Origin: Actinomycetota bacterium
GTDB taxonomy: Bacteria; Actinomycetota; Actinomycetes; S36-B12; CAIYMF01
DNA: 64,000 nucleotides
Assembly (NCBI GenBank): GCA_947455705.1
Contig: CANGPO010000001.1
Span: forward strand, 1-64,000
Direction of reading: 5' to 3'
The notes below the pieces were generated by a model, which ran no database searches, was not told the origin of the DNA, and was given only the letters and a program-made list of their open reading frames with translations. This document shows positions 1 to 64,000 of this stretch, in pieces (position 1 is the stretch's first letter; each line of letters begins with the position of its first letter). The translations under genes were made by a program, and so were the position numbers.

Positions 1-173
1 CCTTCACGGCCGAGACCGCAGATCAACTTGGCGCTTCCTACAACAAGATCAGTCACGATTTCGCCTATGAGATCAAGACTCAGGAAGTCACGGCCATCTT
101 TGCTGGTCTCGCACTGGCGCTGGCCATTGCTGCGGCCGCTGCCGCTCTGGTCTGGACGCAACGCCTGATCTGA
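1..173 (+). CDS. C-terminal fragment of a VWA-type membrane protein
   Basis: The open frame runs off the left edge and stops with TGA at 171-173, leaving 56 visible codons. They encode a short soluble part containing GASYNKISHDFAYE, then EVTAIF and a single hydrophobic helix rich in Ala and Leu, ending in a short basic tail. The pattern 'Tyr-x-x-Ile-Ser...Gly/Ala-Tyr-Glu...Glu-Val-Thr' before a last membrane helix matches my memory of the end of actinobacterial von Willebrand factor A membrane proteins (Rv1481-like). The VWA domain itself lies outside the window, so the family call is an inference from the tail only. Confidence 0.5.
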   Translation, partial: FTAETADQLGASYNKISHDFAYEIKTQEVTAIFAGLALALAIAAAAAALVWTQRLI

Positions 174-205
174 GATCAGCACGGGTCCGATATATTTCAA
201 CGGTG

Positions 206-1198
206 ATGACAGACGCGCTCGTTTTACGGCAGGACTTGTCCCTTGCCCTCGAACAGCGCGTCGTGTCATTCCCGGAGGATGGCCAAGCTCTCATAGCCAT
301 TGAATTCGCCGGAGTATGCGGTTCAGATCTGCACGTCCTCGCCACTGGTGATTGGGTAACGACGTGGCCCGCGGTGCTCGGCCACGAAATCATCGGCATT
401 GTCGAACAATGTCCCGGCGGTGAGTTCACCCCCGGTGATCGTGTCGTCGTCGACTCCCGCGTACCGTGCGGCGAATGCATCGGTTGTGGACGATCTGCCA
501 ACCTCTGCGAGAACCTAGCGTGGGTCGGCGAGATCGTTCCCGGCGGCTATCAGAGATACGCCGTCCTTGACGTGCGTCTCCTGCACCGTTGCTCCGAAGA
601 CCTTGATCCACATGTTGGCGTGTTGGCAGAACCGCTTGCCGTTGCCATGCACGGGGTGAACCGATTAAGCGAAATCCCCGAATCCGTTTTGATCCTGGGA
701 TACGGACCCATTGGGGCACTTGTCCATGCAGAGCTCGAGCAGCGAAGTCCCGGTTCTCGAATCGCGGTTCGAGAACCGCACAGCGGCCGTAGAAAACTGG
801 CCTCATCTTTTGGCGCTATACCGACCTCGAATGACACGCGCTGGCCACTGGTGATCGATGCCGCCGGCTACTCAACATCACTTGCCGACGCAATCGAACT
901 CACCCGTCATGGCGGCGAAATCCTGGCAATTGCCATCCCGCATACTCCCGTCGAGATCGATGCACAGGCATTAGTTGAGCGATCGATCAGGTTGGTTGGC
1001 AGCGTCGGCTTCGACGATGAGTTGCCACATGCGATCGACCGGTTGGCCAGCAACCCGGACCGGTACCGCCCGTTGATCAGCGAGATGGTGTCTCTGTCCC
1101 GAGCCGCACATCGGTTACCCACCCTGACCAGCGATCAGTCGGCCGGCAAGGTCGTGATTTCACTAGCCCCTGAAATTGCCGACGGAATGCGCGCATAG
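206..1198 (+). CDS. Zinc-dependent alcohol dehydrogenase (MDR family)
   Basis: Medium-chain dehydrogenase/reductase of about 330 residues, expected to oxidise an alcohol or polyol with NAD(P). The N-terminal GroES-like domain has the catalytic zinc residues in GVCGSDLH and GHE, and a cysteine cluster CGECIGCGRSANLC typical of the structural zinc lobe. The nucleotide-binding segment is GYGPIG, where Tyr replaces the usual Ala or Ser. GTG at 203 directly precedes ATG at 206; I chose the ATG, without a clear ribosome site for either. It is the first gene of a same-strand run with a HisD-like dehydrogenase, a kinase-fold protein, an FMN oxidase and an SDR, so it probably performs one oxidation step of a small-molecule pathway. 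The substrate cannot be read from the sequence. Confidence 0.85.
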   Translation: MTDALVLRQDLSLALEQRVVSFPEDGQALIAIEFAGVCGSDLHVLATGDWVTTWPAVLGHEIIGIVEQCPGGEFTPGDRVVVDSRVPCGECIGCGRSANLCENLAWVGEIVPGGYQRYAVLDVRLLHRCSEDLDPHVGVLAEPLAVAMHGVNRLSEIPESVLILGYGPIGALVHAELEQRSPGSRIAVREPHSGRRKLASSFGAIPTSNDTRWPLVIDAAGYSTSLADAIELTRHGGEILAIAIPHTPVEIDAQALVERSIRLVGSVGFDDELPHAIDRLASNPDRYRPLISEMVSLSRAAHRLPTLTSDQSAGKVVISLAPEIADGMRA

Positions 1199-1250
1199 AC
1201 AAAAACCGACAGAGTAGTAATGACAGTTGACCCAGATGATTGGAAACACC

Positions 1251-2594
1251 ATGTCCGTAACGAACCCCATCCGCGTCATCGGCACGTGGGAAGACATGTC
1301 CGCCGATGAGCGCGACAGGTCAGTATCGCGGGGCATGGACAGCATCTTTGATCCTGCACTTCAGGTGAGTATTCAATCTCTCATCGAACAGGTTCGCCTT
1401 GAGGGCGATGCCGCGGTGATTCGCGCGCTCAAGGATTTTGACAAGGTCGACATCGGCACAAAGAGCCTGCGCGTCAGCGACGAGGAATACGATGCGGCGC
1501 GCGCTTGGATCAGCGATGACCTCCTCGAGGCCATCCGCGATGCCATCGATCACGTTCGTCGGTTCAACGAAAACCTCACCGCACGTGGTGACTGGAGCTT
1601 CGAATCAGAGCCAGGGCTGATCGTCGGTGAAAAGATCAGCCCGATCGCCAGTGCCGGACTTTTCGTTCCAAGCGGCAAGGGCTCGTACCCGTCGGTTGCT
1701 GTTCAACTCGCAACCCCAGCCGTTGTAGCCGGAGTGCCCCACATCGCAATTGTCGTCCCACCGGTTCCCGGCACAGACGGTGTCGTCGATCCCGCCGTAC
1801 TCGTTGTCGCCCAAGAACTAGGCCTGCAGGGTCACGTGTACCGAGTCAATGGCCCGGCCGGTATCGCTGCTCTCGCATTTGGCACCGAGACGATCCCCAA
1901 GGTTCGCAAGGTTGTTGGTCCTGGCAGCCCCGCGGTGGCATGTGCCCAGATCGAGGTTCAGCGCTACGGAACCGTCACGAACATGCTGCTTGGTCCAAGC
2001 GAGAGCCTGATCATCGCTGACGACTCTGCCGATCCCCGCCTGCTCGCAGCGGATCTTCTCAACGAGGCCGAGCACGGCCCAGACTCATCCAGCATTCTGG
2101 TGACGCCCAGCGAAGCCGTACTGGCTGCGGCTCAGGCTGAGGTCTCACGTCAGGTGGAACTCCTTCCCGAACCACGTCGCACCTACGCGCTCACCTCACT
2201 CGGTGTTAACGGTGGAGCATTCATCACCCGCTCGATGGAGGCAGCAACCGATGTTGCCAATGCCTACGCACCGGAGCACATGCAGATTGCCGTATCCGAT
2301 CCCGACTACGTACTCTCGCGCCTGTTCGACGCCGGTGAAATTCTCATTGGCCAGAACACAACAATCTCGATGGGCAACTTCATCATTGGCTGCCCGGCTT
2401 CACTACCGACCAGTGGGTTCGCAAAGGTCAGTAGCGGAATCACCGCTGACGCATTCCTGAAGAAGACCGCCGTCGCACAGTCTGATCTCACCGCTCTCAA
2501 GCGGATGAGCAAGAACGTGTTGGCATTTACAGCACACGAAGGCTTCCCTGCCCACGGCGCCGCTGTCTCTGCACGACTTGAATCAGATAGCTGA
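1251..2594 (+). CDS. HisD-like (histidinol dehydrogenase family) dehydrogenase, catabolic paralogue
   Basis: Full-length histidinol-dehydrogenase fold of 447 residues from ATG 1251 (weak GGAAA site; ATG 1236 and TTG 1227 are in-frame alternatives). GPSESLIIAD and YAPEHM (catalytic Glu342 and His343) are kept. Compared with E. coli HisD from memory, zinc-ligand Gln259 is Glu here (NEAEH, residue 272) and Asp360 is Asn (GNFIIG, residue 376); His275 and His435 remain. The usual TNHVLPT is CPASLPT. No other his gene is nearby and the neighbours are dehydrogenases and a kinase-fold protein. I therefore infer oxidation of a different alcohol, as the HisD-family sulfopropanediol dehydrogenase HpsN does, rather than histidine synthesis. 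The substrate is unknown. Confidence 0.8.
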   Translation: MSVTNPIRVIGTWEDMSADERDRSVSRGMDSIFDPALQVSIQSLIEQVRLEGDAAVIRALKDFDKVDIGTKSLRVSDEEYDAARAWISDDLLEAIRDAIDHVRRFNENLTARGDWSFESEPGLIVGEKISPIASAGLFVPSGKGSYPSVAVQLATPAVVAGVPHIAIVVPPVPGTDGVVDPAVLVVAQELGLQGHVYRVNGPAGIAALAFGTETIPKVRKVVGPGSPAVACAQIEVQRYGTVTNMLLGPSESLIIADDSADPRLLAADLLNEAEHGPDSSSILVTPSEAVLAAAQAEVSRQVELLPEPRRTYALTSLGVNGGAFITRSMEAATDVANAYAPEHMQIAVSDPDYVLSRLFDAGEILIGQNTTISMGNFIIGCPASLPTSGFAKVSSGITADAFLKKTAVAQSDLTALKRMSKNVLAFTAHEGFPAHGAAVSARLESDS

Positions 2595-2596
2595 GC

Positions 2597-3847
2597 ATGG
2601 CCGCCGCATCTGATATTCGTGCCGCGGTAGTTGCGGGTCGACTATCAGATGCGGCCGACCTGACTCGCCCACTCGTCGAAGCCCTCACCGGCAAGGGTGT
2701 CCAGTCGATCACATTCACATCAGATGCATATGCACTGAATTCCGTGAGTGGCCGGGTCACTCAGAACGACGGGACTGAACTGTTCTTCAAGTTCCATGTC
2801 GAAGATGGTGAGCAGGACAACGTCGGAGAGTACTACCGCGCCAGCATCCTTGACGACGCCGGACTTCCCGTCGAAGTGCCTGTCGCGATCAGCGCAGAGC
2901 CTGGCCAACAGTTCGTTCTCTACGAGATCCGCAATGAGCCACGAATGGTCGACGTATGCCTCGACCTTGAACGATCGATGGGACCTGACGCCTGCCTTCC
3001 TCAGGCGATCGACACAGCGCGTCACGATCTCGACCATCGGATTGGCGAGGTGCTCGTCGAGACCCTGCATAGCGATACGGCGGGTTCCCATTCGTCATTG
3101 CACCAACTCTTTCATCACCGCCTGACTGATTCTGACGGAGTATTTCCAGGTGGCCGTTACGCCTCGTGGTACCTGAACGATGCGACGTTTAACGAAGTAG
3201 CCGAGGCGCGCTGGACGATCAACGGCACGTCATACGCGAACACTCTTGCCGAACTTGTCGAGCAAGCTCGTGAACTGATGGACCCGCATACGTTTGCCGA
3301 CCAACCCGTCGTAACAGCGCATGGTGATGACCACCACGGCAACGTGTGGGTGATCGATTCCGACGGTGCGCCGTCGCTACGACTTTTCGATCCAGCCTTC
3401 GCCGGCACGGACGTCCCTGCCCTACTCGCGTTGGTCAAACCCACATTCCATAACGTGTTCGCACATCCGTACTGGATCTATCACCCTAGCGAGGTTTCAC
3501 TCAACGATGTAACGCTGTCTCGTGACCGTGGCGCGATCACTCTTGTCGACACCTTGACGCTAAGCCCAATGCGCCAGCAAATCCTCGACAGCATCGCTCA
3601 GGAAGCGTGGCTACCACTGTTGCGCGCCATGAAGGAACGGGGATTGCTCCCGTCGAATTGGCGAGCGATCGTCCGCAGTGCACTGTTCTTATGCCCCTTC
3701 CTCGTCACGAATCTGGTCGCACCGAATCGTCCCGAGTCGCTGCGTACGATTGGCCTCGGTCACGCACTCGCGACGGGTAGCGAGCCGCGGAATGGTAGTG
3801 ATCCGCTGACAGAGATGCTCAATTGGTTGGAAGGGCAGGTGCGCTGA
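2597..3847 (+). CDS. Kinase-fold phosphotransferase (APH/choline-kinase-like)
   Basis: A protein of 416 residues with the aminoglycoside-phosphotransferase-type kinase fold. The catalytic loop is HGDDHHGNVW (Brenner-type HGDxHxxN) and the metal-binding DFG-equivalent is FDPAFAG about 20 residues later. An N-terminal lobe with ELFFKFH carries the likely ATP-contacting lysine. The gene starts two bases after the HisD-like stop and its TGA overlaps the ATG of the next gene (ATGA), which implies translational coupling. In this setting it probably phosphorylates the pathway substrate or an intermediate. Homology is visible only at motif level, so antibiotic resistance should not be assumed. Confidence 0.7.
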   Translation: MAAASDIRAAVVAGRLSDAADLTRPLVEALTGKGVQSITFTSDAYALNSVSGRVTQNDGTELFFKFHVEDGEQDNVGEYYRASILDDAGLPVEVPVAISAEPGQQFVLYEIRNEPRMVDVCLDLERSMGPDACLPQAIDTARHDLDHRIGEVLVETLHSDTAGSHSSLHQLFHHRLTDSDGVFPGGRYASWYLNDATFNEVAEARWTINGTSYANTLAELVEQARELMDPHTFADQPVVTAHGDDHHGNVWVIDSDGAPSLRLFDPAFAGTDVPALLALVKPTFHNVFAHPYWIYHPSEVSLNDVTLSRDRGAITLVDTLTLSPMRQQILDSIAQEAWLPLLRAMKERGLLPSNWRAIVRSALFLCPFLVTNLVAPNRPESLRTIGLGHALATGSEPRNGSDPLTEMLNWLEGQVR

Positions 3848-5058
3848 TGAATCTCGATGAACTTCGCGCCACCCTGCAGATCAAGCCAATGTCGTTGAAC
3901 CACAACGAACGAGTTCTCGCACGCGCCTACAGCATCGACGATCTCAGGCGTGCCGCCAAACGCACCCTCCCCCGGTCCGTTTTCGACTACGTCGAAGGCG
4001 GATCCGACGAGGAAACGACGCTGCGCGAAAATCGTGCCGCCTTCCAAAGTCGGCAACTACACCCGCGAACATTGAACGATGTGTCAACGGTGTCCATCGA
4101 GTCAAAACTGTTTGGCCGCAACCTCCCTGCCCCTATTGGCTTCTCCCCCACCGGCTACACCAGGATGATGAATCCCGAAGGTGAAGTTGCCGTCGCTCGC
4201 TCGGCAGCCCGCAATGACATCCCCTACGCACTCTCCACGGTTGGAACAACAACGATCGAGGATGTTGCTGCAACGGGCCTCAACCAGTTGTGGATGCAGA
4301 TCTACCTTCTTAAGGACCGCGACCTCACGTGGGCACTCTTTGATCGCGCACATGCCGCAGGGGTAGAGGTTCTCGAGTTCTCCATTGACACGGCGATTGG
4401 CGCCCGGCGCCTGCGCGATCTGCGCAATGGACTCACCATTCCGCCTAGCCTGTCGCCTGCCACGATCGTCGACATTGGTATGCACCCGCGGTACTGGACC
4501 TCGATGGTTCGCGCTCCCGGCATGAAGTTTGCCAATCTCGCCGACCCTGACAAGCCCGGCCAAACTGTTGCCGATATCAATGCCCAATTCGATTCATCAC
4601 TCACGTGGAGCGACCTAGGAGACATCCGCTCACGTTGGCCAGGCAAGCTCTTGGTCAAGGGCCCGATCAACCCAGATGATGCGCAGCGAGCGATCGATGC
4701 CGGCGCTGACGGAGTGCATCTGTCGAACCATGGCGGTCGACAACTCGATCGTTGCGTTCCCGCGATAGATCTTGTGGCACCCGTGCGCGCACAGCTCGGC
4801 GCCGAGCCCACGATCGTCGTCGACTCGGGGATTCGGCACGGTATGGACATTGCGATCGCGATTGCCGAGGGTGCCGATCTGGCCACAGTCGGGCGTCCAT
4901 ATCTCTACGGCCTCGCCGCCGCTGGCGAACAGGGTGTGGATGCGGTGTACGAGATTCTTACCGCTGAACTTCGTCGCACTCTGCAACTACTTGGGTGTAG
5001 CTCGCTCGCTGAACTACGTGCCAATGCATCCGAACTGATCACCAGGAAGCAGTCATGA
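3847..5058 (+). CDS. FMN-dependent alpha-hydroxy-acid oxidase/dehydrogenase
   Basis: A TIM-barrel flavoprotein of 403 residues in the lactate dehydrogenase LldD / glycolate oxidase family. Visible marks are FDYVEGGSDEE near the N-terminus, GFSPTGY, WMQIYLLKDR, LLVKG with the flavin-contacting lysine, and SNHGGRQLD with the catalytic histidine and substrate-binding arginine, then VDSGIRHG and GRPYLYG around the FMN phosphate. The family oxidises 2-hydroxy acids to 2-oxo acids. ATG 3847 overlaps the upstream stop in ATGA, and this gene's own stop overlaps the next ATG, so the genes are tightly coupled. A longer in-frame start at 3823 lies inside the upstream gene and is less likely. Confidence 0.88.
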   Translation: MNLDELRATLQIKPMSLNHNERVLARAYSIDDLRRAAKRTLPRSVFDYVEGGSDEETTLRENRAAFQSRQLHPRTLNDVSTVSIESKLFGRNLPAPIGFSPTGYTRMMNPEGEVAVARSAARNDIPYALSTVGTTTIEDVAATGLNQLWMQIYLLKDRDLTWALFDRAHAAGVEVLEFSIDTAIGARRLRDLRNGLTIPPSLSPATIVDIGMHPRYWTSMVRAPGMKFANLADPDKPGQTVADINAQFDSSLTWSDLGDIRSRWPGKLLVKGPINPDDAQRAIDAGADGVHLSNHGGRQLDRCVPAIDLVAPVRAQLGAEPTIVVDSGIRHGMDIAIAIAEGADLATVGRPYLYGLAAAGEQGVDAVYEILTAELRRTLQLLGCSSLAELRANASELITRKQS

Positions 5059-5795
5059 CTGACCGTCGCCGCATCATCATCACCGGAGCCACGAGCGGAA
5101 TCGGATTCGCGGTCGCACAGCGGCTAGCGAAGACCGACGATGTCTGGATCATGGGCTCACGCACCGAGACGACCGCTGATGCTCAGGCTCGCCTCGAGTC
5201 AGCTGGCCTACGGATCGCCGGTGCCAGCGGAGTCGATGCCGCCAATGAGGCAGCCGTCAATGCAGCCGTGGATTTGGCCGCAGCGACAATGGGTGGCCTT
5301 GACGGCATTTTCATCAATGCGGGCATGGACGGACAAGCTGTTCCCTCAACCGACTTAGAAGTCGAAGGCTTTCGTCGGCTGTTGGACGTCAATGTGCTCG
5401 GGCCGTTCATCGTGGCCAAGGCGGCCGTCCGTCACCTGACGAGGCCCGGCACGATCGTGTTCAATTCATCAGCCAATGCAGTCAGGCCAGAAGCTCATTT
5501 CCTTGACTACAACGCCAGTAAGGCCGCCGTCGCCAGCATGGCTCAGACCATGGCGCTGGAACTCAGCTCAGAGGGCATCAGCGTGATTTCGTTGGCCCCC
5601 GGCTACTTCCCGACGCGCATGACCGAGGCCTACCTCAACGATCCCGAGATTGCCGAGGAGCTCATGGGCCTGATCCCGGCCAAGCGCTTCGGCACACTGA
5701 CAGAGATTGGCGAGGTGGTTGATTTCCTCCTCTCACCGGCAGCCCGGTTCATGACTGGCAGCATGGTCAATCTCGATGGCGGACGGAGCATCTGA
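5055..5795 (+). CDS. Short-chain dehydrogenase/reductase
   Basis: Classical SDR of 246 residues. The cofactor motif TGATSGIG is at residues 10-17, INAG follows strand 4, and the active site has NSSANAV followed by YNASK with catalytic Tyr and Lys. The end LDGGRSI is typical of the family. ATG 5055 overlaps the stop of the FMN oxidase gene. This is the last of five consecutive same-strand genes, four of them oxidoreductases, so the operon probably moves a hydroxylated compound through several oxidation levels. NAD versus NADP preference cannot be judged with confidence. Confidence 0.88.
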   Translation: MTDRRRIIITGATSGIGFAVAQRLAKTDDVWIMGSRTETTADAQARLESAGLRIAGASGVDAANEAAVNAAVDLAAATMGGLDGIFINAGMDGQAVPSTDLEVEGFRRLLDVNVLGPFIVAKAAVRHLTRPGTIVFNSSANAVRPEAHFLDYNASKAAVASMAQTMALELSSEGISVISLAPGYFPTRMTEAYLNDPEIAEELMGLIPAKRFGTLTEIGEVVDFLLSPAARFMTGSMVNLDGGRSI

Positions 5796-5869
5796 GCTCT
5801 GGTCCACACCTAGGAAGCACGCTTCCATGGCGGTATCGTCTGCTGTACACCGATGAAGGGATGTTCGAC

Positions 5870-6448
5870 GTGACCACCGTTAGTTTTACTCGGATGGCCG
5901 ATGGCACCAAGGCCGACTACGAATTGCTTGAGCATTCTGAGGATCGGTTTGCCGCCGGACTCGTTGACCGCCTTCTTAGCGCGCTGCGCGGCCTCGGTGA
6001 CGGTATCGATGGCTACAAAGTGAGCCGCCTCGAACACAGTATTCAGTCAGCAACGCGCGCGTATCGCGATGGACGCGATAACGAGTACGTCGTGGCAATG
6101 CTGATGCACGATGTCGGCGATGGCCTTGCACCGTGGTCCCACAGCGAAATGGCTGCGTCAATCCTGCGCCCGTTCGTTCGTCCTGAACTTCACTGGATCG
6201 TCAAGCATCACGGACTCTTCCAGCTTTACTACTACGGTCACTTCGTGGGCGAAGACCGCAATGCTCGCGACCGTTTCAAAGACCACGAGTACTACGACGC
6301 ATGTATCGAGTTCTGCGATAAGTACGATCAAGAATCCTTCGACCCGGAGTACGACTCGCTCCCCCTGGACTTCTTTGAGCCAATGCTGCGTGAAGTTTTC
6401 GCCGAGCCGCGCTACCTTCCCGGCCACAGTGCCACCAGCGTGGGTTAA
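5870..6448 (+). CDS. HD-domain protein, possible mixed-valence diiron oxygenase relative
   Basis: A protein of about 192 residues with an HD fold. Candidate metal ligands in order are His in RLEHSIQ, His-Asp in LMHDVGD, His in WSHSE, His in VKHHG and Asp in CDKYD. This H-HD-H-H-D set of six could hold two metals, as in HD hydrolases and in the PhnZ/TmpB/MIOX oxygenases. I prefer GTG 5870, which has GAAGGG nine bases upstream; ATG 5861 would lie directly against that site. It stands 74 bases after the dehydrogenase operon on the same strand, so joint function is possible but not shown. Phosphohydrolase activity is the main alternative. Confidence 0.7.
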   Translation: MTTVSFTRMADGTKADYELLEHSEDRFAAGLVDRLLSALRGLGDGIDGYKVSRLEHSIQSATRAYRDGRDNEYVVAMLMHDVGDGLAPWSHSEMAASILRPFVRPELHWIVKHHGLFQLYYYGHFVGEDRNARDRFKDHEYYDACIEFCDKYDQESFDPEYDSLPLDFFEPMLREVFAEPRYLPGHSATSVG

Positions 6449-6475
6449 CACCTCAATCGAGGTCTGCAAGATTTT

Positions 6476-6495
6476 TCAGCCCCCACATGGGCTGA
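6476..6495 (+). terminator. Short hairpin after the HD gene
   Basis: Seven-base arms TCAGCCC and GGGCTGA enclose a six-base loop 28 bases after the HD-protein stop. A T run precedes it rather than follows it, so it is only a weak terminator candidate. Confidence 0.3.
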
Positions 6496-6598
6496 TCTCA
6501 GCGTGCGCATAAGTCGGTGGCAGACAGTGATGAAAGACGAACCGCTCTTCGCAGTTCGTAGTTCGCATCACTGATGCATAAACCGAAAGGACGACATC

Positions 6599-7429
6599 AT
6601 GACTGACGACATCCGTCCCGGCTTCGAGCCGCCCGCCTTCCACGTCGCCCCCGCGGCAACACATGACGAGCCAGCCACTACGAAGTCCTCAAAGTCAGCA
6701 CGTAATCGCAATGGACTCTTGGTCGCAAGTGCGGTTGGTATTGCCGCTGTCGGCTTTGCTGGCACAGCATTTGCGGCAAATGCCGCGCCCACACCAACGC
6801 CAACATCACCAAGTTCGTCGAGCACCATCGACGGTCAAGCACCCGCACAGGGCCCCGACGGCGATAACGACGGTCCTGGCATGGGCGCTCAAGGTGGACC
6901 GGGTCAAGGACCACAGGGTGGACCGGGTGGTGGACCTGATGGCGGGCCCGGCGGTGGCTGGGGTCGACACGGCGGCGGGATGCGAGGCCCGGGCATGGGT
7001 CCTGGCATCCACGGCACGTTTGTAACTCCAGACAAAGCCGGCACCGGCTACCAAACCATCGATACGCAAAAGGGATCCGTCACCGATGTCAGTCCAACGT
7101 CGATCACGGTGAAGAGCAAGGACGGCTTCACCAAGACCTACGTCGTCACATCTACAACGGATGTCAACGGCAAGGCTGGCGATATTGCGACAGTGAAGAC
7201 CGGTGACGACGTAGCAATTCTCGGTATCGAGAGTGGTAGCGATGTCAACGCTCAACAGATCTTTGACGGCAAGAACTTTAAGCCAGGCGATAACGGCAAG
7301 CCCGGCACCAACGGTAAGGCTGACCACAACTGGCAGCCAGGTCAGAACGGTAACAACCCACCCGCACCGAACGGATCCACTGGTGCAAGTGGCGGCGGCC
7401 CCGCGGCCTCACCCAGCACTAGCGGCTGA
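6599..7429 (+). CDS. Membrane-anchored or secreted Gly/Pro-rich protein with a DUF5666-like domain
   Basis: A 276-residue protein with three parts. An N-terminal cytoplasmic stretch of about 37 residues is followed by one hydrophobic helix ending AFAANAA (residues about 38-62), which may anchor the protein or be cleaved. Residues about 65-140 are low-complexity Thr/Pro/Ser and then Gly/Pro/Asp repeats. Residues about 140-210 form a small beta-type domain (KGSVTDVSPTSITVKSKDG...YVVTSTTDV) resembling DUF5666. The tail is rich in Gly, Asn and Pro. The ATG has AAAGG eight bases upstream. I infer an extracytoplasmic structural or binding role; no enzymatic motif is seen. Confidence 0.75.
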   Translation: MTDDIRPGFEPPAFHVAPAATHDEPATTKSSKSARNRNGLLVASAVGIAAVGFAGTAFAANAAPTPTPTSPSSSSTIDGQAPAQGPDGDNDGPGMGAQGGPGQGPQGGPGGGPDGGPGGGWGRHGGGMRGPGMGPGIHGTFVTPDKAGTGYQTIDTQKGSVTDVSPTSITVKSKDGFTKTYVVTSTTDVNGKAGDIATVKTGDDVAILGIESGSDVNAQQIFDGKNFKPGDNGKPGTNGKADHNWQPGQNGNNPPAPNGSTGASGGGPAASPSTSG

Positions 7430-7448
7430 CAGGACGCTACCTCCTCGA

Positions 7449-7490
7449 CATACCGATGCCCTCGTCCATCAGGACGGGGGCATCGGTATG
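7449..7490. terminator. Bidirectional intrinsic terminator
   Basis: Arms CATACCGATGCCC and GGGGCATCGGTATG surround a nested TCGTCC/GGACG pairing. It lies between convergent genes (plus-strand stop at 7429, minus-strand stop at 7516) and can serve both. No long T run follows. Confidence 0.75.
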
Positions 7491-7515
7491 TTGTGTCGAC
7501 GTGGGCCGTCGTCGG

Positions 7516-7902
7516 TCAGAGATACAAACCGGTCGACTCGGCTGACACGCGATCGGCAGCAACGGCATGGACGTCGCGTTCACGCATGAGTACGTACTCC
7601 TTGCTGTGCAGTTCAACTTCGGGATGCGACTCAGGATCGAACAACACCTGATCGCCCATCTCGATGGTTCGGACGTTAGGTCCGATCGCGACGACACGAG
7701 CCCATGAAAGCCGCTTACCCACCTGCGCGGTTGCAGGGATCAGGATTCCACCGGTTGATCGTCGATCTCCGTCCACACCATCGACGCGAACAAGAATGCG
7801 ATCATGCAGGAGTTTGATCGGAACAGAGCCATCTGACAGCGGCGACGTATCGGGGGCACTCACGCAGATGAGGTTACGCCCTGCACTGGACGCATCCCAC
7901 AA
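7516..7902 (-). CDS. GroES-like co-chaperonin family protein
   Basis: A chaperonin-10 fold protein of up to 128 residues. LLHDRILVRVD near residue 30 corresponds to the start of canonical GroES, and RRSTGGILIPATA holds the mobile-loop region. WARVVAIGP, EMGDQVLFDP and EYVLMRERDVHAV follow the GroES beta pattern. It is more diverged than housekeeping GroES and stands without groEL, so it is more likely the short actinobacterial GroES-like paralogue than the main co-chaperonin. The first 25 residues may be untranslated; a start nearer the conserved block is possible. It lies downstream of the DUF3618 gene on the same strand. Confidence 0.7.
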   Translation of the reverse strand: MWDASSAGRNLICVSAPDTSPLSDGSVPIKLLHDRILVRVDGVDGDRRSTGGILIPATAQVGKRLSWARVVAIGPNVRTIEMGDQVLFDPESHPEVELHSKEYVLMRERDVHAVAADRVSAESTGLYL

Positions 7903-7935
7903 GAGGCCTACGCACAGATCCGAAGGAGTGACGAA

Positions 7936-8262
7936 CTAGCCGCGACGACGGCGCGAAAGAGCGCGTAATGCGATCAAACCAACGACAGCAGCAGTCGCGA
8001 TGGCAACCCGCTCCGGGCGGACGCCACCGTACTCATCGACGAAAACACCCTTGGCCGAGGTGACACCGCGATCCACAACATTCGACGGCTTGACGTAGTC
8101 CTGAAAATCGTCGAGACGCGAGGCCAGACGATTACGAACCGCGTCGATCTCGGACTCGATATCAGCCGCTGAGCGACGTGGTTCGACGACCACCGGCTCA
8201 AGGGCCGAAGCCGCCGAGGACTGGACTTTGGTCACTGCAGAAGAGTTCGTCAGATCGCTCAC
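7936..8262 (-). CDS. DUF3618 membrane-associated protein
   Basis: A 108-residue protein with the DUF3618 signature RSAADIESEIDAVRNRLASRLDDF at about residues 30-53, a linker containing VKPSNVVDRG, and one C-terminal hydrophobic helix (VAIATAAVVGLIALRAL) followed by the basic end SRRRRG. Such proteins are common small membrane-anchored proteins of Actinomycetota with no established function. The gene sits between the nickel permease and the GroES-like gene, all on the minus strand. Confidence 0.75.
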   Translation of the reverse strand: MSDLTNSSAVTKVQSSAASALEPVVVEPRRSAADIESEIDAVRNRLASRLDDFQDYVKPSNVVDRGVTSAKGVFVDEYGGVRPERVAIATAAVVGLIALRALSRRRRG

Positions 8263-8289
8263 ACCTAGAGACTACGCCGCCGAGCTGAT

Positions 8290-9504
8290 TCACGCACTCA
8301 CGTGGTCGACATCTGCCAGATCAAGGTCCTCATCGAGGGTCTTTTCCATGCCACGTTGCAGCTCGGACTCGAGTTCGGGACTTACCGCCATCATGCCGGC
8401 TTCCCACTTCTCCTCGATGTGTCCAAACTTCCACACCATCAACGCGATGATCCACGACAAGATGAAGACGCCAACGATCACGAAGCCGACCCGATTGAGA
8501 TCGAGACCACCAATCCATGCAAGTGGACCTTCGGTGATACCGAAGCGGTCGGTGATGATCGAGATGATTTCAATACCGCCGATAACCAGCGCGACAAAGA
8601 CACTCAGCGCCGTGACCGTGATGTTGTAGTAGACCTTGCGGACTGGCTTGGAGAACGCCCAGCCGTAGGCGAAGTTCATAAAGCAGCCATCGATCGTGTC
8701 GAGCAAGCTCATGCCGGCAGCAAACAGAATCGGCAACGTCAGGATTGCGTACCACGGCAATGCGAACGCAGCAGCGCCTCCGGCGATCACCAATAGGCCA
8801 ACCTCCGTGGCCGTATCGAAGCCGAGACCGAAGAGCAGTCCGATCGGGTACATCTGCCACGGCGCGGTCAGCTTCTTGGTGACCTTGGCAAGAATTCGAT
8901 TGATAAGTCCGCGGTTGTTCAGATGCTCTTCGAGTTCGAGTTCGTTGTACTCGCCCTGACGCATTCCCCTGAAGACACCCAGAATCTGGCGAAGCACGAT
9001 GAGGTTCAATAGGCCGATCAACAGCAGGAAGACACCGGAGACCAGCGTTCCAATGAGACCCGTCAGCGTGTGCAGCGTGGAGGTTTCGTTCTGTACCTGG
9101 CCGGCCAACGCGCGCACTCCGAAGGAGAGCAGCAGGCACAGACCGAAAACGACGGACGAGTGACCGAGCGAGAACCAAAATCCAGTTGAGAGTGGTCGCT
9201 TGCCGTCGGCCATCAACTTACGGGTCGTGTTATCAATGGCAGCGATGTGATCAGCGTCGAATGCGTGGCGCATTCCCAGCGTGTAGGCGGTAACGCCAAT
9301 GCCCACACCAAATACCTGTGTGGCTGACACGTGGTAATTGTGTGGAGCGATCATGAACAACATCACACCCCAACCCACGACGTGCAGCAGGACGACGAAC
9401 GAACCCATGCTGATCAGCGACACCCACTCACGCGGGGTCAAAGATTGCTTGATCTTGGCCCAACGCGACTGACCGGTCGTCTCGACCATCAGAGCACTTG
9501 CCAT
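8290..9504 (-). CDS. Nickel/cobalt permease (HoxN/NixA family)
   Basis: A 404-residue integral membrane protein of the nickel/cobalt transporter family. The diagnostic helix-2 motif is RHAFDADHIAAIDN, followed by FSLGHSSVVF, LGFDTATE and GMSLLDTIDG, the conserved metal-selectivity motifs. About eight hydrophobic helices are visible, with a charged loop in the middle. It should import Ni(II) and/or Co(II) across the cytoplasmic membrane. A TTGCGA-N5-TTGCAA element lies 49 bases before the start (9553-9569) and matches the nickel-responsive Nur box, which favours nickel. No nickel enzyme is encoded in this window. Confidence 0.9.
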   Translation of the reverse strand: MASALMVETTGQSRWAKIKQSLTPREWVSLISMGSFVVLLHVVGWGVMLFMIAPHNYHVSATQVFGVGIGVTAYTLGMRHAFDADHIAAIDNTTRKLMADGKRPLSTGFWFSLGHSSVVFGLCLLLSFGVRALAGQVQNETSTLHTLTGLIGTLVSGVFLLLIGLLNLIVLRQILGVFRGMRQGEYNELELEEHLNNRGLINRILAKVTKKLTAPWQMYPIGLLFGLGFDTATEVGLLVIAGGAAAFALPWYAILTLPILFAAGMSLLDTIDGCFMNFAYGWAFSKPVRKVYYNITVTALSVFVALVIGGIEIISIITDRFGITEGPLAWIGGLDLNRVGFVIVGVFILSWIIALMVWKFGHIEEKWEAGMMAVSPELESELQRGMEKTLDEDLDLADVDHVSA

Positions 9505-9552
9505 GTCCGTCCCCTATCACTTCCATCGCGCGTTGATCGCACAACATCCTTA

Positions 9553-9569
9553 TTGCGAATCTATTGCAA
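9553..9569 (-). promoter_or_regulatory. Nur-type nickel-responsive operator
   Basis: The element reads TTGCGA-ATCTA-TTGCAA. The Streptomyces Nur consensus is tTGCaa-N5-ttGCAA, so the spacing is exact and the match nearly complete. It lies in the divergent gap between the nickel permease (minus) and a peroxiredoxin gene (plus), close to the permease start. Repression by a Fur-family Nur protein when nickel is plentiful is the natural reading; no nur gene is present here. Confidence 0.6.
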
Positions 9570-9662
9570 ATACGACGGTCGCGCATCTTGACGCACTCGA
9601 ACACCCCCAAACGGTCATGACTAACATCAGAATGACTATCCCGTGTTCGGAAAGGACTTCCC

Positions 9663-10145
9663 ATGGATGCAACTCGCCTCATTACCGGTGATCTGGCACC
9701 CGCACTCGATCTACTTGATGACGCCGGTGACACGCACACCTGGAAGAAGCACGCCGGCGAACGGGTCATCCTTTACGCGTACCCCGCCGCGATGACACCT
9801 GGCTGCACTAAGCAGGCCTGCGACTTCCGCGATTCACTCGATGCTCTGAACGCAGCTGGTGTCAAAGTCTTGGGACTATCCCCTGACTCCACGGCCAAGC
9901 TCGCGAAGTTCGTCGAGCGAGATGCGCTCACCTTTCCCTTGCTGTCCGACCCGGACAAAGCATTTCTCACCGCGCTTGGCGCGTACGGCGAGAAGCAGTT
10001 GTATGGCAAGACCGTGACCGGTGTGATCCGATCGACCTTCGTCATCAACGTCGACCAACAAGGTAAAGCCGTGATCGAGCACGCCTTCTACAACGTCAAG
10101 GCCACTGGTCACGTTGCGAAGTTGCGTAAAGATTTGGACCTCTAG
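9663..10145 (+). CDS. bcp: Peroxiredoxin, BCP/PrxQ type
   Basis: A 160-residue thiol peroxidase of the thioredoxin fold that reduces hydroperoxides. The signature TPGCTKQACDFRD holds the peroxidatic Cys and, five residues later, the resolving Cys of the two-Cys PrxQ/BCP class. VLGLSPDS and FPLLSDPDK are further family blocks. ATG 9663 follows GGAAAGGA at a good distance. It is divergent from the nickel permease and convergent with the epimerase gene, so it is probably transcribed alone. Confidence 0.9.
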   Translation: MDATRLITGDLAPALDLLDDAGDTHTWKKHAGERVILYAYPAAMTPGCTKQACDFRDSLDALNAAGVKVLGLSPDSTAKLAKFVERDALTFPLLSDPDKAFLTALGAYGEKQLYGKTVTGVIRSTFVINVDQQGKAVIEHAFYNVKATGHVAKLRKDLDL

Positions 10146-10170
10146 AGATCACCGCAACTCGATGTCGGTA

Positions 10171-11373
10171 CTACCGGCCTCGAGCCTTGCGCGCCGCGCG
10201 AACGAATGCAGCAGCACCGAGCACGGCGACGGTTGCACCCGCAGCGGAGGCACCAGCAACAGCCGCGTCACGACCACCAATCCGTCGCCCAACCAGTGCT
10301 CGAGCGCTACGGACCTCTTCAACGAGAACGCGAACATTTGTCTCGTTGTCGAACATCGGGCGCCAACCCGCCGCGCGCAATTGTGCAGATGACACCACCA
10401 GAGGGTGCATCACATACGCCAATTCACTTGCTGGCACAGGCGTTAAGCCAAGGCGGTGCAATCGCTCCGCAGTTGCCATCGCCACGGCTAAGGGAAGTTC
10501 GACTCGCTTCATCCCTGTCAACTCTTCGACCCTCGACTGCGTCAAGAAGCCATCACTCGCACAGGTGACCGTTCCAGACACCTTGCCAAGGGCAGCGAAC
10601 TCTAGGGCAGCGCATAGATCGTGAACATGACAGAACTGCCACGCAGGTGAGGTATCTCGAATCGCCAGCAGCAGCGGTGCGGCAAAGTGGCGCGTGACCA
10701 ACGTGTCAACACCCGGTCCGATGAGCGCTGCTGGTCTGACGACCACGACCTCCAACCCTGGATGCACTCGTCGCGCATCTTCGGCGATCCGTTCGATCTC
10801 AAGCAGGTCGGCCTGAATACCTTCCGGTGATGCCATCACGGGTGCATCTTCGGCCAGCGGGATCGGATTGTCTGGCAATGCTCCAAACACCGATGCGCTC
10901 GTCACCAGCACCACACGACCCACACCCGCTGCGGCCGCTGCGGTCACGACCGTCTGCGTGCCACGCACGTTAAGCGCTGTCCGTTCCGACGCGGGAGTTT
11001 CCAATGACCAGTCGACAGCAAGATGAATTAGTGCATCCACACCATTGAGCCGCTTGGCCAGGGATGGATCCCGAACATCTCCGATCCGCCACGTGACGCC
11101 TTGCGCCTCACCGCGTTTTACGTCGATCGCGACGATTTTGCCGATCTGCGGCCCCGGCGCAGAAAGCGGTTGGCTGGCAGGGTCGAACACCGCGACAGAG
11201 GTTGCCGGATCACCTATCTCCGGCCGGTCGAGCCATTGATCAAGGAGAACTTGACCAATGGCTCCCGCAGCGCCGGTAATGGCCACGGTGATCCCCGATT
11301 TGCGCGGCGAACGAGCACGCGGCGGGGCAACGTTCGCCGCCGGCGTACTTATGTCGCCCACTTCGGAATTCAC
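10171..11373 (-). CDS. NAD-dependent epimerase/dehydratase (extended SDR)
   Basis: About 400 residues. The Rossmann motif TGAAGAIG is near residue 34, followed by acidic FDPAS, DALIHLA, VTSASVFG and VVVRPAALIGPG, a pattern of the NAD-dependent epimerase/dehydratase family. The canonical YxxxK is not obvious; 'GIQADLLEIE' stands in that region, so catalysis may be altered. The C-terminus has a small-residue hydrophobic helix and a basic tail, which suggests membrane association. I chose GTG 11373, preceded by GGGAGA, rather than the longest frame at 11574, which would overlap the divergent gene. Substrate unknown. Confidence 0.72.
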   Translation of the reverse strand: MNSEVGDISTPAANVAPPRARSPRKSGITVAITGAAGAIGQVLLDQWLDRPEIGDPATSVAVFDPASQPLSAPGPQIGKIVAIDVKRGEAQGVTWRIGDVRDPSLAKRLNGVDALIHLAVDWSLETPASERTALNVRGTQTVVTAAAAAGVGRVVLVTSASVFGALPDNPIPLAEDAPVMASPEGIQADLLEIERIAEDARRVHPGLEVVVVRPAALIGPGVDTLVTRHFAAPLLLAIRDTSPAWQFCHVHDLCAALEFAALGKVSGTVTCASDGFLTQSRVEELTGMKRVELPLAVAMATAERLHRLGLTPVPASELAYVMHPLVVSSAQLRAAGWRPMFDNETNVRVLVEEVRSARALVGRRIGGRDAAVAGASAAGATVAVLGAAAFVRAARKARGR

Positions 11374-11458
11374 CGAGGGTCTCCCGTCGTTACCGTTGAG
11401 ACTAGAAAAGCGCGTCGGACACCATCCTGCCGTAGCGCAACCTCGAAAGGACACGCAG

Positions 11459-12820
11459 ATGAGTGGCAATTTTCCATTCGGCTTCTCCAGCGCAAGCGGT
11501 GACGACGAATCTGGCGGTGGCAATCCGTTCGGTGGTTTCGACGCGGCCAACTTCGACCCAAACAATGTCGACATGAGTCAGATTGGCGCCGCTCTGCAGC
11601 AATTGGGGCAGATGCTGCAATCCGGCGGGAGCGACCCGTCCCCGGTGAATTGGGAATTGGCCCGCGACACGGCGCGCAAGATCGTCGCCGCCGAAGGTGA
11701 CCCATCCCTGACGTCGATCGAGAAGCGCGAGGTCGAACAAGCCCTCGACTTGGCCAGCCTCTGGCTCGATCCAGCGACCTCATTCCCCGCAACCGGATCC
11801 GGTGGCGGAGCGTGGAGCCGAAGCGAATGGATCGAAAACACTCTCGGATCCTGGCGCAGCATCGTCGAACCGGTTGCTGAAAAAGTGAATGGTTCGATGA
11901 CTGATCTCATGCCTACCGACGGCATTCCCGAAGGCTTACCACCTGAACTCATGCAGACGATGTCTGGCCTGTTTGGGATGGCCAAGCAGATGAGCTCGAT
12001 GATGTTTGGTGGACAGCTCGGTCAGGGTTTGGGCGTGCTGTCCGGTGAGGTGATGGGAGCGGCCGATGTTGGCATTCCGCTCACCAGCGACGGCCGTGCT
12101 GCACTACTCCCCCGCAACATCACCACGTTCGGCCAGGATCTTGGCGTAGATATCGAGCAGGTGCGCCTCTACGTTGCCCTGCGCGAAATGGCTGCCCAAC
12201 GATTGTTCGTTCACGTGCCGTGGTTGAGATCGCAGCTGACCGCCGCCGTAGAGGCTTATGCCGCCGGCATCCATGTCGATCGCACCCGCATCGAAGAGTT
12301 GTCCCGCGATATCGATCCCAGCAATCCGGAATCCATCCAGGACATGCTCTCCTCCGGCGTGTTCGTACCCGAAGACAGCCCCGAGCAGGTCGCCGCTCTA
12401 GCCCGCCTGGAGACGCTCCTGGCACTTGTCGAAGGCTGGATCGACGATGTCGTTACCCAAGCGGCCACCGGACGTCTGCCCGGCGTTGACATGCTTGGTG
12501 AGGCAATGCGTCGTCGTCGGGCCACCGGCGGCCCGGCAGAACGCACATTCGCAACTCTCGTCGGCCTCGAGTTACGGCCACGTCGACTTCGCGAGGCGTC
12601 CGCGCTCTGGTCGTCGATTCGTGAAGCCCGCGGAACGCAGGCTCGAGACGAAGTCTGGGCCCACCCGGATCTGCTGCCTACAAGCGATGATCTCGACGGA
12701 GACGAAGCGATAGAAGCATTCGTGCGACGCAGTGCGCCACTTGACCTTTCCGGTCTCGATGATTTGCCGCAAGCACCCGTCGAAGGTGACGACGCATCGT
12801 CAGGTGGCTCGTCAGAATGA
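11459..12820 (+). CDS. DUF2342 zinc-dependent metalloprotease-like protein
   Basis: A 453-residue protein of the DUF2342/TIGR03624 family, conserved in Actinomycetota (Rv3195-like). The N-terminus is Gly/Asn/Phe rich (FPFGFSS, NPFGGFD), then comes a helical region with MSQIGAALQQLGQML. SEWIENTLGSW, LSGEVMGAADVGIPLT and LREMAAQRLFVHVPWL are family blocks. The family is annotated as a putative zinc hydrolase, but I do not see a clean HExxH here; the nearest is the REMAAQRLF segment, so peptidase activity is doubtful. ATG 11459 follows GAAAGGA. The next gene overlaps it by four bases. Confidence 0.8.
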   Translation: MSGNFPFGFSSASGDDESGGGNPFGGFDAANFDPNNVDMSQIGAALQQLGQMLQSGGSDPSPVNWELARDTARKIVAAEGDPSLTSIEKREVEQALDLASLWLDPATSFPATGSGGGAWSRSEWIENTLGSWRSIVEPVAEKVNGSMTDLMPTDGIPEGLPPELMQTMSGLFGMAKQMSSMMFGGQLGQGLGVLSGEVMGAADVGIPLTSDGRAALLPRNITTFGQDLGVDIEQVRLYVALREMAAQRLFVHVPWLRSQLTAAVEAYAAGIHVDRTRIEELSRDIDPSNPESIQDMLSSGVFVPEDSPEQVAALARLETLLALVEGWIDDVVTQAATGRLPGVDMLGEAMRRRRATGGPAERTFATLVGLELRPRRLREASALWSSIREARGTQARDEVWAHPDLLPTSDDLDGDEAIEAFVRRSAPLDLSGLDDLPQAPVEGDDASSGGSSE

Positions 12821-13344
12821 CGCTTGCCACACAGGCTCGCGGAGTTCTCATGTCGTGGACCCCGGCCGATTCCGCTCAACAGCAACTTCGCGATGAGTAC
12901 GTGGCACATATCGACAGTTTTGATGATGCGATGTACCGCAGTTGTGTACCCGGCCACCTGACCGCAAGCACCCTGATTCTTGATCACGCCAAAGAGCAGG
13001 TGCTGCTCACCTTGCATCCCAAGGTTGGATTGTGGCTACAGATGGGTGGCCACTGCGAAGAGCCGGATGCATCACTGCAGGATGCTGCCGCACGAGAAGC
13101 TCGAGAAGAAAGTGGGATCGCCGACCTCGTGCTCAGTGATGCCCCCATTCGTCTCGATCGACATCGGGTTGGATGTCATGGCGGTTCATGGCATCTCGAC
13201 GTTCAATACGTCGCTATCGCGCCACCGGGCGCCCGTGAAGAGATCAGCGACGAGTCCCTCGACCTAGCGTGGTTTGCGGTTGATGGCCTGCCCGATCTGA
13301 CTGACGACGCACTGCGAGCCCTCGTCGTCGCGGCGTTGGGCTAG
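12817..13344 (+). CDS. NUDIX hydrolase
   Basis: A 175-residue NUDIX-fold protein. The Nudix box runs from GGHCEEPD to AAREAREESGI, with the metal-binding REAREE part intact. Before it, LTLHPKVGLWLQMGGH is typical of a widespread actinobacterial subgroup next to DUF2342 genes. It probably cleaves a nucleoside-diphosphate-linked compound; the substrate is not predictable. ATG 12817 overlaps the upstream stop (ATGA). An alternative ATG at 12850 has GGAG five bases upstream, so the first eleven residues are uncertain. Confidence 0.85.
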   Translation: MTLATQARGVLMSWTPADSAQQQLRDEYVAHIDSFDDAMYRSCVPGHLTASTLILDHAKEQVLLTLHPKVGLWLQMGGHCEEPDASLQDAAAREAREESGIADLVLSDAPIRLDRHRVGCHGGSWHLDVQYVAIAPPGAREEISDESLDLAWFAVDGLPDLTDDALRALVVAALG

Positions 13345-13375
13345 GTCGAATACCTGCCCGTCCAGTGCGATGGCC

Positions 13376-14086
13376 CTACCAGAGCGTGTCGTTCTGACGA
13401 GGACGCATCCGACGCAATCTCGAGCCCGGTGACGGGCGCTTGGGTCGGGTTGGTTGAGCCGGTGGATTGAGTAGCACCTCGTCGGCAGAGACCGCAGGTA
13501 ACGCTGGTGTCGCTTCGTCGGCGTCACCGTCGCCGGGCTCATCGCTCTGCCGCACCGGACCTTGGTGCGTACCGAAGTCAACCCCAGCAAGAAACGCTCG
13601 AGCTTCGACGATTCGGTCGTACCGCTGCATGAGCGCCTCAAAGTCGGCCCCGTGACCTTCGACGAGCAGATGAATCAGTTCATGAACAAGCACGTAGTCA
13701 ACGACGTACTCCGGCATACCCTGCATGCGATGCGAGAGGCGAATCGTTCGATCAAGAGGGGTACATGAACCCCACCGACGATTCTGGTTCGTTACCCACC
13801 GCACCGACGCAGGAACGGCTGTTCCCTCTAGGTACTTCTTGTTCAGTACATCCGCGCGTGCATGTAACTGTGCATCCGATGGGCGGGCTTTACGCTCTCT
13901 GGCCTCAAGCCGACCGAGCAACTCATAGACGATCGGCGTGATGTCAGCTCTGGCCATGCGGTGAGGTACAACCACAATGGTCAGACCCGCTTCGCGATAC
14001 GCCGTAACACTGCGGCGCCGTCGGGTGCTACGGCGCACCTCCACGTCGGCCGGCAGGCCAGGGATCTGAACGACTACGTGTGACAT
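13376..14086 (-). CDS. M48-type (YgjP/DUF45-like) zinc metallopeptidase
   Basis: About 236 residues. The zinc site is HELIHL, with a third ligand in EGHGADFEALM about ten residues later. Upstream blocks RRRRSVTAY, LTIVVVPH and NQNRRWGSC follow the YgjP/DUF45 (SprT-like) order. The C-terminal 70 residues are Pro/Arg/Asp rich and disordered-looking. I chose ATG 14086 (start MSHVVVQIPG) because the conserved part begins just after it; the longer start at 14155 adds residues without family resemblance. It is convergent with the NUDIX gene. Substrate unknown. Confidence 0.78.
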   Translation of the reverse strand: MSHVVVQIPGLPADVEVRRSTRRRRSVTAYREAGLTIVVVPHRMARADITPIVYELLGRLEARERKARPSDAQLHARADVLNKKYLEGTAVPASVRWVTNQNRRWGSCTPLDRTIRLSHRMQGMPEYVVDYVLVHELIHLLVEGHGADFEALMQRYDRIVEARAFLAGVDFGTHQGPVRQSDEPGDGDADEATPALPAVSADEVLLNPPAQPTRPKRPSPGSRLRRMRPRQNDTLW

Positions 14087-14795
14087 TGCGGTGAACGTAG
14101 CGCGAATTGGGGAGCCCGAGAAACCCGGTACCCAAGAAAAGCGGAAATTGGGCACAACTATTTTCTGTCCACAACCGGTGCATGACGATGCTGCACGTCA
14201 ATGCCCCTTCGCCCGCCACGTACACAGGTCCGTCCTCAGTGCATCCACCGGTCATCCACAGCAACGCGCCGCGTGATCCCCAAGTGATCCCCAGCTTCAT
14301 CCACAGGCGGGTTCACCAAGTCGTTGACCTGCGTTCACCGCGGCCATAAGTTTCTCAACGACAGGGCCCTTGGGATAACAGGTCAGTGTCCGCAAGGGGA
14401 AGGCGGATACCGACTGAGCGACCTGAGGGCCCTGACTCATTCTCGCGCTCGGCCCCCGGATTGGGCCCCGAGCACGGCCCATCAGCCACCCCACATCAAC
14501 CTCAGACCATCAGCATTCGACGGGCGCGGGGTTTGGCTCTCGGCGAACCGCTTCGACAGGATGCCGAATTTACGTCCCTAATGTCCTATATATACCTATA
14601 TCTTTACGGGCCGTGAGCGCGAAACGACGCGAGCCTGCGCACTGTACGGCGCGGGGTCGCGTAATGTCTGAATACGTCAGGTCACCTCGGTGGCCGGTGC
14701 TCGCAGGTGCGGTCCACCACGGTCCGCCCCCGGTGAGTCAGAACCCTGCACGGGAACCGACTAACGAGCACATATCAACACCCAAGGAGGAAACC
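14087..14795. other. 0.7-kb non-coding region with DnaA-box-like sites
   Basis: No convincing gene between the divergent M48 peptidase and the small zinc-ribbon gene. Three nonamers each differ by one base from the DnaA box TT(A/G)TCCACA: CTGTCCACA at 14165-14173, TCATCCACA at 14252-14260 and TCATCCACA at 14297-14305. A tandem repeat of GTGATCCCCA lies near 14273-14294. An AT-rich segment with CCTATATATACC at about 14584-14604 stands out from its GC-rich surroundings and may be the promoter of the zinc-ribbon gene, with a leader of nearly 200 bases. An upstream reading frame in phase with that gene (from 14613) lacks family resemblance. Confidence 0.45.
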
Positions 14796-14957
14796 ATGGC
14801 AGACGAGAGCTACACAGGAACGGCGTACTGCGTGAAGTGCAAGGAAAAGCGCGACTTCACCGGCGTTGTTGTCGAGAAGAACGGACGTCGCATGGCCCAG
14901 GGCATTTGCCCGGTCTGCAACACCAAGGTCAACCGAATTCTTGGCAAGGCCTCTTAA
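14796..14957 (+). CDS. Small zinc-ribbon protein (DUF5679-like)
   Basis: A 53-residue protein with two CxxC pairs, YCVKCKEKRDF near residue 11 and ICPVCNTKV near residue 38, separated by a basic strand (VVEKNGRRMAQG). This is the short zinc-ribbon pattern annotated DUF5679 in Actinomycetota. AAGGAGG stands six bases before the ATG, an unusually strong ribosome site for this window, which suggests high expression. A hairpin terminator follows. Function unknown; nucleic-acid or protein binding is typical for such ribbons. Confidence 0.85.
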   Translation: MADESYTGTAYCVKCKEKRDFTGVVVEKNGRRMAQGICPVCNTKVNRILGKAS

Positions 14958-14976
14958 TTCGGTAAGACGACTACCA

Positions 14977-15013
14977 CGAACGGCGCCCATTTCTTGCAAA
15001 GGGGCGCCGTTCG
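14977..15013 (+). terminator. Hairpin terminator after the zinc-ribbon gene
   Basis: Twelve-base perfect arms CGAACGGCGCCC and GGGCGCCGTTCG with a 13-base loop, 20 bases after the stop. No T run follows, so efficiency is uncertain, though such hairpins are common in actinobacteria. Confidence 0.65.
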
Positions 15014-15196
15014 CTATGTCGCTGGGAAGACAGCCCAACGTCGGTTGAGCCTGTTGCCGTGTGACGCTGAGCGTCCGGTGAACTTACCCGTGCAAGTTCT
15101 TCATTTCGTCTAAGAAGTTCATGAATCGCAATAGTTTTGCCGCCTACAACCCGAGATGCTGGCAACGAGCCCGGTAGATCTCTAATGTGATGCCAC

Positions 15197-16579
15197 GTGA
15201 CCGAGATCAATTCTGGCGACATTCGCATCGCAGGTGGCGTACATCGCCCCGCCGCCGACTCCCTCGGGATCACGTTACGCACCTCTGACTCAACAGATGC
15301 TGAAATCACCGCCACGGTGCTCACCGCAGTCGACGCACAGTTAGAAAATGCGATTGAGTTCCTCGGGCACCTGGTAGCAATTCCCAGCATGGGTGGGACA
15401 GAAGCTGAGGCTGAGATTCAACATGTTCTCGCCGAGATCCTGCACTCTGATGGCTTTGATGTTGACCTCTGGGCGATGGACCTCGATGAGCTCACCAGCC
15501 AACCCGATTTCCCCGGTATGGAAGTTGACCGTCGCGAAGCCTTCGGACTGGTTGCCACTCTCCCCGGGAACGCACCGGAACTCGGCCTGTCACTGCTAGT
15601 CGACGGCCACGTAGACGTCGTGCCGCCCGGTGATCGATCTGCGTGGACATCTGACCCGTTCACCCTTCGCCGTGATCAACGCAACGGAGTCGAGGCACTA
15701 TTCGGACGTGGATCCTGCGACATGAAGGGTGGGCTCGTTGCGTCGATCATGGCGGCCCGCGCACTGTCATCGGTTGGCGTCAAACTTGCCGGGGATCTAC
15801 TGATCGCCCCCGTCATCGGAGAAGAAGACGGTGGCCTAGGTACCTATGAACTCATGCGTCGCGGGATCGTGGCCGATGCATGCGTGATCCCAGAGCCGAC
15901 TGATTTGGACATCATTCCGGCCAACGGTGGTGCGCTCACATTCCGGTTGCGCATCCCTGGCCAAGCGACGCATGCATCACGTCGCACCGAAGGTGTTAGC
16001 GCGATTGAAAAGTTCACGGCGTTATTGCCTGTGCTTGAAGCACTTGAGACGCGACGAAATGTTGACGTTGATCCGCTGATGTCCCGCTGGCCAATCGCGT
16101 ACCCGCTGTCGATCGGTACTGTGCAGGCTGGCGACTGGGCCAGCACCGTACCTGATCTCCTGATCGCCGAGGGACGCTATGGCGTAGCACTGGGCGAGGA
16201 TCCGATGAGCGCACGTATCGAATTGGAAAACGCTATCGCCGAGGCGAATTCAGCGGACACATTCCTGCAATCGCATCCCATCACCGTCGAATGGTGGGGT
16301 GGGCAGTTCAGCTCCGGCCGAAGCCAAGACGATCACCTCATCGATCTCACCCGCCGCGCCCACTACGCCGCCGCACCACAACGTCGCCACCAACAGGTGT
16401 ACGGCGCGCCCTACGGGAGCGATCTGCGATTCATTTCACCCAAGATGCCGGTGCTCCAATACGGACCTGGTGATGCTAGCGCCGCTCATGCACCAGATGA
16501 GTTCATCGAGGTTGAGAGCCTGCTCACCAGCATGCGCACCATGGCATTGATGTATCTCGAGCACTGCCACATCCTGTAG
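15197..16579 (+). CDS. M20-family deacylase/peptidase (ArgE/DapE-like)
   Basis: A 460-residue binuclear zinc amidohydrolase. Metal residues are seen in LVDGHVDVVPPGD (His and catalytic Asp), GRGSCDMKGG (bridging Asp), IGEEDGG (catalytic Glu-Glu), IPEPTD (Asp/Glu) and SAAHAPDE (last His). The dimerisation domain lies around residues 245-360 with GQATHASRR. The family removes acyl or aminoacyl groups from small amides; the specificity is not visible. The start is GTG 15197 with little Shine-Dalgarno signal. A 240-base gap with a terminator separates it from the upstream gene. Confidence 0.87.
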   Translation: MTEINSGDIRIAGGVHRPAADSLGITLRTSDSTDAEITATVLTAVDAQLENAIEFLGHLVAIPSMGGTEAEAEIQHVLAEILHSDGFDVDLWAMDLDELTSQPDFPGMEVDRREAFGLVATLPGNAPELGLSLLVDGHVDVVPPGDRSAWTSDPFTLRRDQRNGVEALFGRGSCDMKGGLVASIMAARALSSVGVKLAGDLLIAPVIGEEDGGLGTYELMRRGIVADACVIPEPTDLDIIPANGGALTFRLRIPGQATHASRRTEGVSAIEKFTALLPVLEALETRRNVDVDPLMSRWPIAYPLSIGTVQAGDWASTVPDLLIAEGRYGVALGEDPMSARIELENAIAEANSADTFLQSHPITVEWWGGQFSSGRSQDDHLIDLTRRAHYAAAPQRRHQQVYGAPYGSDLRFISPKMPVLQYGPGDASAAHAPDEFIEVESLLTSMRTMALMYLEHCHIL

Positions 16580-16676
16580 CTCACCCACGACATATCCCTG
16601 GCAACGCCAGTCTTCTGGACGGATCGCGTAGCAGATTCGACCTGTGGATCGTGCAGATCATAAACAGCTGCCGAGG

Positions 16677-17738
16677 ATGATCCTGATCGACATGAGTCAC
16701 GCACTTCCACGACCTCGGGCAAACCATCCCTTCCTGCGCCGCGGGAGCACAACCTTGCAAATCGGATTGGACCGCCAGTCTGCTGCTGTTCTCAATGGGA
16801 TGAGCGATGCAGCGATCAGAGCCCTTGTCCGTCTTGACGGTTCTGTATCTCGGGGTGAATTGATCAACGCGATACCGGAACTCGAGAACATCTTGAACGC
16901 GTTGGAACGACTTGGGCTGATCGAAGATTCACCATCATCAGGCACCCTTTCACGGACGCGCAGTGATCGGCTTGCTCAGGAGCGTCAAGCTCTCGCTGCG
17001 GCACACGGATCGGGATGGGCTGCCGACGAGATCCTGGCGCGCAGATCACAGCGGGTCATCGGCGTGCGAGGTCATGATCGCGTCGCAGCACATATTGCCG
17101 TTGGTTTGGCTAGCGCCGGAGTTGGCACCGTAGGCGTTGTTGGCCCTGACCGGATCACCACCATCAGTGATATCACCCCCGTCGGCCCATTCGAACCTGA
17201 CGTGAGTTGGGTTGAACACGTCGCAGAAGCAGTGCGACGCCAGGGTGCCCACGCAACCTTGATCGGTTCTCAGCGTCCAGATGTGGTCGTCATCGCTCAA
17301 TCAGCCGATGTGCAGCCACCGTGGACTGACCCAGAACTCGCACACGACCTTATCTCCGACGATATTGCCCATTACCCGATCGCTGTCAGCGGGTCTGCAG
17401 CCAAGATCGGTCCGATGATCATCCCTGGGCGTACCCCGTGCCTCGACTGTCTTGATCTTCGCGAAAGCGACCAAGACGGGGCTTGGCCGGCCCTTGTTGA
17501 TCAGATCCGCCTGCGTCACCACCACACCCGGGCTCAAGATGGTGCACTTGCCGCCGCAAGCGCCGCGATGGCCGTACGTGAGATCCTCAGCTTCCTCGAT
17601 AATCCCGAGCCGTACCTCAATGGCACTAATACCTTCTCCTACAACGAGTTACAAGACTCAGATCTCATCCCAACCCCCATCACGGTCGTCCCCCACCCGC
17701 TTTGCGGGTGCGGGTGGGGCCACTTATCCGCACAATAG
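16677..17738 (+). CDS. ThiF-like/cyclodehydratase-associated protein without a partner
   Basis: About 353 residues resembling the E1-like 'TOMM precursor leader-peptide-binding' or ThiF family found as a single gene in actinobacterial genomes. The N-terminal part (LRRGSTTLQIGLD, then AIRALVRLDGSVSRGEL) has the winged-helix RRE-like pattern. The middle is Rossmann-like (VIGVRGHDRVAAHIAVGLASAGVGTVGVV). Zinc cysteines are CLDC and CGC near the end. I see no YcaO, precursor peptide or transporter, so a RiPP pathway is not supported here. The start is uncertain among GTG 16644, ATG 16677 and ATG 16692. It lies upstream of the ABC1 kinase, as in relatives. Confidence 0.65.
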   Translation: MILIDMSHALPRPRANHPFLRRGSTTLQIGLDRQSAAVLNGMSDAAIRALVRLDGSVSRGELINAIPELENILNALERLGLIEDSPSSGTLSRTRSDRLAQERQALAAAHGSGWAADEILARRSQRVIGVRGHDRVAAHIAVGLASAGVGTVGVVGPDRITTISDITPVGPFEPDVSWVEHVAEAVRRQGAHATLIGSQRPDVVVIAQSADVQPPWTDPELAHDLISDDIAHYPIAVSGSAAKIGPMIIPGRTPCLDCLDLRESDQDGAWPALVDQIRLRHHHTRAQDGALAAASAAMAVREILSFLDNPEPYLNGTNTFSYNELQDSDLIPTPITVVPHPLCGCGWGHLSAQ

Positions 17739-17742
17739 AGAT

Positions 17743-19053
17743 ATGACAGACCTGCCACGTCGCGCTTTTACCCGCGGGGCCAAACTTGCTGCACTGCCCT
17801 TGGGCTACGCAGGACGCACCGCTATGGGCGTTGGTAAGCGAGTTGGTGGCAAACCAGCCGAGGCTGTCGCACTCGAGATCCAGCAGCGCACCGCCGAACA
17901 GGTGTTTAAAACCTTGGGTGAACTCAAGGGTGGTGCGATGAAGTTTGGTCAGGCGATGAGCATTTTCGAGGTCGCGCTGCCCGATGAGTTGCTTGGCCCA
18001 TATCGAGCCACCCTCACCAAGCTGCAAGATGCTGCACCCCCGCTACCCGCCGAGACCGTCCACGCCGTACTGGCCGAGGCACTCGGTGACGATTGGCGCG
18101 ACCGTTTCACGGAGTTCGACGATAAGCCGGCTGCGGCCGCATCAATTGGCCAAGTGCACAAGGCAATCTGGCACGACGGACGAGACGTTGCAGTCAAGAT
18201 TCAGTACCCAGGTGCAGGTAAGGCCCTGATGGGTGACCTTAATCAGGTCTCGCGCATGGCCACTATGTTCGCCGGCATATCCCCCGGACTCGATATCAAG
18301 CCACTTCTGGCAGAGCTCAAGGAGCGGGCCGCAGAAGAACTTGATTATCTCGCCGAATCACGTTCACAACGCCAGTTCGCCGCCGCCTACGAAGGCGACG
18401 AGGAATTCGTCGTACCCCACGTTTTAGCCGCCGCGCCCAACGTCGTGGTCAGCGAGTGGCTCGACGGTTACTCGATGGCCAAGATCATCACCGATGGCAC
18501 TCAGGCTGAGCGTGATCACTACGGCACCCTGTACTTGCGCTTCCTACTTTCTGGCCCAACGCGCGCTGGCCTGCTGCATGCCGACCCTCATCCCGGCAAC
18601 TACCGGGTGATGTCCGATGGCCGGCTCGGAATCCTCGACTTTGGTGCCGTTAACCGTCTACCGGACGGACCTCCGCCAGCAATGGGTCAGTTACTTCGCA
18701 TCGCCACCCTCGGTGATGCCGAGGCCGTCGTCAAAGGTCTGCGTGACGAGGGATTCATCAAGCCAGACATCGACGTCGATCCGCAGTTGCTCTTGGATTA
18801 TCTAGGCCCGTTCGCTGAGCCTGCGATCCACGAGGAGTTCACATTCTCTCGCGATTGGATGCGCGAACAATTCAACCGCGTCAACGATCCGCGGCGTCCC
18901 GACTTCAATGTGGGCTTCAAAATTAACCTGCCACCGTCATACATGCTGCTGCACCGAGTGTGGCTTGGCGGCATCGGTGTTCTGTCGCAAATGGGCGCAA
19001 CGGTACCCATGCGTGGTGAGCTCGAACGCTGGGTGCCATCCTTCGTAGCGTGA
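17743..19053 (+). CDS. ABC1/AarF (UbiB-like) atypical kinase
   Basis: A 436-residue ABC1-family kinase-fold protein (Rv3197-like by position). The family-specific KxGQ motif is GAMKFGQAMSI, the Ala-rich nucleotide loop is AAAASIGQVH, the lysine is in VAVKIQYPG, and the catalytic and metal segments are HADPHPGNY and LDFGAVNRL. In this family the Ala-rich loop and KxGQ insert favour ATPase-like small-molecule roles over protein phosphorylation. A longer open frame from 17452 overlaps the upstream gene and is rejected; ATG 17743 gives the normal family length. The next gene begins at GTG 19050, overlapping the stop. Confidence 0.9.
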   Translation: MTDLPRRAFTRGAKLAALPLGYAGRTAMGVGKRVGGKPAEAVALEIQQRTAEQVFKTLGELKGGAMKFGQAMSIFEVALPDELLGPYRATLTKLQDAAPPLPAETVHAVLAEALGDDWRDRFTEFDDKPAAAASIGQVHKAIWHDGRDVAVKIQYPGAGKALMGDLNQVSRMATMFAGISPGLDIKPLLAELKERAAEELDYLAESRSQRQFAAAYEGDEEFVVPHVLAAAPNVVVSEWLDGYSMAKIITDGTQAERDHYGTLYLRFLLSGPTRAGLLHADPHPGNYRVMSDGRLGILDFGAVNRLPDGPPPAMGQLLRIATLGDAEAVVKGLRDEGFIKPDIDVDPQLLLDYLGPFAEPAIHEEFTFSRDWMREQFNRVNDPRRPDFNVGFKINLPPSYMLLHRVWLGGIGVLSQMGATVPMRGELERWVPSFVA

Positions 19054-19922
19054 CGCAACGCATTCCAGCATGGCTCTTGGCCGTGGCCGCCATGGTCATC
19101 GTGCAAATTGGTGCCGCTTTGGCCACGACCCAGTTTGCCGAGTTAGGCCCTGCCGGTACTGCGTGGCTTCGTCTCACCGCAGGAGCATTGATCTTCCTAT
19201 GCCTGGCTCGACCAACACTGTCCGACTACAGCAGGCGCGATCTGCAGTTTGCCGTACTACTCGGCATCGTGAGCGGTCTCATGACCGTGGCTTTCCTGTG
19301 CGCTCTTCAACGGATTCCTCTCGGCACCACAGTGGCCATCGAATTTCTCGGACCGCTCGGCGTTGCGGTGGCGCGTTCACATAGTCGACGGGCTTTGGTG
19401 TGGCCGCTTCTTGCATTTGCCGGAGTCATCGCAATCACCCAGCCGTGGACTGGGCACATCGACCCATTGGGGCTGCTGTTCGCATGCCTTGCTGGCAGTG
19501 GCTGGGCTGCGTACATCCTGCTTACACAGCGCGTTGGTGATGTGTTCTCGGGCCTTAAGGGGCTCGCGATCACGATCCCCATTGCCGCGGTGGTCTCCGC
19601 TTTCGTTGGCGTACCTCAAGCATGGGGACACATCACACCCCTGATCCTTGCCCAATCGTTCGGGCTCGCAATCTTGATGCCGGTCATCCCATTCGCACTT
19701 GAACTCGCAGCACTACGACGACTCACGACGGCAGCATTCGGCACGCTCATGGCGCTGGAGCCTGCGCTTGGCACCCTGTTCGGTGTTTTACTGCTCAGCC
19801 AAGTGCCAGATCTACTTCAGATCGTTGGCGTGGCACTGGTCGTGGCCGCAGGAGTGGGCGCCGAGCGAAGCGGTCATCGCAACCCGAACGAACACGAGGT
19901 CGTTGCCCCGCAAATCACCTGA
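19050..19922 (+). CDS. EamA-family (RhtA-like) exporter
   Basis: A 290-residue protein with ten predicted membrane helices in two EamA/DMT repeats. AIEFLGPLGVA in the first repeat and ALEPALGTLFG in the second are the typical paired motifs, as in RhtA-type threonine/homoserine exporters. The end is a short hydrophilic tail. GTG 19050 overlaps the ABC1 kinase stop, so both are translated from one transcript. Export of amino acids or metabolites is the family role; substrate unknown. Confidence 0.85.
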   Translation: MTQRIPAWLLAVAAMVIVQIGAALATTQFAELGPAGTAWLRLTAGALIFLCLARPTLSDYSRRDLQFAVLLGIVSGLMTVAFLCALQRIPLGTTVAIEFLGPLGVAVARSHSRRALVWPLLAFAGVIAITQPWTGHIDPLGLLFACLAGSGWAAYILLTQRVGDVFSGLKGLAITIPIAAVVSAFVGVPQAWGHITPLILAQSFGLAILMPVIPFALELAALRRLTTAAFGTLMALEPALGTLFGVLLLSQVPDLLQIVGVALVVAAGVGAERSGHRNPNEHEVVAPQIT

Positions 19923-19947
19923 CTACCCGGTGATCTCGAACTGGCAA

Positions 19948-20133
19948 TTACCAGTACTGCTCGTCGATCCCACTTTCGATACTCCGAAGATTTTCGCGTG
20001 AGCAACGTGGGCAGATAGTCGTCTCACGGCCATCCTGCTTAGAACTAGTCCACATCAAAATGGCCATAGCTCGATCAGGTGCACGTTCATCGGGATGCGT
20101 ACCACAATGGGCACACGTCATGGTTACTGTCAT
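19948..20133 (-). CDS. Small zinc-ribbon protein
   Basis: A 61-residue protein with CAHCGTHP near residue 7 and TICPRCSREN near residue 40, a probable two-CxxC zinc site. Between them is an acidic/basic loop with AMAILMWTSS. Its start overlaps the stop of the phosphodiesterase gene by four bases on the same strand, which supports it as a real, coupled gene. Function unknown. Confidence 0.7.
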   Translation of the reverse strand: MTVTMTCAHCGTHPDERAPDRAMAILMWTSSKQDGRETTICPRCSRENLRSIESGIDEQYW

Positions 20134-21701
20134 GAGGGAACTCCTAAATAGAGGAAGCCGGGTCCTTCATCACGCCAAGAAACACCTAGTGGATCAAGAG
20201 CAGTATGAAGTGCAGGTTGCCAAGATCCGCGGATTGACTCGTTAGCAGATTCGAATCCGTGATCAGCCGTGAGCAAAATGAGCGTTTCGTCGAGAATCCC
20301 TTGGCTCTCAAGATGGTCCAGAAGAACAACTAGTCGACGATCGCAATCCCTCAAGCCATCCAGTGCAATGGCAGACCGCGGGCCACCGGCGTGATGTGCG
20401 GCATCCGTCGCATATTGCGACCACCACGTAACGGCCGGCCACTCTGGCGCAGGATTGGAGAAGAGTCCCACGATCGTGTTCAGGCCGAGCAGGTCGATAG
20501 CGGAGTACAAGTCAAAGTCATCGTCCTCGAAGCACCGCTGATGAGTCACGAGCTCAGATTGTTTGGGATCTGGAAGCAGTGATCTGATCGTCGTGAGAAA
20601 GTCTCGCGATTGTGCACTCTCTGCCTCACCAGGATCGGCTGCATCACCGTTGGCCAACGCCGCCCGTACAAGACCAAAGGTTGAAGCCCACGACCCGCGC
20701 TCGGTCATCTCATTGATACTTGCAGTTCGAGCATCGGGCCGAGCAGTGGTCACCGCCTCGAACAGTGTTGTGACACCGGGCCGATACAACTCGAACACTC
20801 GATGCCACGTCGCCGCGTCATTGGGCACTACCCGTTGATCGGTATCTCGGTCGTAGTAGACATTTCCGACGACACCATGGCGGCCAGGCCCAACCCCAGT
20901 AAGCATGCTGGTGTGGTTCACCAAGGTGAGACTTGGAAACTCTGCGACAGCCCCACCCGTCATCGCGCAACCGCGCTCGAGGAGCCGCGCGATTCCCGGC
21001 AACTCACCCCGCTGCGCTAAATCAAGCAGAGAGCCCGGGTGCCCACCATCCCAGAGCAGGCCGATGACGTACGTTGCCGATCGATCAACCAGCTCATGAC
21101 GTACGACGCCATCGAGAGCGGCAAGGGATTCCTCATCAACACCTGCCACGTAAGCCAGGGTTGGCATCACATCAACAAGTCGGACGTATCCGTCTACGTT
21201 GCCGCGTACTTTCACGCCCGCACCAGAAAGAACCATCGGAGCTCTCGACTGGATCACATCTAACGACCCATGCTCACCACGATGACCATGCTCATCTGGG
21301 AAATAGTGGCCAGCAGTATGGATTATGGCGATGTCTGGACTGCGTCGATCAGTAAAGAAAGACCATAGGCGCAGCCACGGCAACGGGTATGCGTTGTCGT
21401 CATGTGCCGGCGACGGGTTGGCGACCTCAGCGCTGTATGGCAGGAAGGCCATCGGATCGGTGGAAGGAATCGGATGACGTCCCTCGACGACAATGCCCTC
21501 CGGCACCAGGGCTGAGAATTCGGCGATACCAGCGTGATCTGCAATGTAGATGTGCATCGGACGACCAAGCTCGTCACGCTCTGCCGAAGGCCACGCCACA
21601 AGATCGATGATCGACGCAAGCTCAGGTGCACGCAGGGCGGCAATTGCTGCATCGCGAGCATCGGTCAACGTTGACGGCACTGTGTGATTCTGCCCGAGCA
21701 A
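20130..21701 (-). CDS. Alkaline-phosphatase-superfamily phosphodiesterase, apparently permuted
   Basis: A 523-residue protein. Residues about 210-275 look like the N-terminal core of nucleotide pyrophosphatase/phosphodiesterases: LLWDGG with metal Asp218, PSLTLVNHTSMLTG with nucleophile Thr259, then GPGRHGVVGN. LLTADHGFE near the C-terminus gives another Asp-His pair. The block that normally follows it, an HG ligand and a 'VDVxPTLA' strand, is instead near the N-terminus: RGEHGSLD (His144) and VRLVDVMPTLAYVAGV (172-187). The chain ends about 40 residues after ADHG. The start is TTG 21701 or GTG 21680; neither has a good ribosome site. The natural substrate is unknown. Confidence 0.8.
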   Translation of the reverse strand: MLGQNHTVPSTLTDARDAAIAALRAPELASIIDLVAWPSAERDELGRPMHIYIADHAGIAEFSALVPEGIVVEGRHPIPSTDPMAFLPYSAEVANPSPAHDDNAYPLPWLRLWSFFTDRRSPDIAIIHTAGHYFPDEHGHRGEHGSLDVIQSRAPMVLSGAGVKVRGNVDGYVRLVDVMPTLAYVAGVDEESLAALDGVVRHELVDRSATYVIGLLWDGGHPGSLLDLAQRGELPGIARLLERGCAMTGGAVAEFPSLTLVNHTSMLTGVGPGRHGVVGNVYYDRDTDQRVVPNDAATWHRVFELYRPGVTTLFEAVTTARPDARTASINEMTERGSWASTFGLVRAALANGDAADPGEAESAQSRDFLTTIRSLLPDPKQSELVTHQRCFEDDDFDLYSAIDLLGLNTIVGLFSNPAPEWPAVTWWSQYATDAAHHAGGPRSAIALDGLRDCDRRLVVLLDHLESQGILDETLILLTADHGFESANESIRGSWQPALHTALDPLGVSWRDEGPGFLYLGVPS

Positions 21702-21719
21702 CGTGTGTGAACCGTGTAA

Positions 21720-21760
21720 CCCGGCCGTGAACTGTGTGTCGACTACCGTTCACGGCCGGG
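21720..21760 (-). terminator. Intrinsic terminator of the whiB7 transcript
   Basis: Perfect 13-base arms CCCGGCCGTGAAC and GTTCACGGCCGGG with a 15-base loop, four bases after the stop of the 59-residue gene in its direction of transcription. It separates the whiB7 unit from the phosphodiesterase gene. Confidence 0.75.
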
Positions 21761-21764
21761 CTCA

Positions 21765-21944
21765 CTACGCGGTCACCCGAACTGAAACCTGAGCCGAACG
21801 TAGTGCCTCCCGTGCTTCACGGACGTGACGTTCCGCCCGCACAAGACGCCGTTGGGCTAGAGCGGCCCGGCGCAGGCTATTCACCTGGGCACGGGCCAAC
21901 CGTTGCTCTTGTTCGTACCGCTGTTGTTCTAGATGGAAATACAT
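21765..21944 (-). CDS. 59-residue Arg/Glu/Gln-rich helical protein downstream of whiB7
   Basis: Read on the complementary strand from ATG 21944 to TAG. The peptide starts MYFHLEQQRYEQEQ and is almost entirely Ala, Arg, Glu, Gln, Leu and Val, ending SVRVTA, with the spacing of one long amphipathic helix or coiled coil. GGGGGAG lies eight bases before the ATG. The gene follows the whiB7 stop by 29 bases on the same strand and is closed by a strong hairpin, so it probably belongs to the whiB7 transcript. I recognise no family. Small size leaves some doubt, but ribosome site, codon pattern and position all support it. Confidence 0.7.
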   Translation of the reverse strand: MYFHLEQQRYEQEQRLARAQVNSLRRAALAQRRLVRAERHVREAREALRSAQVSVRVTA

Positions 21945-21973
21945 GATCGAACTCCCCCATAAAGACTGATGAC

Positions 21974-22420
21974 CTATGCGGCGGCTCCATTGCGTTGCGC
22001 CGGGATCAACGAGACCCGTGGCCCGTTGTTGTTATCGATGCTGTCGGCTGATGCGCCCTGAGCTACGAGCCGCGCGGCAAGTTCGGCCTCGGCCATTGCT
22101 CGAGTGACGTCAGCATCCTTGCGAGGTCGACCGGGCCGACGCTTGCGTGCGACGACCTCTCCCTGCTCGAATACCTCACCACCCCAGACTCCCCACGGCT
22201 CACGTCGCGCAATCGCACCAGCAAGGCACTCCTGCGCGAGTGGGCACACGCGGCAAAGTGCCTGTGCGCGTTGCACCGTCGGAAGATCCTGGGCGAACCA
22301 CAGCTCAGGATCGTTCGTCCGACAGGGAGTCCGCACCTCGAAGGCCCACACGGGCTCCACTGACTTGAGGTCACCAGACAGCACGTTCCAGTCAATGCTC
22401 GATACCGTGTCCACCGCCAT
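21974..22420 (-). CDS. whiB7: WhiB7-type iron-sulfur transcription factor
   Basis: A 148-residue Wbl protein. The four cluster cysteines are Cys33 (TPCRTNDPELWF), Cys56 and Cys59 (CRVC) and Cys65; the SigA-contacting turn is GVWGG (77-81); the AT-hook RRPGRPRK (95-101) marks the WhiB7/WblC subgroup. Members bind a [4Fe-4S] cluster and SigA and activate intrinsic antibiotic-resistance genes after ribosome inhibition. Position between an ABC1 kinase and uvrD2 matches mycobacterial whiB7. GGAAGGAGGTGA precedes the ATG. A long leader with small ORFs and hairpins (22421-22988) indicates attenuation control. The tail after residue 105 is Ala/Asn rich and longer than usual. Confidence 0.9.
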   Translation of the reverse strand: MAVDTVSSIDWNVLSGDLKSVEPVWAFEVRTPCRTNDPELWFAQDLPTVQRAQALCRVCPLAQECLAGAIARREPWGVWGGEVFEQGEVVARKRRPGRPRKDADVTRAMAEAELAARLVAQGASADSIDNNNGPRVSLIPAQRNGAAA

Positions 22421-22601
22421 GGTGACTCACCTCCTTCCACGTATCACGTCACCCGCAGGATCTCCACGGGTACCTCGTGCAGTGCTCGTCTTGCCCAGAA
22501 AAGTGAAACGCCGGTAGGCCACTGTCTGGTCGTGCTCGATAGTTGGTAGTGCCGGATAACTGGTGGTGCTGAATTACGCGTTGTACATGTGAATTGACTT
22601 G

Positions 22602-22645
22602 TGAGAAAACACGAAGGCCGCGGTTCCCATGGGGAATCCGCGGCC
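22602..22645 (-). terminator. Intrinsic terminator (attenuator) in the whiB7 leader
   Basis: Arms GGCCGCGG and CCGCGGCC, extended by TTCCC/GGGAA pairing, followed by TTCGTGTTTTCTC on the minus strand. It is the best GC-rich hairpin plus T-rich tail in the window and lies 180 bases before whiB7 in its own transcript. Confidence 0.8.
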
Positions 22646-22681
22646 TCGAGGCATCTATGACTTACCTAGATAGACCTCGAG
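22645..22681 (-). promoter_or_regulatory. Leader hairpin spanning the uORF 2 stop (antiterminator candidate)
   Basis: On the minus strand CTCGAGG plus ATCTA pair with TAGAT plus CCTCGAG. The arms flank the stop codon of uORF 2, and the 3' arm shares a base with the terminator stem, so the two helices compete or stack. Confidence 0.55.
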
Positions 22682-22862
22682 ACGCACAGATAAATGCCGG
22701 GACCGGATTTGATGCAGAAGCAGAGCGCATGGAACGACGGGCATCCACAACTGGATAAGCCGGCTTGACCGAGCCCGTTGAACGCGCCGCAATCAACAGC
22801 GTGGCCGTGATCGCTGGCACGACAAGGAGGATGCCCGTCGCCATGTGTGTCCATGAGGACAT
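22662..22862 (-). CDS. whiB7 leader uORF 2 (66 residues)
   Basis: ATG 22862 stands seven bases after GGGAGGTGA, a strong ribosome site. The peptide begins MSSWTHMATGILLVV with a hydrophobic stretch (residues 9-27) and ends in a Ser/Ala/Arg-rich tail. Its TAA (22664-22662) lies in the loop of a hairpin (22645-22681) that ends where the terminator stem begins. A ribosome finishing this ORF would cover the hairpin and change which structure forms. The peptide itself may have no function. Confidence 0.65.
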   Translation of the reverse strand: MSSWTHMATGILLVVPAITATLLIAARSTGSVKPAYPVVDARRSMRSASASNPVPAFICASRGLSR

Positions 22863-22868
22863 AGCCGG

Positions 22869-22919
22869 TCACCTCCCTTCGTCCATCGTCGTGTAGTCAG
22901 ACACGACGTAGCGCGCCAT
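22869..22919 (-). CDS. whiB7 leader uORF 1 (16 residues)
   Basis: ATG at 22919, GGAG six bases upstream, and TGA at 22871-22869. The peptide is MARYVVSDYTTMDEGR. Its final codons and stop form the ribosome site (GGGAGGTGA) of the second uORF, so translation of the two would be coupled. Confidence 0.5.
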   Translation of the reverse strand: MARYVVSDYTTMDEGR

Positions 22920-22988
22920 GCGCTGCTCCGAGGTTGACACATCCGACGCGCGGGTTGCAACTTAATTTCGTAACGATGTTTGGACTCC

Positions 22989-25181
22989 TCAAGCTGTGGA
23001 TTCATCATCGACACGATGCGGCGGCTCTTCGCCATTAACAAGGGCTATCAGGGCGGCACCGAAATCGTCCAGTTTGCGTGCGCCTATTCCAGGTACCGCG
23101 AGCAAAGCCGCCGCTGTGGTGGGCAATTCCGTTGCCACGTTTTCAAGCGTCGCATCGGAGAAAACCACGAAGGCTGGAACGGAACGACGAGCAGCCTCCA
23201 GCTTTCGCCATGCCTTCAATCGATCGAACAAGTCCTCGTCGTAAGACGCAGGGCAATTCCTGCATCGACCACGCGCTGATTCCGGACCTGTAACCAAGGC
23301 CATACTGCAGACTCGACAACGGGCAGGGCCACGTCGACGTGCGCGCTCTGACTTCTTCGACCCGGATCCCTTAATCACACCGGAATCGACATCAGAAGCG
23401 ACCGCATCCTTGCCAAATGCGGCGCTGAGGAAGGGCGACGGATCACGACGTTGACGGCCCGACCGCGTGCGGGCCCACGACAGCGTCAGTACGTCACGAG
23501 CTCGGGTACAAGCCACATAAAACAGCCGTCGCTCTTCCTCAACGCGCGCAGGGGTATCGGCGTACTGAATCGGGAAGGTGCCATCCACGAGACCGACAAC
23601 GAATACCGCCGCCCACTCAAGACCTTTGGCAGCATGCACTGTCGACAATGTGACGCCATCGGCGGTGGGCGCGGCCTGGCTCGCCGCACGTGAATCAAGA
23701 TCGTCAACAAGGTCTACAAGGGTCGTATCCGCGGACGCGGCTGCGAGATCGTCAGCAAGAGTGACCAGCCGCAGCAAGTTTTCCCATCTCTCACGGACAG
23801 CCCCCGTGCCACTTGGTGGAGTGACGGTCCAATTCATCGCAGACAGAACCGCTCGCACGTCACTGGCTAGATCTCCCGAGGCACTTCCGCCGCGAGCCGC
23901 ACCCCGGATGCGGGTGATAGCTTCACGGATCTCAGCTCGTTCGAAGAATCCCGATTCACCCCGCAGCACATAGGAAATCCCCGCCTCAGCAAGTGCCTCT
24001 TCGAAAGCTTCGGACTGCGCGTTGATTCGATAGATGATCGCGATGTCGCGGGCTTGCATTCCTTGAGAAATCAGGGCGGCGATGTCCTTCGCCGTGCCGG
24101 CAGCTTCACCGGCTTCATCATCGAACACCCGTCGCTTTGGCTCGAGCCCATCGGTTCGTGTCGAACGAAGGTCAATACGAAGTTTAGACTCCTCGCCGGT
24201 GGCACTCGATAGAACGCGGTTGGCCAGCGCCACGATCTGTGGCGTCGAACGATACGAACGGACGAGTTTTGCCGCAGTTGCATGTGGAAAGCGATCTCGA
24301 AAGTTCAACAGGTATGACGAACTCGCACCCGTGAACGTGTAGATCGTCTGGCTCGCGTCACCCACGACGCACAGGTCGTCGCGATCACCCAACCACAGAT
24401 CCAGAAGCCGATGTTGAAGCGGGTTAACATCCTGGTACTCATCCACGGTGAACCAGCGATACGCCTTATGGACCTCATCGCACATGTCTGGCCTGGTATC
24501 GAGCATTCCAACCGTGATCAGAAGCACGTCTTCAAAATCGATCACACCCGACTGTGATTTGCGGTCCTCGTAGTCCTCGTAGATTGCGGCAACATTCTCG
24601 TGAGTGAGATCACCGGGTGGTTGGCGTAATGCTTCACGGGCAGCCATCGCATAATCTCGCGCCACAACTTGGGACGATTTTGCCCACTCGATTTCTGCGG
24701 CCACGTCACGGATCACACTCGGCTCAGGGAATCCTGCCTGCCTAATCAGTGGCGCAAGAATCTTCGTCTTCGACGGGAGGATTTCAGGTGGTTGACCCCC
24801 AATCACTCGGGGCCAGAAGTAGCGGAGTTGACGTAAGGAAGCCGAGTGGAAGGTACGGGCCTGCACGCCTTGGGCGCCGAGCTCAGAGAGCCGATGTCGC
24901 ATTTCGCCGGCTGCGCGGGCGGTGAACGTGACCGCCAAACTTCGCCGTGGATCATGCTGCCCGGTAAGTACTCCATAGGCAATGCGGTGTGTGATCGCTC
25001 GGGTCTTTCCCGTTCCGGCCCCAGCGAGAACCACGACGGGGCCAGACAGGGCGAGGGCAACCTCACGCTGTTCCGGATCGAGTGCGTCGAGGATCATGTC
25101 TGCCGATACGACCCGCCGTGACTCACGTGGCTGAGCGGCTAGCGACGCTGGTTCGTCAAACATGCTCGGGTCAGGGCTCAC
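22989..25181 (-). CDS. uvrD2: UvrD2-type superfamily 1 helicase with HRDC domain
   Basis: About 730 residues. Walker A is AGAGTGKT, motif II VDEYQDVNPLQ, motif III GDASQTIYTFTG, motif V STVHAAKGLEW, motif VI YVACTRARD. After the motor comes a tetracysteine zinc module (CRVC...CRNC) and a C-terminal HRDC domain with LLAVPGIGARKL. This order is that of mycobacterial UvrD2, a 3'-5' helicase; the UvrD name refers to fold. I chose GTG 25181 (AAGGA upstream); ATG 25163 is possible and 25253 is too long. It is divergent from the mycoredoxin gene and transcribed toward whiB7. Confidence 0.93.
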   Translation of the reverse strand: MSPDPSMFDEPASLAAQPRESRRVVSADMILDALDPEQREVALALSGPVVVLAGAGTGKTRAITHRIAYGVLTGQHDPRRSLAVTFTARAAGEMRHRLSELGAQGVQARTFHSASLRQLRYFWPRVIGGQPPEILPSKTKILAPLIRQAGFPEPSVIRDVAAEIEWAKSSQVVARDYAMAAREALRQPPGDLTHENVAAIYEDYEDRKSQSGVIDFEDVLLITVGMLDTRPDMCDEVHKAYRWFTVDEYQDVNPLQHRLLDLWLGDRDDLCVVGDASQTIYTFTGASSSYLLNFRDRFPHATAAKLVRSYRSTPQIVALANRVLSSATGEESKLRIDLRSTRTDGLEPKRRVFDDEAGEAAGTAKDIAALISQGMQARDIAIIYRINAQSEAFEEALAEAGISYVLRGESGFFERAEIREAITRIRGAARGGSASGDLASDVRAVLSAMNWTVTPPSGTGAVRERWENLLRLVTLADDLAAASADTTLVDLVDDLDSRAASQAAPTADGVTLSTVHAAKGLEWAAVFVVGLVDGTFPIQYADTPARVEEERRLFYVACTRARDVLTLSWARTRSGRQRRDPSPFLSAAFGKDAVASDVDSGVIKGSGSKKSERARRRGPARCRVCSMALVTGPESARGRCRNCPASYDEDLFDRLKAWRKLEAARRSVPAFVVFSDATLENVATELPTTAAALLAVPGIGARKLDDFGAALIALVNGEEPPHRVDDESTA

Positions 25182-25357
25182 TGGTACATCCTTGCAGTTT
25201 GTACCGACACGTGAAGACCGCCCGGTGGATAGGACAGCCTTCCCGCGCAGCAAAACGAACCCGCAGTACAGTCATATCTGCTGGTCGGGAATGCGAACCG
25301 CCTTGCGCATGGTTAGACAGCTAAGACCCATACGACTGAGAATGACGAGGTGCGGCC

Positions 25358-25597
25358 ATGTCCGTCACGATGTACACGACGACCTGGTGTGGATACTGCC
25401 AGCGATTGAAGGCTCAGATGGGCCGCGAAGGGATCGAATTCACCGAGGTGGATATCGAACTGAACCCGCAGGCAGCCGACTTCGTGATGTCGGTTAACGG
25501 TGGAAACCAGACTGTGCCCACCCTGCTGTTCCCTGACGGCACCGCCGCCACTAACCCCAGTATCAATGAGGTCAAGAGCCGGCTCGCTGCCAGTTAG
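25358..25597 (+). CDS. mrx1: Mycoredoxin (glutaredoxin-like)
   Basis: A 79-residue thioredoxin-fold protein with redox motif TWCGYC at residues 10-15, the cis-Pro segment TVPTLLF and the end loop DGTAATNPS. In Actinomycetota the CGYC protein beside uvrD2 is mycoredoxin-1, which reduces mycothiol mixed disulfides; mycothiol use by the host is therefore inferred. GAGG stands before ATG 25358. It is divergent from uvrD2 across 176 bases and convergent with the sensor kinase gene. Confidence 0.9.
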   Translation: MSVTMYTTTWCGYCQRLKAQMGREGIEFTEVDIELNPQAADFVMSVNGGNQTVPTLLFPDGTAATNPSINEVKSRLAAS

Positions 25598-25609
25598 CAC
25601 CCGAGTGGG

Positions 25610-27478
25610 TTAGACGAAAGCCAATGCCTTCGCCGACGTGGGCCCATAAGCGTCGGTACCGATGGCAATTGATGCGGTGAAGGCTGCGCCGCCGTGTGAG
25701 GTTGGCGTCAGTGACCAACTCGATGCCCGCTGATCAAATAGTCGACCACCGAGCCCCCGCTCGATCTGCGTTCCAACGCCGCGACCGTCGTTAACAACGG
25801 TCACGACCAGTTCGCGGGCCGGACTTTCGCGAAGTACAACCGAAACGTAAACCAGGCGCGCACCGCCATGACGACGAGCGTTCATGATCGCCTCTTCGAC
25901 AATCAGAACAATCGACTCATCGGTGTACGGCTCAGCGGCCATGACCGCTGCGGCGCGGTCTGCCACCATCCACTCGACGTCGACAATCCCAATCCAGTCT
26001 CGGCTAAGCCGAGTGATGAACTCGTTGAACGACAGCGCATCAGGTTCTGAATCTGACAGCTGAGCGATTTCTGCGTCAACACTTGCAAGTAGCGAGTAGA
26101 CCCTGCTCAGCATGGACCCGCGGAACAAGGGTTCAGCATGCCGCGGATCATCGAGGGCTTGGCGCAGAGTCATACTTGCCAACGCAAGTCTGCCTTGGAT
26201 GGGTCCGTGCAATACGGCCGCCAACCGATGACGGGCTCGCTGGGCGGCAACTTCATGGTTCATCAAATGGACATCCGCGGCCAGCCGCACTCGCTGAAGG
26301 TCACGCTTAACATCGTGATACCGCAGGACCGCGAAGTTCACCAGCCACACAGAAACTAGCGCAGTGATCACGTGCGTCACCAGAACGATCCGTCCGGTTT
26401 GCAATTCGTCGCCTAGCCCGTCTCCCACCACCGCCACAACAACTGCCGCGACCGCCGCACCCACGAGGACTGACGCTCCAACCAACTGGCGCACCTCATC
26501 TGATCGACCCGATGCACGTCGCCCCCACTTACGCCCGACAAACAAGATCAAGAAAAGAACCGATGCCAGAACGATCGTGCCCAACACCGTCGTGCGATCT
26601 GGCGTCTCGAATGACCCGTATCCAAATCGCAGGACAACGAACAACCCAATGACAGCTACGGGGGGCGGGATTTCCATCAACCATCCGCGCAGCGGCGCGT
26701 CTCGCACCTCAACTACCTGTTCGAGGGCGGCCGTCGCCTCCGGCTCGACCCACGGGTTCTTCGCATCATCTGCAACCAAATGGCTCAGAGCTCGCACGTT
26801 CCCTGCACCAAAGTTGCGGATCCGATCGGCTAAGTCCGCCTCCTGCACTTGCGCATCGACCTGCTCTGACATCGCGGTGAGATCAGCCATCAGCGCATGA
26901 AGCTTTGGTTCGATGGAGTCTCTAACGAACGCTGCGTACTTGGCCCGCATTGCCACAAGATATTCGCGCGTCCTCTGCAAGGCCGCCTGCTGTTCCGCAG
27001 TTGCGATACTCAACGCGATGAGCGATTCACGGGTTCCCAGCACGCACGACACGAGAATCGTCAACAGCACCATTCGGATCCCGGTGCCTAATCCGTAGCG
27101 GATTGCGTCTCGAAGCAATCCCGTTCCAACGTCACCGCCGGTACCTGTCCACCGGAGCACTGCGTCCGCGCTGATGTACGTCACGGTGCCAACGGTCGAC
27201 CACCAGCACATCGAGACCCATAGTCGACGGGGCACATTCCCTCGCCGCGCAAACACTGTTGCGCCGCCGAGCCATAACAGTGCACTCCCCACCAGCCACC
27301 CGATCGTTGCGGCCGCGAGCGCATAAAGGCCATGTGTATCCGGAACGAGGTGCGACAACAGTGACAGAATTGTGACCGGAGTCAGCCAGAGCCATACGCG
27401 CATCGGCTCAACGTCTCGCCGGACGGTGGATTCAGAGTCAGCCAGTGCTGGCCATGCACGGCTCAGCAGGCGGTTCAT
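25610..27478 (-). CDS. Membrane histidine kinase
   Basis: About 622 residues. An N-terminal block of four to five hydrophobic helices is followed by a cytoplasmic helical segment (about residues 175-260), a second group of helices (about 270-400), then a dimerisation helix with a likely phospho-acceptor in VLHGPIQGRLALA. The ATPase domain has EEAIMNARRHGGA (N box) and VNDGRGV (G1 box), as in the NarL-partner HisKA_3 class. ATG 27478 overlaps the response-regulator stop in ATGA, so I rejected the longer start at 27526. It should phosphorylate that regulator. The signal is unknown; two separated membrane blocks are unusual. Confidence 0.85.
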   Translation of the reverse strand: MNRLLSRAWPALADSESTVRRDVEPMRVWLWLTPVTILSLLSHLVPDTHGLYALAAATIGWLVGSALLWLGGATVFARRGNVPRRLWVSMCWWSTVGTVTYISADAVLRWTGTGGDVGTGLLRDAIRYGLGTGIRMVLLTILVSCVLGTRESLIALSIATAEQQAALQRTREYLVAMRAKYAAFVRDSIEPKLHALMADLTAMSEQVDAQVQEADLADRIRNFGAGNVRALSHLVADDAKNPWVEPEATAALEQVVEVRDAPLRGWLMEIPPPVAVIGLFVVLRFGYGSFETPDRTTVLGTIVLASVLFLILFVGRKWGRRASGRSDEVRQLVGASVLVGAAVAAVVVAVVGDGLGDELQTGRIVLVTHVITALVSVWLVNFAVLRYHDVKRDLQRVRLAADVHLMNHEVAAQRARHRLAAVLHGPIQGRLALASMTLRQALDDPRHAEPLFRGSMLSRVYSLLASVDAEIAQLSDSEPDALSFNEFITRLSRDWIGIVDVEWMVADRAAAVMAAEPYTDESIVLIVEEAIMNARRHGGARLVYVSVVLRESPARELVVTVVNDGRGVGTQIERGLGGRLFDQRASSWSLTPTSHGGAAFTASIAIGTDAYGPTSAKALAFV

Positions 27479-28194
27479 TTGACGTAGACGCGACCGGATC
27501 GCATCAGCATTGCTGCTGCGATCCATGGGTTGACGGACTCATCTGAGGTAACACCTAGGGCGTCAAACGCCTTGTCAATCGTCGTCTCGGCGGCACGCTC
27601 TGAAACACCTAACTCACTGGCTACCGCGGAGGTAGACATTCCAAGAGCGACAAGGCGCAGCACCGTGGCCTGGCTGGCGGTGACGGCAATGCGGCCATCA
27701 GCGACTTTGGTCGGCGCAACAACGTCACCGGAGTTATCAATGGCCAAAAGGATCGCGTCGTAAACCTCACTCACGGACTTGAGGTCTGACTTAACAAGAT
27801 AGATAGAACCATCGGGGATCGGCGTGCCACGGCCAACCGCCAAAATATGAGAGGCGTGGGCGCTGAGAACAATGCGCCCGATCCAAGGCCGACGTTCGGC
27901 AAGCACGTTCAGAAGTTCAGCACCGTCCGGGCCCGAACCTAAGTCGAGGTCGGAGACGACCGCATGCGGATCGAAATCATCGAGCTCTGCAAGTGCCTCT
28001 GCAACAGTTGACACCGTCAAGACATCGGCATTAGCCGACAGTGCGTCCCCAAGCACGCTTCGGGCGAATTCATCGTCGTCTACGAGTAGGACGCGCAGCC
28101 GGAAGTCATCCTCAACCACACGCAGGTGGCCGCGCCGACGTACGTCCTGAACGCGGGCTTGATCCCCAGCACGTGCAGAATCGAAGACGGACAT
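27475..28194 (-). CDS. LuxR/NarL-type response regulator
   Basis: A 239-residue regulator. The receiver domain has LLVDDDE (acidic pocket), VSDLDLG with the phospho-Asp, LSAH and YLVKSDL with the conserved Lys. The C-terminal helix-turn-helix is TASQATVLRLVALGMSTSAVASELGVS, the LuxR/NarL pattern. GAGGAG lies seven bases before ATG 28194; the longer frame to 28320 lacks family resemblance. The kinase gene starts within its stop codon. Targets are unknown; a palindrome at 28349-28369 upstream could be autoregulatory. Confidence 0.88.
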   Translation of the reverse strand: MSVFDSARAGDQARVQDVRRRGHLRVVEDDFRLRVLLVDDDEFARSVLGDALSANADVLTVSTVAEALAELDDFDPHAVVSDLDLGSGPDGAELLNVLAERRPWIGRIVLSAHASHILAVGRGTPIPDGSIYLVKSDLKSVSEVYDAILLAIDNSGDVVAPTKVADGRIAVTASQATVLRLVALGMSTSAVASELGVSERAAETTIDKAFDALGVTSDESVNPWIAAAMLMRSGRVYVK

Positions 28195-28348
28195 AGACAA
28201 CTCCTCAGACAATGCAGGTTTCGCGACACACATATCCCGCGACGGCCAGGTGGCGTGACAGCTGGTCACGGTTGAGTCCATTAGCACCCAGATCCCGACG
28301 CGATACAAGGCTGCATGCACCCATCAGGGGGACATCGAACGATCACTT

Positions 28349-28369
28349 GAACAAAATGTGCACTTGTTC
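28349..28369. promoter_or_regulatory. Inverted repeat upstream of the two-component operon
   Basis: GAACAA-N9-TTGTTC, 155 bases before the response-regulator start, in the 274-base gap toward nudC. The symmetry and spacing suit a dimeric regulator. No factor can be assigned, and nothing else is evident in this gap. Confidence 0.4.
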
Positions 28370-28468
28370 CCCCAAAGGGCCTAACGATGTCGACGTGCTC
28401 AGGTGACCCTGCGTAGTAGCCGCGCGGGCAAGATCACCATCGACAGACCTCTTGGGTGAATGGCAGAT

Positions 28469-29407
28469 CTACGGTCGCGACCATGTGACATCGAGCTCGC
28501 GTCCATACCAATGCTCGATCAGGTGGCGGGCGATGGACACTGCCGGAGGGACCCGAACCGTGCCCGCTGCACATTCGCGCGCCAGCTCCTCACGGGTAAA
28601 CCAACGCACCTCGACTATCTCGGTGCCGTCCGGCTCGGCCGCCGGTGACTGCGCCGCTAGCCGCGCTCGGTAGCCCAGCATCAAACTCGCCGGGAACGGC
28701 CACGGCTGCGACCCCAGGTAGCGCAGGCGATCAACACGAACACCAGCTTCTTCAAAGAGTTCGCGGTGAACCGTCATCTCGGCGGATTCACCAGCCTCGA
28801 CAAAACCAGCAAATGTTGAGTAGAAGCCTTCGTCCCAATCGACGCGGCGCCCGAGCAATGCGCGATCGTCATCATCAGTCACCAACACGATCACAGCAGG
28901 GTCAGATCGAGGAAAATGCTGCATGGCATCTGCTGAACAGGTGCGCGACCAGCCGGCCTGAGTTGGCTCGGTAGGCATTCCGCACCGCGGGCACATGGGA
29001 TGCGCGCGATGCCAATGCGCAAGGGCAGCAGCCGCGGTAAAGAGCCCGGCATCGCCCGCATCGAGATCGGCGCCGCACTCGCGCAGACCACGCCATTGAT
29101 ACCCTTCGGGTGCCTGCGGCTGCGCGACGTCGTCAGGCAGGAGGGCACCGATGTATGCATCCCCATCGGGTCCGACACCGAGAAGTACCTGCACCGCCCC
29201 CTGCGGTGCATCGACTGGCGATTGTTGGAGCAGTTGGACTACACCGTCAGTCGTTCTCACCAGGGCCTGACCGCGATGCAGAACGATCACTCTCGTGGAC
29301 GCCAGCTTCTGCGCCTCGATCCACCACTGCTGGTCATCGCGACGATGCTCAGCTCGATCAATATCAGCACGCGCCAAGGTCAACTGCGTTAGGAGTTCAG
29401 AAGTCAC
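28469..29407 (-). CDS. nudC: NADH pyrophosphatase NudC
   Basis: A 312-residue NUDIX enzyme that hydrolyses NADH to NMNH and AMP and can remove NAD caps from RNA. The zinc ribbon begins with CPRCG, the Nudix box is GFVEAGES to RELFEEAG, and the diagnostic SQPWPFPASLM lies downstream. The second ribbon pair is CSAD where E. coli has CSHC, so the fourth zinc cysteine appears lost. Position after uvrD2 and mrx1 matches Rv3199c, here separated from them by a two-component system. Confidence 0.92.
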   Translation of the reverse strand: MTSELLTQLTLARADIDRAEHRRDDQQWWIEAQKLASTRVIVLHRGQALVRTTDGVVQLLQQSPVDAPQGAVQVLLGVGPDGDAYIGALLPDDVAQPQAPEGYQWRGLRECGADLDAGDAGLFTAAAALAHWHRAHPMCPRCGMPTEPTQAGWSRTCSADAMQHFPRSDPAVIVLVTDDDDRALLGRRVDWDEGFYSTFAGFVEAGESAEMTVHRELFEEAGVRVDRLRYLGSQPWPFPASLMLGYRARLAAQSPAAEPDGTEIVEVRWFTREELARECAAGTVRVPPAVSIARHLIEHWYGRELDVTWSRP

Positions 29408-29528
29408 AGGTCAGACTTTACGTGCCTTGCCCATCGCACGTGCTGCACCAACATCCGGCGAGGGGCCGCATACCGCGTCAGCGTGCATGCGAGGATCGTC
29501 CTACCAGTAGTACTCACAAGGTAGGAAC

Positions 29529-30743
29529 ATGCGTCGCTTCATTGGCCAGCTCACGGGTGTGCGTGCAATTGCCGCAACCTGGGTCCTGCTTTACCACTAC
29601 CAACCGGTGTTGGCCACGATGCATCTGCTCATTCCGGGCGTCCACGACCTCTTGCGCGTTGGCCGTCTTGGTGTTGATCTCTTCTTCGCGCTATCTGGTT
29701 TCATCCTGACGCACACGTACTTGACGAAAATGGGCCCGGGCCTGAACTGGCCGCGGTCGCGGCATTTCCTCTGGCTTCGGCTCGCGCGCATCTATCCGGT
29801 GCACTTTGTCATGCTGAACGTGGCGGGGCTCGCAGTACTTGCGCAGATGAAATTTGGTGGCGCCGATGCATCTGCACGCAGTTGGTTGAACCCCACCGAC
29901 TACCTCAAACAGGTTCTCCTGCTCCAGGAGTGGGGGCCAAGCCCCACTCGCGGCTGGAACTTTCCAGCCTGGTCGCTATCCATGGAGTGGTTGGCGTATC
30001 TGCTCTTCTCATTCTTGGTCCTCGCGCTCTTCCTCATGCACGAAAAAGTCTCGACAAAGCAGCTCGCACTCCTGTGGGCCGTGTCACTGCTTCCGCTGAT
30101 GGTCTACGGAATCTTTTACACAAGCGATCCGTACTACATTTCCGGGTGGGGCTCGACGATTCGCATTTTGACGGAATTCACCGCCGGTGGCATCACGCTG
30201 TTGATCGTTCGACGATTCAGTTCGCAAACCCCCGACGGTCCACGACCGCGCGTGGAACGACTCGCGACTACCCTGTCGGTCGCACTGCCCGTTCTCATCG
30301 TTCTTGGCTCGATCGTTCTGGGTCGCATCTCTTTCCTTCAGTGGTCCATAAGCGATCTTCCGGATACTCCCAATGCAGCTGACTTGCCGCCCAAGTGGCA
30401 CTTGATCCTCGTGCCGCTACTCATTGCATGGATCGGCTCGCTTGCTCTGACTAATCGCGGACCCTCGAGGTTCCTTTCCAAAGATGTCGTGATCCTCGGT
30501 GGCTTCATCTCCTTCTCCCTCTACATGACGCATACGGTGTGGTACGGACTCTGGCGCGCGGTGATGACCAAACTGCACATCACCGGCGGTGTTCTCTACG
30601 CAGTCGGGGCGATCGGACTTGTGATCGGCGCCTTCGTCATCGCGTGGCTCATGTGGAAGTTCGTTGAAGAGCCCGCGCGCGAGTGGATGCGGCGCCGATC
30701 TGGTGAAACGGCAAAACCGGTCGAGGAAGCTGCACGGGCCTAA
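29529..30743 (+). CDS. Acyltransferase 3 family membrane protein (OafA-like)
   Basis: A 404-residue membrane acyltransferase. LTGVRAIAATWVLLYHYQP holds the conserved Arg and the catalytic His near residue 23, GVDLFFALSGFILTHTY is the second family block, and about ten hydrophobic helices follow with the last ending in a basic tail. Such proteins O-acylate cell-surface sugars or lipids. It has no glycan genes beside it, so the acceptor is unknown. The next gene starts four bases after its stop, suggesting an operon. Confidence 0.87.
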   Translation: MRRFIGQLTGVRAIAATWVLLYHYQPVLATMHLLIPGVHDLLRVGRLGVDLFFALSGFILTHTYLTKMGPGLNWPRSRHFLWLRLARIYPVHFVMLNVAGLAVLAQMKFGGADASARSWLNPTDYLKQVLLLQEWGPSPTRGWNFPAWSLSMEWLAYLLFSFLVLALFLMHEKVSTKQLALLWAVSLLPLMVYGIFYTSDPYYISGWGSTIRILTEFTAGGITLLIVRRFSSQTPDGPRPRVERLATTLSVALPVLIVLGSIVLGRISFLQWSISDLPDTPNAADLPPKWHLILVPLLIAWIGSLALTNRGPSRFLSKDVVILGGFISFSLYMTHTVWYGLWRAVMTKLHITGGVLYAVGAIGLVIGAFVIAWLMWKFVEEPAREWMRRRSGETAKPVEEAARA

Positions 30744-30747
30744 TCCA

Positions 30748-31599
30748 GTGACGATCAGACTCGCAACGTTCAACCTGCTTCACGGCGTACCGATACTCGG
30801 ACGTGCAGCAACCGATCAGCAGTTTGGTGCTGCTCTACCGCTCGGTGACGACGAACTACTCAAGGACGCGATCCGCGCCATCAACGCAGATGTGATTGGG
30901 CTCCAAGAAGTCGACGTATGGCAGCCACGCAGCACCATGGCACATCAAGTCGAGTCCGTCGCCACAGCAATGGGTGCCGAGCACTGGCTGTTCGCCGCAT
31001 CTGTGAGCGGCACACCTGGCGAGGACGGCTGGACGGAAGGCCTGGATTCTCAGATTCACGGCTCGTCTGATTTAGGTGCGTCACTGGAACAAACTCCGCT
31101 CTACGGGGTCGGGCTGGTTTCTCGACTACCAGTCCTTAGGTGGCAAACCATCCGATTCGACCCCGCCCCATTGCGCTTGCCGCTGATGATTCCGACGCAA
31201 CCACGACCGCGATTTATCAGCGTTGCCGATGAGCCACGATCGGCCATCGCGGCGGTGATCCACGGTGAATTCGGAGTATTTACCGTGGCAACCGCTCATC
31301 TGTCATTCGTGCCCGGATTCAACGTCAAACAGTTGCGACAACTACGCACGTGGCTTGCTGATTTACCCCGACCGCTGATCGTGCTTGGCGACTTCAACCT
31401 GCCCGGAAGCCTCCCCGCTCGAATAACGGGGTTCACCTCACTGGTCAAGCAGGCGACGTATCCGTCAATGCGCCCAACTGCCCAACTAGATCACATCCTC
31501 GCCGACGGGCTACCGGAAGCGAGCGTCCGAGGCAAGGCAGTGGTTCACCAATTAGTCGTCAGCGATCACGCCGCAGTGAGTGTCGACCTCGATCTTTAG
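30748..31599 (+). CDS. Endonuclease/exonuclease/phosphatase family protein
   Basis: About 283 residues of the EEP fold. The motifs in order are LATFNLLHG, LQEVD with the metal Glu, ATAHLSFVPG, LGDFNLPG and VSDHAAV with the catalytic Asp-His. GTG 30748 directly after the acyltransferase stop gives a normal N-terminus; the longer frame from 30664 lies inside the upstream gene. Members cleave phosphodiesters in nucleic acids, lipids or inositol phosphates. Its pairing with an acyltransferase suggests surface or lipid metabolism, but this is inference. Confidence 0.83.
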   Translation: MTIRLATFNLLHGVPILGRAATDQQFGAALPLGDDELLKDAIRAINADVIGLQEVDVWQPRSTMAHQVESVATAMGAEHWLFAASVSGTPGEDGWTEGLDSQIHGSSDLGASLEQTPLYGVGLVSRLPVLRWQTIRFDPAPLRLPLMIPTQPRPRFISVADEPRSAIAAVIHGEFGVFTVATAHLSFVPGFNVKQLRQLRTWLADLPRPLIVLGDFNLPGSLPARITGFTSLVKQATYPSMRPTAQLDHILADGLPEASVRGKAVVHQLVVSDHAAVSVDLDL

Positions 31600-31607
31600 A
31601 ACGATGC

Positions 31608-34600
31608 CTAGGCCGTGGTCGGTGCAGGTGATCCCGGTGCTAGCAATTCTTCGAGTTTGGCCCGATCGGGCAGGTCTTCAAACGACACCACCGACCCATC
31701 ACGCACGTAAACGAATGCTGCGCTCACTCTCTCGACGGGAACCTTCATTCGCTCCGCATAGGCAATGCGATAGATAGCCAGTTGCAGTGGGTCGGAATCG
31801 TGGCGACGTGAGGTCTTCCAATCAATGACCTCGTAGAGCACGCCATCTTCTGGTGAGGTTGAGGCGAACACCGCATCGATACGTCCGGGAATCACGCGGC
31901 CGGATAAGACCAGATTAAAGTCGACTTCGATATCGACCGGCGTGCGATCGGCAAATGGTGACGCCAAGAACGCTGACTGCATCGCCTCGAGATCGGCGTC
32001 GTTGTCGATATCGGGGTCGGCAGCACCGGGAAGATCATCCGGATCAAGTAGTGGCCTGATTCCGTAATGGCTTTCAACCCACGCGTGGAATCGGGTACCG
32101 CGTCGGGCAGCCCCTGCGGGAGCAGCCGGCATGGGACGAGCGAGCTCTCGGGTAAAGCGCTCCGGATCAGCCGCGAGTCTGACCACGTCAGAGGCCGACA
32201 GGGACTGCGGTAAGGCGACGATGCGCCCAACCGAGTTCTCCTGCAACCGCTCGCTCAGGAGCATGGAAATATCGTCATCCCAACCGCGCAGGCGTTCAGT
32301 TTCAGCAATGGTCAGCCCCGTTGCGTCCGGAACCGATTCCGGTGTGTCGCCATCCCCCCCATACTCGCGGCGCAGATCATCTACGGACATACCGAGGTGG
32401 GCTCGAACAATCTCTGCAGCCTCAACTCGACGCTGTGCCGATTCCGCGTTAACCGCTGGCGGCCACGGGCGTTCGTAGGCCTGGTCTAGGGCCGGATTGG
32501 TGTCCCCATCAGCTGGCTCATCAGCCCACTGATCGACCTGCCCCGCCCCGTCGAGGCACACATCCCGAAGGGTGAGCAGAAACTCAGATGGGCCTCGGCG
32601 GCGGCTCTGCGTTGGCCCCCACCACGACGAACTGGCGATGAGCAATCGTTCAGCCCTCGTAACCGCGACATAGGCCAGCCGACGCTCCTGGTTACCCTCC
32701 AAGACTTTGCACGCTTCGGTGAAGTCATCGTCACCCTTCTTGGTGACGTCATCGAATATCGGCAGCGACCGAGCGTCTCCACGCAGCGGGTATGGAAGCT
32801 GCCCTGGGTTCGTGGGCCAGCGTCCATCGCGCTTGACGGGCGGGAAGACGCCAGCGGTCAATTCCGGCACGATGACCACGGGCCATTCGAGACCCTTGGA
32901 GCGGTGAACGGTCATAAGTTGGACCGCGTGCGGCGCTGTTGCTCGATCTAACTCGGGTTCCTTGCCAAAACGGATCGCCAATCGAAGCCACGACAGGAAT
33001 GCGGCCAGGCTGCCATCACCTTCAACATCAGCGAAATTTGCAACGAGATCGGTGAAGCCGGCGAGGTTTTCCAGTCGGGCCGCGGCTGCGACCTCCGGGG
33101 AGGCCGCCATCTCTACGTCAAGACCGGTCGTGGCAATAATTCGGTGAACCAACTCCGGTAACGGGTCGCCGACGGCCCTGCGCAAATACCGAATCTCCTG
33201 CGCCAACTCGGAGAATCGAATCACGGCCTCGGGATCGTAATCGAGATCACCTGGGTCCTCAATGGCGTCGAGAAGTGATACAACATCGGCGGGATCAACC
33301 CCGCCGACAGCCGCATCGAGTCGCGCCTCCAACGGTGCGTCGCGACCAATCCGAACGTTCCCGGCGAGGGTATAGGCACGCTCACCCAGCAGAGCGAGAT
33401 CTCGGGGACCGATCCGCCAACGCGGTCCAGTCAGCAGGCGCACTAACGATGGGTTGGCAGCCGAATCATGCACCACATCGAGGATCGCTATAACTTCTGC
33501 GACTTCCGGTAACGCCAACAATCCGTCAAGACCAGCGACCTCCACGGGGATACCGCGATCAGATAGCGCCCCAATGATCGGGCCGAGGGATTTGTTGTTA
33601 CGCGCGAGAACGGCGATATCTTCCGGCGGCGTACCCTGGGTCACGACCTCACTCACTCGATCGGCGATCCACTCAACCTCGTCGTCATAGGTTGGAAGCA
33701 GTGCAATGCGAATTGAGCCCGGCGGCTTACCTGATGCTGGTGCAATCAGAGGCCCGACCTTGTGTAGCTCACGAAGTGAGCCGGCCACCTCGTTGGCACC
33801 CTGGAGGATGTTGATACCCGATCGACGATTTTCCTGAAGTGTGTAAACGCTCGATCGAGTTCCATCCGAAAGCGGGAAATGCTCAGTGAAGTCATCAATG
33901 TTTGCAACGCTCGCCCCACGCCATTCATAAATACCCTGGAGTGGATCACCAACAGCCGTCAGCGGATGCCCACCACCAAACAACCCGGTCAGCAGCATGC
34001 GCTGGGCTACCGAGGTGTCTTGATACTCATCGAGGAGCACGACGCGGAACTGCTCGCGAAGTAACTCACCAACCTCGCTGAATTCATTGGCTAATCGCAT
34101 TCCGATCAACATCTGATCGGAGAAGTCCACAACATCGCGCTCACGACGAGCGGCTCGATACTCATCAACCAGATGAGAGACGTCGATCCGCCTTTGAGAG
34201 TTTTCAATCACCTTGTCGACGATGACGTAGCGACGGGGACTCGCTTGTGCGATCTCATCGGTCGTTCGTTGGAAATCCTCGTCGAATGTGCGCAACTGCT
34301 GCGGATCGACACCATGTTCAGCAAGTTCACCGTCCAACGAGCGGAGGTGATTGACCAAGGTTTCGGGGGTGTATCCGAGGCCGGAGAGATCTCTACGAGT
34401 ACGAGTCACCGTGCGGAATGCCAGCTGGATTGACGCAGCCTCCGACAGGACCTGACTACCTGGCTCAACCCCAAGCCGAAGCCCATGTTCAGCGATGAGC
34501 CTGCCAGCAAAGGCATGGTAGGTCGAGATAGTCGGCTCACCTACCTCGTTCAAGGGTCCGCCATCGACCACGTCAGACAGTTTTCGAAGGGCAGAACGAA

Positions 34601-34868
34601 CTCGAGATTGAAGTTGGGCCGTCGCCTTCGTCGTAAACGTGAGGCCGAGAATCTGCTCTGGCTGAATCTGATTGGTGGCAACCAGCCACACGACCCGCGC
34701 CGTCATGACAGTGGTCTTTCCAGTACCCGCACCAGCCTTGATCACAAATGGTTGTAGCGGCGCGATGATCGAGGCAATCTGTTCATCACTGAAGGGGGTA
34801 TCGAGTAACCGCTTGAGATCATCGACGGTGAAGTCGCGCAGAGCCGCTGTGGGGTCGGTTGGCGTCAC
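31608..34868 (-). CDS. adnB: AdnB-like helicase-nuclease subunit
   Basis: A 1,086-residue UvrD-type motor fused to a RecB-like nuclease. Walker A is AGAGTGKTT, motif II LLDEYQDTS, motif III GDPLQGIYEWRG, motif V MTVHRSKGLEW and motif VI YVAVTRAERL. The C-terminal nuclease has GRIDAVF, EVIDWKTS and LQLAIYRIAY, the RecB/Cas4 D-DxK-Y pattern. With AdnA it resects DNA double-strand ends in mycobacteria. GTG 34868 overlaps the adnA stop (GTGA), a sign of equal production. The gene name rests on order and length against Rv3201c. Confidence 0.9.
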   Translation of the reverse strand: MTPTDPTAALRDFTVDDLKRLLDTPFSDEQIASIIAPLQPFVIKAGAGTGKTTVMTARVVWLVATNQIQPEQILGLTFTTKATAQLQSRVRSALRKLSDVVDGGPLNEVGEPTISTYHAFAGRLIAEHGLRLGVEPGSQVLSEAASIQLAFRTVTRTRRDLSGLGYTPETLVNHLRSLDGELAEHGVDPQQLRTFDEDFQRTTDEIAQASPRRYVIVDKVIENSQRRIDVSHLVDEYRAARRERDVVDFSDQMLIGMRLANEFSEVGELLREQFRVVLLDEYQDTSVAQRMLLTGLFGGGHPLTAVGDPLQGIYEWRGASVANIDDFTEHFPLSDGTRSSVYTLQENRRSGINILQGANEVAGSLRELHKVGPLIAPASGKPPGSIRIALLPTYDDEVEWIADRVSEVVTQGTPPEDIAVLARNNKSLGPIIGALSDRGIPVEVAGLDGLLALPEVAEVIAILDVVHDSAANPSLVRLLTGPRWRIGPRDLALLGERAYTLAGNVRIGRDAPLEARLDAAVGGVDPADVVSLLDAIEDPGDLDYDPEAVIRFSELAQEIRYLRRAVGDPLPELVHRIIATTGLDVEMAASPEVAAAARLENLAGFTDLVANFADVEGDGSLAAFLSWLRLAIRFGKEPELDRATAPHAVQLMTVHRSKGLEWPVVIVPELTAGVFPPVKRDGRWPTNPGQLPYPLRGDARSLPIFDDVTKKGDDDFTEACKVLEGNQERRLAYVAVTRAERLLIASSSWWGPTQSRRRGPSEFLLTLRDVCLDGAGQVDQWADEPADGDTNPALDQAYERPWPPAVNAESAQRRVEAAEIVRAHLGMSVDDLRREYGGDGDTPESVPDATGLTIAETERLRGWDDDISMLLSERLQENSVGRIVALPQSLSASDVVRLAADPERFTRELARPMPAAPAGAARRGTRFHAWVESHYGIRPLLDPDDLPGAADPDIDNDADLEAMQSAFLASPFADRTPVDIEVDFNLVLSGRVIPGRIDAVFASTSPEDGVLYEVIDWKTSRRHDSDPLQLAIYRIAYAERMKVPVERVSAAFVYVRDGSVVSFEDLPDRAKLEELLAPGSPAPTTA

Positions 34869-37800
34869 GGGATCACCTCGCGTCCCTCGTCCTGTGCCGG
34901 GCAGGTGACGCGAAACGAGCAGTTATCGCACCACTTGGAGGTTGTCGCGGGAAAGTGCTCAGCGCGGATGAGTTGGTCGGCCGACTCTAAAGCCTGCTCA
35001 ACCCATGGATCGTCTGGATCCAGCGGGCCCTGGACTTGAACCTTGGGCAACTCTTTACCTTGGCGAAGGAGCACCAGTTCTGCGCCCCCTATTGCCGGTG
35101 CCATTCCCGTCGACGCACGCTGCGCCGTGGCCTCAGCCCGATCGTCACGTCGGTTGAGGGCACCATGCTCGACGGCAACTTGATAGAGCCCCAACTGATG
35201 ATGGAACTTAAGATCCTTCACTGATTCCGGTTGCTTCTGAGTCTTGAGATCGACGATGTGTACTGCACCATCGACATCAACCTCAACCCGGTCGAATGAA
35301 CCACGAAGATGGATTCCGTGCTGCCCAAAGGGAATTGTTAGATCGAATTCAGCTTCACTTGCCACGAGTTGCCGATCTGCACGGCCGGTATGCCAGGCCA
35401 AAAATCGACGAAGTGCCTCAACCGCAGATTGGCGTTCTGCGGCGGAGTACCACTGCGCCGAGTAACCAACCTCACCCCAGACGCGATCGAGATACTCGAT
35501 CAGAACCTGTTCATCGGCCGGGAGCCCGCCCTGGGCAACGGCGTCAGCAAGATCGTGAATGATGAGTCCGAAACTCAATGCCGCACTCCGACTGACATCG
35601 GCGTGAACTTCATGTTGCAGGAACCAACGCAGCGGACAATCGCCAATGGTGGATAGCTGACTACCCGAGAACGACAACGCCGCATTCGCTGGACGAACCG
35701 GCGCCGGTGAGACAGTCGTCGAGCGCATCGCCCACCAGCGATCAGGATGGGCGGCGGGCACCAGCGGCCGACCGTCAGCCGAGGTTACCGATGCAAGGAC
35801 TGCCAATCGACGGGCGGCAGCCTGACGAAGGGGCACGGATGCATCCGGATCCACGCAGGTCAGCCGAAGCGCTGCTACCAAACCTGACACCGATAGCGGC
35901 CGAGCGGGACGTCCGAAGATATGGTCGGCCTTGGTAACTTCTCGACCAAGCAGGTCGTCGAGGAAGCGTGAGGGTTGCGCTCCATCCTCGGAGTGAGCCG
36001 AAACTGCCGAGATGTGCAGTTCTTCGCTGGCACGAGTGCAAGCAACGTAGAAGAGTCGTCGCTCTTCGGCGAGCATCGCGGCCGGAGACGGTGCATCTGC
36101 AAGCCCCGAACGCTCAAGCCGATCGGCCGCTAACAGGGTGCCCCGACGTCGAAGATCGGGCCATACACCTTCCTGAACTCCGGCAACGAAGACGATCCGC
36201 CACTGCAATCCTTTGGAACGATGCGCCGTCATGACCCGAACGGCAGGTCCACGAATTCCACGATCGGCCAAGGTGTCTGCTGGGATTTCCTGCTCGCGCA
36301 GGTCGGCGATGAAGTTCTTGATTCCGCGTCTACCCCCAAAGCGCTCTTCCGCGCGTTGAGCCGCGGCAAATAGGGCGACAATCGCATCAAGATCGGCATC
36401 GGCTCGACGACCGCCTTCGCCTCCCCGTAACGATGCAGCCTCTAGCCGGCGGGGCCATCCGCTCCCACCCGGCGCGGCGCAGGCGGACCACACCGCCCAC
36501 AGGACATCCTCGGTATTTCCTTGCGCTGCGATGGAATCACGTCCGGCCCGAATGACCCGAGCAAGTCGCACGACGGCATCGAGGGCGATACGGGCACGTG
36601 CGTCTCGGTCATGGGAGCCCGCCGAGATAGGTAGAGGTGTATCAGGATTGTTGACCAGTTCAAGGACAAGATCACCGATCAACCTCACAGACCCGTTGGG
36701 CCGCTCATGAGGTGATTGCTCGCGCTGGAGTCGCCGTAGAACCCGACCGAGACGACGAAGATCCGAAGGATCCGCATCGGCCAGCGGCGACACGAGCAGT
36801 GTGGCGATGTCACTTTCGTCTGCGTGCGCTGGATCGAGGGCTACGCCCAACACCAACAGCAGTGGGGCTAGTGCTGGCTCATCCCGCAGCGGGATCTCAT
36901 CGGCTGCTACCTCAACAGGCACTCCAGCCGTCGCTAACGCCCGACGCAGCGGCCCGATCGATCGGCGCCCCGAACGCACCAGCACTGCCATCTCATCCCA
37001 TGGCACCGCGCGTTCAAGGTGTGCCCGTCGCATGGTGTTGGCAATGTGCGCCGCTTGCGATGATTCGGTGTCGAAGGTGTGCACCTCGACCACACCCTGA
37101 GTTGGCGCCTCATAAATCAGGCCCCGATGAGCGCGCACCAGCTCCGTGGGAATGCCGGTGATGGCAGCTGATCGCAGGATTCGCGCAGCCGTCTTACCGA
37201 TCCCCGCGCCGAATCGCCGGGTGCGCTGGAGAACGACAACCTGCGCTGGAGATCCATCGAGGTGGGTGAACGAATCGCGGAACTTCGCGATCCCCGCAGA
37301 GTCTGCACCTCGAAAGGTGTAGATGGACTGATCCGGATCACCGACAACAGTCAAAGAGGTCGTTGCATCGACCAGACCCGCAAGAAGCTGCACCTGGGCA
37401 GGATCGGTGTCTTGATACTCATCGACGTAGATCGCGCGATACCTCTGGCGCAGGACAGGTTGGATGTGCGGATCATGCACGAGTATCGACGCACGGTGAA
37501 TGATCTCGGTGTAATCAGTAACCCCCTCAGCATCAAGAACATCGAGGTACTCACCAAAGAACTGACCAATAGCTCTCCACGCTGGACCCAACGCATCCGC
37601 GTTCGCCGCGAGTGCTTCGAGATCTGCTGGATCCAGACCGAGGCTGCGGGCTTTAGCAACCACTGCGCGCACTTCTGCAGCCAGCCCACGGGTACCCAGT
37701 GCAGCAGTCAAATCCTGTGGCCAATCTAGGCGGCCATCGCGTACCGATCCCTGAAGTAGTTCACGCAGCCGGGCCTCCTGCTCAGCCCCAGATAGCAGCC

Positions 37801-38179
37801 GCAACGGTTCGGCAAAGGCGAGTGGATCAGATTCGGCCCGCACCAATGCATAGGCAAACGAGTGGAAGGTAGTAACCGTGGGCACTAGCCCACCCCCGAG
37901 CCGTGCCGTTACCCGCTGCTTCCAATCCGTGGCAGCCTTGCGACCAAAGGTGAGGCCAAGCACTTGATCAGGGCGCAGGGCATCGTCACCTGTGAGCTGG
38001 CCAACCATTGCCTCGACCAACGTGGTGGTCTTACCGGTACCCGGCCCCGCGAGGACAAGGAGCGGACCCTGACGATGTGCGACGACGCGCCGCTGATCGC
38101 CGTCGAGCATGGGCGCATCAACAGACAGCGGCCGACTACGGTCCAAGGCCAGTGCCGGGGATGAGGACGCGTCAGTCAC
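34865..38179 (-). CDS. adnA: AdnA-like helicase-nuclease subunit with Fe-S cysteines
   Basis: A 1,104-residue partner of AdnB. Walker A AGPGTGKTTT, motif II YVDEYQDTDPAQ, GDPDQSIYTFRG, MTAHRSKGLQW and YVACTRASEEL are intact, so the motor looks active. The nuclease has GSFDRVEVD, HIVDLKTQ and HHQLGLYQ. Four cysteines frame it: one in GDCPLRWF and three in CDNCSFRVTC near the end, the arrangement of an iron-sulfur-stabilised RecB nuclease. GTG start at 38179. Position and length match Rv3202c. It is the first gene of the pair, divergent from nothing but followed upstream by the ATL gene on the same strand. Confidence 0.9.
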   Translation of the reverse strand: MTDASSSPALALDRSRPLSVDAPMLDGDQRRVVAHRQGPLLVLAGPGTGKTTTLVEAMVGQLTGDDALRPDQVLGLTFGRKAATDWKQRVTARLGGGLVPTVTTFHSFAYALVRAESDPLAFAEPLRLLSGAEQEARLRELLQGSVRDGRLDWPQDLTAALGTRGLAAEVRAVVAKARSLGLDPADLEALAANADALGPAWRAIGQFFGEYLDVLDAEGVTDYTEIIHRASILVHDPHIQPVLRQRYRAIYVDEYQDTDPAQVQLLAGLVDATTSLTVVGDPDQSIYTFRGADSAGIAKFRDSFTHLDGSPAQVVVLQRTRRFGAGIGKTAARILRSAAITGIPTELVRAHRGLIYEAPTQGVVEVHTFDTESSQAAHIANTMRRAHLERAVPWDEMAVLVRSGRRSIGPLRRALATAGVPVEVAADEIPLRDEPALAPLLLVLGVALDPAHADESDIATLLVSPLADADPSDLRRLGRVLRRLQREQSPHERPNGSVRLIGDLVLELVNNPDTPLPISAGSHDRDARARIALDAVVRLARVIRAGRDSIAAQGNTEDVLWAVWSACAAPGGSGWPRRLEAASLRGGEGGRRADADLDAIVALFAAAQRAEERFGGRRGIKNFIADLREQEIPADTLADRGIRGPAVRVMTAHRSKGLQWRIVFVAGVQEGVWPDLRRRGTLLAADRLERSGLADAPSPAAMLAEERRLFYVACTRASEELHISAVSAHSEDGAQPSRFLDDLLGREVTKADHIFGRPARPLSVSGLVAALRLTCVDPDASVPLRQAAARRLAVLASVTSADGRPLVPAAHPDRWWAMRSTTVSPAPVRPANAALSFSGSQLSTIGDCPLRWFLQHEVHADVSRSAALSFGLIIHDLADAVAQGGLPADEQVLIEYLDRVWGEVGYSAQWYSAAERQSAVEALRRFLAWHTGRADRQLVASEAEFDLTIPFGQHGIHLRGSFDRVEVDVDGAVHIVDLKTQKQPESVKDLKFHHQLGLYQVAVEHGALNRRDDRAEATAQRASTGMAPAIGGAELVLLRQGKELPKVQVQGPLDPDDPWVEQALESADQLIRAEHFPATTSKWCDNCSFRVTCPAQDEGREVIP

Positions 38180-38209
38180 GAGTAGATCTCACCATGCCGG
38201 TGTGACATT

Positions 38210-38566
38210 TCATGGTGATCCATCAGATTGAGTCGGCCCCAACCACCGCGCACGATCGAGATCTACCCGCACACCATCAGGACGCATAGCAGTCCCCTCA
38301 CGCCTATGCCGGGCCAGAGCCTCAACTTCGTGGCCGGCCGGGAGCTGGCCATCAGACCTCACGACCCGGTGCCACGGGACGGACGAGCCGTAGCGTGCCA
38401 TGGTCGTTCCCACTGCCCGGGCCGCTGCAGATCCGAGGTGGTCGGCAACTTGGCCGTACGTCATGACCCGACCGGCGGGGATGAGGGAAACCAGGTCCAA
38501 CACCTGTTCAGCGAACTCACTTGGGAGTCCAACCTGCGTCTCATCGGGTTTACGTTGACGGCCCAC
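38210..38566 (-). CDS. Alkyltransferase-like (ATL) DNA-lesion binding protein
   Basis: A 118-residue member of the MGMT DNA-binding fold. The helix-turn-helix with Arg finger is around AAARAVGTTMAR, and the active-site motif reads PWHRVV, with Trp in place of the alkyl-accepting Cys (PCHRV). It therefore cannot accept alkyl groups but should bind O6-alkylguanine and flag it for nucleotide-excision repair, as known ATL proteins do. GTG start at 38566. It ends 31 bases upstream of adnA and matches Rv3204 by position. Confidence 0.88.
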   Translation of the reverse strand: MGRQRKPDETQVGLPSEFAEQVLDLVSLIPAGRVMTYGQVADHLGSAAARAVGTTMARYGSSVPWHRVVRSDGQLPAGHEVEALARHRREGTAMRPDGVRVDLDRARWLGPTQSDGSP

Positions 38567-38623
38567 GGCGACAATCCTGCCCCCTTACGAGACGAGCGGG
38601 CGTGAAGATGGCACGATCACAGT

Positions 38624-41038
38624 GTGACCGCGCCCGACGATGCCCTCGTTTTAACTGACGACGATGGCTACAGCACCCTTGTTATTCAAGATGGTGTCTT
38701 CCCTCGGCGCGTCCGCAGGCCAACTGACCTATTGCGCGTCGTCATCGCCGTCATCTCAGCGGCATTGCTTATTGCGCTGGCCTACTTCCTCACCGCCACC
38801 ACAGCGGGAATCGAATCGGACATCACTGGAGCCGGTAATCGACTACCCGGCTTCATCGTCGCGATCGTTAATCTCGTCGCCGGATTCGGGGTAATCCTGC
38901 TCCCGATCGTTGCCGGTATCGATCTTCTGGTTCGTAAACGTGGCCGACAGTTACTCGAGGCTCTCGGCGCCATGTTCGTCGCCGTTGCCATCTCCATTGC
39001 CTTTTCGGCGCTCTTGATTGCCCACGGGTCACCACGATTGGTTGTGGCAATCACCGGGGCGGCAGCGTCCGAGCAGCGATCCGCGTTCAACGCAATCGTC
39101 GCCGGACTCGTTGCCTTCATCACCGTCAGCCGACTCGTCGGCCGCGGACGTTGGACGATCGCATCGGCTCTGACTGTCGCTGCCATTGCCATCGGTGCGG
39201 TCACCAGCGGTACGTGGACTGCCACATCGGTGGGTCTATCCCTTCTGCTTGGCTGGGCCGTCGGCCTGGCTGTTCGTTATGCGCTAGGAACAGCAACCAC
39301 CCGCCCGAGTGGGCTGGCCGTTGCGTCAACACTCGAAACAGCAGGCTTTCCACTGACCCTGTTACGGGCAGCCAAGAGCACCGCACGTGGCCGTCAATAC
39401 GACGCCCACACAACGCGCGACGAGCACCTACGGGTTGTGGTGTTTGACCGAGACCTCGAGGGAGCCGGCTTGGCCGCGGCCCTTTGGAATCAAATCCGGC
39501 TGCGCACTGACCCGACCAATGCGGGTTTTTCGATGCGGGCACAGATTGATCACAGTGCACTTATGTCGTATGCGGCTCACTCGGCTGGCGCGCCGGTTCC
39601 TGAGTTGCTCCTGACCACTGAGGTCGGCCCCGATGCATCGCTGCTGGCCTTCGAAGAGATCCACGGCCCATCATTTGCTGAGGCTGAACCCGACACGATC
39701 ACCGATAGTGATCTGGTCGGCGTCGCGCGAGCCGTTCGCGTTCTCCATGGCGATCACATCGCACACCGCTCGCTTTCACCCGAACATATGGTCAAGGACA
39801 ACGACGGCAAGATCTGGTTGACCGGTATGCAGTACGGCCAAATCGCCGCCGGAGATGTCGAGAATCGTATTGATTTGGCAGAGATGCTCTGTTCGTTCGC
39901 ACTACTCACAGATTCCGACCGTGCCGTCGCAGCGGCCGTGAAGGTCTTTGGAGCAGATGAGATTGCTCGCGCACTTCCCGCGCTTCAACTGATTGCGCTC
40001 TCCCCCGACACCCGCAAGAGAATGCGCAAGAACAAAGATGTGCTGGTCAACCTTCGTGATGCCGTCATTGAACTGCGCCCATCGGCCGCTGAGGTGCAGC
40101 CACTGGATCTGCGCCGGATCAAACCCCGAACCCTTTTGACGATTGTTGCTGGAACCCTCGCCGCTTACGTTCTGTTCACTCAGTTGGCCAACGTCGATAT
40201 CGTCGACCTACTCAAGAGTGCCAATTGGACCTGGGCCGCAGTCGGGCTGGTTCTTTCGATCCTCACGTTTGTTGGTGCGGCACTCTCGCTTTCAGGTTTC
40301 GTACCCGAAGAGCTCAAGCACAGTCGTACCTTCATGGCTCAACTCGCCGCATCGTTCGCGACACTGGTCTCACCACCTACGATCGGCGCGGTCGCAATCA
40401 ACGTTCGCTATCTACAAAAGTCTGGGCTGCACCCGGCACTGGCATCGGCAAGTGTTGGTGTTTCGCAGGTTTTCGCCTTCTTCATCCACATCGGCCTGCT
40501 GTTCCTCACTGGAATCGCGGCGGGGCAAGCCATGGAACACTCGTTCACCCCGCCAACGTGGGCGATCATCGCGATTGTGACCCTGGTGGTTGTGGCCGGA
40601 TTACTGCTACTCCTGCCGGCAATTCGCAAACTCATTAGGGAACGCGTTCAGCCAATCCTTGCCGAGGTTGGCCCCCGGCTTCTGACGATCGCCCAGCGCC
40701 CGGCAAAACTGGCTGAAGGGATCGGCGGCATCCTCTTGCTCAACGCGGCCTTCGCCGCGTGCATGATCGCTTGTTGCGAGGCATTCGGTGCGGGACAGGC
40801 GAACTATGCCGCGATTGCACTGGTCTACCTCGCCGGCTCCACGATCGGGCAGGCCTCACCAACCCCCGGCGGACTTGGTGCTGTGGAAGCCGCGTACGTC
40901 GCCGGCCTCACCGCCGCAGGCCTTGACCCCGGTGTAGCACTGTCGGCAACTCTGCTATTTCGACTCCTCACCTTTTGGCTGCCCACAATCCCGGGGTACT
41001 GGTCCTTTAACCGACTGCAGAAACTCGGCTCCCTTTAG
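38624..41038 (+). CDS. LPG-synthase-TM/flippase-like protein with central pseudokinase domain
   Basis: An 804-residue fusion. Residues about 35-235 hold six or seven hydrophobic helices. Residues about 250-490 look like a kinase fold with a degenerate catalytic loop HRSLSPEHMV (HRD and Asn lost) and WLTGMQYGQ where DFG should be. Residues about 510-800 contain the UPF0104/lysylphosphatidylglycerol-synthase TM region, with SPPTIGAVAINVRYL and SPTPGGLGAVEAAYV. The last block is the flippase-like half of MprF/AglD proteins, without an aminoacyl-transfer domain. GTG start at 38624. Lipid translocation controlled by an inactive kinase domain is my inference. Confidence 0.78.
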   Translation: MTAPDDALVLTDDDGYSTLVIQDGVFPRRVRRPTDLLRVVIAVISAALLIALAYFLTATTAGIESDITGAGNRLPGFIVAIVNLVAGFGVILLPIVAGIDLLVRKRGRQLLEALGAMFVAVAISIAFSALLIAHGSPRLVVAITGAAASEQRSAFNAIVAGLVAFITVSRLVGRGRWTIASALTVAAIAIGAVTSGTWTATSVGLSLLLGWAVGLAVRYALGTATTRPSGLAVASTLETAGFPLTLLRAAKSTARGRQYDAHTTRDEHLRVVVFDRDLEGAGLAAALWNQIRLRTDPTNAGFSMRAQIDHSALMSYAAHSAGAPVPELLLTTEVGPDASLLAFEEIHGPSFAEAEPDTITDSDLVGVARAVRVLHGDHIAHRSLSPEHMVKDNDGKIWLTGMQYGQIAAGDVENRIDLAEMLCSFALLTDSDRAVAAAVKVFGADEIARALPALQLIALSPDTRKRMRKNKDVLVNLRDAVIELRPSAAEVQPLDLRRIKPRTLLTIVAGTLAAYVLFTQLANVDIVDLLKSANWTWAAVGLVLSILTFVGAALSLSGFVPEELKHSRTFMAQLAASFATLVSPPTIGAVAINVRYLQKSGLHPALASASVGVSQVFAFFIHIGLLFLTGIAAGQAMEHSFTPPTWAIIAIVTLVVVAGLLLLLPAIRKLIRERVQPILAEVGPRLLTIAQRPAKLAEGIGGILLLNAAFAACMIACCEAFGAGQANYAAIALVYLAGSTIGQASPTPGGLGAVEAAYVAGLTAAGLDPGVALSATLLFRLLTFWLPTIPGYWSFNRLQKLGSL

Positions 41039-41108
41039 TTGGAAACTGCGACTAAAAAGAAGTTCATTCCAGCGAGCGTGAACGACTCCGGCGGTGTTGG
41101 ATCAGAGC

Positions 41109-41354
41109 ATGAGCGAAACAACAGACTTCGGTACCGAATCAACCATCACCAACGTCACCGTCCACGAGAACGGGTCCCTTGAACTCCAGGGGAACATCGT
41201 CGTTTGTGGCGCAGATGGCAAGACCCTGCGTGAAGGTAAGCGAATGTACCTCTGCCGCTGTGGATCGTCGGCGAACAAGCCATTTTGCGATGGCACGCAC
41301 ACCAAAATCGGATTTACCGATTCCGGTCTCGGCGTCAAGAAGGACGACGCCTAG
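41109..41354 (+). CDS. CDGSH-type iron-sulfur protein
   Basis: An 81-residue protein with the CDGSH signature in CRCGSSANKPFCDGTH, where three Cys and one His bind a [2Fe-2S] cluster (Thr replaces the Ser of CDGSH). The N-terminal beta part is LELQGNIVV. Bacterial members are small electron- or cluster-carrying proteins. ATG 41109 is preferred to 41094. A bidirectional terminator follows, facing moeZ. Confidence 0.88.
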   Translation: MSETTDFGTESTITNVTVHENGSLELQGNIVVCGADGKTLREGKRMYLCRCGSSANKPFCDGTHTKIGFTDSGLGVKKDDA

Positions 41355-41368
41355 GTCGCACGACAACG

Positions 41369-41406
41369 TCAAGGGCCCACTCGAGTTTCCTCGGGTGAGC
41401 CCTTGA
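41369..41406. terminator. Bidirectional terminator
   Basis: Arms TCAAGGGC and GCCCTTGA with further internal pairing (CTCGAG/CTCGGG), between the convergent CDGSH and moeZ stops. Confidence 0.7.
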
Positions 41407-41426
41407 TCTTGGTGTTTGTGAACGGA

Positions 41427-42599
41427 CTAGTAGATCGGCTTCTCCGGCTCGATCTGGTTGACCCACGCGACAACTCCGCCGCCGACATGCACGGCATCGC
41501 CGAATCCGGCGCCCTTGACGACGGCCAGCACCTCAGCCGACCGCGCTCCACTCTTGCAGTAGATAACTACCGGCTTATCCTGCGGTAAACCACCGAGGGC
41601 CGATCCATTCATGAACTCGCCCTTGGGAATCAAAACCGAACCGGGTACAGAAACAATCTCGTACTCATTAGGCTCGCGAACATCAACGAGCAGGAAGTCG
41701 CGATCGCCGGCCTCGCGCTCGTCGAGCAGCTCTTTGAGTTGCTTGACCGAAATCGTCGACCCGACGGCCGCATCGGCCGCCTCAACAGAGATCGAACCGC
41801 AAAAGGCTTCGTAGTCGATGAGTTCAGTAACGGGCGCAGCATTCGGATCCTTGCGGATCTTCACTGTGCGGTAGGACATCTCGAGTGCGTCGTACACCAT
41901 CAGCCTGCCCAGCAGGGTGTCACCGATTCCGGTGATCAACTTGATTGCCTCAGTCACCATGATGGAGCCGATGGAGGCGCACAGAACGCCGAGAACGCCA
42001 CCTTCGGCGCACGACGGCACCATCCCGGGCGGCGGTGGCTCTGGGTAGAGATCTCGGTAGTTCGGACCATACTCATCCCAGAACACCGAGACCTGGCCTT
42101 CGAAGCGGTAAATAGAGCCCCACACGTAGGGCTTCTTCAACAGCACCGCGGCGTCATTGACCATGTAGCGGGTCGCGAAGTTATCTGTGCCGTCAACAAT
42201 GAGGTCGTACCCGCTAAAGATGTCGAGCACATTGTCGTTATCGAGTCGCACGTCGTGGACGATGACGTTGACGTAGGGATTCACTTCCTTGACCGAGTCG
42301 CGAGCAGACTCCGCCTTTGATCGGCCAATATCACTTTGCCCGTGAATGATCTGGCGCTGCAGATTCGATTCATCGACGGTGTCAAACTCCACGATGCCGA
42401 GCGTGCCTACCCCGGCGGCGGCCAAGTAGAGCAGGGCAGGACTACCCAGACCACCGGCGCCCACACAAAGGACCCTGGCATTCTTCAGGCGCTTCTGGCC
42501 GCTCATGCCGACATCGGGAATGATCAAGTGCCGGCTGTAACGCCGCACTTCATCCACGGTCAGCTCGGCTGCTGGCTCGACCAAAGGTGGCAACTGCAT
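41427..42599 (-). CDS. moeZ: Adenylyltransferase/sulfurtransferase MoeZ
   Basis: About 390 residues. The ThiF/MoeB domain starts RYSRHLIIPD, with nucleotide loop GAGGLGSP, QRQIIHG and DGTDNFATRY. The C-terminal rhodanese domain has the persulfide cysteine in IYCKSGARS. MoeZ adenylates and thiolates ThiS/MoaD/CysO-type carrier proteins, providing sulfur for molybdopterin, thiamine or cysteine synthesis. The zinc cysteines of classical MoeB (CxxC) are absent, as usual in actinobacterial MoeZ. ATG 42599 has AGGAG six bases upstream and fits the family start; 42617 is rejected. Confidence 0.93.
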   Translation of the reverse strand: MQLPPLVEPAAELTVDEVRRYSRHLIIPDVGMSGQKRLKNARVLCVGAGGLGSPALLYLAAAGVGTLGIVEFDTVDESNLQRQIIHGQSDIGRSKAESARDSVKEVNPYVNVIVHDVRLDNDNVLDIFSGYDLIVDGTDNFATRYMVNDAAVLLKKPYVWGSIYRFEGQVSVFWDEYGPNYRDLYPEPPPPGMVPSCAEGGVLGVLCASIGSIMVTEAIKLITGIGDTLLGRLMVYDALEMSYRTVKIRKDPNAAPVTELIDYEAFCGSISVEAADAAVGSTISVKQLKELLDEREAGDRDFLLVDVREPNEYEIVSVPGSVLIPKGEFMNGSALGGLPQDKPVVIYCKSGARSAEVLAVVKGAGFGDAVHVGGGVVAWVNQIEPEKPIY

Positions 42600-42720
42600 C
42601 GACTTCTCCTGGTTCATCGTTCGAGTGCGTCAGTGGTTACGAAAAACCCTCTGCGCATCACAACCGTGCCAGAGTCGATTGTGTTCCGTCCAACCGGGTC
42701 GGACCACGGGCCAGCTGCGG

Positions 42721-43221
42721 CTAGTTCCTCCACGGGTCCCGTGGTGGCGCTCCCAACACTGCCGCGGCGGTAAAGCCGTTGCCGTACGGGGTTACCCGCA
42801 GGAGCCATGTCGCATCCCCAGCCGCATCATCGGGCGCCCTGGCCGTGACCGAGAATCTCGCGTACAGCCCAAGCTCGGTTCGGCAATCCTGCGTAGCCGG
42901 CTGTTTTTCAACGGTGCCGACGATGGCGCGCGGAACCTCAAAGACTGCGTTGCTCTTTACCCACCCGACGAACTCCGCACAGGCTTGGTCGACGTTTGAC
43001 GCAGTGGTGAAAACTCGACGAGCGTTGGGATCCTGACAGTCGAGGTTCGGCTCCATGCACACGGTCTGTATCGGCGCGGGTTCGGTCCACCCTCGCGGTA
43101 CAGGTAGCGAACTGACGGTGCCCCTGATTTTCTCGGCTTGAACATTCGCAGGCGCAGTGCAGGCAACCATGCATACTGATGCGACGGCGGCAGCTGCCAG
43201 CCACGGGATCCTCGATGTCAT
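42721..43221 (-). CDS. Lipoprotein of unknown function
   Basis: A 166-residue secreted protein. The signal peptide is hydrophobic and ends in a lipobox-like VCMVAC, with Cys20 as the probable lipidation site. The mature part has five further cysteines (CMEPNLDC, ACAEF, DCRT), which may form disulfides outside the cell. ATG 43221 overlaps the stop of the metallohydrolase gene, so the two are coupled. I recognise no family. Confidence 0.72.
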   Translation of the reverse strand: MTSRIPWLAAAAVASVCMVACTAPANVQAEKIRGTVSSLPVPRGWTEPAPIQTVCMEPNLDCQDPNARRVFTTASNVDQACAEFVGWVKSNAVFEVPRAIVGTVEKQPATQDCRTELGLYARFSVTARAPDDAAGDATWLLRVTPYGNGFTAAAVLGAPPRDPWRN

Positions 43222-43997
43222 ACCCCCGCTCCACGAGCGCTCCGACGCACATTGAGCTCATGCAGCTCGGCATTGAGTTCAAGCTTCACCCGCGGATCAG
43301 TGCTCGCTCCGGTTCTGTCGACGTCATCGAGATACGCCAGATCCGCTTCAAAACGTTCACGCACATCGAACCCAACCGAACCGTGACCGGGAACAACTCG
43401 CTCGGCCCGACCGGCAACATCGGCCAACAGCAGCAAGCCAGCGCGATACGTCTCAAGATTTTCGTCGGTCCAGTCGGGCATAGGCAGTTCGAGATCACTG
43501 AGCATGTCCCCGGACACCAGCACACCAAGATCGGCGATCTCAACGGCGATGTGATGCTGCGCGTGGGCGTCGTGTTGGTGAATGACGGCGGTCGGGCCGC
43601 GCCAGTTCAACGTCGGTCCTTGGATAGGAACCAGATGCCCCGCAAGCTCAATGAGCTCTTCAGGGATGTCACCAATGAGCGGCGCGAGCAATTCGGCTCG
43701 ACGATTGACGATCGCATCAACTGTGCCCGCCGACGCCCAACGGGGTACCGCACCGAGGTCGGGATGCCACAAGACGTGGTCGTAGTGCATGTGCGTCGAC
43801 AACCCAGCCACACACGTGACACCGAGTTCGCGCAGGTCCTGCGGAATCGCAGCGAGTTCGTCGGCATCCCATGACGGATCTATGACTAACGCACCACCGT
43901 GCCCGTCCAGAATCACCGTCGAATTCGTCACGTAGCGCCGAGACGTAGCAACGTAGACGTGATCGGTAACGGGTGCGAGGCGAATCAGCGAAGACAT
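43218..43997 (-). CDS. Metallo-beta-lactamase-fold hydrolase
   Basis: A 259-residue binuclear metallohydrolase. The zinc motif HxHxDH is THMHYDHVLWH, a further His lies in HDAHAQHH, the bridging Asp in VSGDMLSD and the last His in VPGHGS. The beginning 'VTNSTVILDG...LVIDPSW' is typical of the fold. Substrate unknown; many such enzymes hydrolyse thioesters or lactones. I chose ATG 43997; the longer frame to 44351 runs into the divergent amidohydrolase gene. It overlaps the lipoprotein start. Confidence 0.83.
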   Translation of the reverse strand: MSSLIRLAPVTDHVYVATSRRYVTNSTVILDGHGGALVIDPSWDADELAAIPQDLRELGVTCVAGLSTHMHYDHVLWHPDLGAVPRWASAGTVDAIVNRRAELLAPLIGDIPEELIELAGHLVPIQGPTLNWRGPTAVIHQHDAHAQHHIAVEIADLGVLVSGDMLSDLELPMPDWTDENLETYRAGLLLLADVAGRAERVVPGHGSVGFDVRERFEADLAYLDDVDRTGASTDPRVKLELNAELHELNVRRSARGAGV

Positions 43998-44042
43998 GAC
44001 ACCAACTGTTTCACGGGCGGTTGCGTGCGCAATGATAGGGAT

Positions 44043-44765
44043 ATGACTCGACCGGTAATCGGCATATCTTGCTACAGCGAAATCGCGACGTGGGGTGCGT
44101 GGGCAAACACATTGGCCGCGGTGATTCCACGGCAGTACATCGACGCCGTCGAAGCACAAGGCGGAGCGGCCGTTCTCCTTCCTCCGGTAACCAACGCCCA
44201 AAGTGCCAGTGCCACCGTTGACCGACTTGATGGCCTCGTTCTCGTTGGGGGCGCCGACATCAATCCCGCCGATTACGGCCAGAAAGCACATGAGACCGTC
44301 GACGTACCTCGGCTGGACCGTGACGCGACCGAGCGCGCACTCTACCGACATGCCCGCGCAATCGGGATCCCCGTTCTCGGAGTATGCCGCGGCTTGCAGA
44401 TCATGGCTGTCGAATCAGGTGGCACACTGATCCAGGATCTTCCGTCAGCTGGCTACGGCGAACTTCACCGCATTCGACCTGCCCATTTCCTCGAGCATGG
44501 TGCTCGGTTTACGCCAGGCTCACTGGTCGCCAGACTCCTTGAGACAACCGAAACCGTGGTGAACTCAAGTCATCACCAAGCTGTCGATAATCCCGGCAGT
44601 CTGACCATCACCGGTTGGGCCGAGGACGGAACTGTTGAAGTATGCGAAGACACCGAGGCAGCATTCGTCATCGGGATCCAATGGCATCCCGAGATGAGTG
44701 ACGACCATCGACTCTTTGCCGGCTTGGTGGATGCAGCGCGACGTGCTTCCGGGGATCGTGAGTAA
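44043..44765 (+). CDS. Class-I glutamine-amidotransferase-like hydrolase (PuuD-like)
   Basis: A 240-residue peptidase C26 protein. The nucleophile elbow is GVCRGLQIM (Cys115) and the partner residues are in IQWHPEMS (His215, Glu217); SSHHQAV is a typical PuuD block. PuuD cleaves gamma-glutamyl-GABA to glutamate and GABA, and a GS-like ligase, aldehyde dehydrogenase and permease lie within 11 kb. It would release glutamate at the end of a gamma-glutamylated pathway. It is divergent from the metallohydrolase with 45 bases between starts. The true amide is not known. Confidence 0.82.
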   Translation: MTRPVIGISCYSEIATWGAWANTLAAVIPRQYIDAVEAQGGAAVLLPPVTNAQSASATVDRLDGLVLVGGADINPADYGQKAHETVDVPRLDRDATERALYRHARAIGIPVLGVCRGLQIMAVESGGTLIQDLPSAGYGELHRIRPAHFLEHGARFTPGSLVARLLETTETVVNSSHHQAVDNPGSLTITGWAEDGTVEVCEDTEAAFVIGIQWHPEMSDDHRLFAGLVDAARRASGDRE

Positions 44766-44783
44766 CGTCCGCGGCTTGCTGCT

Positions 44784-45545
44784 CTAACCCTCTCGAGGCG
44801 GAACGTAGATAGCCGTCTGACGCGAGGTGGCACATACTCGTCCAGATTCATCCCAGACAACGGCAGTTTCATCCATGATGCCGTCGCGCAAGTAGTGACC
44901 ACTCACGCGAGATGCCAAGCGGCCCACGATGTCACCGGGGTATAGCGCGATTTGAGCAGCCACCGTGGGCACATTGCCAGGGATGCCCATGCACCAAATG
45001 GTCGGCGGCAGAACATCCCATGACGCCATAACTAAGAACGGATCAACGGGCCGCTCATCGCGATACGACACCCATCCGTTCACGACTGGGTGAACACTCG
45101 CGTTCCCCCCGAGCATCGCAGCACCGTCACTGGGTTTGAGTCGGTTGTGCAGGGTGTCGAGTAGTTCCATCCCTGGCCCAGACCACGCCGGCCCCGGCTC
45201 AACACAATCTTCCCAACCGGGCCCATCGAATGGATCAATATCGTCGATTCGCACCTCGTTGGCTCGCGGCAGGCCAACGGTGACAATGAACTCCGCCAAT
45301 GCGATGTTGCCGCGAGAGAGGGTCAACCGTGCCGTCGACAAGCGGCCAGTGCGCAATGCAGTGATCTCGAGGTCCGCAGGACCACTACCCCGAGCAACCT
45401 CGAGGTAGTGCGCGCTGATCGTCAGAACGGGAGCACCATCAAAGAATTCACTCGCTGCCTGACCTGCCACGGCAGCCAAATACCCGCCATTGAGATGACC
45501 CTTAATCGACCAGGCTTCATCTAACTCAATGACGGGCATCGGCAT
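44784..45545 (-). CDS. Thioesterase-family (double hotdog) protein
   Basis: A 253-residue protein with two hotdog-like halves. LNGGYLAAVAGQAA near residue 19 and TISAHYLEVAR match the acyl-CoA thioesterase TesB/4HBT_3 pattern; the second half has FLVMASWDVLPP and DETAVVWDESGRVCATSRQ. It should hydrolyse an acyl-CoA. It stands last in a minus-strand run after an SDR and an aldehyde dehydrogenase, so a CoA ester may arise in the pathway. An ATG at 45539 is an alternative start. Confidence 0.75.
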   Translation of the reverse strand: MPMPVIELDEAWSIKGHLNGGYLAAVAGQAASEFFDGAPVLTISAHYLEVARGSGPADLEITALRTGRLSTARLTLSRGNIALAEFIVTVGLPRANEVRIDDIDPFDGPGWEDCVEPGPAWSGPGMELLDTLHNRLKPSDGAAMLGGNASVHPVVNGWVSYRDERPVDPFLVMASWDVLPPTIWCMGIPGNVPTVAAQIALYPGDIVGRLASRVSGHYLRDGIMDETAVVWDESGRVCATSRQTAIYVPPREG

Positions 45546-45566
45546 ACCTCACAGTGCAAACACGAA

Positions 45567-46337
45567 TTAAACGTCGAGCGGGGTGACGTACGCTCCGGAG
45601 ATTCCACCATCAACGAGGAAGTTGCTGGCCGTGATGAACGACGCGTCATCACTTGCAAGGAACGCGACAGCCGCGGCGATTTCACTGGCCTCGCCAAAAC
45701 GACCAAATGGAATGTGCACGAGACGACGTGCCGCACGCTCCGGATCCTTGGCGAAGAGCTCTACCAACAGCGGGGTGTTAACTGGTCCAGGTGAGAGGGC
45801 GTTGACGCGAATTCCCTCACGTGCGAACTGCACGCCGAGTTCGCGACTCATCGCCAAAACGCCACCCTTGGAAGCGGTGTACGAAATCTGCGAGGTGGCC
45901 GCACCCATCGTGGCTACGAACGATGCGGTGTTGACGATGGCACCCTTGCCCTGACGCTGCATGTAGGGGATGACCTCTTTGCAGCACAGGTACACCGACG
46001 TGAGGTTCACCTTCTGCACTCGATCCCAGGCTTCGATTCCGGTCGTCAGGATTGAGTCGTCGTCGGGCGGTGAGATACCAGCGTTATGGAATGACACATC
46101 GATCGAGCCGTAGTGATCGAATGCCGTCTTAAACATACGAGCAACATCGTCAGCATCGGTGACATCTGCCTGAACGGCAAGACCCTTCACCTCAGTGGCA
46201 ACCATTTCGGCGGCCTCAAGATTCATGTCAACGATGACAACATTCGCACCCTCGGATGCGAGGCGATTGGCCGTCGCACGTCCGATGCCACTTCCTCCAC
46301 CGGTGATGACGGCAGTGCGGTTGGTAAAGCGCTCCAC
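45567..46337 (-). CDS. Short-chain dehydrogenase/reductase
   Basis: A 256-residue classical SDR with TGGGSGIG at residues 12-19, VDMN after strand 2 (suggesting NAD), HNAGIS, NTASF and the active-site YTASK. The tail LVDGGISGAYV is typical. It lies six bases from the aldehyde dehydrogenase gene on the same strand and likely oxidises an alcohol to the aldehyde or handles the carbon skeleton released by the pathway. Confidence 0.88.
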   Translation of the reverse strand: MERFTNRTAVITGGGSGIGRATANRLASEGANVVIVDMNLEAAEMVATEVKGLAVQADVTDADDVARMFKTAFDHYGSIDVSFHNAGISPPDDDSILTTGIEAWDRVQKVNLTSVYLCCKEVIPYMQRQGKGAIVNTASFVATMGAATSQISYTASKGGVLAMSRELGVQFAREGIRVNALSPGPVNTPLLVELFAKDPERAARRLVHIPFGRFGEASEIAAAVAFLASDDASFITASNFLVDGGISGAYVTPLDV

Positions 46338-46343
46338 GATTGA

Positions 46344-47726
46344 TCAGCCTTCCGTAGAAATGAATACGTTCTTTACTTCCGTAAACGCCTCGAGAGCGTC
46401 CGGACCGAGCTCCCGGCCGAGGCCGGATTTCTTGAACCCACCAAAAGGTGTCCAGTAGCGAACCGATGAGTGCGAGTTCACAGATAGGTTGCCAGATTCG
46501 ATTCCGCGGGCCACGCGAAGGGCACGACCAACATCGCGAGTCCAGATAGAGCCAGACAAACCAAATTCACTGTCGTTAGCCAGCGCGATTGCATCAGCTT
46601 CGTCGTCGAACGGGACAACCGTGACGACTGGGCCGAAGATCTCTTCGCGCAGAAGACGATCGTCACGCGACTCGGCCAGAACCACAGTGGCTGGATACCA
46701 GTAACCCGGCCCCTGGGGAGCCGCTCCCCGGATCAGGACGTTCGTGTTCTCGTCAACGAAGGAGGCCACGCGATCACGATGTCCTGCACTGATCAGCGGA
46801 CCCATATCCGTTGTGGGCATACTCGGATCGTCAACGCGCAGAGCCAAGACCGCTGGCTCAAGCAGCGCGAGGAACTGGTCCATGACCTTACGTTCAATCA
46901 GGATGCGTGAGCGGGCGCAGCAATCTTGACCGCTGTTATCGAACACACCGCCCGGTGCCGAGGCAGCCGCCGTTTCTAAGTCCGAATCAGCGAAGATAAC
47001 GTTGGCGCTCTTGCCGCCGAGCTCGAGCGTGACCGGCTTGACCTGACGGGCACATCCTTCGGCCACGTGAATGCCAACCTCGGTGGATCCCGTGAAGACA
47101 ACCTTCGCAACGTCAGGATGCGTGACGAAACGCTCGCCAACAACTGAACCGCGGCCGGTGAGGATCTGCAGGACGTTTTCCGGGAACCCAGCCTCGAGTG
47201 CTAGTTCACCGATGCGCATGGCGGTAAGAGGGGTGAGCTCTGCGGGCTTAACCACGACGGTGTTACCCGCCGCAAGGGCAGGCGCGACGCCCCAGCCCAT
47301 GATCGGCATCGGGAAGTTCCACGGCACGATGACGCCCACCACGCCCAATGGCTCACGGAAGGTTACGTCGATACCCCCCGGCACGGGAATCTGATGGCCA
47401 AGTAGACGCTCAGGAGCCCCGGAGTAGTAGTTGAAAACATTGGCGATATTGCCCGCTTCCCAGCGCGCATTGCCGATCGTGTGGCCGGCATTGAGAACTT
47501 CGAGTTGAGCCAGTTCCTCATTATGTTCTTCGAGCAGCGCGGCGAGTCGGCGAAGTAGGCGCGCGCGATCACCGGGAGCGGTGTTTCGCCACGATGCGTA
47601 CGCCACCTTTGCCCGCGCGATCGCAGCGTCAGTTTCCTCAACCGAAATTGACGGAACACTGGCAACAACTAATTCGGTGGTCGGACTAATGACCTCGTGC
47701 ACGGCAGTCACAGATGCCTCTTTCAT
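46344..47726 (-). CDS. Aldehyde dehydrogenase
   Basis: A 460-residue NAD(P)-dependent aldehyde dehydrogenase. PWNFPM with the catalytic Asn, VFTGSTEVG, the general base Glu236 in LELGGKS and nucleophile Cys269 in GQDCCARS are intact; EEIFGPVV and [12 protein letters not shown] complete the fold. In Puu-type pathways the PuuC dehydrogenase oxidises the gamma-glutamyl-aminoaldehyde; this gene sits between the SDR and the GS-like ligase, consistent with that step. Confidence 0.92.
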
Positions 47727-47772
47727 TGGGAAGTTTCGGACAACATCACGGTTCGAACTTTGACCTTAGAGC

Positions 47773-49152
47773 CTAGAAACGCTCGAACGTTCGGTAGCGC
47801 TCCCAGTCGGTGACAGCGCGACCGAAGGCTTCAATTTCGATACGTCCCATATTGGCGTAGTGCGCTTGCACGTCTTCGCCGAACGTCTTGGCGACCCACT
47901 CCGAACCAGACCAAAGAGCAACCGCGTCATCGAGAGTGTGCGGAACACGCTCACCACCAGACTCATACGCGTTACCGGTGGTCTCCGGACCAAGTTCAAG
48001 CTTGCGCTCGATTCCGTCCAGACCCGCAGCAACCATCGCTGCGACTACGAGATACGGATTGACATCGCCACCGGGAACGCGGTTTTCCACGCGGAGGCTC
48101 GCACCACGACCCACCAACCGAAGCGAGCAGGTGCGGTTATCGCGACCCCACTCGATCGCCGTGGGTGCAAATGATCCTGGCGCGAATCGCTTGTAGGAGT
48201 TGATATTTGGAGCGAATAAGAGCGACAGTTCACGCATGTGAGCCATCTGTCCGGCGATGAACGAACGCCCCACGGCAGACAAGCCGTGTTCCTTATCTGA
48301 CTCGTCAGCGAACACCATTGAGCCGTCGAGGCCGCGGAAGGACAGGTGGGTGTGACACGAGTTGCCTTCACGCTCGTTCCACTTCGCCATGAACGTCAGC
48401 GCGTAGCCCTCTTGAGCAGCAATCTCCTTCGCACCGGTCTTGTAGACGACGTGGTTGTCGCAGGTGGTAAGCGCATCCGCGTAGAGGAACGCGATCTCAT
48501 GTTGACCGAAGTTGCACTCACCCTTGGCACTCTCGACGACCATCCCGGCACCAGCCATGTCGAGCCTGATCTTGCGCAGAAGGGGCTCAACACGAGATGT
48601 GCCAATGATCGAGTAGTCGACGTTGTACTGATTGGAAGGGGTGAGGTCGCGGTAACCACGTGACCATGCGTCTTCGTACGTGTTGTTGAAGAGAATGAAC
48701 TCAAGCTCGGTGCCAACGAAGGCACCCATACCCGCGTCGGCAAGCCGGACGATCTGCTTCTTAAGGATCTGACGCGGTGAAGCAACGACCTCGCGCCCAT
48801 CGAGCCAGTGCACGTCGGCCTGCACCATGACGGTTCCGGGGTGCCACGGCACTCGGCGCAATGTGGCAAGGTCGTGAGCCATCACCAAGTCGCCGTAACC
48901 GCTATCCCAACTCGACATCGCGTAGCCATCTACGGTGTTCATGTCGACGTCCACGGCAAGCAGGTAATTGCAGCCTTCCGTTCCATGCGGCAGCACGTAC
49001 TCTATGAAGTACGGAGCGTGAACGCGCTTGCCAACCAGGCGGCCCTGCATGTCGGTGATCGCGACGATGACCGTGTCGACAGATCCGTCGGCGACGGCAG
49101 TCTTCAACTGCTCCACCGTCATGAAGCCGCCGGCAGATGAGTGATCGCTCAT
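47773..49152 (-). CDS. Glutamine-synthetase-family gamma-glutamyl-amine ligase
   Basis: A 459-residue GS-fold ligase of the PuuA/GlnA4/GmaS type rather than true glutamine synthetase. Conserved parts are VGTELEFILF (metal Glu), GECNFGQHEI (metal site), NSCHTHLSF and a C-terminal active-site block EWGRDNRTCSLRL. The family couples glutamate to an amine (putrescine, ethanolamine or methylamine) with ATP. GAAGGA precedes ATG 49152; the longer frame to 49224 is rejected. It is divergent from the FAD-GcvT oxidase across 145 bases, so both directions probably share control. The amine is unknown. Confidence 0.85.
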   Translation of the reverse strand: MSDHSSAGGFMTVEQLKTAVADGSVDTVIVAITDMQGRLVGKRVHAPYFIEYVLPHGTEGCNYLLAVDVDMNTVDGYAMSSWDSGYGDLVMAHDLATLRRVPWHPGTVMVQADVHWLDGREVVASPRQILKKQIVRLADAGMGAFVGTELEFILFNNTYEDAWSRGYRDLTPSNQYNVDYSIIGTSRVEPLLRKIRLDMAGAGMVVESAKGECNFGQHEIAFLYADALTTCDNHVVYKTGAKEIAAQEGYALTFMAKWNEREGNSCHTHLSFRGLDGSMVFADESDKEHGLSAVGRSFIAGQMAHMRELSLLFAPNINSYKRFAPGSFAPTAIEWGRDNRTCSLRLVGRGASLRVENRVPGGDVNPYLVVAAMVAAGLDGIERKLELGPETTGNAYESGGERVPHTLDDAVALWSGSEWVAKTFGEDVQAHYANMGRIEIEAFGRAVTDWERYRTFERF

Positions 49153-49297
49153 GTCGAGTCCTTCGTTCGTGGTTACCGCGTCAGCGCGTGCAGCACAACC
49201 TACTCCCCCAGCGATCGGGTGCACCCGCCGGATCGCTCATGAGGCCTGCTAGCGTCCGATGAGTAGGAATGTGACGCACCAGTACCAGGAGTTCCCT

Positions 49298-51766
49298 ATG
49301 ACCGCCCAGGTCGCTACGAGTTCACTCCCCACTAGAGCGCGTGTCGTGATTATCGGCGGTGGCATCGTCGGTGCGAGTGTTGCGTACCACCTGACCAAGC
49401 TGGGCGTCACTGATCTTGTCCTTCTTGAACAGGGGCAATTGTCGTCTGGCACCACCTGGCATGCGGCGGGCCTTGTCGGCCAACTCCGCGCATCAGAGTC
49501 CGGAACCCGACTTGTTCAATACTCGGCCCAGCTGTACGCAGAACTCGAGGCAGAGACGGGCCTATCGACCGGGTACAAGCAATGTGGCGGGGTCACTGTG
49601 GCGCGTACCCCAGAGCGGATGACGCAGTTATTGCGCACAGCGGCCCAGGCCGAGGCCTTTAATCTTGAATGCGAGATCCTCACCCCGGCCCAAGCCTTGG
49701 AGCATTACCCCGTCCTCGAGATTTCCGACCTTCAGGGCGCGATCTGGCTACCCAAGGACGGCACCGCGAATCCGACTGACGTTACGCAGTCACTTGCGCG
49801 CGGTGCGCGGATGCGTGGTGCCCAGATCTTTGAGCGGGTCCGCGTCACGGGCGTGACCACCAAGGACGGAGCGGTCACCGGAGTCGAGACCGAGCAGGGT
49901 TCGATCGAGGCTGAGATCGTGGTCAACTGCGGCGGGCAATGGGCTAAGGCGATTGGCCTGATGGCTGGGGTGAACGTACCGCTGCACTCTGCCGAACATT
50001 TCTACGTTGTTACTGAGCAGATCGATGGCGTGCATCGCATGATGCCGATCCTTCGCGATCCCGACGGCTATACGTATATGAAGGAAGAGGTCGGCGGCCT
50101 AGTAGTTGGAGGGTTTGAACCAGTTGCCAAGCCTTGGGTTTCACCCGACCAGCTCCCCTACCCATTTGAATTCCAACTTTTGGAAGAGGATTGGGATCAC
50201 TTCGAGATTCTGATGGAGAGTGCCCTACACCGGGTTCCCGTGCTTAACCAAACGGGCATCAAGAAGTTCTATAACGGGCCAGAATCCTTCACCCCCGACA
50301 ACCAATTCATCCTTGGTGAAGCACCCGAACTTCATAACTTCTTCGTCGGCGCAGGCTTCAACTCCGTCGGTATCGCGTCTGCCGGTGGGGCCGGCCGCGC
50401 ACTTGCCGAGTGGATCGTGGCCGGCGAACCACAAACTGATCTCGTGGGCGTCGACATTCGTCGATTTGCACCGTTTAACGGCAACAACCAATGGCTGCGC
50501 GCCCGAGTCGGTGAAGTACTTGGCCTGCACTACTCCGTCCCGTGGCCAAACCGTGAGTTCGACACCGCGCGACCATTCCGACGCTCCCCAGTGCACGACC
50601 GAATGGTGAGCGCGAACGCCTGCTTCGGCTCACGGATGGGATGGGAGCGGCCGAACTTTTTCGCACCCGCTGGGACCGAAGCATCGATCGAGTACTCCTG
50701 GGGTAAGCAGAACTGGATCCCATGGGTTGATGACGAACAGCGTGCCGCTCGCGATGCTGTGGCGATCTTCGACGAAACCTCATTCGGCAAGCTGCTTGTT
50801 AAGGGCGCCGACGCGCAACGACTACTTCAATGGCTCTGCACCGCAAACGTTGACGTCCCTATTGGCACGGTGGTGTACACCGGTGCACTGAATGCACGAG
50901 GTACGTACGAGGCAGACGTCACGGTTACTCGCACCGCCCACGACGAATTCCTCTGGGTTACCGGATCGGCCTCGGTTGCTCGGGATGCATCGTGGATCAG
51001 TCGTCATCGTGAGCCAGGTATGCAGGTTGAAGTTGTGGACGTCTCGAGCGCATATGCCGTTCTGGGCCTGATGGGTCCGGCCTCCCGTGCATTATTGGAG
51101 TCGGTTTCGCACTCAGATCTCAGCGATGAGGGATTCCCCTTCTCAACCTCACAGTTGATCGACGTTGGGCCGTTCACGGTTCGCGCGACCCGCCTCACAT
51201 ACGTCGGCGAGCTTGGCTGGGAACTCTACGTGCCAGCAGATTTCGCCGTGGGCGTGTACGACCTGCTCAAGGAGCATGGTGCGGCCCATGGAATTCGTGA
51301 CGCCGGGTACTACGCGATCAATGCGCTCCGCTTAGAAAAGGGTTATCGCGCATTCAGCGCAGAATTGAACCCAACCTACAACCCAGTTGAAGCAGGGCTC
51401 ACGTTCACCTGCAAGCTCGCCACCGACATCGAATTCCTTGGCCGCGATCAGGTGATTGCCGCTAAGGCTGCTGGCCCCCAGCGACGTCTGGTCTCACTGG
51501 TACTCAACGATTCAGCACCGATGATGTGGGGCGGTGAACTTGTCTTGCGTGACGGTGTAGCCGTTGGCCAGGTAACGTCCGCAGCGTTCGGAACAACCCT
51601 CAACGCGTGCGTCGCATTGGCATATATCTGGAATCCGAGCGGTGAGGTGGTGAGTCGCGACTTCGTTGACACCGGAACCTACGAGATCAATATTGGGGGC
51701 GAGCGGAGCGCCGCTACAGTGCATCTTCGCGCTCCATACGATCCCGAAAACACCAAGGTCAAGTAG
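49298..51766 (+). CDS. FAD-dependent dimethylglycine/sarcosine dehydrogenase-like protein with GcvT domain
   Basis: An 822-residue two-part enzyme. The N-terminal DAO-type FAD domain has GGGIVG at 20-25 and SGTTWHAAG with His55, the residue that carries covalent FAD in dimethylglycine dehydrogenase. The C-terminal half (from about 430) has a GcvT-like folate-binding fold with FDETSFGKL, LTYVGELGWELY and NALRLEKGYRAF. Such enzymes oxidise N-methyl amines and pass the one-carbon unit to tetrahydrofolate. ATG 49298 has AGGAG seven bases upstream. Followed by a choline-kinase-like gene and a permease. Confidence 0.9.
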   Translation: MTAQVATSSLPTRARVVIIGGGIVGASVAYHLTKLGVTDLVLLEQGQLSSGTTWHAAGLVGQLRASESGTRLVQYSAQLYAELEAETGLSTGYKQCGGVTVARTPERMTQLLRTAAQAEAFNLECEILTPAQALEHYPVLEISDLQGAIWLPKDGTANPTDVTQSLARGARMRGAQIFERVRVTGVTTKDGAVTGVETEQGSIEAEIVVNCGGQWAKAIGLMAGVNVPLHSAEHFYVVTEQIDGVHRMMPILRDPDGYTYMKEEVGGLVVGGFEPVAKPWVSPDQLPYPFEFQLLEEDWDHFEILMESALHRVPVLNQTGIKKFYNGPESFTPDNQFILGEAPELHNFFVGAGFNSVGIASAGGAGRALAEWIVAGEPQTDLVGVDIRRFAPFNGNNQWLRARVGEVLGLHYSVPWPNREFDTARPFRRSPVHDRMVSANACFGSRMGWERPNFFAPAGTEASIEYSWGKQNWIPWVDDEQRAARDAVAIFDETSFGKLLVKGADAQRLLQWLCTANVDVPIGTVVYTGALNARGTYEADVTVTRTAHDEFLWVTGSASVARDASWISRHREPGMQVEVVDVSSAYAVLGLMGPASRALLESVSHSDLSDEGFPFSTSQLIDVGPFTVRATRLTYVGELGWELYVPADFAVGVYDLLKEHGAAHGIRDAGYYAINALRLEKGYRAFSAELNPTYNPVEAGLTFTCKLATDIEFLGRDQVIAAKAAGPQRRLVSLVLNDSAPMMWGGELVLRDGVAVGQVTSAAFGTTLNACVALAYIWNPSGEVVSRDFVDTGTYEINIGGERSAATVHLRAPYDPENTKVK

Positions 51767-51778
51767 TGGGGAGACAGC

Positions 51779-52687
51779 ATGATCGACGTTGACCTGCTCA
51801 CCCGCCTTGACGAGGTAGAGGCACTGAGCAATCGCGTGGCCGTTGAGGAACTCTCCGGTGGACTCACCAACCGCAACCTCAAAGTGACGACGCCTGACGG
51901 GGTTTACGTCGCCCGGCTTTCATCCGAGCAAAGTTCGCTCCTAGCGATAGATCGGTCAGCGGAGCATCTCAATAGCCGCGCCGCTGCCGAATCAGGTGCC
52001 TCACCTCGGGTTATCGCCTACGAGCCTGCGCAGAGCATCTTGGCTGTCGAATTCGTGGAGGGCCGCACGTGGAACGAGGCGGACGTGCTCAACCCAGCCA
52101 ATGCGGAACGCATCGCCACTGCCTGCCGCCAACTACATAGTGGTCCACGCTTCGTCAACGAGTTCAACATGCTCCAACTACAACCGCGCTACTTAAAGAT
52201 CGTTCAGGAGCACGGCTTCAGACTTCCTGATCGCTATCTGGACTTTACCGAGCAGACTCATGCCATCGCCGACGCCTTGGCTGTGAGACCTGTTTCAACA
52301 GTGCCGTGTAACAACGACCTCCTGGCAGCGAACTTTATCGACGCCGGTCATCGGCTCTGGGTGATCGACTACGAATACTCCGGCAACAACGATCCGTTCT
52401 TCGAGATTGGTAACGTGTGGAGTGAAGCCACGGGAACCCCGGACGACCTTGACCGTCTCGTAACTGCATATATCGGACATTCCTCCCAAGCATTGACAGC
52501 CCGCGCACGGCTGTGGGGCCTGATGAGCAAGTACGGATGGATGCTGTGGGCCTCAATCCAAGACGGCAGCAGCGACCTAGACTTCGATTTCTGGGCGTGG
52601 GGCTTAGAAAAGTACGACCGAGCCGTCGCAGAATTCGACAGCGCCGAGTTTGGAACGTGGCTACATAACGTCTCGGGCACCGACTGA
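51779..52687 (+). CDS. Choline/ethanolamine-kinase-like protein
   Basis: A 302-residue kinase-fold protein. GGLTNRN is the N-lobe glycine turn typical of choline kinases, the catalytic loop is NNDLLAANF (Asn replaces the usual His of HNDL) and the metal segment is WVIDYEYSGNNDP, very close to choline-kinase IDFEY. It starts twelve bases after the oxidase stop and is likely in the same transcript. It could phosphorylate an amino alcohol entering the pathway, or act as a sensor if activity is reduced. Confidence 0.78.
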   Translation: MIDVDLLTRLDEVEALSNRVAVEELSGGLTNRNLKVTTPDGVYVARLSSEQSSLLAIDRSAEHLNSRAAAESGASPRVIAYEPAQSILAVEFVEGRTWNEADVLNPANAERIATACRQLHSGPRFVNEFNMLQLQPRYLKIVQEHGFRLPDRYLDFTEQTHAIADALAVRPVSTVPCNNDLLAANFIDAGHRLWVIDYEYSGNNDPFFEIGNVWSEATGTPDDLDRLVTAYIGHSSQALTARARLWGLMSKYGWMLWASIQDGSSDLDFDFWAWGLEKYDRAVAEFDSAEFGTWLHNVSGTD

Positions 52688-52884
52688 TTACCCGTCGACT
52701 TGTCTCACCCCAAACTCGCCCTGCACGAATTAACCTGCAAAAACACTCCCCAAACAGGCCGTTTGCCTTGTAGGTTCTTCCAGCGTGTCGTGCATCATGC
52801 GCCCTGCAGAAGCCGACACACTTTTGATCAAGGCGCAGCGCCGCTGCATCTGACCCTGTAAGGGGTTCCCGAAGGAGGGGACAC
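52688..52884 (+). promoter_or_regulatory. Leader and likely promoter region of the permease gene
   Basis: A 197-base gap without a gene. GAAGGAGGGG at the end is a strong ribosome site for the permease GTG start at 52885. No clear operator repeat was seen, so an internal promoter is only presumed. Confidence 0.3.
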
Positions 52885-54582
52885 GTGACTGATATTTCGA
52901 ATCTCACCGATGACGAGCGCATGCTCGCGGAGTTGGGCTACAAGCAGGAACTAAGTCGTTCATGGAGCGGCTTCTCCAACTTCGCTATCTCGTTCTCGAT
53001 CATCTCGATCTTGGCGGGCTGCTTCACCACGTTCTACGTAGGTTGGAACAACGGTGGACCAATCGCGATCTCGATCGGTTGGCCGATCATCGCTGCGTTC
53101 ATCCTCATCATCGGGTTCTGTATGTCAGAGCTCGTATCGGCCTACCCCACCTCAGGTGGTATCTACTGGTGGGCCAGCAAGCTCGGCGGCGTCAAGGCCG
53201 GCTTCTACACCGGTTGGCTGAACCTCATCGGCCTGATCGCGATCGTGGCATCTGTTGCCTACGGCGCAGCAACATTCCTCGACTTCGCACTGTCACGCTT
53301 CTCTGAGTCGTGGGCCGCTGGCTACTCACTCGAACGCGTCTTCTACATGTTCGTCATTATCTTGGCCCTGACCGCACTGGTGAATATCTTCTCGAGCCAC
53401 CTGTTGGCCGTGTTTAACAATATTTCGGTGTGGTGGCACGTCGCCGGTGCTGCGATCGTCCTGGTGATCCTGATCTTTGGCCTTAAGTCTGGTGCCACGC
53501 ACTGGGACGCCGCCAGCGTCTTCACCGGCAAGGTAAACAACACGGCGGGTCTGTTCGGTGGCAACACAGACGGTCCAGGCTTCTGGTTCTACGTCCTTCC
53601 GCTGGGCTTCCTGCTCACGCAGTACACGATCACCGGTTACGACGCATCCGCGCACTTGTCTGAGGAAACTCAGGGTGCATCAAATGCAGCTGCTCGCGGT
53701 ATCTGGCAGTCCATCTTCTACTCAGCGATCGGTGGCTGGATTCTTCTTCTTGCCTTCCTTTTCGCTGTACAGGATCCAGCCGCTGTTTCAGCCGGTGGCG
53801 GTGGCGTGCAGGTCATCCTCGACCAGGCATTGAGCCCGACCATGTCCGGCATCGTTCTACTCATCGCGACTATGGGGCAGCTCTTCTGCACCACGGCCTG
53901 TCTTACCTCGGCCTCACGCATGCTCTTCGCGTTCAGCCGTGACGGTGCCGTCCCCGGATCGCAGTACTGGTCGCGCGTTAACAAGGCCAAGACCCCGGTT
54001 AACGCCGTACTTGCCGTCACCGTTGTTGGCTTCATCTTGACCCTGCCAGCACTCTGGAAGGTCAACATCGGAACCCCAGAGGCTCCGATCTACACGGTGA
54101 CTGCGTTCTTCGCAATCGTGTCTATCGGCGTTCTCGGGCTTTACCTCGCCTTCGCGATTCCGATCTACTACCGCTGGAAGCAAGGCGAGAACTTCAAGCA
54201 GGGTTCATGGAACCTGGGCAAGAAGTGGAAGTGGATGGCACCGCTAGCCGTTGCCGAAATCCTCGTTACCTCGGTCTACTTCATCATGCCTCTGTACCCA
54301 GCCGGTGCACCCGAATGGATGCGCGGCATTCTCGGAGCGCCAAGCGGCGCCGAAGTCGCATTCGACTGGAAGTTCGTGAACTACGCACCGCTCGTACTCG
54401 GCGGACTGCTCATCGCGCTCTGGGCCTTCTGGCACCTGTCTGCAAAGAAGTGGTTCACCGGTCCGAAGCACACGATCGATCTGCCCGAGAATATTTCCTC
54501 GGCTGACGAGATCTACCTCGAGCACCACGAGCATGGCTTCTTGGACCACAAGCCAGGAGAGCACGAGTCGCAGTCGGAGTAA
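52885..54582 (+). CDS. APC-superfamily amino acid/amine permease
   Basis: A 565-residue integral membrane protein with about twelve helices. SRSWSGFSNFAISFSIISILAG near residue 25, the TSGGIYWWASKLGG block and GYDASAHLSEET identify the ACT (amino acid/choline) branch of the APC superfamily, which takes up GABA, choline or other amines. The C-terminal tail is hydrophilic with His/Glu. It most likely imports the substrate of the adjacent GS-like/FAD-oxidase pathway. GTG start; a strong terminator follows. Confidence 0.9.
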   Translation: MTDISNLTDDERMLAELGYKQELSRSWSGFSNFAISFSIISILAGCFTTFYVGWNNGGPIAISIGWPIIAAFILIIGFCMSELVSAYPTSGGIYWWASKLGGVKAGFYTGWLNLIGLIAIVASVAYGAATFLDFALSRFSESWAAGYSLERVFYMFVIILALTALVNIFSSHLLAVFNNISVWWHVAGAAIVLVILIFGLKSGATHWDAASVFTGKVNNTAGLFGGNTDGPGFWFYVLPLGFLLTQYTITGYDASAHLSEETQGASNAAARGIWQSIFYSAIGGWILLLAFLFAVQDPAAVSAGGGGVQVILDQALSPTMSGIVLLIATMGQLFCTTACLTSASRMLFAFSRDGAVPGSQYWSRVNKAKTPVNAVLAVTVVGFILTLPALWKVNIGTPEAPIYTVTAFFAIVSIGVLGLYLAFAIPIYYRWKQGENFKQGSWNLGKKWKWMAPLAVAEILVTSVYFIMPLYPAGAPEWMRGILGAPSGAEVAFDWKFVNYAPLVLGGLLIALWAFWHLSAKKWFTGPKHTIDLPENISSADEIYLEHHEHGFLDHKPGEHESQSE

Positions 54583-54604
54583 GTTCTGACTCGCTAGAAA
54601 TCTA

Positions 54605-54650
54605 AAAATGACTGAGGGGCAGCCGATATCGGTTGCCCCTCAGTCATTTT
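54605..54650. terminator. Strong bidirectional intrinsic terminator
   Basis: Perfect 17-base arms AAAATGACTGAGGGGCA and the complement TGCCCCTCAGTCATTTT, giving T runs on both strands. It lies between the convergent permease and alpha/beta hydrolase genes. Confidence 0.92.
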
Positions 54651-54670
54651 CACTGGTCAGTTGCTGACAA

Positions 54671-55597
54671 CTAATCTGCTGAACCCATGAGAGCTCGCCA
54701 CGCATTGGCCACCAAGACCGGGTGCTCAATCTGTGCGACGTGACCAGCATCAGGCACGACCAAGACTCGAACATTCGGAAATGCCTTGGTATGCGCGTGA
54801 ATCGGATCGACAAGCTTGTCGCGCCGGCCATAAACGAGCATGGTCGGGATCTCGATACCCTCCGCCAATTTCCACGGACGAGATGGTGAACGATCAAGAT
54901 AGGTTGCTAGCAATCCACGTAACGACTGCAGAAATGCATCGCCTGCGTACGGCAGTTCATCGCGTCGACGTACCTCGTCAACCGCTTGATCCATACGTTC
55001 CTGCGGGACAGAGTTGGGATCAGCGAAACACACATCCACTGTCGCCTTGGCACGCATGGAGGGATCCATGGCGAGGTACCGCTTGTACAACCGCATCCCC
55101 ACCCCAGGGGTCGCAATCACAGGCAGGTGCGCATTAGTACGTCGTACACCGATCTTGGGTAACGCAGGGCTGACCAGCGTCAACGTCTTAACGTGATCGG
55201 GATGACGGGCAGCTAGCTGCAGTGCGATGGCCCCACCCATGGAGTTTCCGAATACGTGAACGGGCTGGCCGCCGAACCGATCTGCGATCAGTTCGGCAAT
55301 CGACTCAGCGGAACGCTGTGGTGAGTAATCCCCATCGCGAGGTGGTGGTGACCAACCATGCCCCGGAAGATCGACGGCAACACATTCAAGTTGATCACGA
55401 AGTAGCGCCATGAGGTCGGTCCAGTTGGAGGCATTGCCACCAAGCCCGTGGATGAAAACCGCTGGTTCGCCTACCTGGTTCAGTGCCTGGGCATATCTAA
55501 CCGAGATCGTTCCGTTGCTGATCAGAACATCCTCACGTGGCCACGGTTGTGGAAGGTTGCCAAGCAACTCGTGGGTGGTACGCGGGATATCAGCCAT
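54671..55597 (-). CDS. Alpha/beta hydrolase
   Basis: A 308-residue alpha/beta hydrolase. The oxyanion segment is HGLGGNASNW, the nucleophile elbow GNSMGG, the acid GRRDKLVD and the catalytic His DAGHVAQIE. The lid region lies around residues 165-235. It hydrolyses an ester, amide or C-C bond; substrate unknown. It lies across a strong terminator from the permease, so it need not belong to the amine pathway. Confidence 0.87.
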   Translation of the reverse strand: MADIPRTTHELLGNLPQPWPREDVLISNGTISVRYAQALNQVGEPAVFIHGLGGNASNWTDLMALLRDQLECVAVDLPGHGWSPPPRDGDYSPQRSAESIAELIADRFGGQPVHVFGNSMGGAIALQLAARHPDHVKTLTLVSPALPKIGVRRTNAHLPVIATPGVGMRLYKRYLAMDPSMRAKATVDVCFADPNSVPQERMDQAVDEVRRRDELPYAGDAFLQSLRGLLATYLDRSPSRPWKLAEGIEIPTMLVYGRRDKLVDPIHAHTKAFPNVRVLVVPDAGHVAQIEHPVLVANAWRALMGSAD

Positions 55598-55713
55598 ATC
55601 GTCAGTCTAATTCGCCATAACGATCCGTGACTCAACCGCCGGTTTTTTGAACGATCTCATCATTTTCGAGGCCTTGGGGACTTTCCAAAACTATGGGACT
55701 TTCGTAAGCAGCG

Positions 55714-56790
55714 TCAGACGTTGGGATGTTCAGACAACCGACGATTAACCGCATCCAACGTGGCCCGAATCACCGCTTGACGTACATCGTCTCTAACCTC
55801 TGATGCACCGGTTAATCGTTCCGATCCGCCAGCAGGGAATCGAACTACCTGAACAATTGCGACCCGTTCTTCGTTCACATTCGTAATGACCACCGCTTCA
55901 AGTTCGAGGTGCTCACGGTGGTCGATCGCGTGCGAGATGGCGCCAAGAGTCGCCTGCGCCACTGACCGATTAACCCCAGACGAGGTCGTCGAACCTAGCG
56001 CGTGGCCCATGAATTCCGATCCACCCTGAGACAGGCAGACAGACGCGCGCATTCCCAGTCCGTCTGCGGCCAGCGTGAGATACGCGATGGCCAGGCGTGC
56101 GCGCGCATCAGCCTCCACCTCAGGCCGTTCAGGTACCGCGGACACAGTCGTTGGCGAATCGATGGACGAGGCGAACACCTGCCCACGTGACGGATGACGG
56201 GCGGCGGACGTCACGACATCGTCGTGGAAATCCCCCGAGCCATCCCCGACAGCTCCAAACCGACCGAGGAAGGATGCAAGATCTCCCTCAAGCGGAACTA
56301 CCACCGCGCTGACATCCACGCCGCTGACATCCATGGCGCGGGGATCCTCGTCGTCATCGCAGGCTTCAACAACACAAAGCCGCGGAGCAGGGTCGACAGG
56401 ACGTGGGGTGGACGTGGTCGAGACCTCGATCGATCCACCATCGAGTGCTAGGCCAAACTGCATGCGCAAGATGCGATTCACGGACGTCGCCACGACAGAT
56501 TCATCAGCATCCGACTCAAGGACAAGCCGCACCACATCGTGGGCCCCAGATGTCGCCACCTGACCGTCATTAGGCCCTACGAAAACGTCAGAGACACCCG
56601 GCACAACTGACAAAGCAGCCTGAACATCGGCAGCATCAAAGGTGCGCTGGGCTTCGTCTCGTCCGATCACATCCTCCACGTTAGGAGAGGTCGGGGGTTT
56701 GTTGCGCGGCGAACTACGCCGTTCACGTCCAAGAATCATCCAAATTGGCGCAATGTTACGCAGCGTGACACCACGACCGGATTGCGCCAT
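55714..56790 (-). CDS. Conserved-looking hypothetical protein
   Basis: About 358 residues, no family recognised. The N-terminus has a short hydrophobic/basic part (IAPIWMILGRERR). Two alternating strand-helix segments follow (ALSVVPGVSDVFVG; VVRLVLESDAD with VNRILRMQFGLAL), an acidic middle with DDDEDP, and a C-terminal domain of about 130 residues (ARLAIAYLTLAADG, RSVAQATLGAISHAID, LEAVVITNVNEERVAIVQVVRF). The repeated strand-helix-strand pattern may be an ACT-like or dimerising fold. ATG 56790 leaves 36 bases to the divergent TetR gene; the frame to 56901 would overlap it. Confidence 0.55.
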   Translation of the reverse strand: MAQSGRGVTLRNIAPIWMILGRERRSSPRNKPPTSPNVEDVIGRDEAQRTFDAADVQAALSVVPGVSDVFVGPNDGQVATSGAHDVVRLVLESDADESVVATSVNRILRMQFGLALDGGSIEVSTTSTPRPVDPAPRLCVVEACDDDEDPRAMDVSGVDVSAVVVPLEGDLASFLGRFGAVGDGSGDFHDDVVTSAARHPSRGQVFASSIDSPTTVSAVPERPEVEADARARLAIAYLTLAADGLGMRASVCLSQGGSEFMGHALGSTTSSGVNRSVAQATLGAISHAIDHREHLELEAVVITNVNEERVAIVQVVRFPAGGSERLTGASEVRDDVRQAVIRATLDAVNRRLSEHPNV

Positions 56791-56826
56791 CGGCACACGG
56801 GAATTGCCGACGAGTACGATCGAGTC

Positions 56827-57465
56827 ATGACCTCGTCCCCCAGCCCCGTGCGCGCTACTACACGCACGCAGCGGATGCCCCGCGACGAGCGTCGAGCCCA
56901 ACTACTTCTGGTGGCTCGCGAAGTTTTCGTCGCGGCTGGTTACCACGCGGCTGGCATGGACGATATCGCCGATGCCGCTGGAATCAGCAAACCGGTCCTC
57001 TACCAGCACTTCCCCAGCAAACTCGATCTGTACCTCGCGCTGCTAGACGAAGCCACGGACACTCTCCAGGCCGAATTAGAGCGAGCCGTTGCCTCCACAA
57101 CCGATAACAAGCAACGCGTCGCTGCCGCAACTGCGGCCTATTTCGACTTCGTCAATGATCGGCTCGGTGGCTTTCGACTGGTCTTTGAATCAGACCTCAC
57201 TAATGAGCCCGCGGTCCGACTTCGCATCGATCAGGCATCAGACCGGTGTGCTGATCTGATCAGCCGAGTGATCGCACAAGACACGGGTTTAACGCAGGGC
57301 GAGGCCACTCTGCTCGCGGCCGGAATGGCGGGCTTGTTGCAGACAGCCGCTCGCTATTGGAGCCGCGGCGATACTCAGGTGAGCCGGGAAGATGCCACTC
57401 GGTTGATCAGCGCTCTGGGCTGGCGTGGAATTTCGAGCTTTCCGCTTTCCCACCCACCCGAGTAA
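56827..57465 (+). CDS. TetR-family transcriptional regulator
   Basis: A 212-residue regulator. The N-terminal helix-turn-helix is RRAQLLLVAREVF, MDDIADAAGISKPVLYQHFPSKLDLY, a textbook TetR domain. The C-terminal ligand domain is helical, with VFESDLTNEP. By position before DUF3107 it corresponds to Rv3208. ATG 56827 is chosen; the frame from 56782 overlaps the divergent gene's start. The 36-base divergent gap could hold its operator. Effector and targets unknown. Confidence 0.9.
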   Translation: MTSSPSPVRATTRTQRMPRDERRAQLLLVAREVFVAAGYHAAGMDDIADAAGISKPVLYQHFPSKLDLYLALLDEATDTLQAELERAVASTTDNKQRVAAATAAYFDFVNDRLGGFRLVFESDLTNEPAVRLRIDQASDRCADLISRVIAQDTGLTQGEATLLAAGMAGLLQTAARYWSRGDTQVSREDATRLISALGWRGISSFPLSHPPE

Positions 57466-57645
57466 CGACTACGCCGAGGGCGAATCGCGGCCCAATCGGG
57501 AAGCGATCGGGTGCCGCAACCGTTAAGTTTCCATTGACGAACTCGGCAAGCACAGCCCACCGCTGGTGGGGGCGAACCGAGATTGCAGAATAGGTATCTG
57601 ATGAGCGCATCAACGAAGAGCAAGACGACAGCGGAGGTTTTCAGC

Positions 57646-57873
57646 GTGGAGGTCAAGATCGGTGTTCAGCAGGCGGCCCGTGAGGTCGTTCTGGAAAGCA
57701 CCCTCACCCCGGAAGATGTCGTAGCCCTCGTTTCGAGTGCGGTGGCCGATGGCAGTGCCCTGGTGCTCGGCGACGATAAGGGCCGCACAGTTTTGATTCC
57801 AGGTGACAAGATCGCCTACGTCGAGATCGGTGCAAGTGAACGCGGCCGGATCGGCTTCGGCACCCCCAGCTAG
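57646..57873 (+). CDS. DUF3107 protein (TB9.4-like)
   Basis: A 75-residue protein that starts VEVKIGVQQAAREV and ends with YVEIG and GRIGFG, the DUF3107 pattern of mycobacterial Rv3208A. GTG 57646 has GGAGG eight bases upstream and reproduces the family N-terminus, so I prefer it to ATG 57601. Beta-rich, probably a small binding protein; function unknown. A strong terminator follows. Confidence 0.88.
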   Translation: MEVKIGVQQAAREVVLESTLTPEDVVALVSSAVADGSALVLGDDKGRTVLIPGDKIAYVEIGASERGRIGFGTPS

Positions 57874-57902
57874 TACTGGCCGACTCAATCGAACCAACAG
57901 CC

Positions 57903-57938
57903 AAGACGCGAATCCGATCACGTTCGGATTCGCGTCTT
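57903..57938. terminator. Bidirectional intrinsic terminator
   Basis: Arms AAGACGCGAATCCGA and TCGGATTCGCGTCTT, then TTGTCTT, between the DUF3107 and the convergent ferritin-like gene. Confidence 0.9.
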
Positions 57939-57942
57939 TGTC

Positions 57943-58722
57943 TTAGGCCTGGAGACCCAGAATCTGCATCCGCTGGGTATGCGCTGCAGTCAGGCGGGCA
58001 AACATCTCGCCTAGGTCGCCGAAATCCATCCCGGGCCGTTGCGCATCACCGATCAATAGTCGCGACAGACCATCACGCTCAGCGATAACTCGCTGCGCCT
58101 GCGAAATAGCCTCTCCGACGAACCGTCTCCCCCACAGGGCCAACCGTCCCGATAGCCGCGGATCCCGCTCAATCGCAACCAAAATCGTTGCTACGGCGAA
58201 GTTGGAATGACCAGTATCTCCACACACGTCCAACACTAAGTCGCGGGTATGCGGGTCGAGCTGATGAGCAATCTCGCGATAGAAGTCAGATGCAATGCCG
58301 TCACCGACATAGGCCTTGACCAAACTTTCGTACCAATCACTTGGGGCAGTCTGAGTATGAAACTCTTCAATCGCATCGACAAACGGTGCCATCGCCTCAG
58401 CCGAATCCACGCCAAGCTCAGCTAGTCGCTCGGCGAGCAGCGTGAAGTGACGAATCTCCGCACTGGCCATCAGGGCCAACGCGGACTTATCGGAAAGGGT
58501 AGGCGCGGACGACGCATCTGCCGCGAGCCGTTCGAAGGCAACGAGTTCGTTGTACGCAAGAACGCCAAGCAGATCGATCACACCCTCGCGATAACGCACA
58601 TCAGTTAGGGCGTCCACCTCTGCCGTTGAATCGGCATGGCTTACATTCGGCGACTCGGTCACGAACGGTGAATCTACTCGTCCATCGGCCCCCACGCCTA
58701 CGAACCGGTGAATCCAACGCAT
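57943..58722 (-). CDS. Ferritin-like fold protein (MiaE-type/Rv3210c-like)
   Basis: Up to 259 residues, all-helical. A four-helix bundle with possible diiron ligands is seen in AYNELVAFERL (Glu), SAEIRHFTLLAERL (Glu...His) and GDTGHSNFAVATILVAIE (His, Glu). The pattern fits the actinobacterial ferritin-like family beside DUF3107, related to tRNA hydroxylase MiaE. The N-terminal 20 residues are uncertain; GTG 58662 is an in-frame alternative. Enzymatic activity is unproven. Confidence 0.75.
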   Translation of the reverse strand: MRWIHRFVGVGADGRVDSPFVTESPNVSHADSTAEVDALTDVRYREGVIDLLGVLAYNELVAFERLAADASSAPTLSDKSALALMASAEIRHFTLLAERLAELGVDSAEAMAPFVDAIEEFHTQTAPSDWYESLVKAYVGDGIASDFYREIAHQLDPHTRDLVLDVCGDTGHSNFAVATILVAIERDPRLSGRLALWGRRFVGEAISQAQRVIAERDGLSRLLIGDAQRPGMDFGDLGEMFARLTAAHTQRMQILGLQA

Positions 58723-58935
58723 GTGATCTTGGTATGCGGATCACGGTGGCACGAGTTTGGCCGTCGAGCAGGTAGACTTAAGTCGTCCAAACCGGTCACG
58801 GTGGCTGACAATCGAATTTCTCCGTGACCACCGCCGACGGCGCACGTGCGGGCGCACCACAGTTTTCGCGATTCCCATCCGCTGACGAACATGTGGCAGT
58901 GCGCCCATGATGCCGGCGAACTTACGGAGTAGGCC
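58723..58935 (+). promoter_or_regulatory. Upstream region of the DEAD-box helicase gene
   Basis: A 213-base divergent gap without a gene. GGAG at 58926-58929 lies seven bases before the CTG proposed as the helicase start. No clear promoter hexamers or conserved hairpin could be picked out; a long 5' leader is possible. Confidence 0.3.
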
Positions 58936-60501
58936 CTGAGCACCATTTCTGAGAACGATTCAATCGAGATCGACGAGAACTCGTCGGGAATTGAACCGTC
59001 AACGCCCAAGACATTCGCCGAACTCGGCGTTCACCCCGCAATTGTGCAAGCACTTGCCGAAGACGGCATCATCACTGCATTCCCGATCCAAGAACAGACA
59101 TTGCCGTTAGCCCTCGGTGGCTCAGACCTCATTGGTCAGGCGAAGACGGGAACCGGTAAGACTCTCGGCTTCGGCATCCCTGCATTGCAGCGGCTCACCG
59201 CACCTGGCGACCAGGAGTGGGCAGACCTACCGGATGCCAAGAAGGGCAAACCACAGGCATTGGTGATCGTGCCAACCCGTGAACTCGCACTCCAGGTGGC
59301 AACTGACCTTGAGAAGGCTGGCCGGCACCGCGGGGTTCGAGTGCTCTGTGTTTACGGTGGTAGAGCTTACGAGCCGCAAGTTGAAGCACTCCAGCGCGGT
59401 GTCGAGGTTGTCGTCGGAACCCCTGGCCGGTTGATCGATCTTGCCAAGCAGGGCCACCTGAATCTCAAGCATGTGTCGACGCTCATCCTTGATGAAGCTG
59501 ACGAGATGCTCGATATGGGCTTCCTTCCTGATGTCGAACGACTTGTTTCTCTCGTACCTGCCGTGCGTCAGACAATGCTGTTCTCGGCAACAATGCCTGG
59601 ACAGATTGTTGCCCTCGCCCGTCGCTACATGACGCAACCAACGCATATTCGCGCATCGGATCCCAACGATGCAGGTTCAACGGTTGACGCAATCGAGCAA
59701 CATGTCTGGCGTGCACACAGCTTAGACAAGCAGGAACTGATTGCCCGTGTCTTGCAAGCTGAAGGACGCGGCTTGACAATCATTTTCTGTCGCACCAAGC
59801 GCAACGCTCAGAAGGTTGCCGACGACCTCACTGAACGTGGCTTCGCGGCCGCCGCCGTCCACGGCGATCTTGGCCAAGGTGCTCGCGAGCAGGCACTTCG
59901 CGCCTTCCGCAACGGCAAGGTCGACGTACTCGTCGCCACTGATGTCGCTGCCCGCGGCATCGACGTCGCTGACGTCACACATGTCATCAACTGGGAATGC
60001 CCCGAGGACGATAAGACCTACCTTCACCGCATTGGTCGAACCGGTCGCGCTGGAAACAGTGGTGTCGCTGTGACCCTTGTCGATTGGGATGATCTGCATC
60101 GTTGGAAGATGATCAACCAAACACTCGGGCTACCTTTTGCCGACCCCATTGAGACGTATTCATCAAGCCCGCACGTCTATACCGGGCTCGGGATTCCTGA
60201 AGGAACCAAGGGTCGCCTACCGAATGCATCAAAGACGCGTGCCGGTTTGGACGCAGAGGCTCTCGAAGATCTCGGCGAAACGGGCGCATCCAAGGGCCGG
60301 CGCTCCAAGACCCCCAGCTCATCTTCGAAGTCCGCTGGCTCATCGGGTGGAAAATCCGGAACCTCAAAGTCCGGCGGTTCGGCGGCGGGAAGTAAGCAGC
60401 CCGCCCGTACATCGACTAGTGAGAAGACGTCCGGCGCTGGCAAGCCACGCCAACGGCGACGCACTCGCAAATCAACCGACTTGGCCCCCGCTAGCGAGTA
60501 G
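58936..60501 (+). CDS. rhlE: DEAD-box RNA helicase with likely CTG start
   Basis: About 521 residues. Q-motif region TFAELGVHP...FPIQEQTLP, motif I AKTGTGKT, PTRELALQ, motif II DEADEMLDMGF, motif III FSATMP, and HRIGRTGRAG are complete. A C-terminal tail of 100 residues is rich in Ser, Gly and Lys and ends with a basic RRRTRKS. There is no ATG, GTG or TTG between the in-frame TAG at 58930 and the Q motif; the first, GTG 59044, would cut into the fold. CTG 58936 has GGAG seven bases upstream, so I start there. Position matches Rv3211 RhlE. Confidence 0.85.
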   Translation: MSTISENDSIEIDENSSGIEPSTPKTFAELGVHPAIVQALAEDGIITAFPIQEQTLPLALGGSDLIGQAKTGTGKTLGFGIPALQRLTAPGDQEWADLPDAKKGKPQALVIVPTRELALQVATDLEKAGRHRGVRVLCVYGGRAYEPQVEALQRGVEVVVGTPGRLIDLAKQGHLNLKHVSTLILDEADEMLDMGFLPDVERLVSLVPAVRQTMLFSATMPGQIVALARRYMTQPTHIRASDPNDAGSTVDAIEQHVWRAHSLDKQELIARVLQAEGRGLTIIFCRTKRNAQKVADDLTERGFAAAAVHGDLGQGAREQALRAFRNGKVDVLVATDVAARGIDVADVTHVINWECPEDDKTYLHRIGRTGRAGNSGVAVTLVDWDDLHRWKMINQTLGLPFADPIETYSSSPHVYTGLGIPEGTKGRLPNASKTRAGLDAEALEDLGETGASKGRRSKTPSSSSKSAGSSGGKSGTSKSGGSAAGSKQPARTSTSEKTSGAGKPRQRRRTRKSTDLAPASE

Positions 60502-60522
60502 CCCCCAGTAGGCTGATCGGCT

Positions 60523-61347
60523 ATGAGCGATGCCGGTCAGCCACAGTCCTACTTGTTCGTGCCCGCGTCAACACCTGATCGAATCCCCAAGGCGTTGGCA
60601 ACCGAAGCGCATCGGGTCATCATCGACCTCGAAGATGGCGTGGGCATTGACGACAAGCACTCGGCCCGGGCCGGTTTAGCCAACCTTCACCTTGAACAAC
60701 GTGTCGTCATACGTGTCAACGCAATCGGTACTGAATTCTTCGAGCCGGACGTTCGCGCGGTCTGCGACTTGCCATGGGTTGAAGCCATCATGCTTCCCAA
60801 AGTTGAGTCTGCACTTCATGTAGAACGGTTGCGCGCCCTGATCCCAACTCGCATGGCCATTTTGGCGCTGGTCGAATCCGCTCTTGGTATCGTTCGTATC
60901 GACGAGATCGCCGCAGCCCGCCCGCAGCGGCTGATCTTTGGCAGTGCTGATTACCTTGCCGATATTCGCGCTTCCTTTAGCCCTGAGGTGTTGAGTTACC
61001 CACGGACGAGATTGGTCATCGCATCGCGTGCATTTTCGTTACCGGCGCCGGTAGACGGTCCAGCAATCGTCATGAAAGACGTTGATGCAATCCGCACAGA
61101 CGCAGCCGCCGCACATGCGCTGGGGATGGGTGCGAAGCTTTGTATTCATCCAGCGCAGGTTCCGGTCGTCAATGAGGTATTCGGCATCAGTGACGAGCAA
61201 CGTCGATGGGCGCAGGCGGTTCTCGTCGAGGCGACCAAGCACAGTGGCGCCTTTTCATTCGAAGGCGACATGATCGATGAGCCGATTCTCAAGCGAGCAC
61301 GACTTATGCTCGCTACCGGGGATGCCCACACCGTCAACGTCGATTAG
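60523..61347 (+). CDS. CitE-like CoA-ester lyase
   Basis: A 274-residue HpcH/HpaI-CitE TIM-barrel protein. LFVPASTPDRIPKAL, DLEDGVG (metal Glu/Asp), IRVNAIG (Arg), MLPKVES, LVESALGI and FGSADYLADI (metal Asp) are the family marks. Members cleave or form malyl-, beta-methylmalyl- or citramalyl-CoA. It is followed after eight bases by a 2-methylfumaryl-CoA-isomerase-like gene, which points to citramalyl-/mesaconyl-CoA chemistry and glyoxylate or pyruvate release. Substrate is inferred from the neighbour. Confidence 0.85.
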   Translation: MSDAGQPQSYLFVPASTPDRIPKALATEAHRVIIDLEDGVGIDDKHSARAGLANLHLEQRVVIRVNAIGTEFFEPDVRAVCDLPWVEAIMLPKVESALHVERLRALIPTRMAILALVESALGIVRIDEIAAARPQRLIFGSADYLADIRASFSPEVLSYPRTRLVIASRAFSLPAPVDGPAIVMKDVDAIRTDAAAAHALGMGAKLCIHPAQVPVVNEVFGISDEQRRWAQAVLVEATKHSGAFSFEGDMIDEPILKRARLMLATGDAHTVNVD

Positions 61348-61355
61348 GGTGCAGC

Positions 61356-62597
61356 ATGACCTCCGATAGCCATCACTCACCGGCCCCACTTGAGGGTCTA
61401 CGCATCATTGATGTGTCCACGTATGTCGCCGGGCCAAGCGGTGCCATGACGATGGCGCAAATGGGCGCGGACGTGATTCGAGTGGATCCCATCGGTGGTG
61501 CACCAGATGTGCGGCGCCTTCCGCTGGCACCGCAGGGTCAGAGCCTGTTTTGGGCGGGGCTCAACAAGGGCAAGCGATCCATTGAGGTAGATCTCGGGTC
61601 AGCCGAAGGACGTGCTCTCGTCCAGGCTCTCATTGCCGCGCCCGGTCCCGAAAGTGGCTTCGTCCTGACCAATTCAGTTGGCGCCAGATGGCTTGACTAC
61701 GAAGAACTTCGCACGCTTCGCGATGATGTCATCAAGGTGTTCATTCGTGGACGCAGCGATGGCAAGGCGGCAGTCGATTACACGATCAACGCAGAGGTCG
61801 GACTACCGTGGCTCACCGGTCCGATCGAAAGTGGCCGACCTGTTAATCACGTCTTACCCGCTTGGGATCTCATGACGGGCGTCTACGCAGCTACCGCTGT
61901 CCTAGCCGCCGAGCGCGTGCGCAATCGCACCGGACGCGGACAAAACATCGATATCAGTCTGGCCAACGTCGCCGTGGCCACGATGGCGAATCTGGGTTAC
62001 GTCGCTGACGTTGAGATCAACGATCGTCGACGTGTGCGCGATGGAAACTTCCTCTATGGCGGTTTCGGTATTGATTACCAAACAAACGACGACGTGCGCA
62101 TCATGGTCGTGGCGCTCACACCTCGACATTGGCGCAGTTTGATCGAGCTAACGGGAGTTGCCGACGCCGTCGACCGTCTACAGGAATCTCTCGGCGTTGA
62201 CTTCGCTGTCGATGGCGACCGCTTTACCCATCGTCGGGTGTTGAACGACCTCATTCGTCCGTGGTTTCAAGAGCGAACTGGCGACGAAGCGATTGCCGGA
62301 CTTGAAGCGGCCGGAGTTCTTTGGGGTAGGTACCGGACGGTCAAGGAGCTAGTTGAACAACCCGATTCACTACTGTTTAGCAGCGGCATCATGCACAACG
62401 TTGACCAACCAGGAATTGGCACTTACTCCGTGCCAGGGCCAGTCCTAGAGTTTTCTGATTGGGATGCAGGCGAACCGAAGCCGGCGCCGATCCTAGGTGA
62501 ACACACCAACGACGTACTTGGCTCGGTACTTGGCCTCGATGCCCATGAACTCAGTGATCTACGCAATCGCGGTGTTATCGGTGGCCGAGAGTCATAA
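61356..62597 (+). CDS. Class III CoA-transferase, 2-methylfumaryl-CoA isomerase (Mct)-like
   Basis: A 413-residue CaiB/BaiF-fold enzyme. LAPQGQSLFWAGLNKGKRSI, DYTINAEVGLPW, PVNHVLPAWDLMTG (catalytic Asp171) and DGNFLYGGFG resemble the intramolecular CoA transferase Mct of Chloroflexus, as I remember it, more than formyl-CoA transferases. Mct moves CoA between the C1 and C4 carboxyls of mesaconate in the 3-hydroxypropionate bicycle. The match is from memory and should be verified by alignment. With the CitE-like lyase it suggests mesaconate, itaconate or citramalate turnover. Confidence 0.78.
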   Translation: MTSDSHHSPAPLEGLRIIDVSTYVAGPSGAMTMAQMGADVIRVDPIGGAPDVRRLPLAPQGQSLFWAGLNKGKRSIEVDLGSAEGRALVQALIAAPGPESGFVLTNSVGARWLDYEELRTLRDDVIKVFIRGRSDGKAAVDYTINAEVGLPWLTGPIESGRPVNHVLPAWDLMTGVYAATAVLAAERVRNRTGRGQNIDISLANVAVATMANLGYVADVEINDRRRVRDGNFLYGGFGIDYQTNDDVRIMVVALTPRHWRSLIELTGVADAVDRLQESLGVDFAVDGDRFTHRRVLNDLIRPWFQERTGDEAIAGLEAAGVLWGRYRTVKELVEQPDSLLFSSGIMHNVDQPGIGTYSVPGPVLEFSDWDAGEPKPAPILGEHTNDVLGSVLGLDAHELSDLRNRGVIGGRES

Positions 62598-62601
62598 AAC
62601 C

Positions 62602-63375
62602 TTAGTTCGGAAGGTCTGCCGGGCTTGCTAGAAGCCGTTGCGCGTGTACTCGGTAGACGTCTGCACCACGAAGATGCGGTGACGTCGAGAGCACGGTGCG
62701 GCCAATCGCTGGAGCTTCGGCGAACCGAACTGACCGCGGAATGGGCGGGGTAAGTACAGGCATGTCGTAACGCGTACCAATGTCGGCAAGAACAGCCTGC
62801 GCGTGGGTCGTGCGTCCGTCGTACATCGTCGGCAGAAAGCCGAGTACTACTAAGTCAGGGTTAGACACCCGCTGCACTTCAGCAACCGTTTCAACGACTT
62901 GACCAACGCCTCGGTGGGCAAGGGTTTCGCATTGCAGTGGCACCAACACCTCGTGCGCAGCTGTCAACGCATTGACTGTCAAGATTCCAAGCGTCGGCGG
63001 ACAATCCAACAAGATGATGTCGTAATCGTCATCGATCAGGGCCAGTGCTCGCTGGAGCGTAAACACCGCGTTCGACTTACCCACCAGCGTTGCCTCAGAT
63101 TGGGCCAAGTCGATCGTGCTCGGAAGTAGGTCAACGCCTTCCTGCGTGGCAAGAATGACGTCACGGGCACTTCGCTGCCCGGCGATCACCTCATGAACAG
63201 AGGCCTGAAGATCTTCTGGATCAATCCCCATGGAGAACGTAAGACAGGCCTGCGGATCGAGATCGACGAGCAGTACGCGTTGCCCCAATTCGACCAGAGC
63301 CACGCCAAGGGACGCCACTGTCGTGGTCTTGCCGACCCCGCCCTTTTGGCTGGCAACCGCGATTCGACGGGCCAT
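62602..63375 (-). CDS. ParA/Soj-family ATPase
   Basis: A 257-residue deviant-Walker ATPase. Motif A KGGVGKTT lies at residues 11-18, the Walker A' VDLDPQACLT follows, and LLDCPPTLG is Walker B. A ParA paralogue at this place corresponds to Rv3213c rather than the origin-linked ParA; no parB or parS is near. It is transcribed toward the CoA-transferase gene, five bases from its stop. Role in positioning of a cellular cargo is likely but unspecified. Confidence 0.9.
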   Translation of the reverse strand: MARRIAVASQKGGVGKTTTVASLGVALVELGQRVLLVDLDPQACLTFSMGIDPEDLQASVHEVIAGQRSARDVILATQEGVDLLPSTIDLAQSEATLVGKSNAVFTLQRALALIDDDYDIILLDCPPTLGILTVNALTAAHEVLVPLQCETLAHRGVGQVVETVAEVQRVSNPDLVVLGFLPTMYDGRTTHAQAVLADIGTRYDMPVLTPPIPRSVRFAEAPAIGRTVLSTSPHLRGADVYRVHAQRLLASPADLPN

Positions 63376-63489
63376 CTGCTGTCGAGCTCCTTCATCTCAG
63401 GCACCTAGGAATTCGCGGCGCTGAACACCACCTTAGGCAATGAGGCTACAGCGTGCGTGCATCTACGGTGGGACCGTACGATTCATTGC

Positions 63490-64000
63490 GTGAGCACCCC
63501 ACCTTCGTCCACCTTTCCTGACGGTGTCGAGTACATCTCCATCACCACGCGTCGTGCCGAATTGGCGAGTGTGCGGCTGGATCCAGTTGGCGATTGCCGA
63601 GGAACCGTGGTCCTGGTACCGGGGTTCACCGGCTCGAAGGAAGACTTCATTGCCGTCTTCGAACCTCTCGCTGAGCGCGGCTGGTCGGTCGTGTCGTATG
63701 ACCAATTAGGCCAGCACGAATCCACCGGCCCAGACCATCACGATGCCTATTCCCTCGAGCAATTCGCCGACGATCTGCTCGACGTGGCACGCGAGATAGG
63801 CGCCGGCCCTGTGCATGTGGTGGGTCATTCATTTGGTGGGCTCGTGAGCCGTCACGCCGCCCTTGTGGATCAGGGCGAGTTGTTCACCTCACTGACGTTG
63901 TTTTGCACCGGCCCCGGACCTATCAATGTGAATCGTCACGACAACCTCAACGCACTCGTCGCAGCTCTGCCCCATACTCCTCTTCCTGTGATTTACCAGA
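63490..64000 (+). CDS. Alpha/beta hydrolase (N-terminal part, runs off window)
   Basis: An open frame of 170 codons from GTG 63490 to the window end. LVPGFTGSKEDF carries the oxyanion segment, SYDQLGQHES is the strand-4 region and VVGHSFGG the nucleophile elbow with Ser; the acid and His lie beyond the edge. The frame has no stop and its start is divergent from ParA across 114 bases. Substrate unknown. Confidence 0.85.
   Translation, partial: MSTPPSSTFPDGVEYISITTRRAELASVRLDPVGDCRGTVVLVPGFTGSKEDFIAVFEPLAERGWSVVSYDQLGQHESTGPDHHDAYSLEQFADDLLDVAREIGAGPVHVVGHSFGGLVSRHAALVDQGELFTSLTLFCTGPGPINVNRHDNLNALVAALPHTPLPVIYQ

Follow-up and report, generated by a model that had tools for sequence, protein, structure and literature searches.

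The leader of whiB7 in an uncultured actinobacterial lineage: a known RNA switch with possibly new, genus-only features

Actinobacterial whiB7 genes are typically preceded by a uORF, an intrinsic terminator and an antiterminator overlapping both (PMC10727445). Transcript evidence for mycobacterial whiB7 is available (PMC4128351), and the attenuator has been reviewed (PMC11550727). Attenuation by a uORF has been described for whiB7 and wblC in Mycobacterium and Streptomyces (Burian and Thompson 2018; Lee, Lee and Roe 2022, as summarised in PMC10727445 and PMC11550727). In this study, we report that the leader upstream of whiB7 in a 64,000-nt window (the whole stretch of DNA that was analysed) is a known actinobacterial RNA switch in a new lineage, and not a new kind of switch. 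Judged by sequence, it appears to match the published switch in each feature decidable here, namely the uORF, terminator, antiterminator and WhiB7, and it is very probably a canonical whiB7/wblC transcription attenuator. A clinically relevant antibiotic-sensing switch is thus extended to an uncultured actinobacterial lineage.

The features of the locus are listed in Table 1. The leader length given in the initial annotation was confirmed as the gap between a uvrD-like gene and whiB7. The product of the downstream gene carries both the WhiB domain and the AT-hook by which WhiB7 is identified; it matched Pfam Whib with 53.9 bits, and its best PDB match was M. tuberculosis WhiB7 (7kif, E 2.2e-25). 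An NCBIfam search of the same product returned no match. Near whiB7, an ABC1-type kinase at 17452-19053 matched the NCBI model for the macrolide-binding ATPase MABP-1 with 456 bits, below the cut-off of 800; mycobacterial whiB7 is presumably also flanked by a helicase and a MABP-1-type gene. No WhiB7-level match was found in 3/11 genus and 8/17 family genomes (G004, G005, G008 and G012-G016), which may reflect patchy presence or incomplete assemblies. A second whiB7-like copy, containing one in-frame TGA, was seen in genome G011 (L120, G011:C22:9714-10010).

Table 1. Coordinates of the features of the whiB7 locus within the window
Feature	Position	Strand	Description
UvrD-like helicase gene	25253-22989	minus	flanks leader on 5' side
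Leader	22988-22421	minus	568 nt between UvrD-like helicase gene and whiB7
Likely promoter	22931-22969	minus	by alignment with relatives
uORF1	22869-22919	minus	MARYVVSDYTTMDEGR, then stop; 16 codons; probably not functional
Shine-Dalgarno of uORF2	22872-22877	minus	GGGAGG; from sequence
uORF2	22662-22862	minus	66 codons; whiB7-type regulatory uORF
Hydrophobic segment of uORF2	22785-22835	minus	residues 10-26 (GILLVVPAITATLLIAA); max 17-residue KD 2.41
Antiterminator	22636-22691	minus	AUCUGUG(C)GUCUCGAGGU..AUCUA / UAGAU..GCCUCGAGGCCGCGGAU; uORF2 stop in loop; nascent-transcript MFE
Core hairpin of antiterminator (earlier stop-codon hairpin)	22645-22681	minus	fold
Intrinsic terminator stem	22615-22646	minus	AGGCCGCGGATTCC / GGGAACCGCGGCCT; fold
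T-rich tail	22604-22615	minus	TTCGTGTTTTCT; from sequence
H3 hairpin	22450-22472	minus	CCG[CT]GG-N-C[CT]GCGG; just upstream of whiB7 Shine-Dalgarno
Shine-Dalgarno of whiB7	22427-22436	minus	AAGGAGGTGA; from sequence
whiB7	21974-22420	minus	148 aa; WhiB domain and C-terminal RPGRPRKD AT-hook

The stretch 22700-22590 (111 nt) folded with -45.5 kcal/mol as against -29.1 +/- 3.2 kcal/mol for dinucleotide shuffles (z -5.1, 0/200), and because this lies far beyond the shuffles, the structures of the leader are not due to chance. The GC-rich terminator with its T-rich tail was recovered as initially annotated, with 100% paired cells within the genus. The hairpin proposed across the uORF2 stop was also found, around the TAA at 22664-22662; the claim that it is new did not hold, as it is the inner part of an antiterminator known throughout Actinomycetota. 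Nor is only one of the two helices favoured through a shared base, since in the MFE both abut and coexist. In the modelled folds, exclusion of the terminator would arise only with the extended antiterminator, which was absent from the initial annotation. Folded only as far as the terminator 5' arm, the nascent transcript had an MFE of -35.2 kcal/mol (shuffles, -23.2 kcal/mol; 0/100), and the extended antiterminator captured about 11-12 of the 15 bases counted as arm. When the full RNA was considered, the terminator state was favoured by 10.4 kcal/mol in this leader and by 6 to 18 kcal/mol in the other leaders examined, Streptomyces among them; control must therefore be kinetic. With a ribosome footprint masked over the uORF2 stop, the terminator was the resulting fold, both here and in 32/32 leaders folded (7 to 14 terminator pairs). 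In the nascent fold, itself crude, 9 arm bases were still paired upstream under the modelled footprint, and 12 without the footprint. Leader by leader, the count of paired arm bases seldom exceeded that of shuffles (below 0.05 in 7/72), although the fold energy usually lay beyond them. The C-rich CACGACC repeats after the terminator were considered as a Rho site and rejected, their composition not being consistent across the genus.

The 66 codons of uORF2 were confirmed, together with its Shine-Dalgarno stretch, GGGAGGTGA; a Shine-Dalgarno was present at most aligned uORFs in the whiB7 leader comparison. Between uORF2 and its counterpart in the closest relative (G007), length and frame were equal and dN/dS was about 0.47, the value for whiB7 in the same comparison being about 0.10. 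In most other genus uORF pairs dN was near or above dS, so the uORF peptide seems to be under little amino-acid constraint. The mean alanine content of uORFs in the phylum was 16.4%, and that of local long ORFs 12.7% (n=73; leaders L001-L110). A response of whiB7 to alanine starvation has been reported, and the alanine excess of the uORFs is of interest in that light.

For comparison, whiB7 loci from relatives and from named genomes were used (Cellulomonas, Isoptericola, Nocardioides, Streptomyces, Planktophila and others). The anatomy of the leader is conserved and remains associated with whiB7: the order uORF, antiterminator, terminator, whiB7 recurs in about 72 Actinomycetota leaders, with the uORF stop 10-31 nt before a stable terminator. 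In the nascent fold, the terminator 5' arm paired with the uORF end in 49/50 inspected leaders, for example GACUCCGC with GCGGAGUC in the Cellulomonadaceae and related groups, and UUCCGUGG with CCGCGGAA in Streptomyces. The pairing is kept with matching changes across Actinomycetota. The arm-swap test, in which the unit was arm classes and not phylogeny, gave a mean of -11.2 kcal/mol for own arms as against -7.6 +/- 1.15 kcal/mol for permuted arms (0/5000 permutations), a result to which the large GCGGAGTCC class contributed most; tested per arm class, the Wilcoxon p was 0.02. The outer antiterminator helix of the present leader was hardly better with its own arm (-5.6 kcal/mol) than with swapped arms (-5.0 kcal/mol), and its antiterminator extension therefore rests on one shifted register. 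Covariation in both stems, proposed as a check on the initial annotation, was thus found across the phylum and was weak for this leader; within the genus, where both stems are nearly invariant, no compensatory changes were found.

RNAalifold on a MAFFT alignment of 52 leaders returned the terminator only, since the two states occupy common columns and MAFFT takes no account of structure; nascent-transcript folds and the arm-swap test were therefore used. Covariance model R1 had matches in 113/148 genomes of the class and a single match in this genome, at 22602-22694. Among the best 30 of the 113 matched genomes' hits, 30/30 were upstream of whiB7, weaker hits lying outside this check. A scan against Rfam at gathering and permissive thresholds gave nothing credible; with no Rfam family matched, the model could help to find whiB7 leaders and to separate the conserved switch from the variable uORF peptides. 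Together, the leader comparison, the arm pairing and the covariance model strongly support the whiB7-type uORF attenuator first proposed from the sequence.

Two features confined to the genus, a hydrophobic N-terminal segment of the uORF and the H3 hairpin, are possibly new. The maximum 17-residue KD was 2.21-2.49 in 8/8 genus uORFs and at most 1.82 in 65 other whiB7 uORFs, with composition-shuffle fractions of 0.005-0.016 for the genus segments; the eight uORFs are related and hence do not represent eight independent events. The H3 motif was present in 8/8 genus leaders and in L043 (the second record of G006), and in no other leader scanned. In four leaders (L003, L004, L006 and L007), TCGAGG stands ahead of H3 and looks like a repeat of the antiterminator/terminator arm TCGAGGCCGCGG. 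It is conceivable, though unlikely, that in this genus the nascent uORF peptide has become directed to the membrane, so that its targeting or insertion there also influences the whiB7 decision, and that H3 acts close to the ribosome site as a further point of control; residues about 10-26 would then emerge from the ribosome tunnel at about the time when translation arrives at codons 57-66, where the antiterminator strand lies.

The likely promoter comprises an AT-rich box GAAATTAAG (22969-22961), a -35 element TTGCAA (22960-22955), an 18-nt spacer and a -10 element CAACCT (22936-22931); an AT-rich box next to the -35 is the mark of a WhiB7-type promoter. Relatives carry TTGC-N20-TAACCT at the aligned position, and the motif is kept in the genus; a generic sigma-70 consensus scan of the leader detected no promoter. 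Transcription is predicted to start near 22925, and we infer termination, ribosome dependence and inducers as follows. During normal translation, the ribosome would complete uORF2 and sit on its stop codon, where its footprint would cover the 5' strand of the antiterminator; the terminator would then fold, and transcription would end near 22604. A ribosome slowed or stalled inside uORF2, by an antibiotic or by amino-acid shortage, would leave the 3' end of the uORF free to pair with 22657-22636, a stretch that takes in most of the terminator 5' arm, while the 3' arm has yet to be transcribed. With the antiterminator formed, the polymerase would read through into whiB7. The effect would be kinetic, since once the RNA is complete the terminator state is the more stable by about 10 kcal/mol. 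The direction predicted initially, that stalling on the uORF raises whiB7, agrees with the published mechanism.

The initial annotation had also called new a tandem of coupled uORFs, in which ribosomes would re-initiate on uORF2 after uORF1 and both would jointly set the attenuator. A 16-codon uORF1 does exist, its TGA lies inside the uORF2 Shine-Dalgarno, and only ~5 nt separate its ATG from the predicted start, which would make near-leaderless initiation possible. However, no Shine-Dalgarno precedes uORF1 itself, and the overlap, although real, arises simply because the GGAGGTGA consensus contains this TGA. In G007 the ATG is AAA and the frame is broken by two offsetting indels; no ATG ORF was found at this place in other genus members in the leader comparison, and the ATG ORFs that end near the uORF start in 21/84 leaders share no common position. 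Thus even the nearest relative does not keep the coupling, uORF1 is probably not functional, and the tandem arrangement, now very unlikely, is rejected at present.

Translation attenuation of the erm type, with the leader hiding the whiB7 ribosome site, perhaps via H3, and stalling exposing it, would draw on this genus-specific hairpin, which ends about 14 nt short of the whiB7 Shine-Dalgarno on its upstream side. H3 does not cover that site, however, and a full intrinsic terminator and antiterminator are present that would be needless for such control, which leaves this explanation highly improbable. The least probable of the explanations weighed is that the terminator is simply constitutive, or assisted by Rho, and stops leaky transcription from upstream, the uORF being incidental. 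In its favour, the uORF peptides of most genus pairs evolve under almost no amino-acid constraint, and the region that follows the terminator, often rich in C, could suit Rho. Against it stand the uniform distance from uORF stop to terminator and the pairing of uORF with terminator, both kept throughout the phylum, as well as the placing of the terminator within the leader of whiB7 itself.

The whiB7/wblC attenuator, the preferred reading, shares with this locus a long leader, a uORF led by a Shine-Dalgarno, an intrinsic terminator, WhiB7 downstream and an antiterminator made from overlapping uORF and terminator sequence. This genus differs in its uORF peptide, which is encoded by 66-78 codons and has a hydrophobic segment near the N-terminus, and in having a further hairpin ahead of the ribosome site of whiB7. 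In trp/ilvB-type attenuation (Mtb ilvB1, PMC13236596), the position of the ribosome likewise selects terminator or antiterminator. Unlike in that type, uORF2 has no obvious run of a single regulatory codon, and alanine is only moderately raised in the uORFs of the phylum. The likeness to erm leader peptides is that an antibiotic-stalled ribosome in a uORF raises a resistance gene. The erm leaders mostly act on translation and by way of specific arrest peptides, whereas the peptide of this uORF is poorly conserved.
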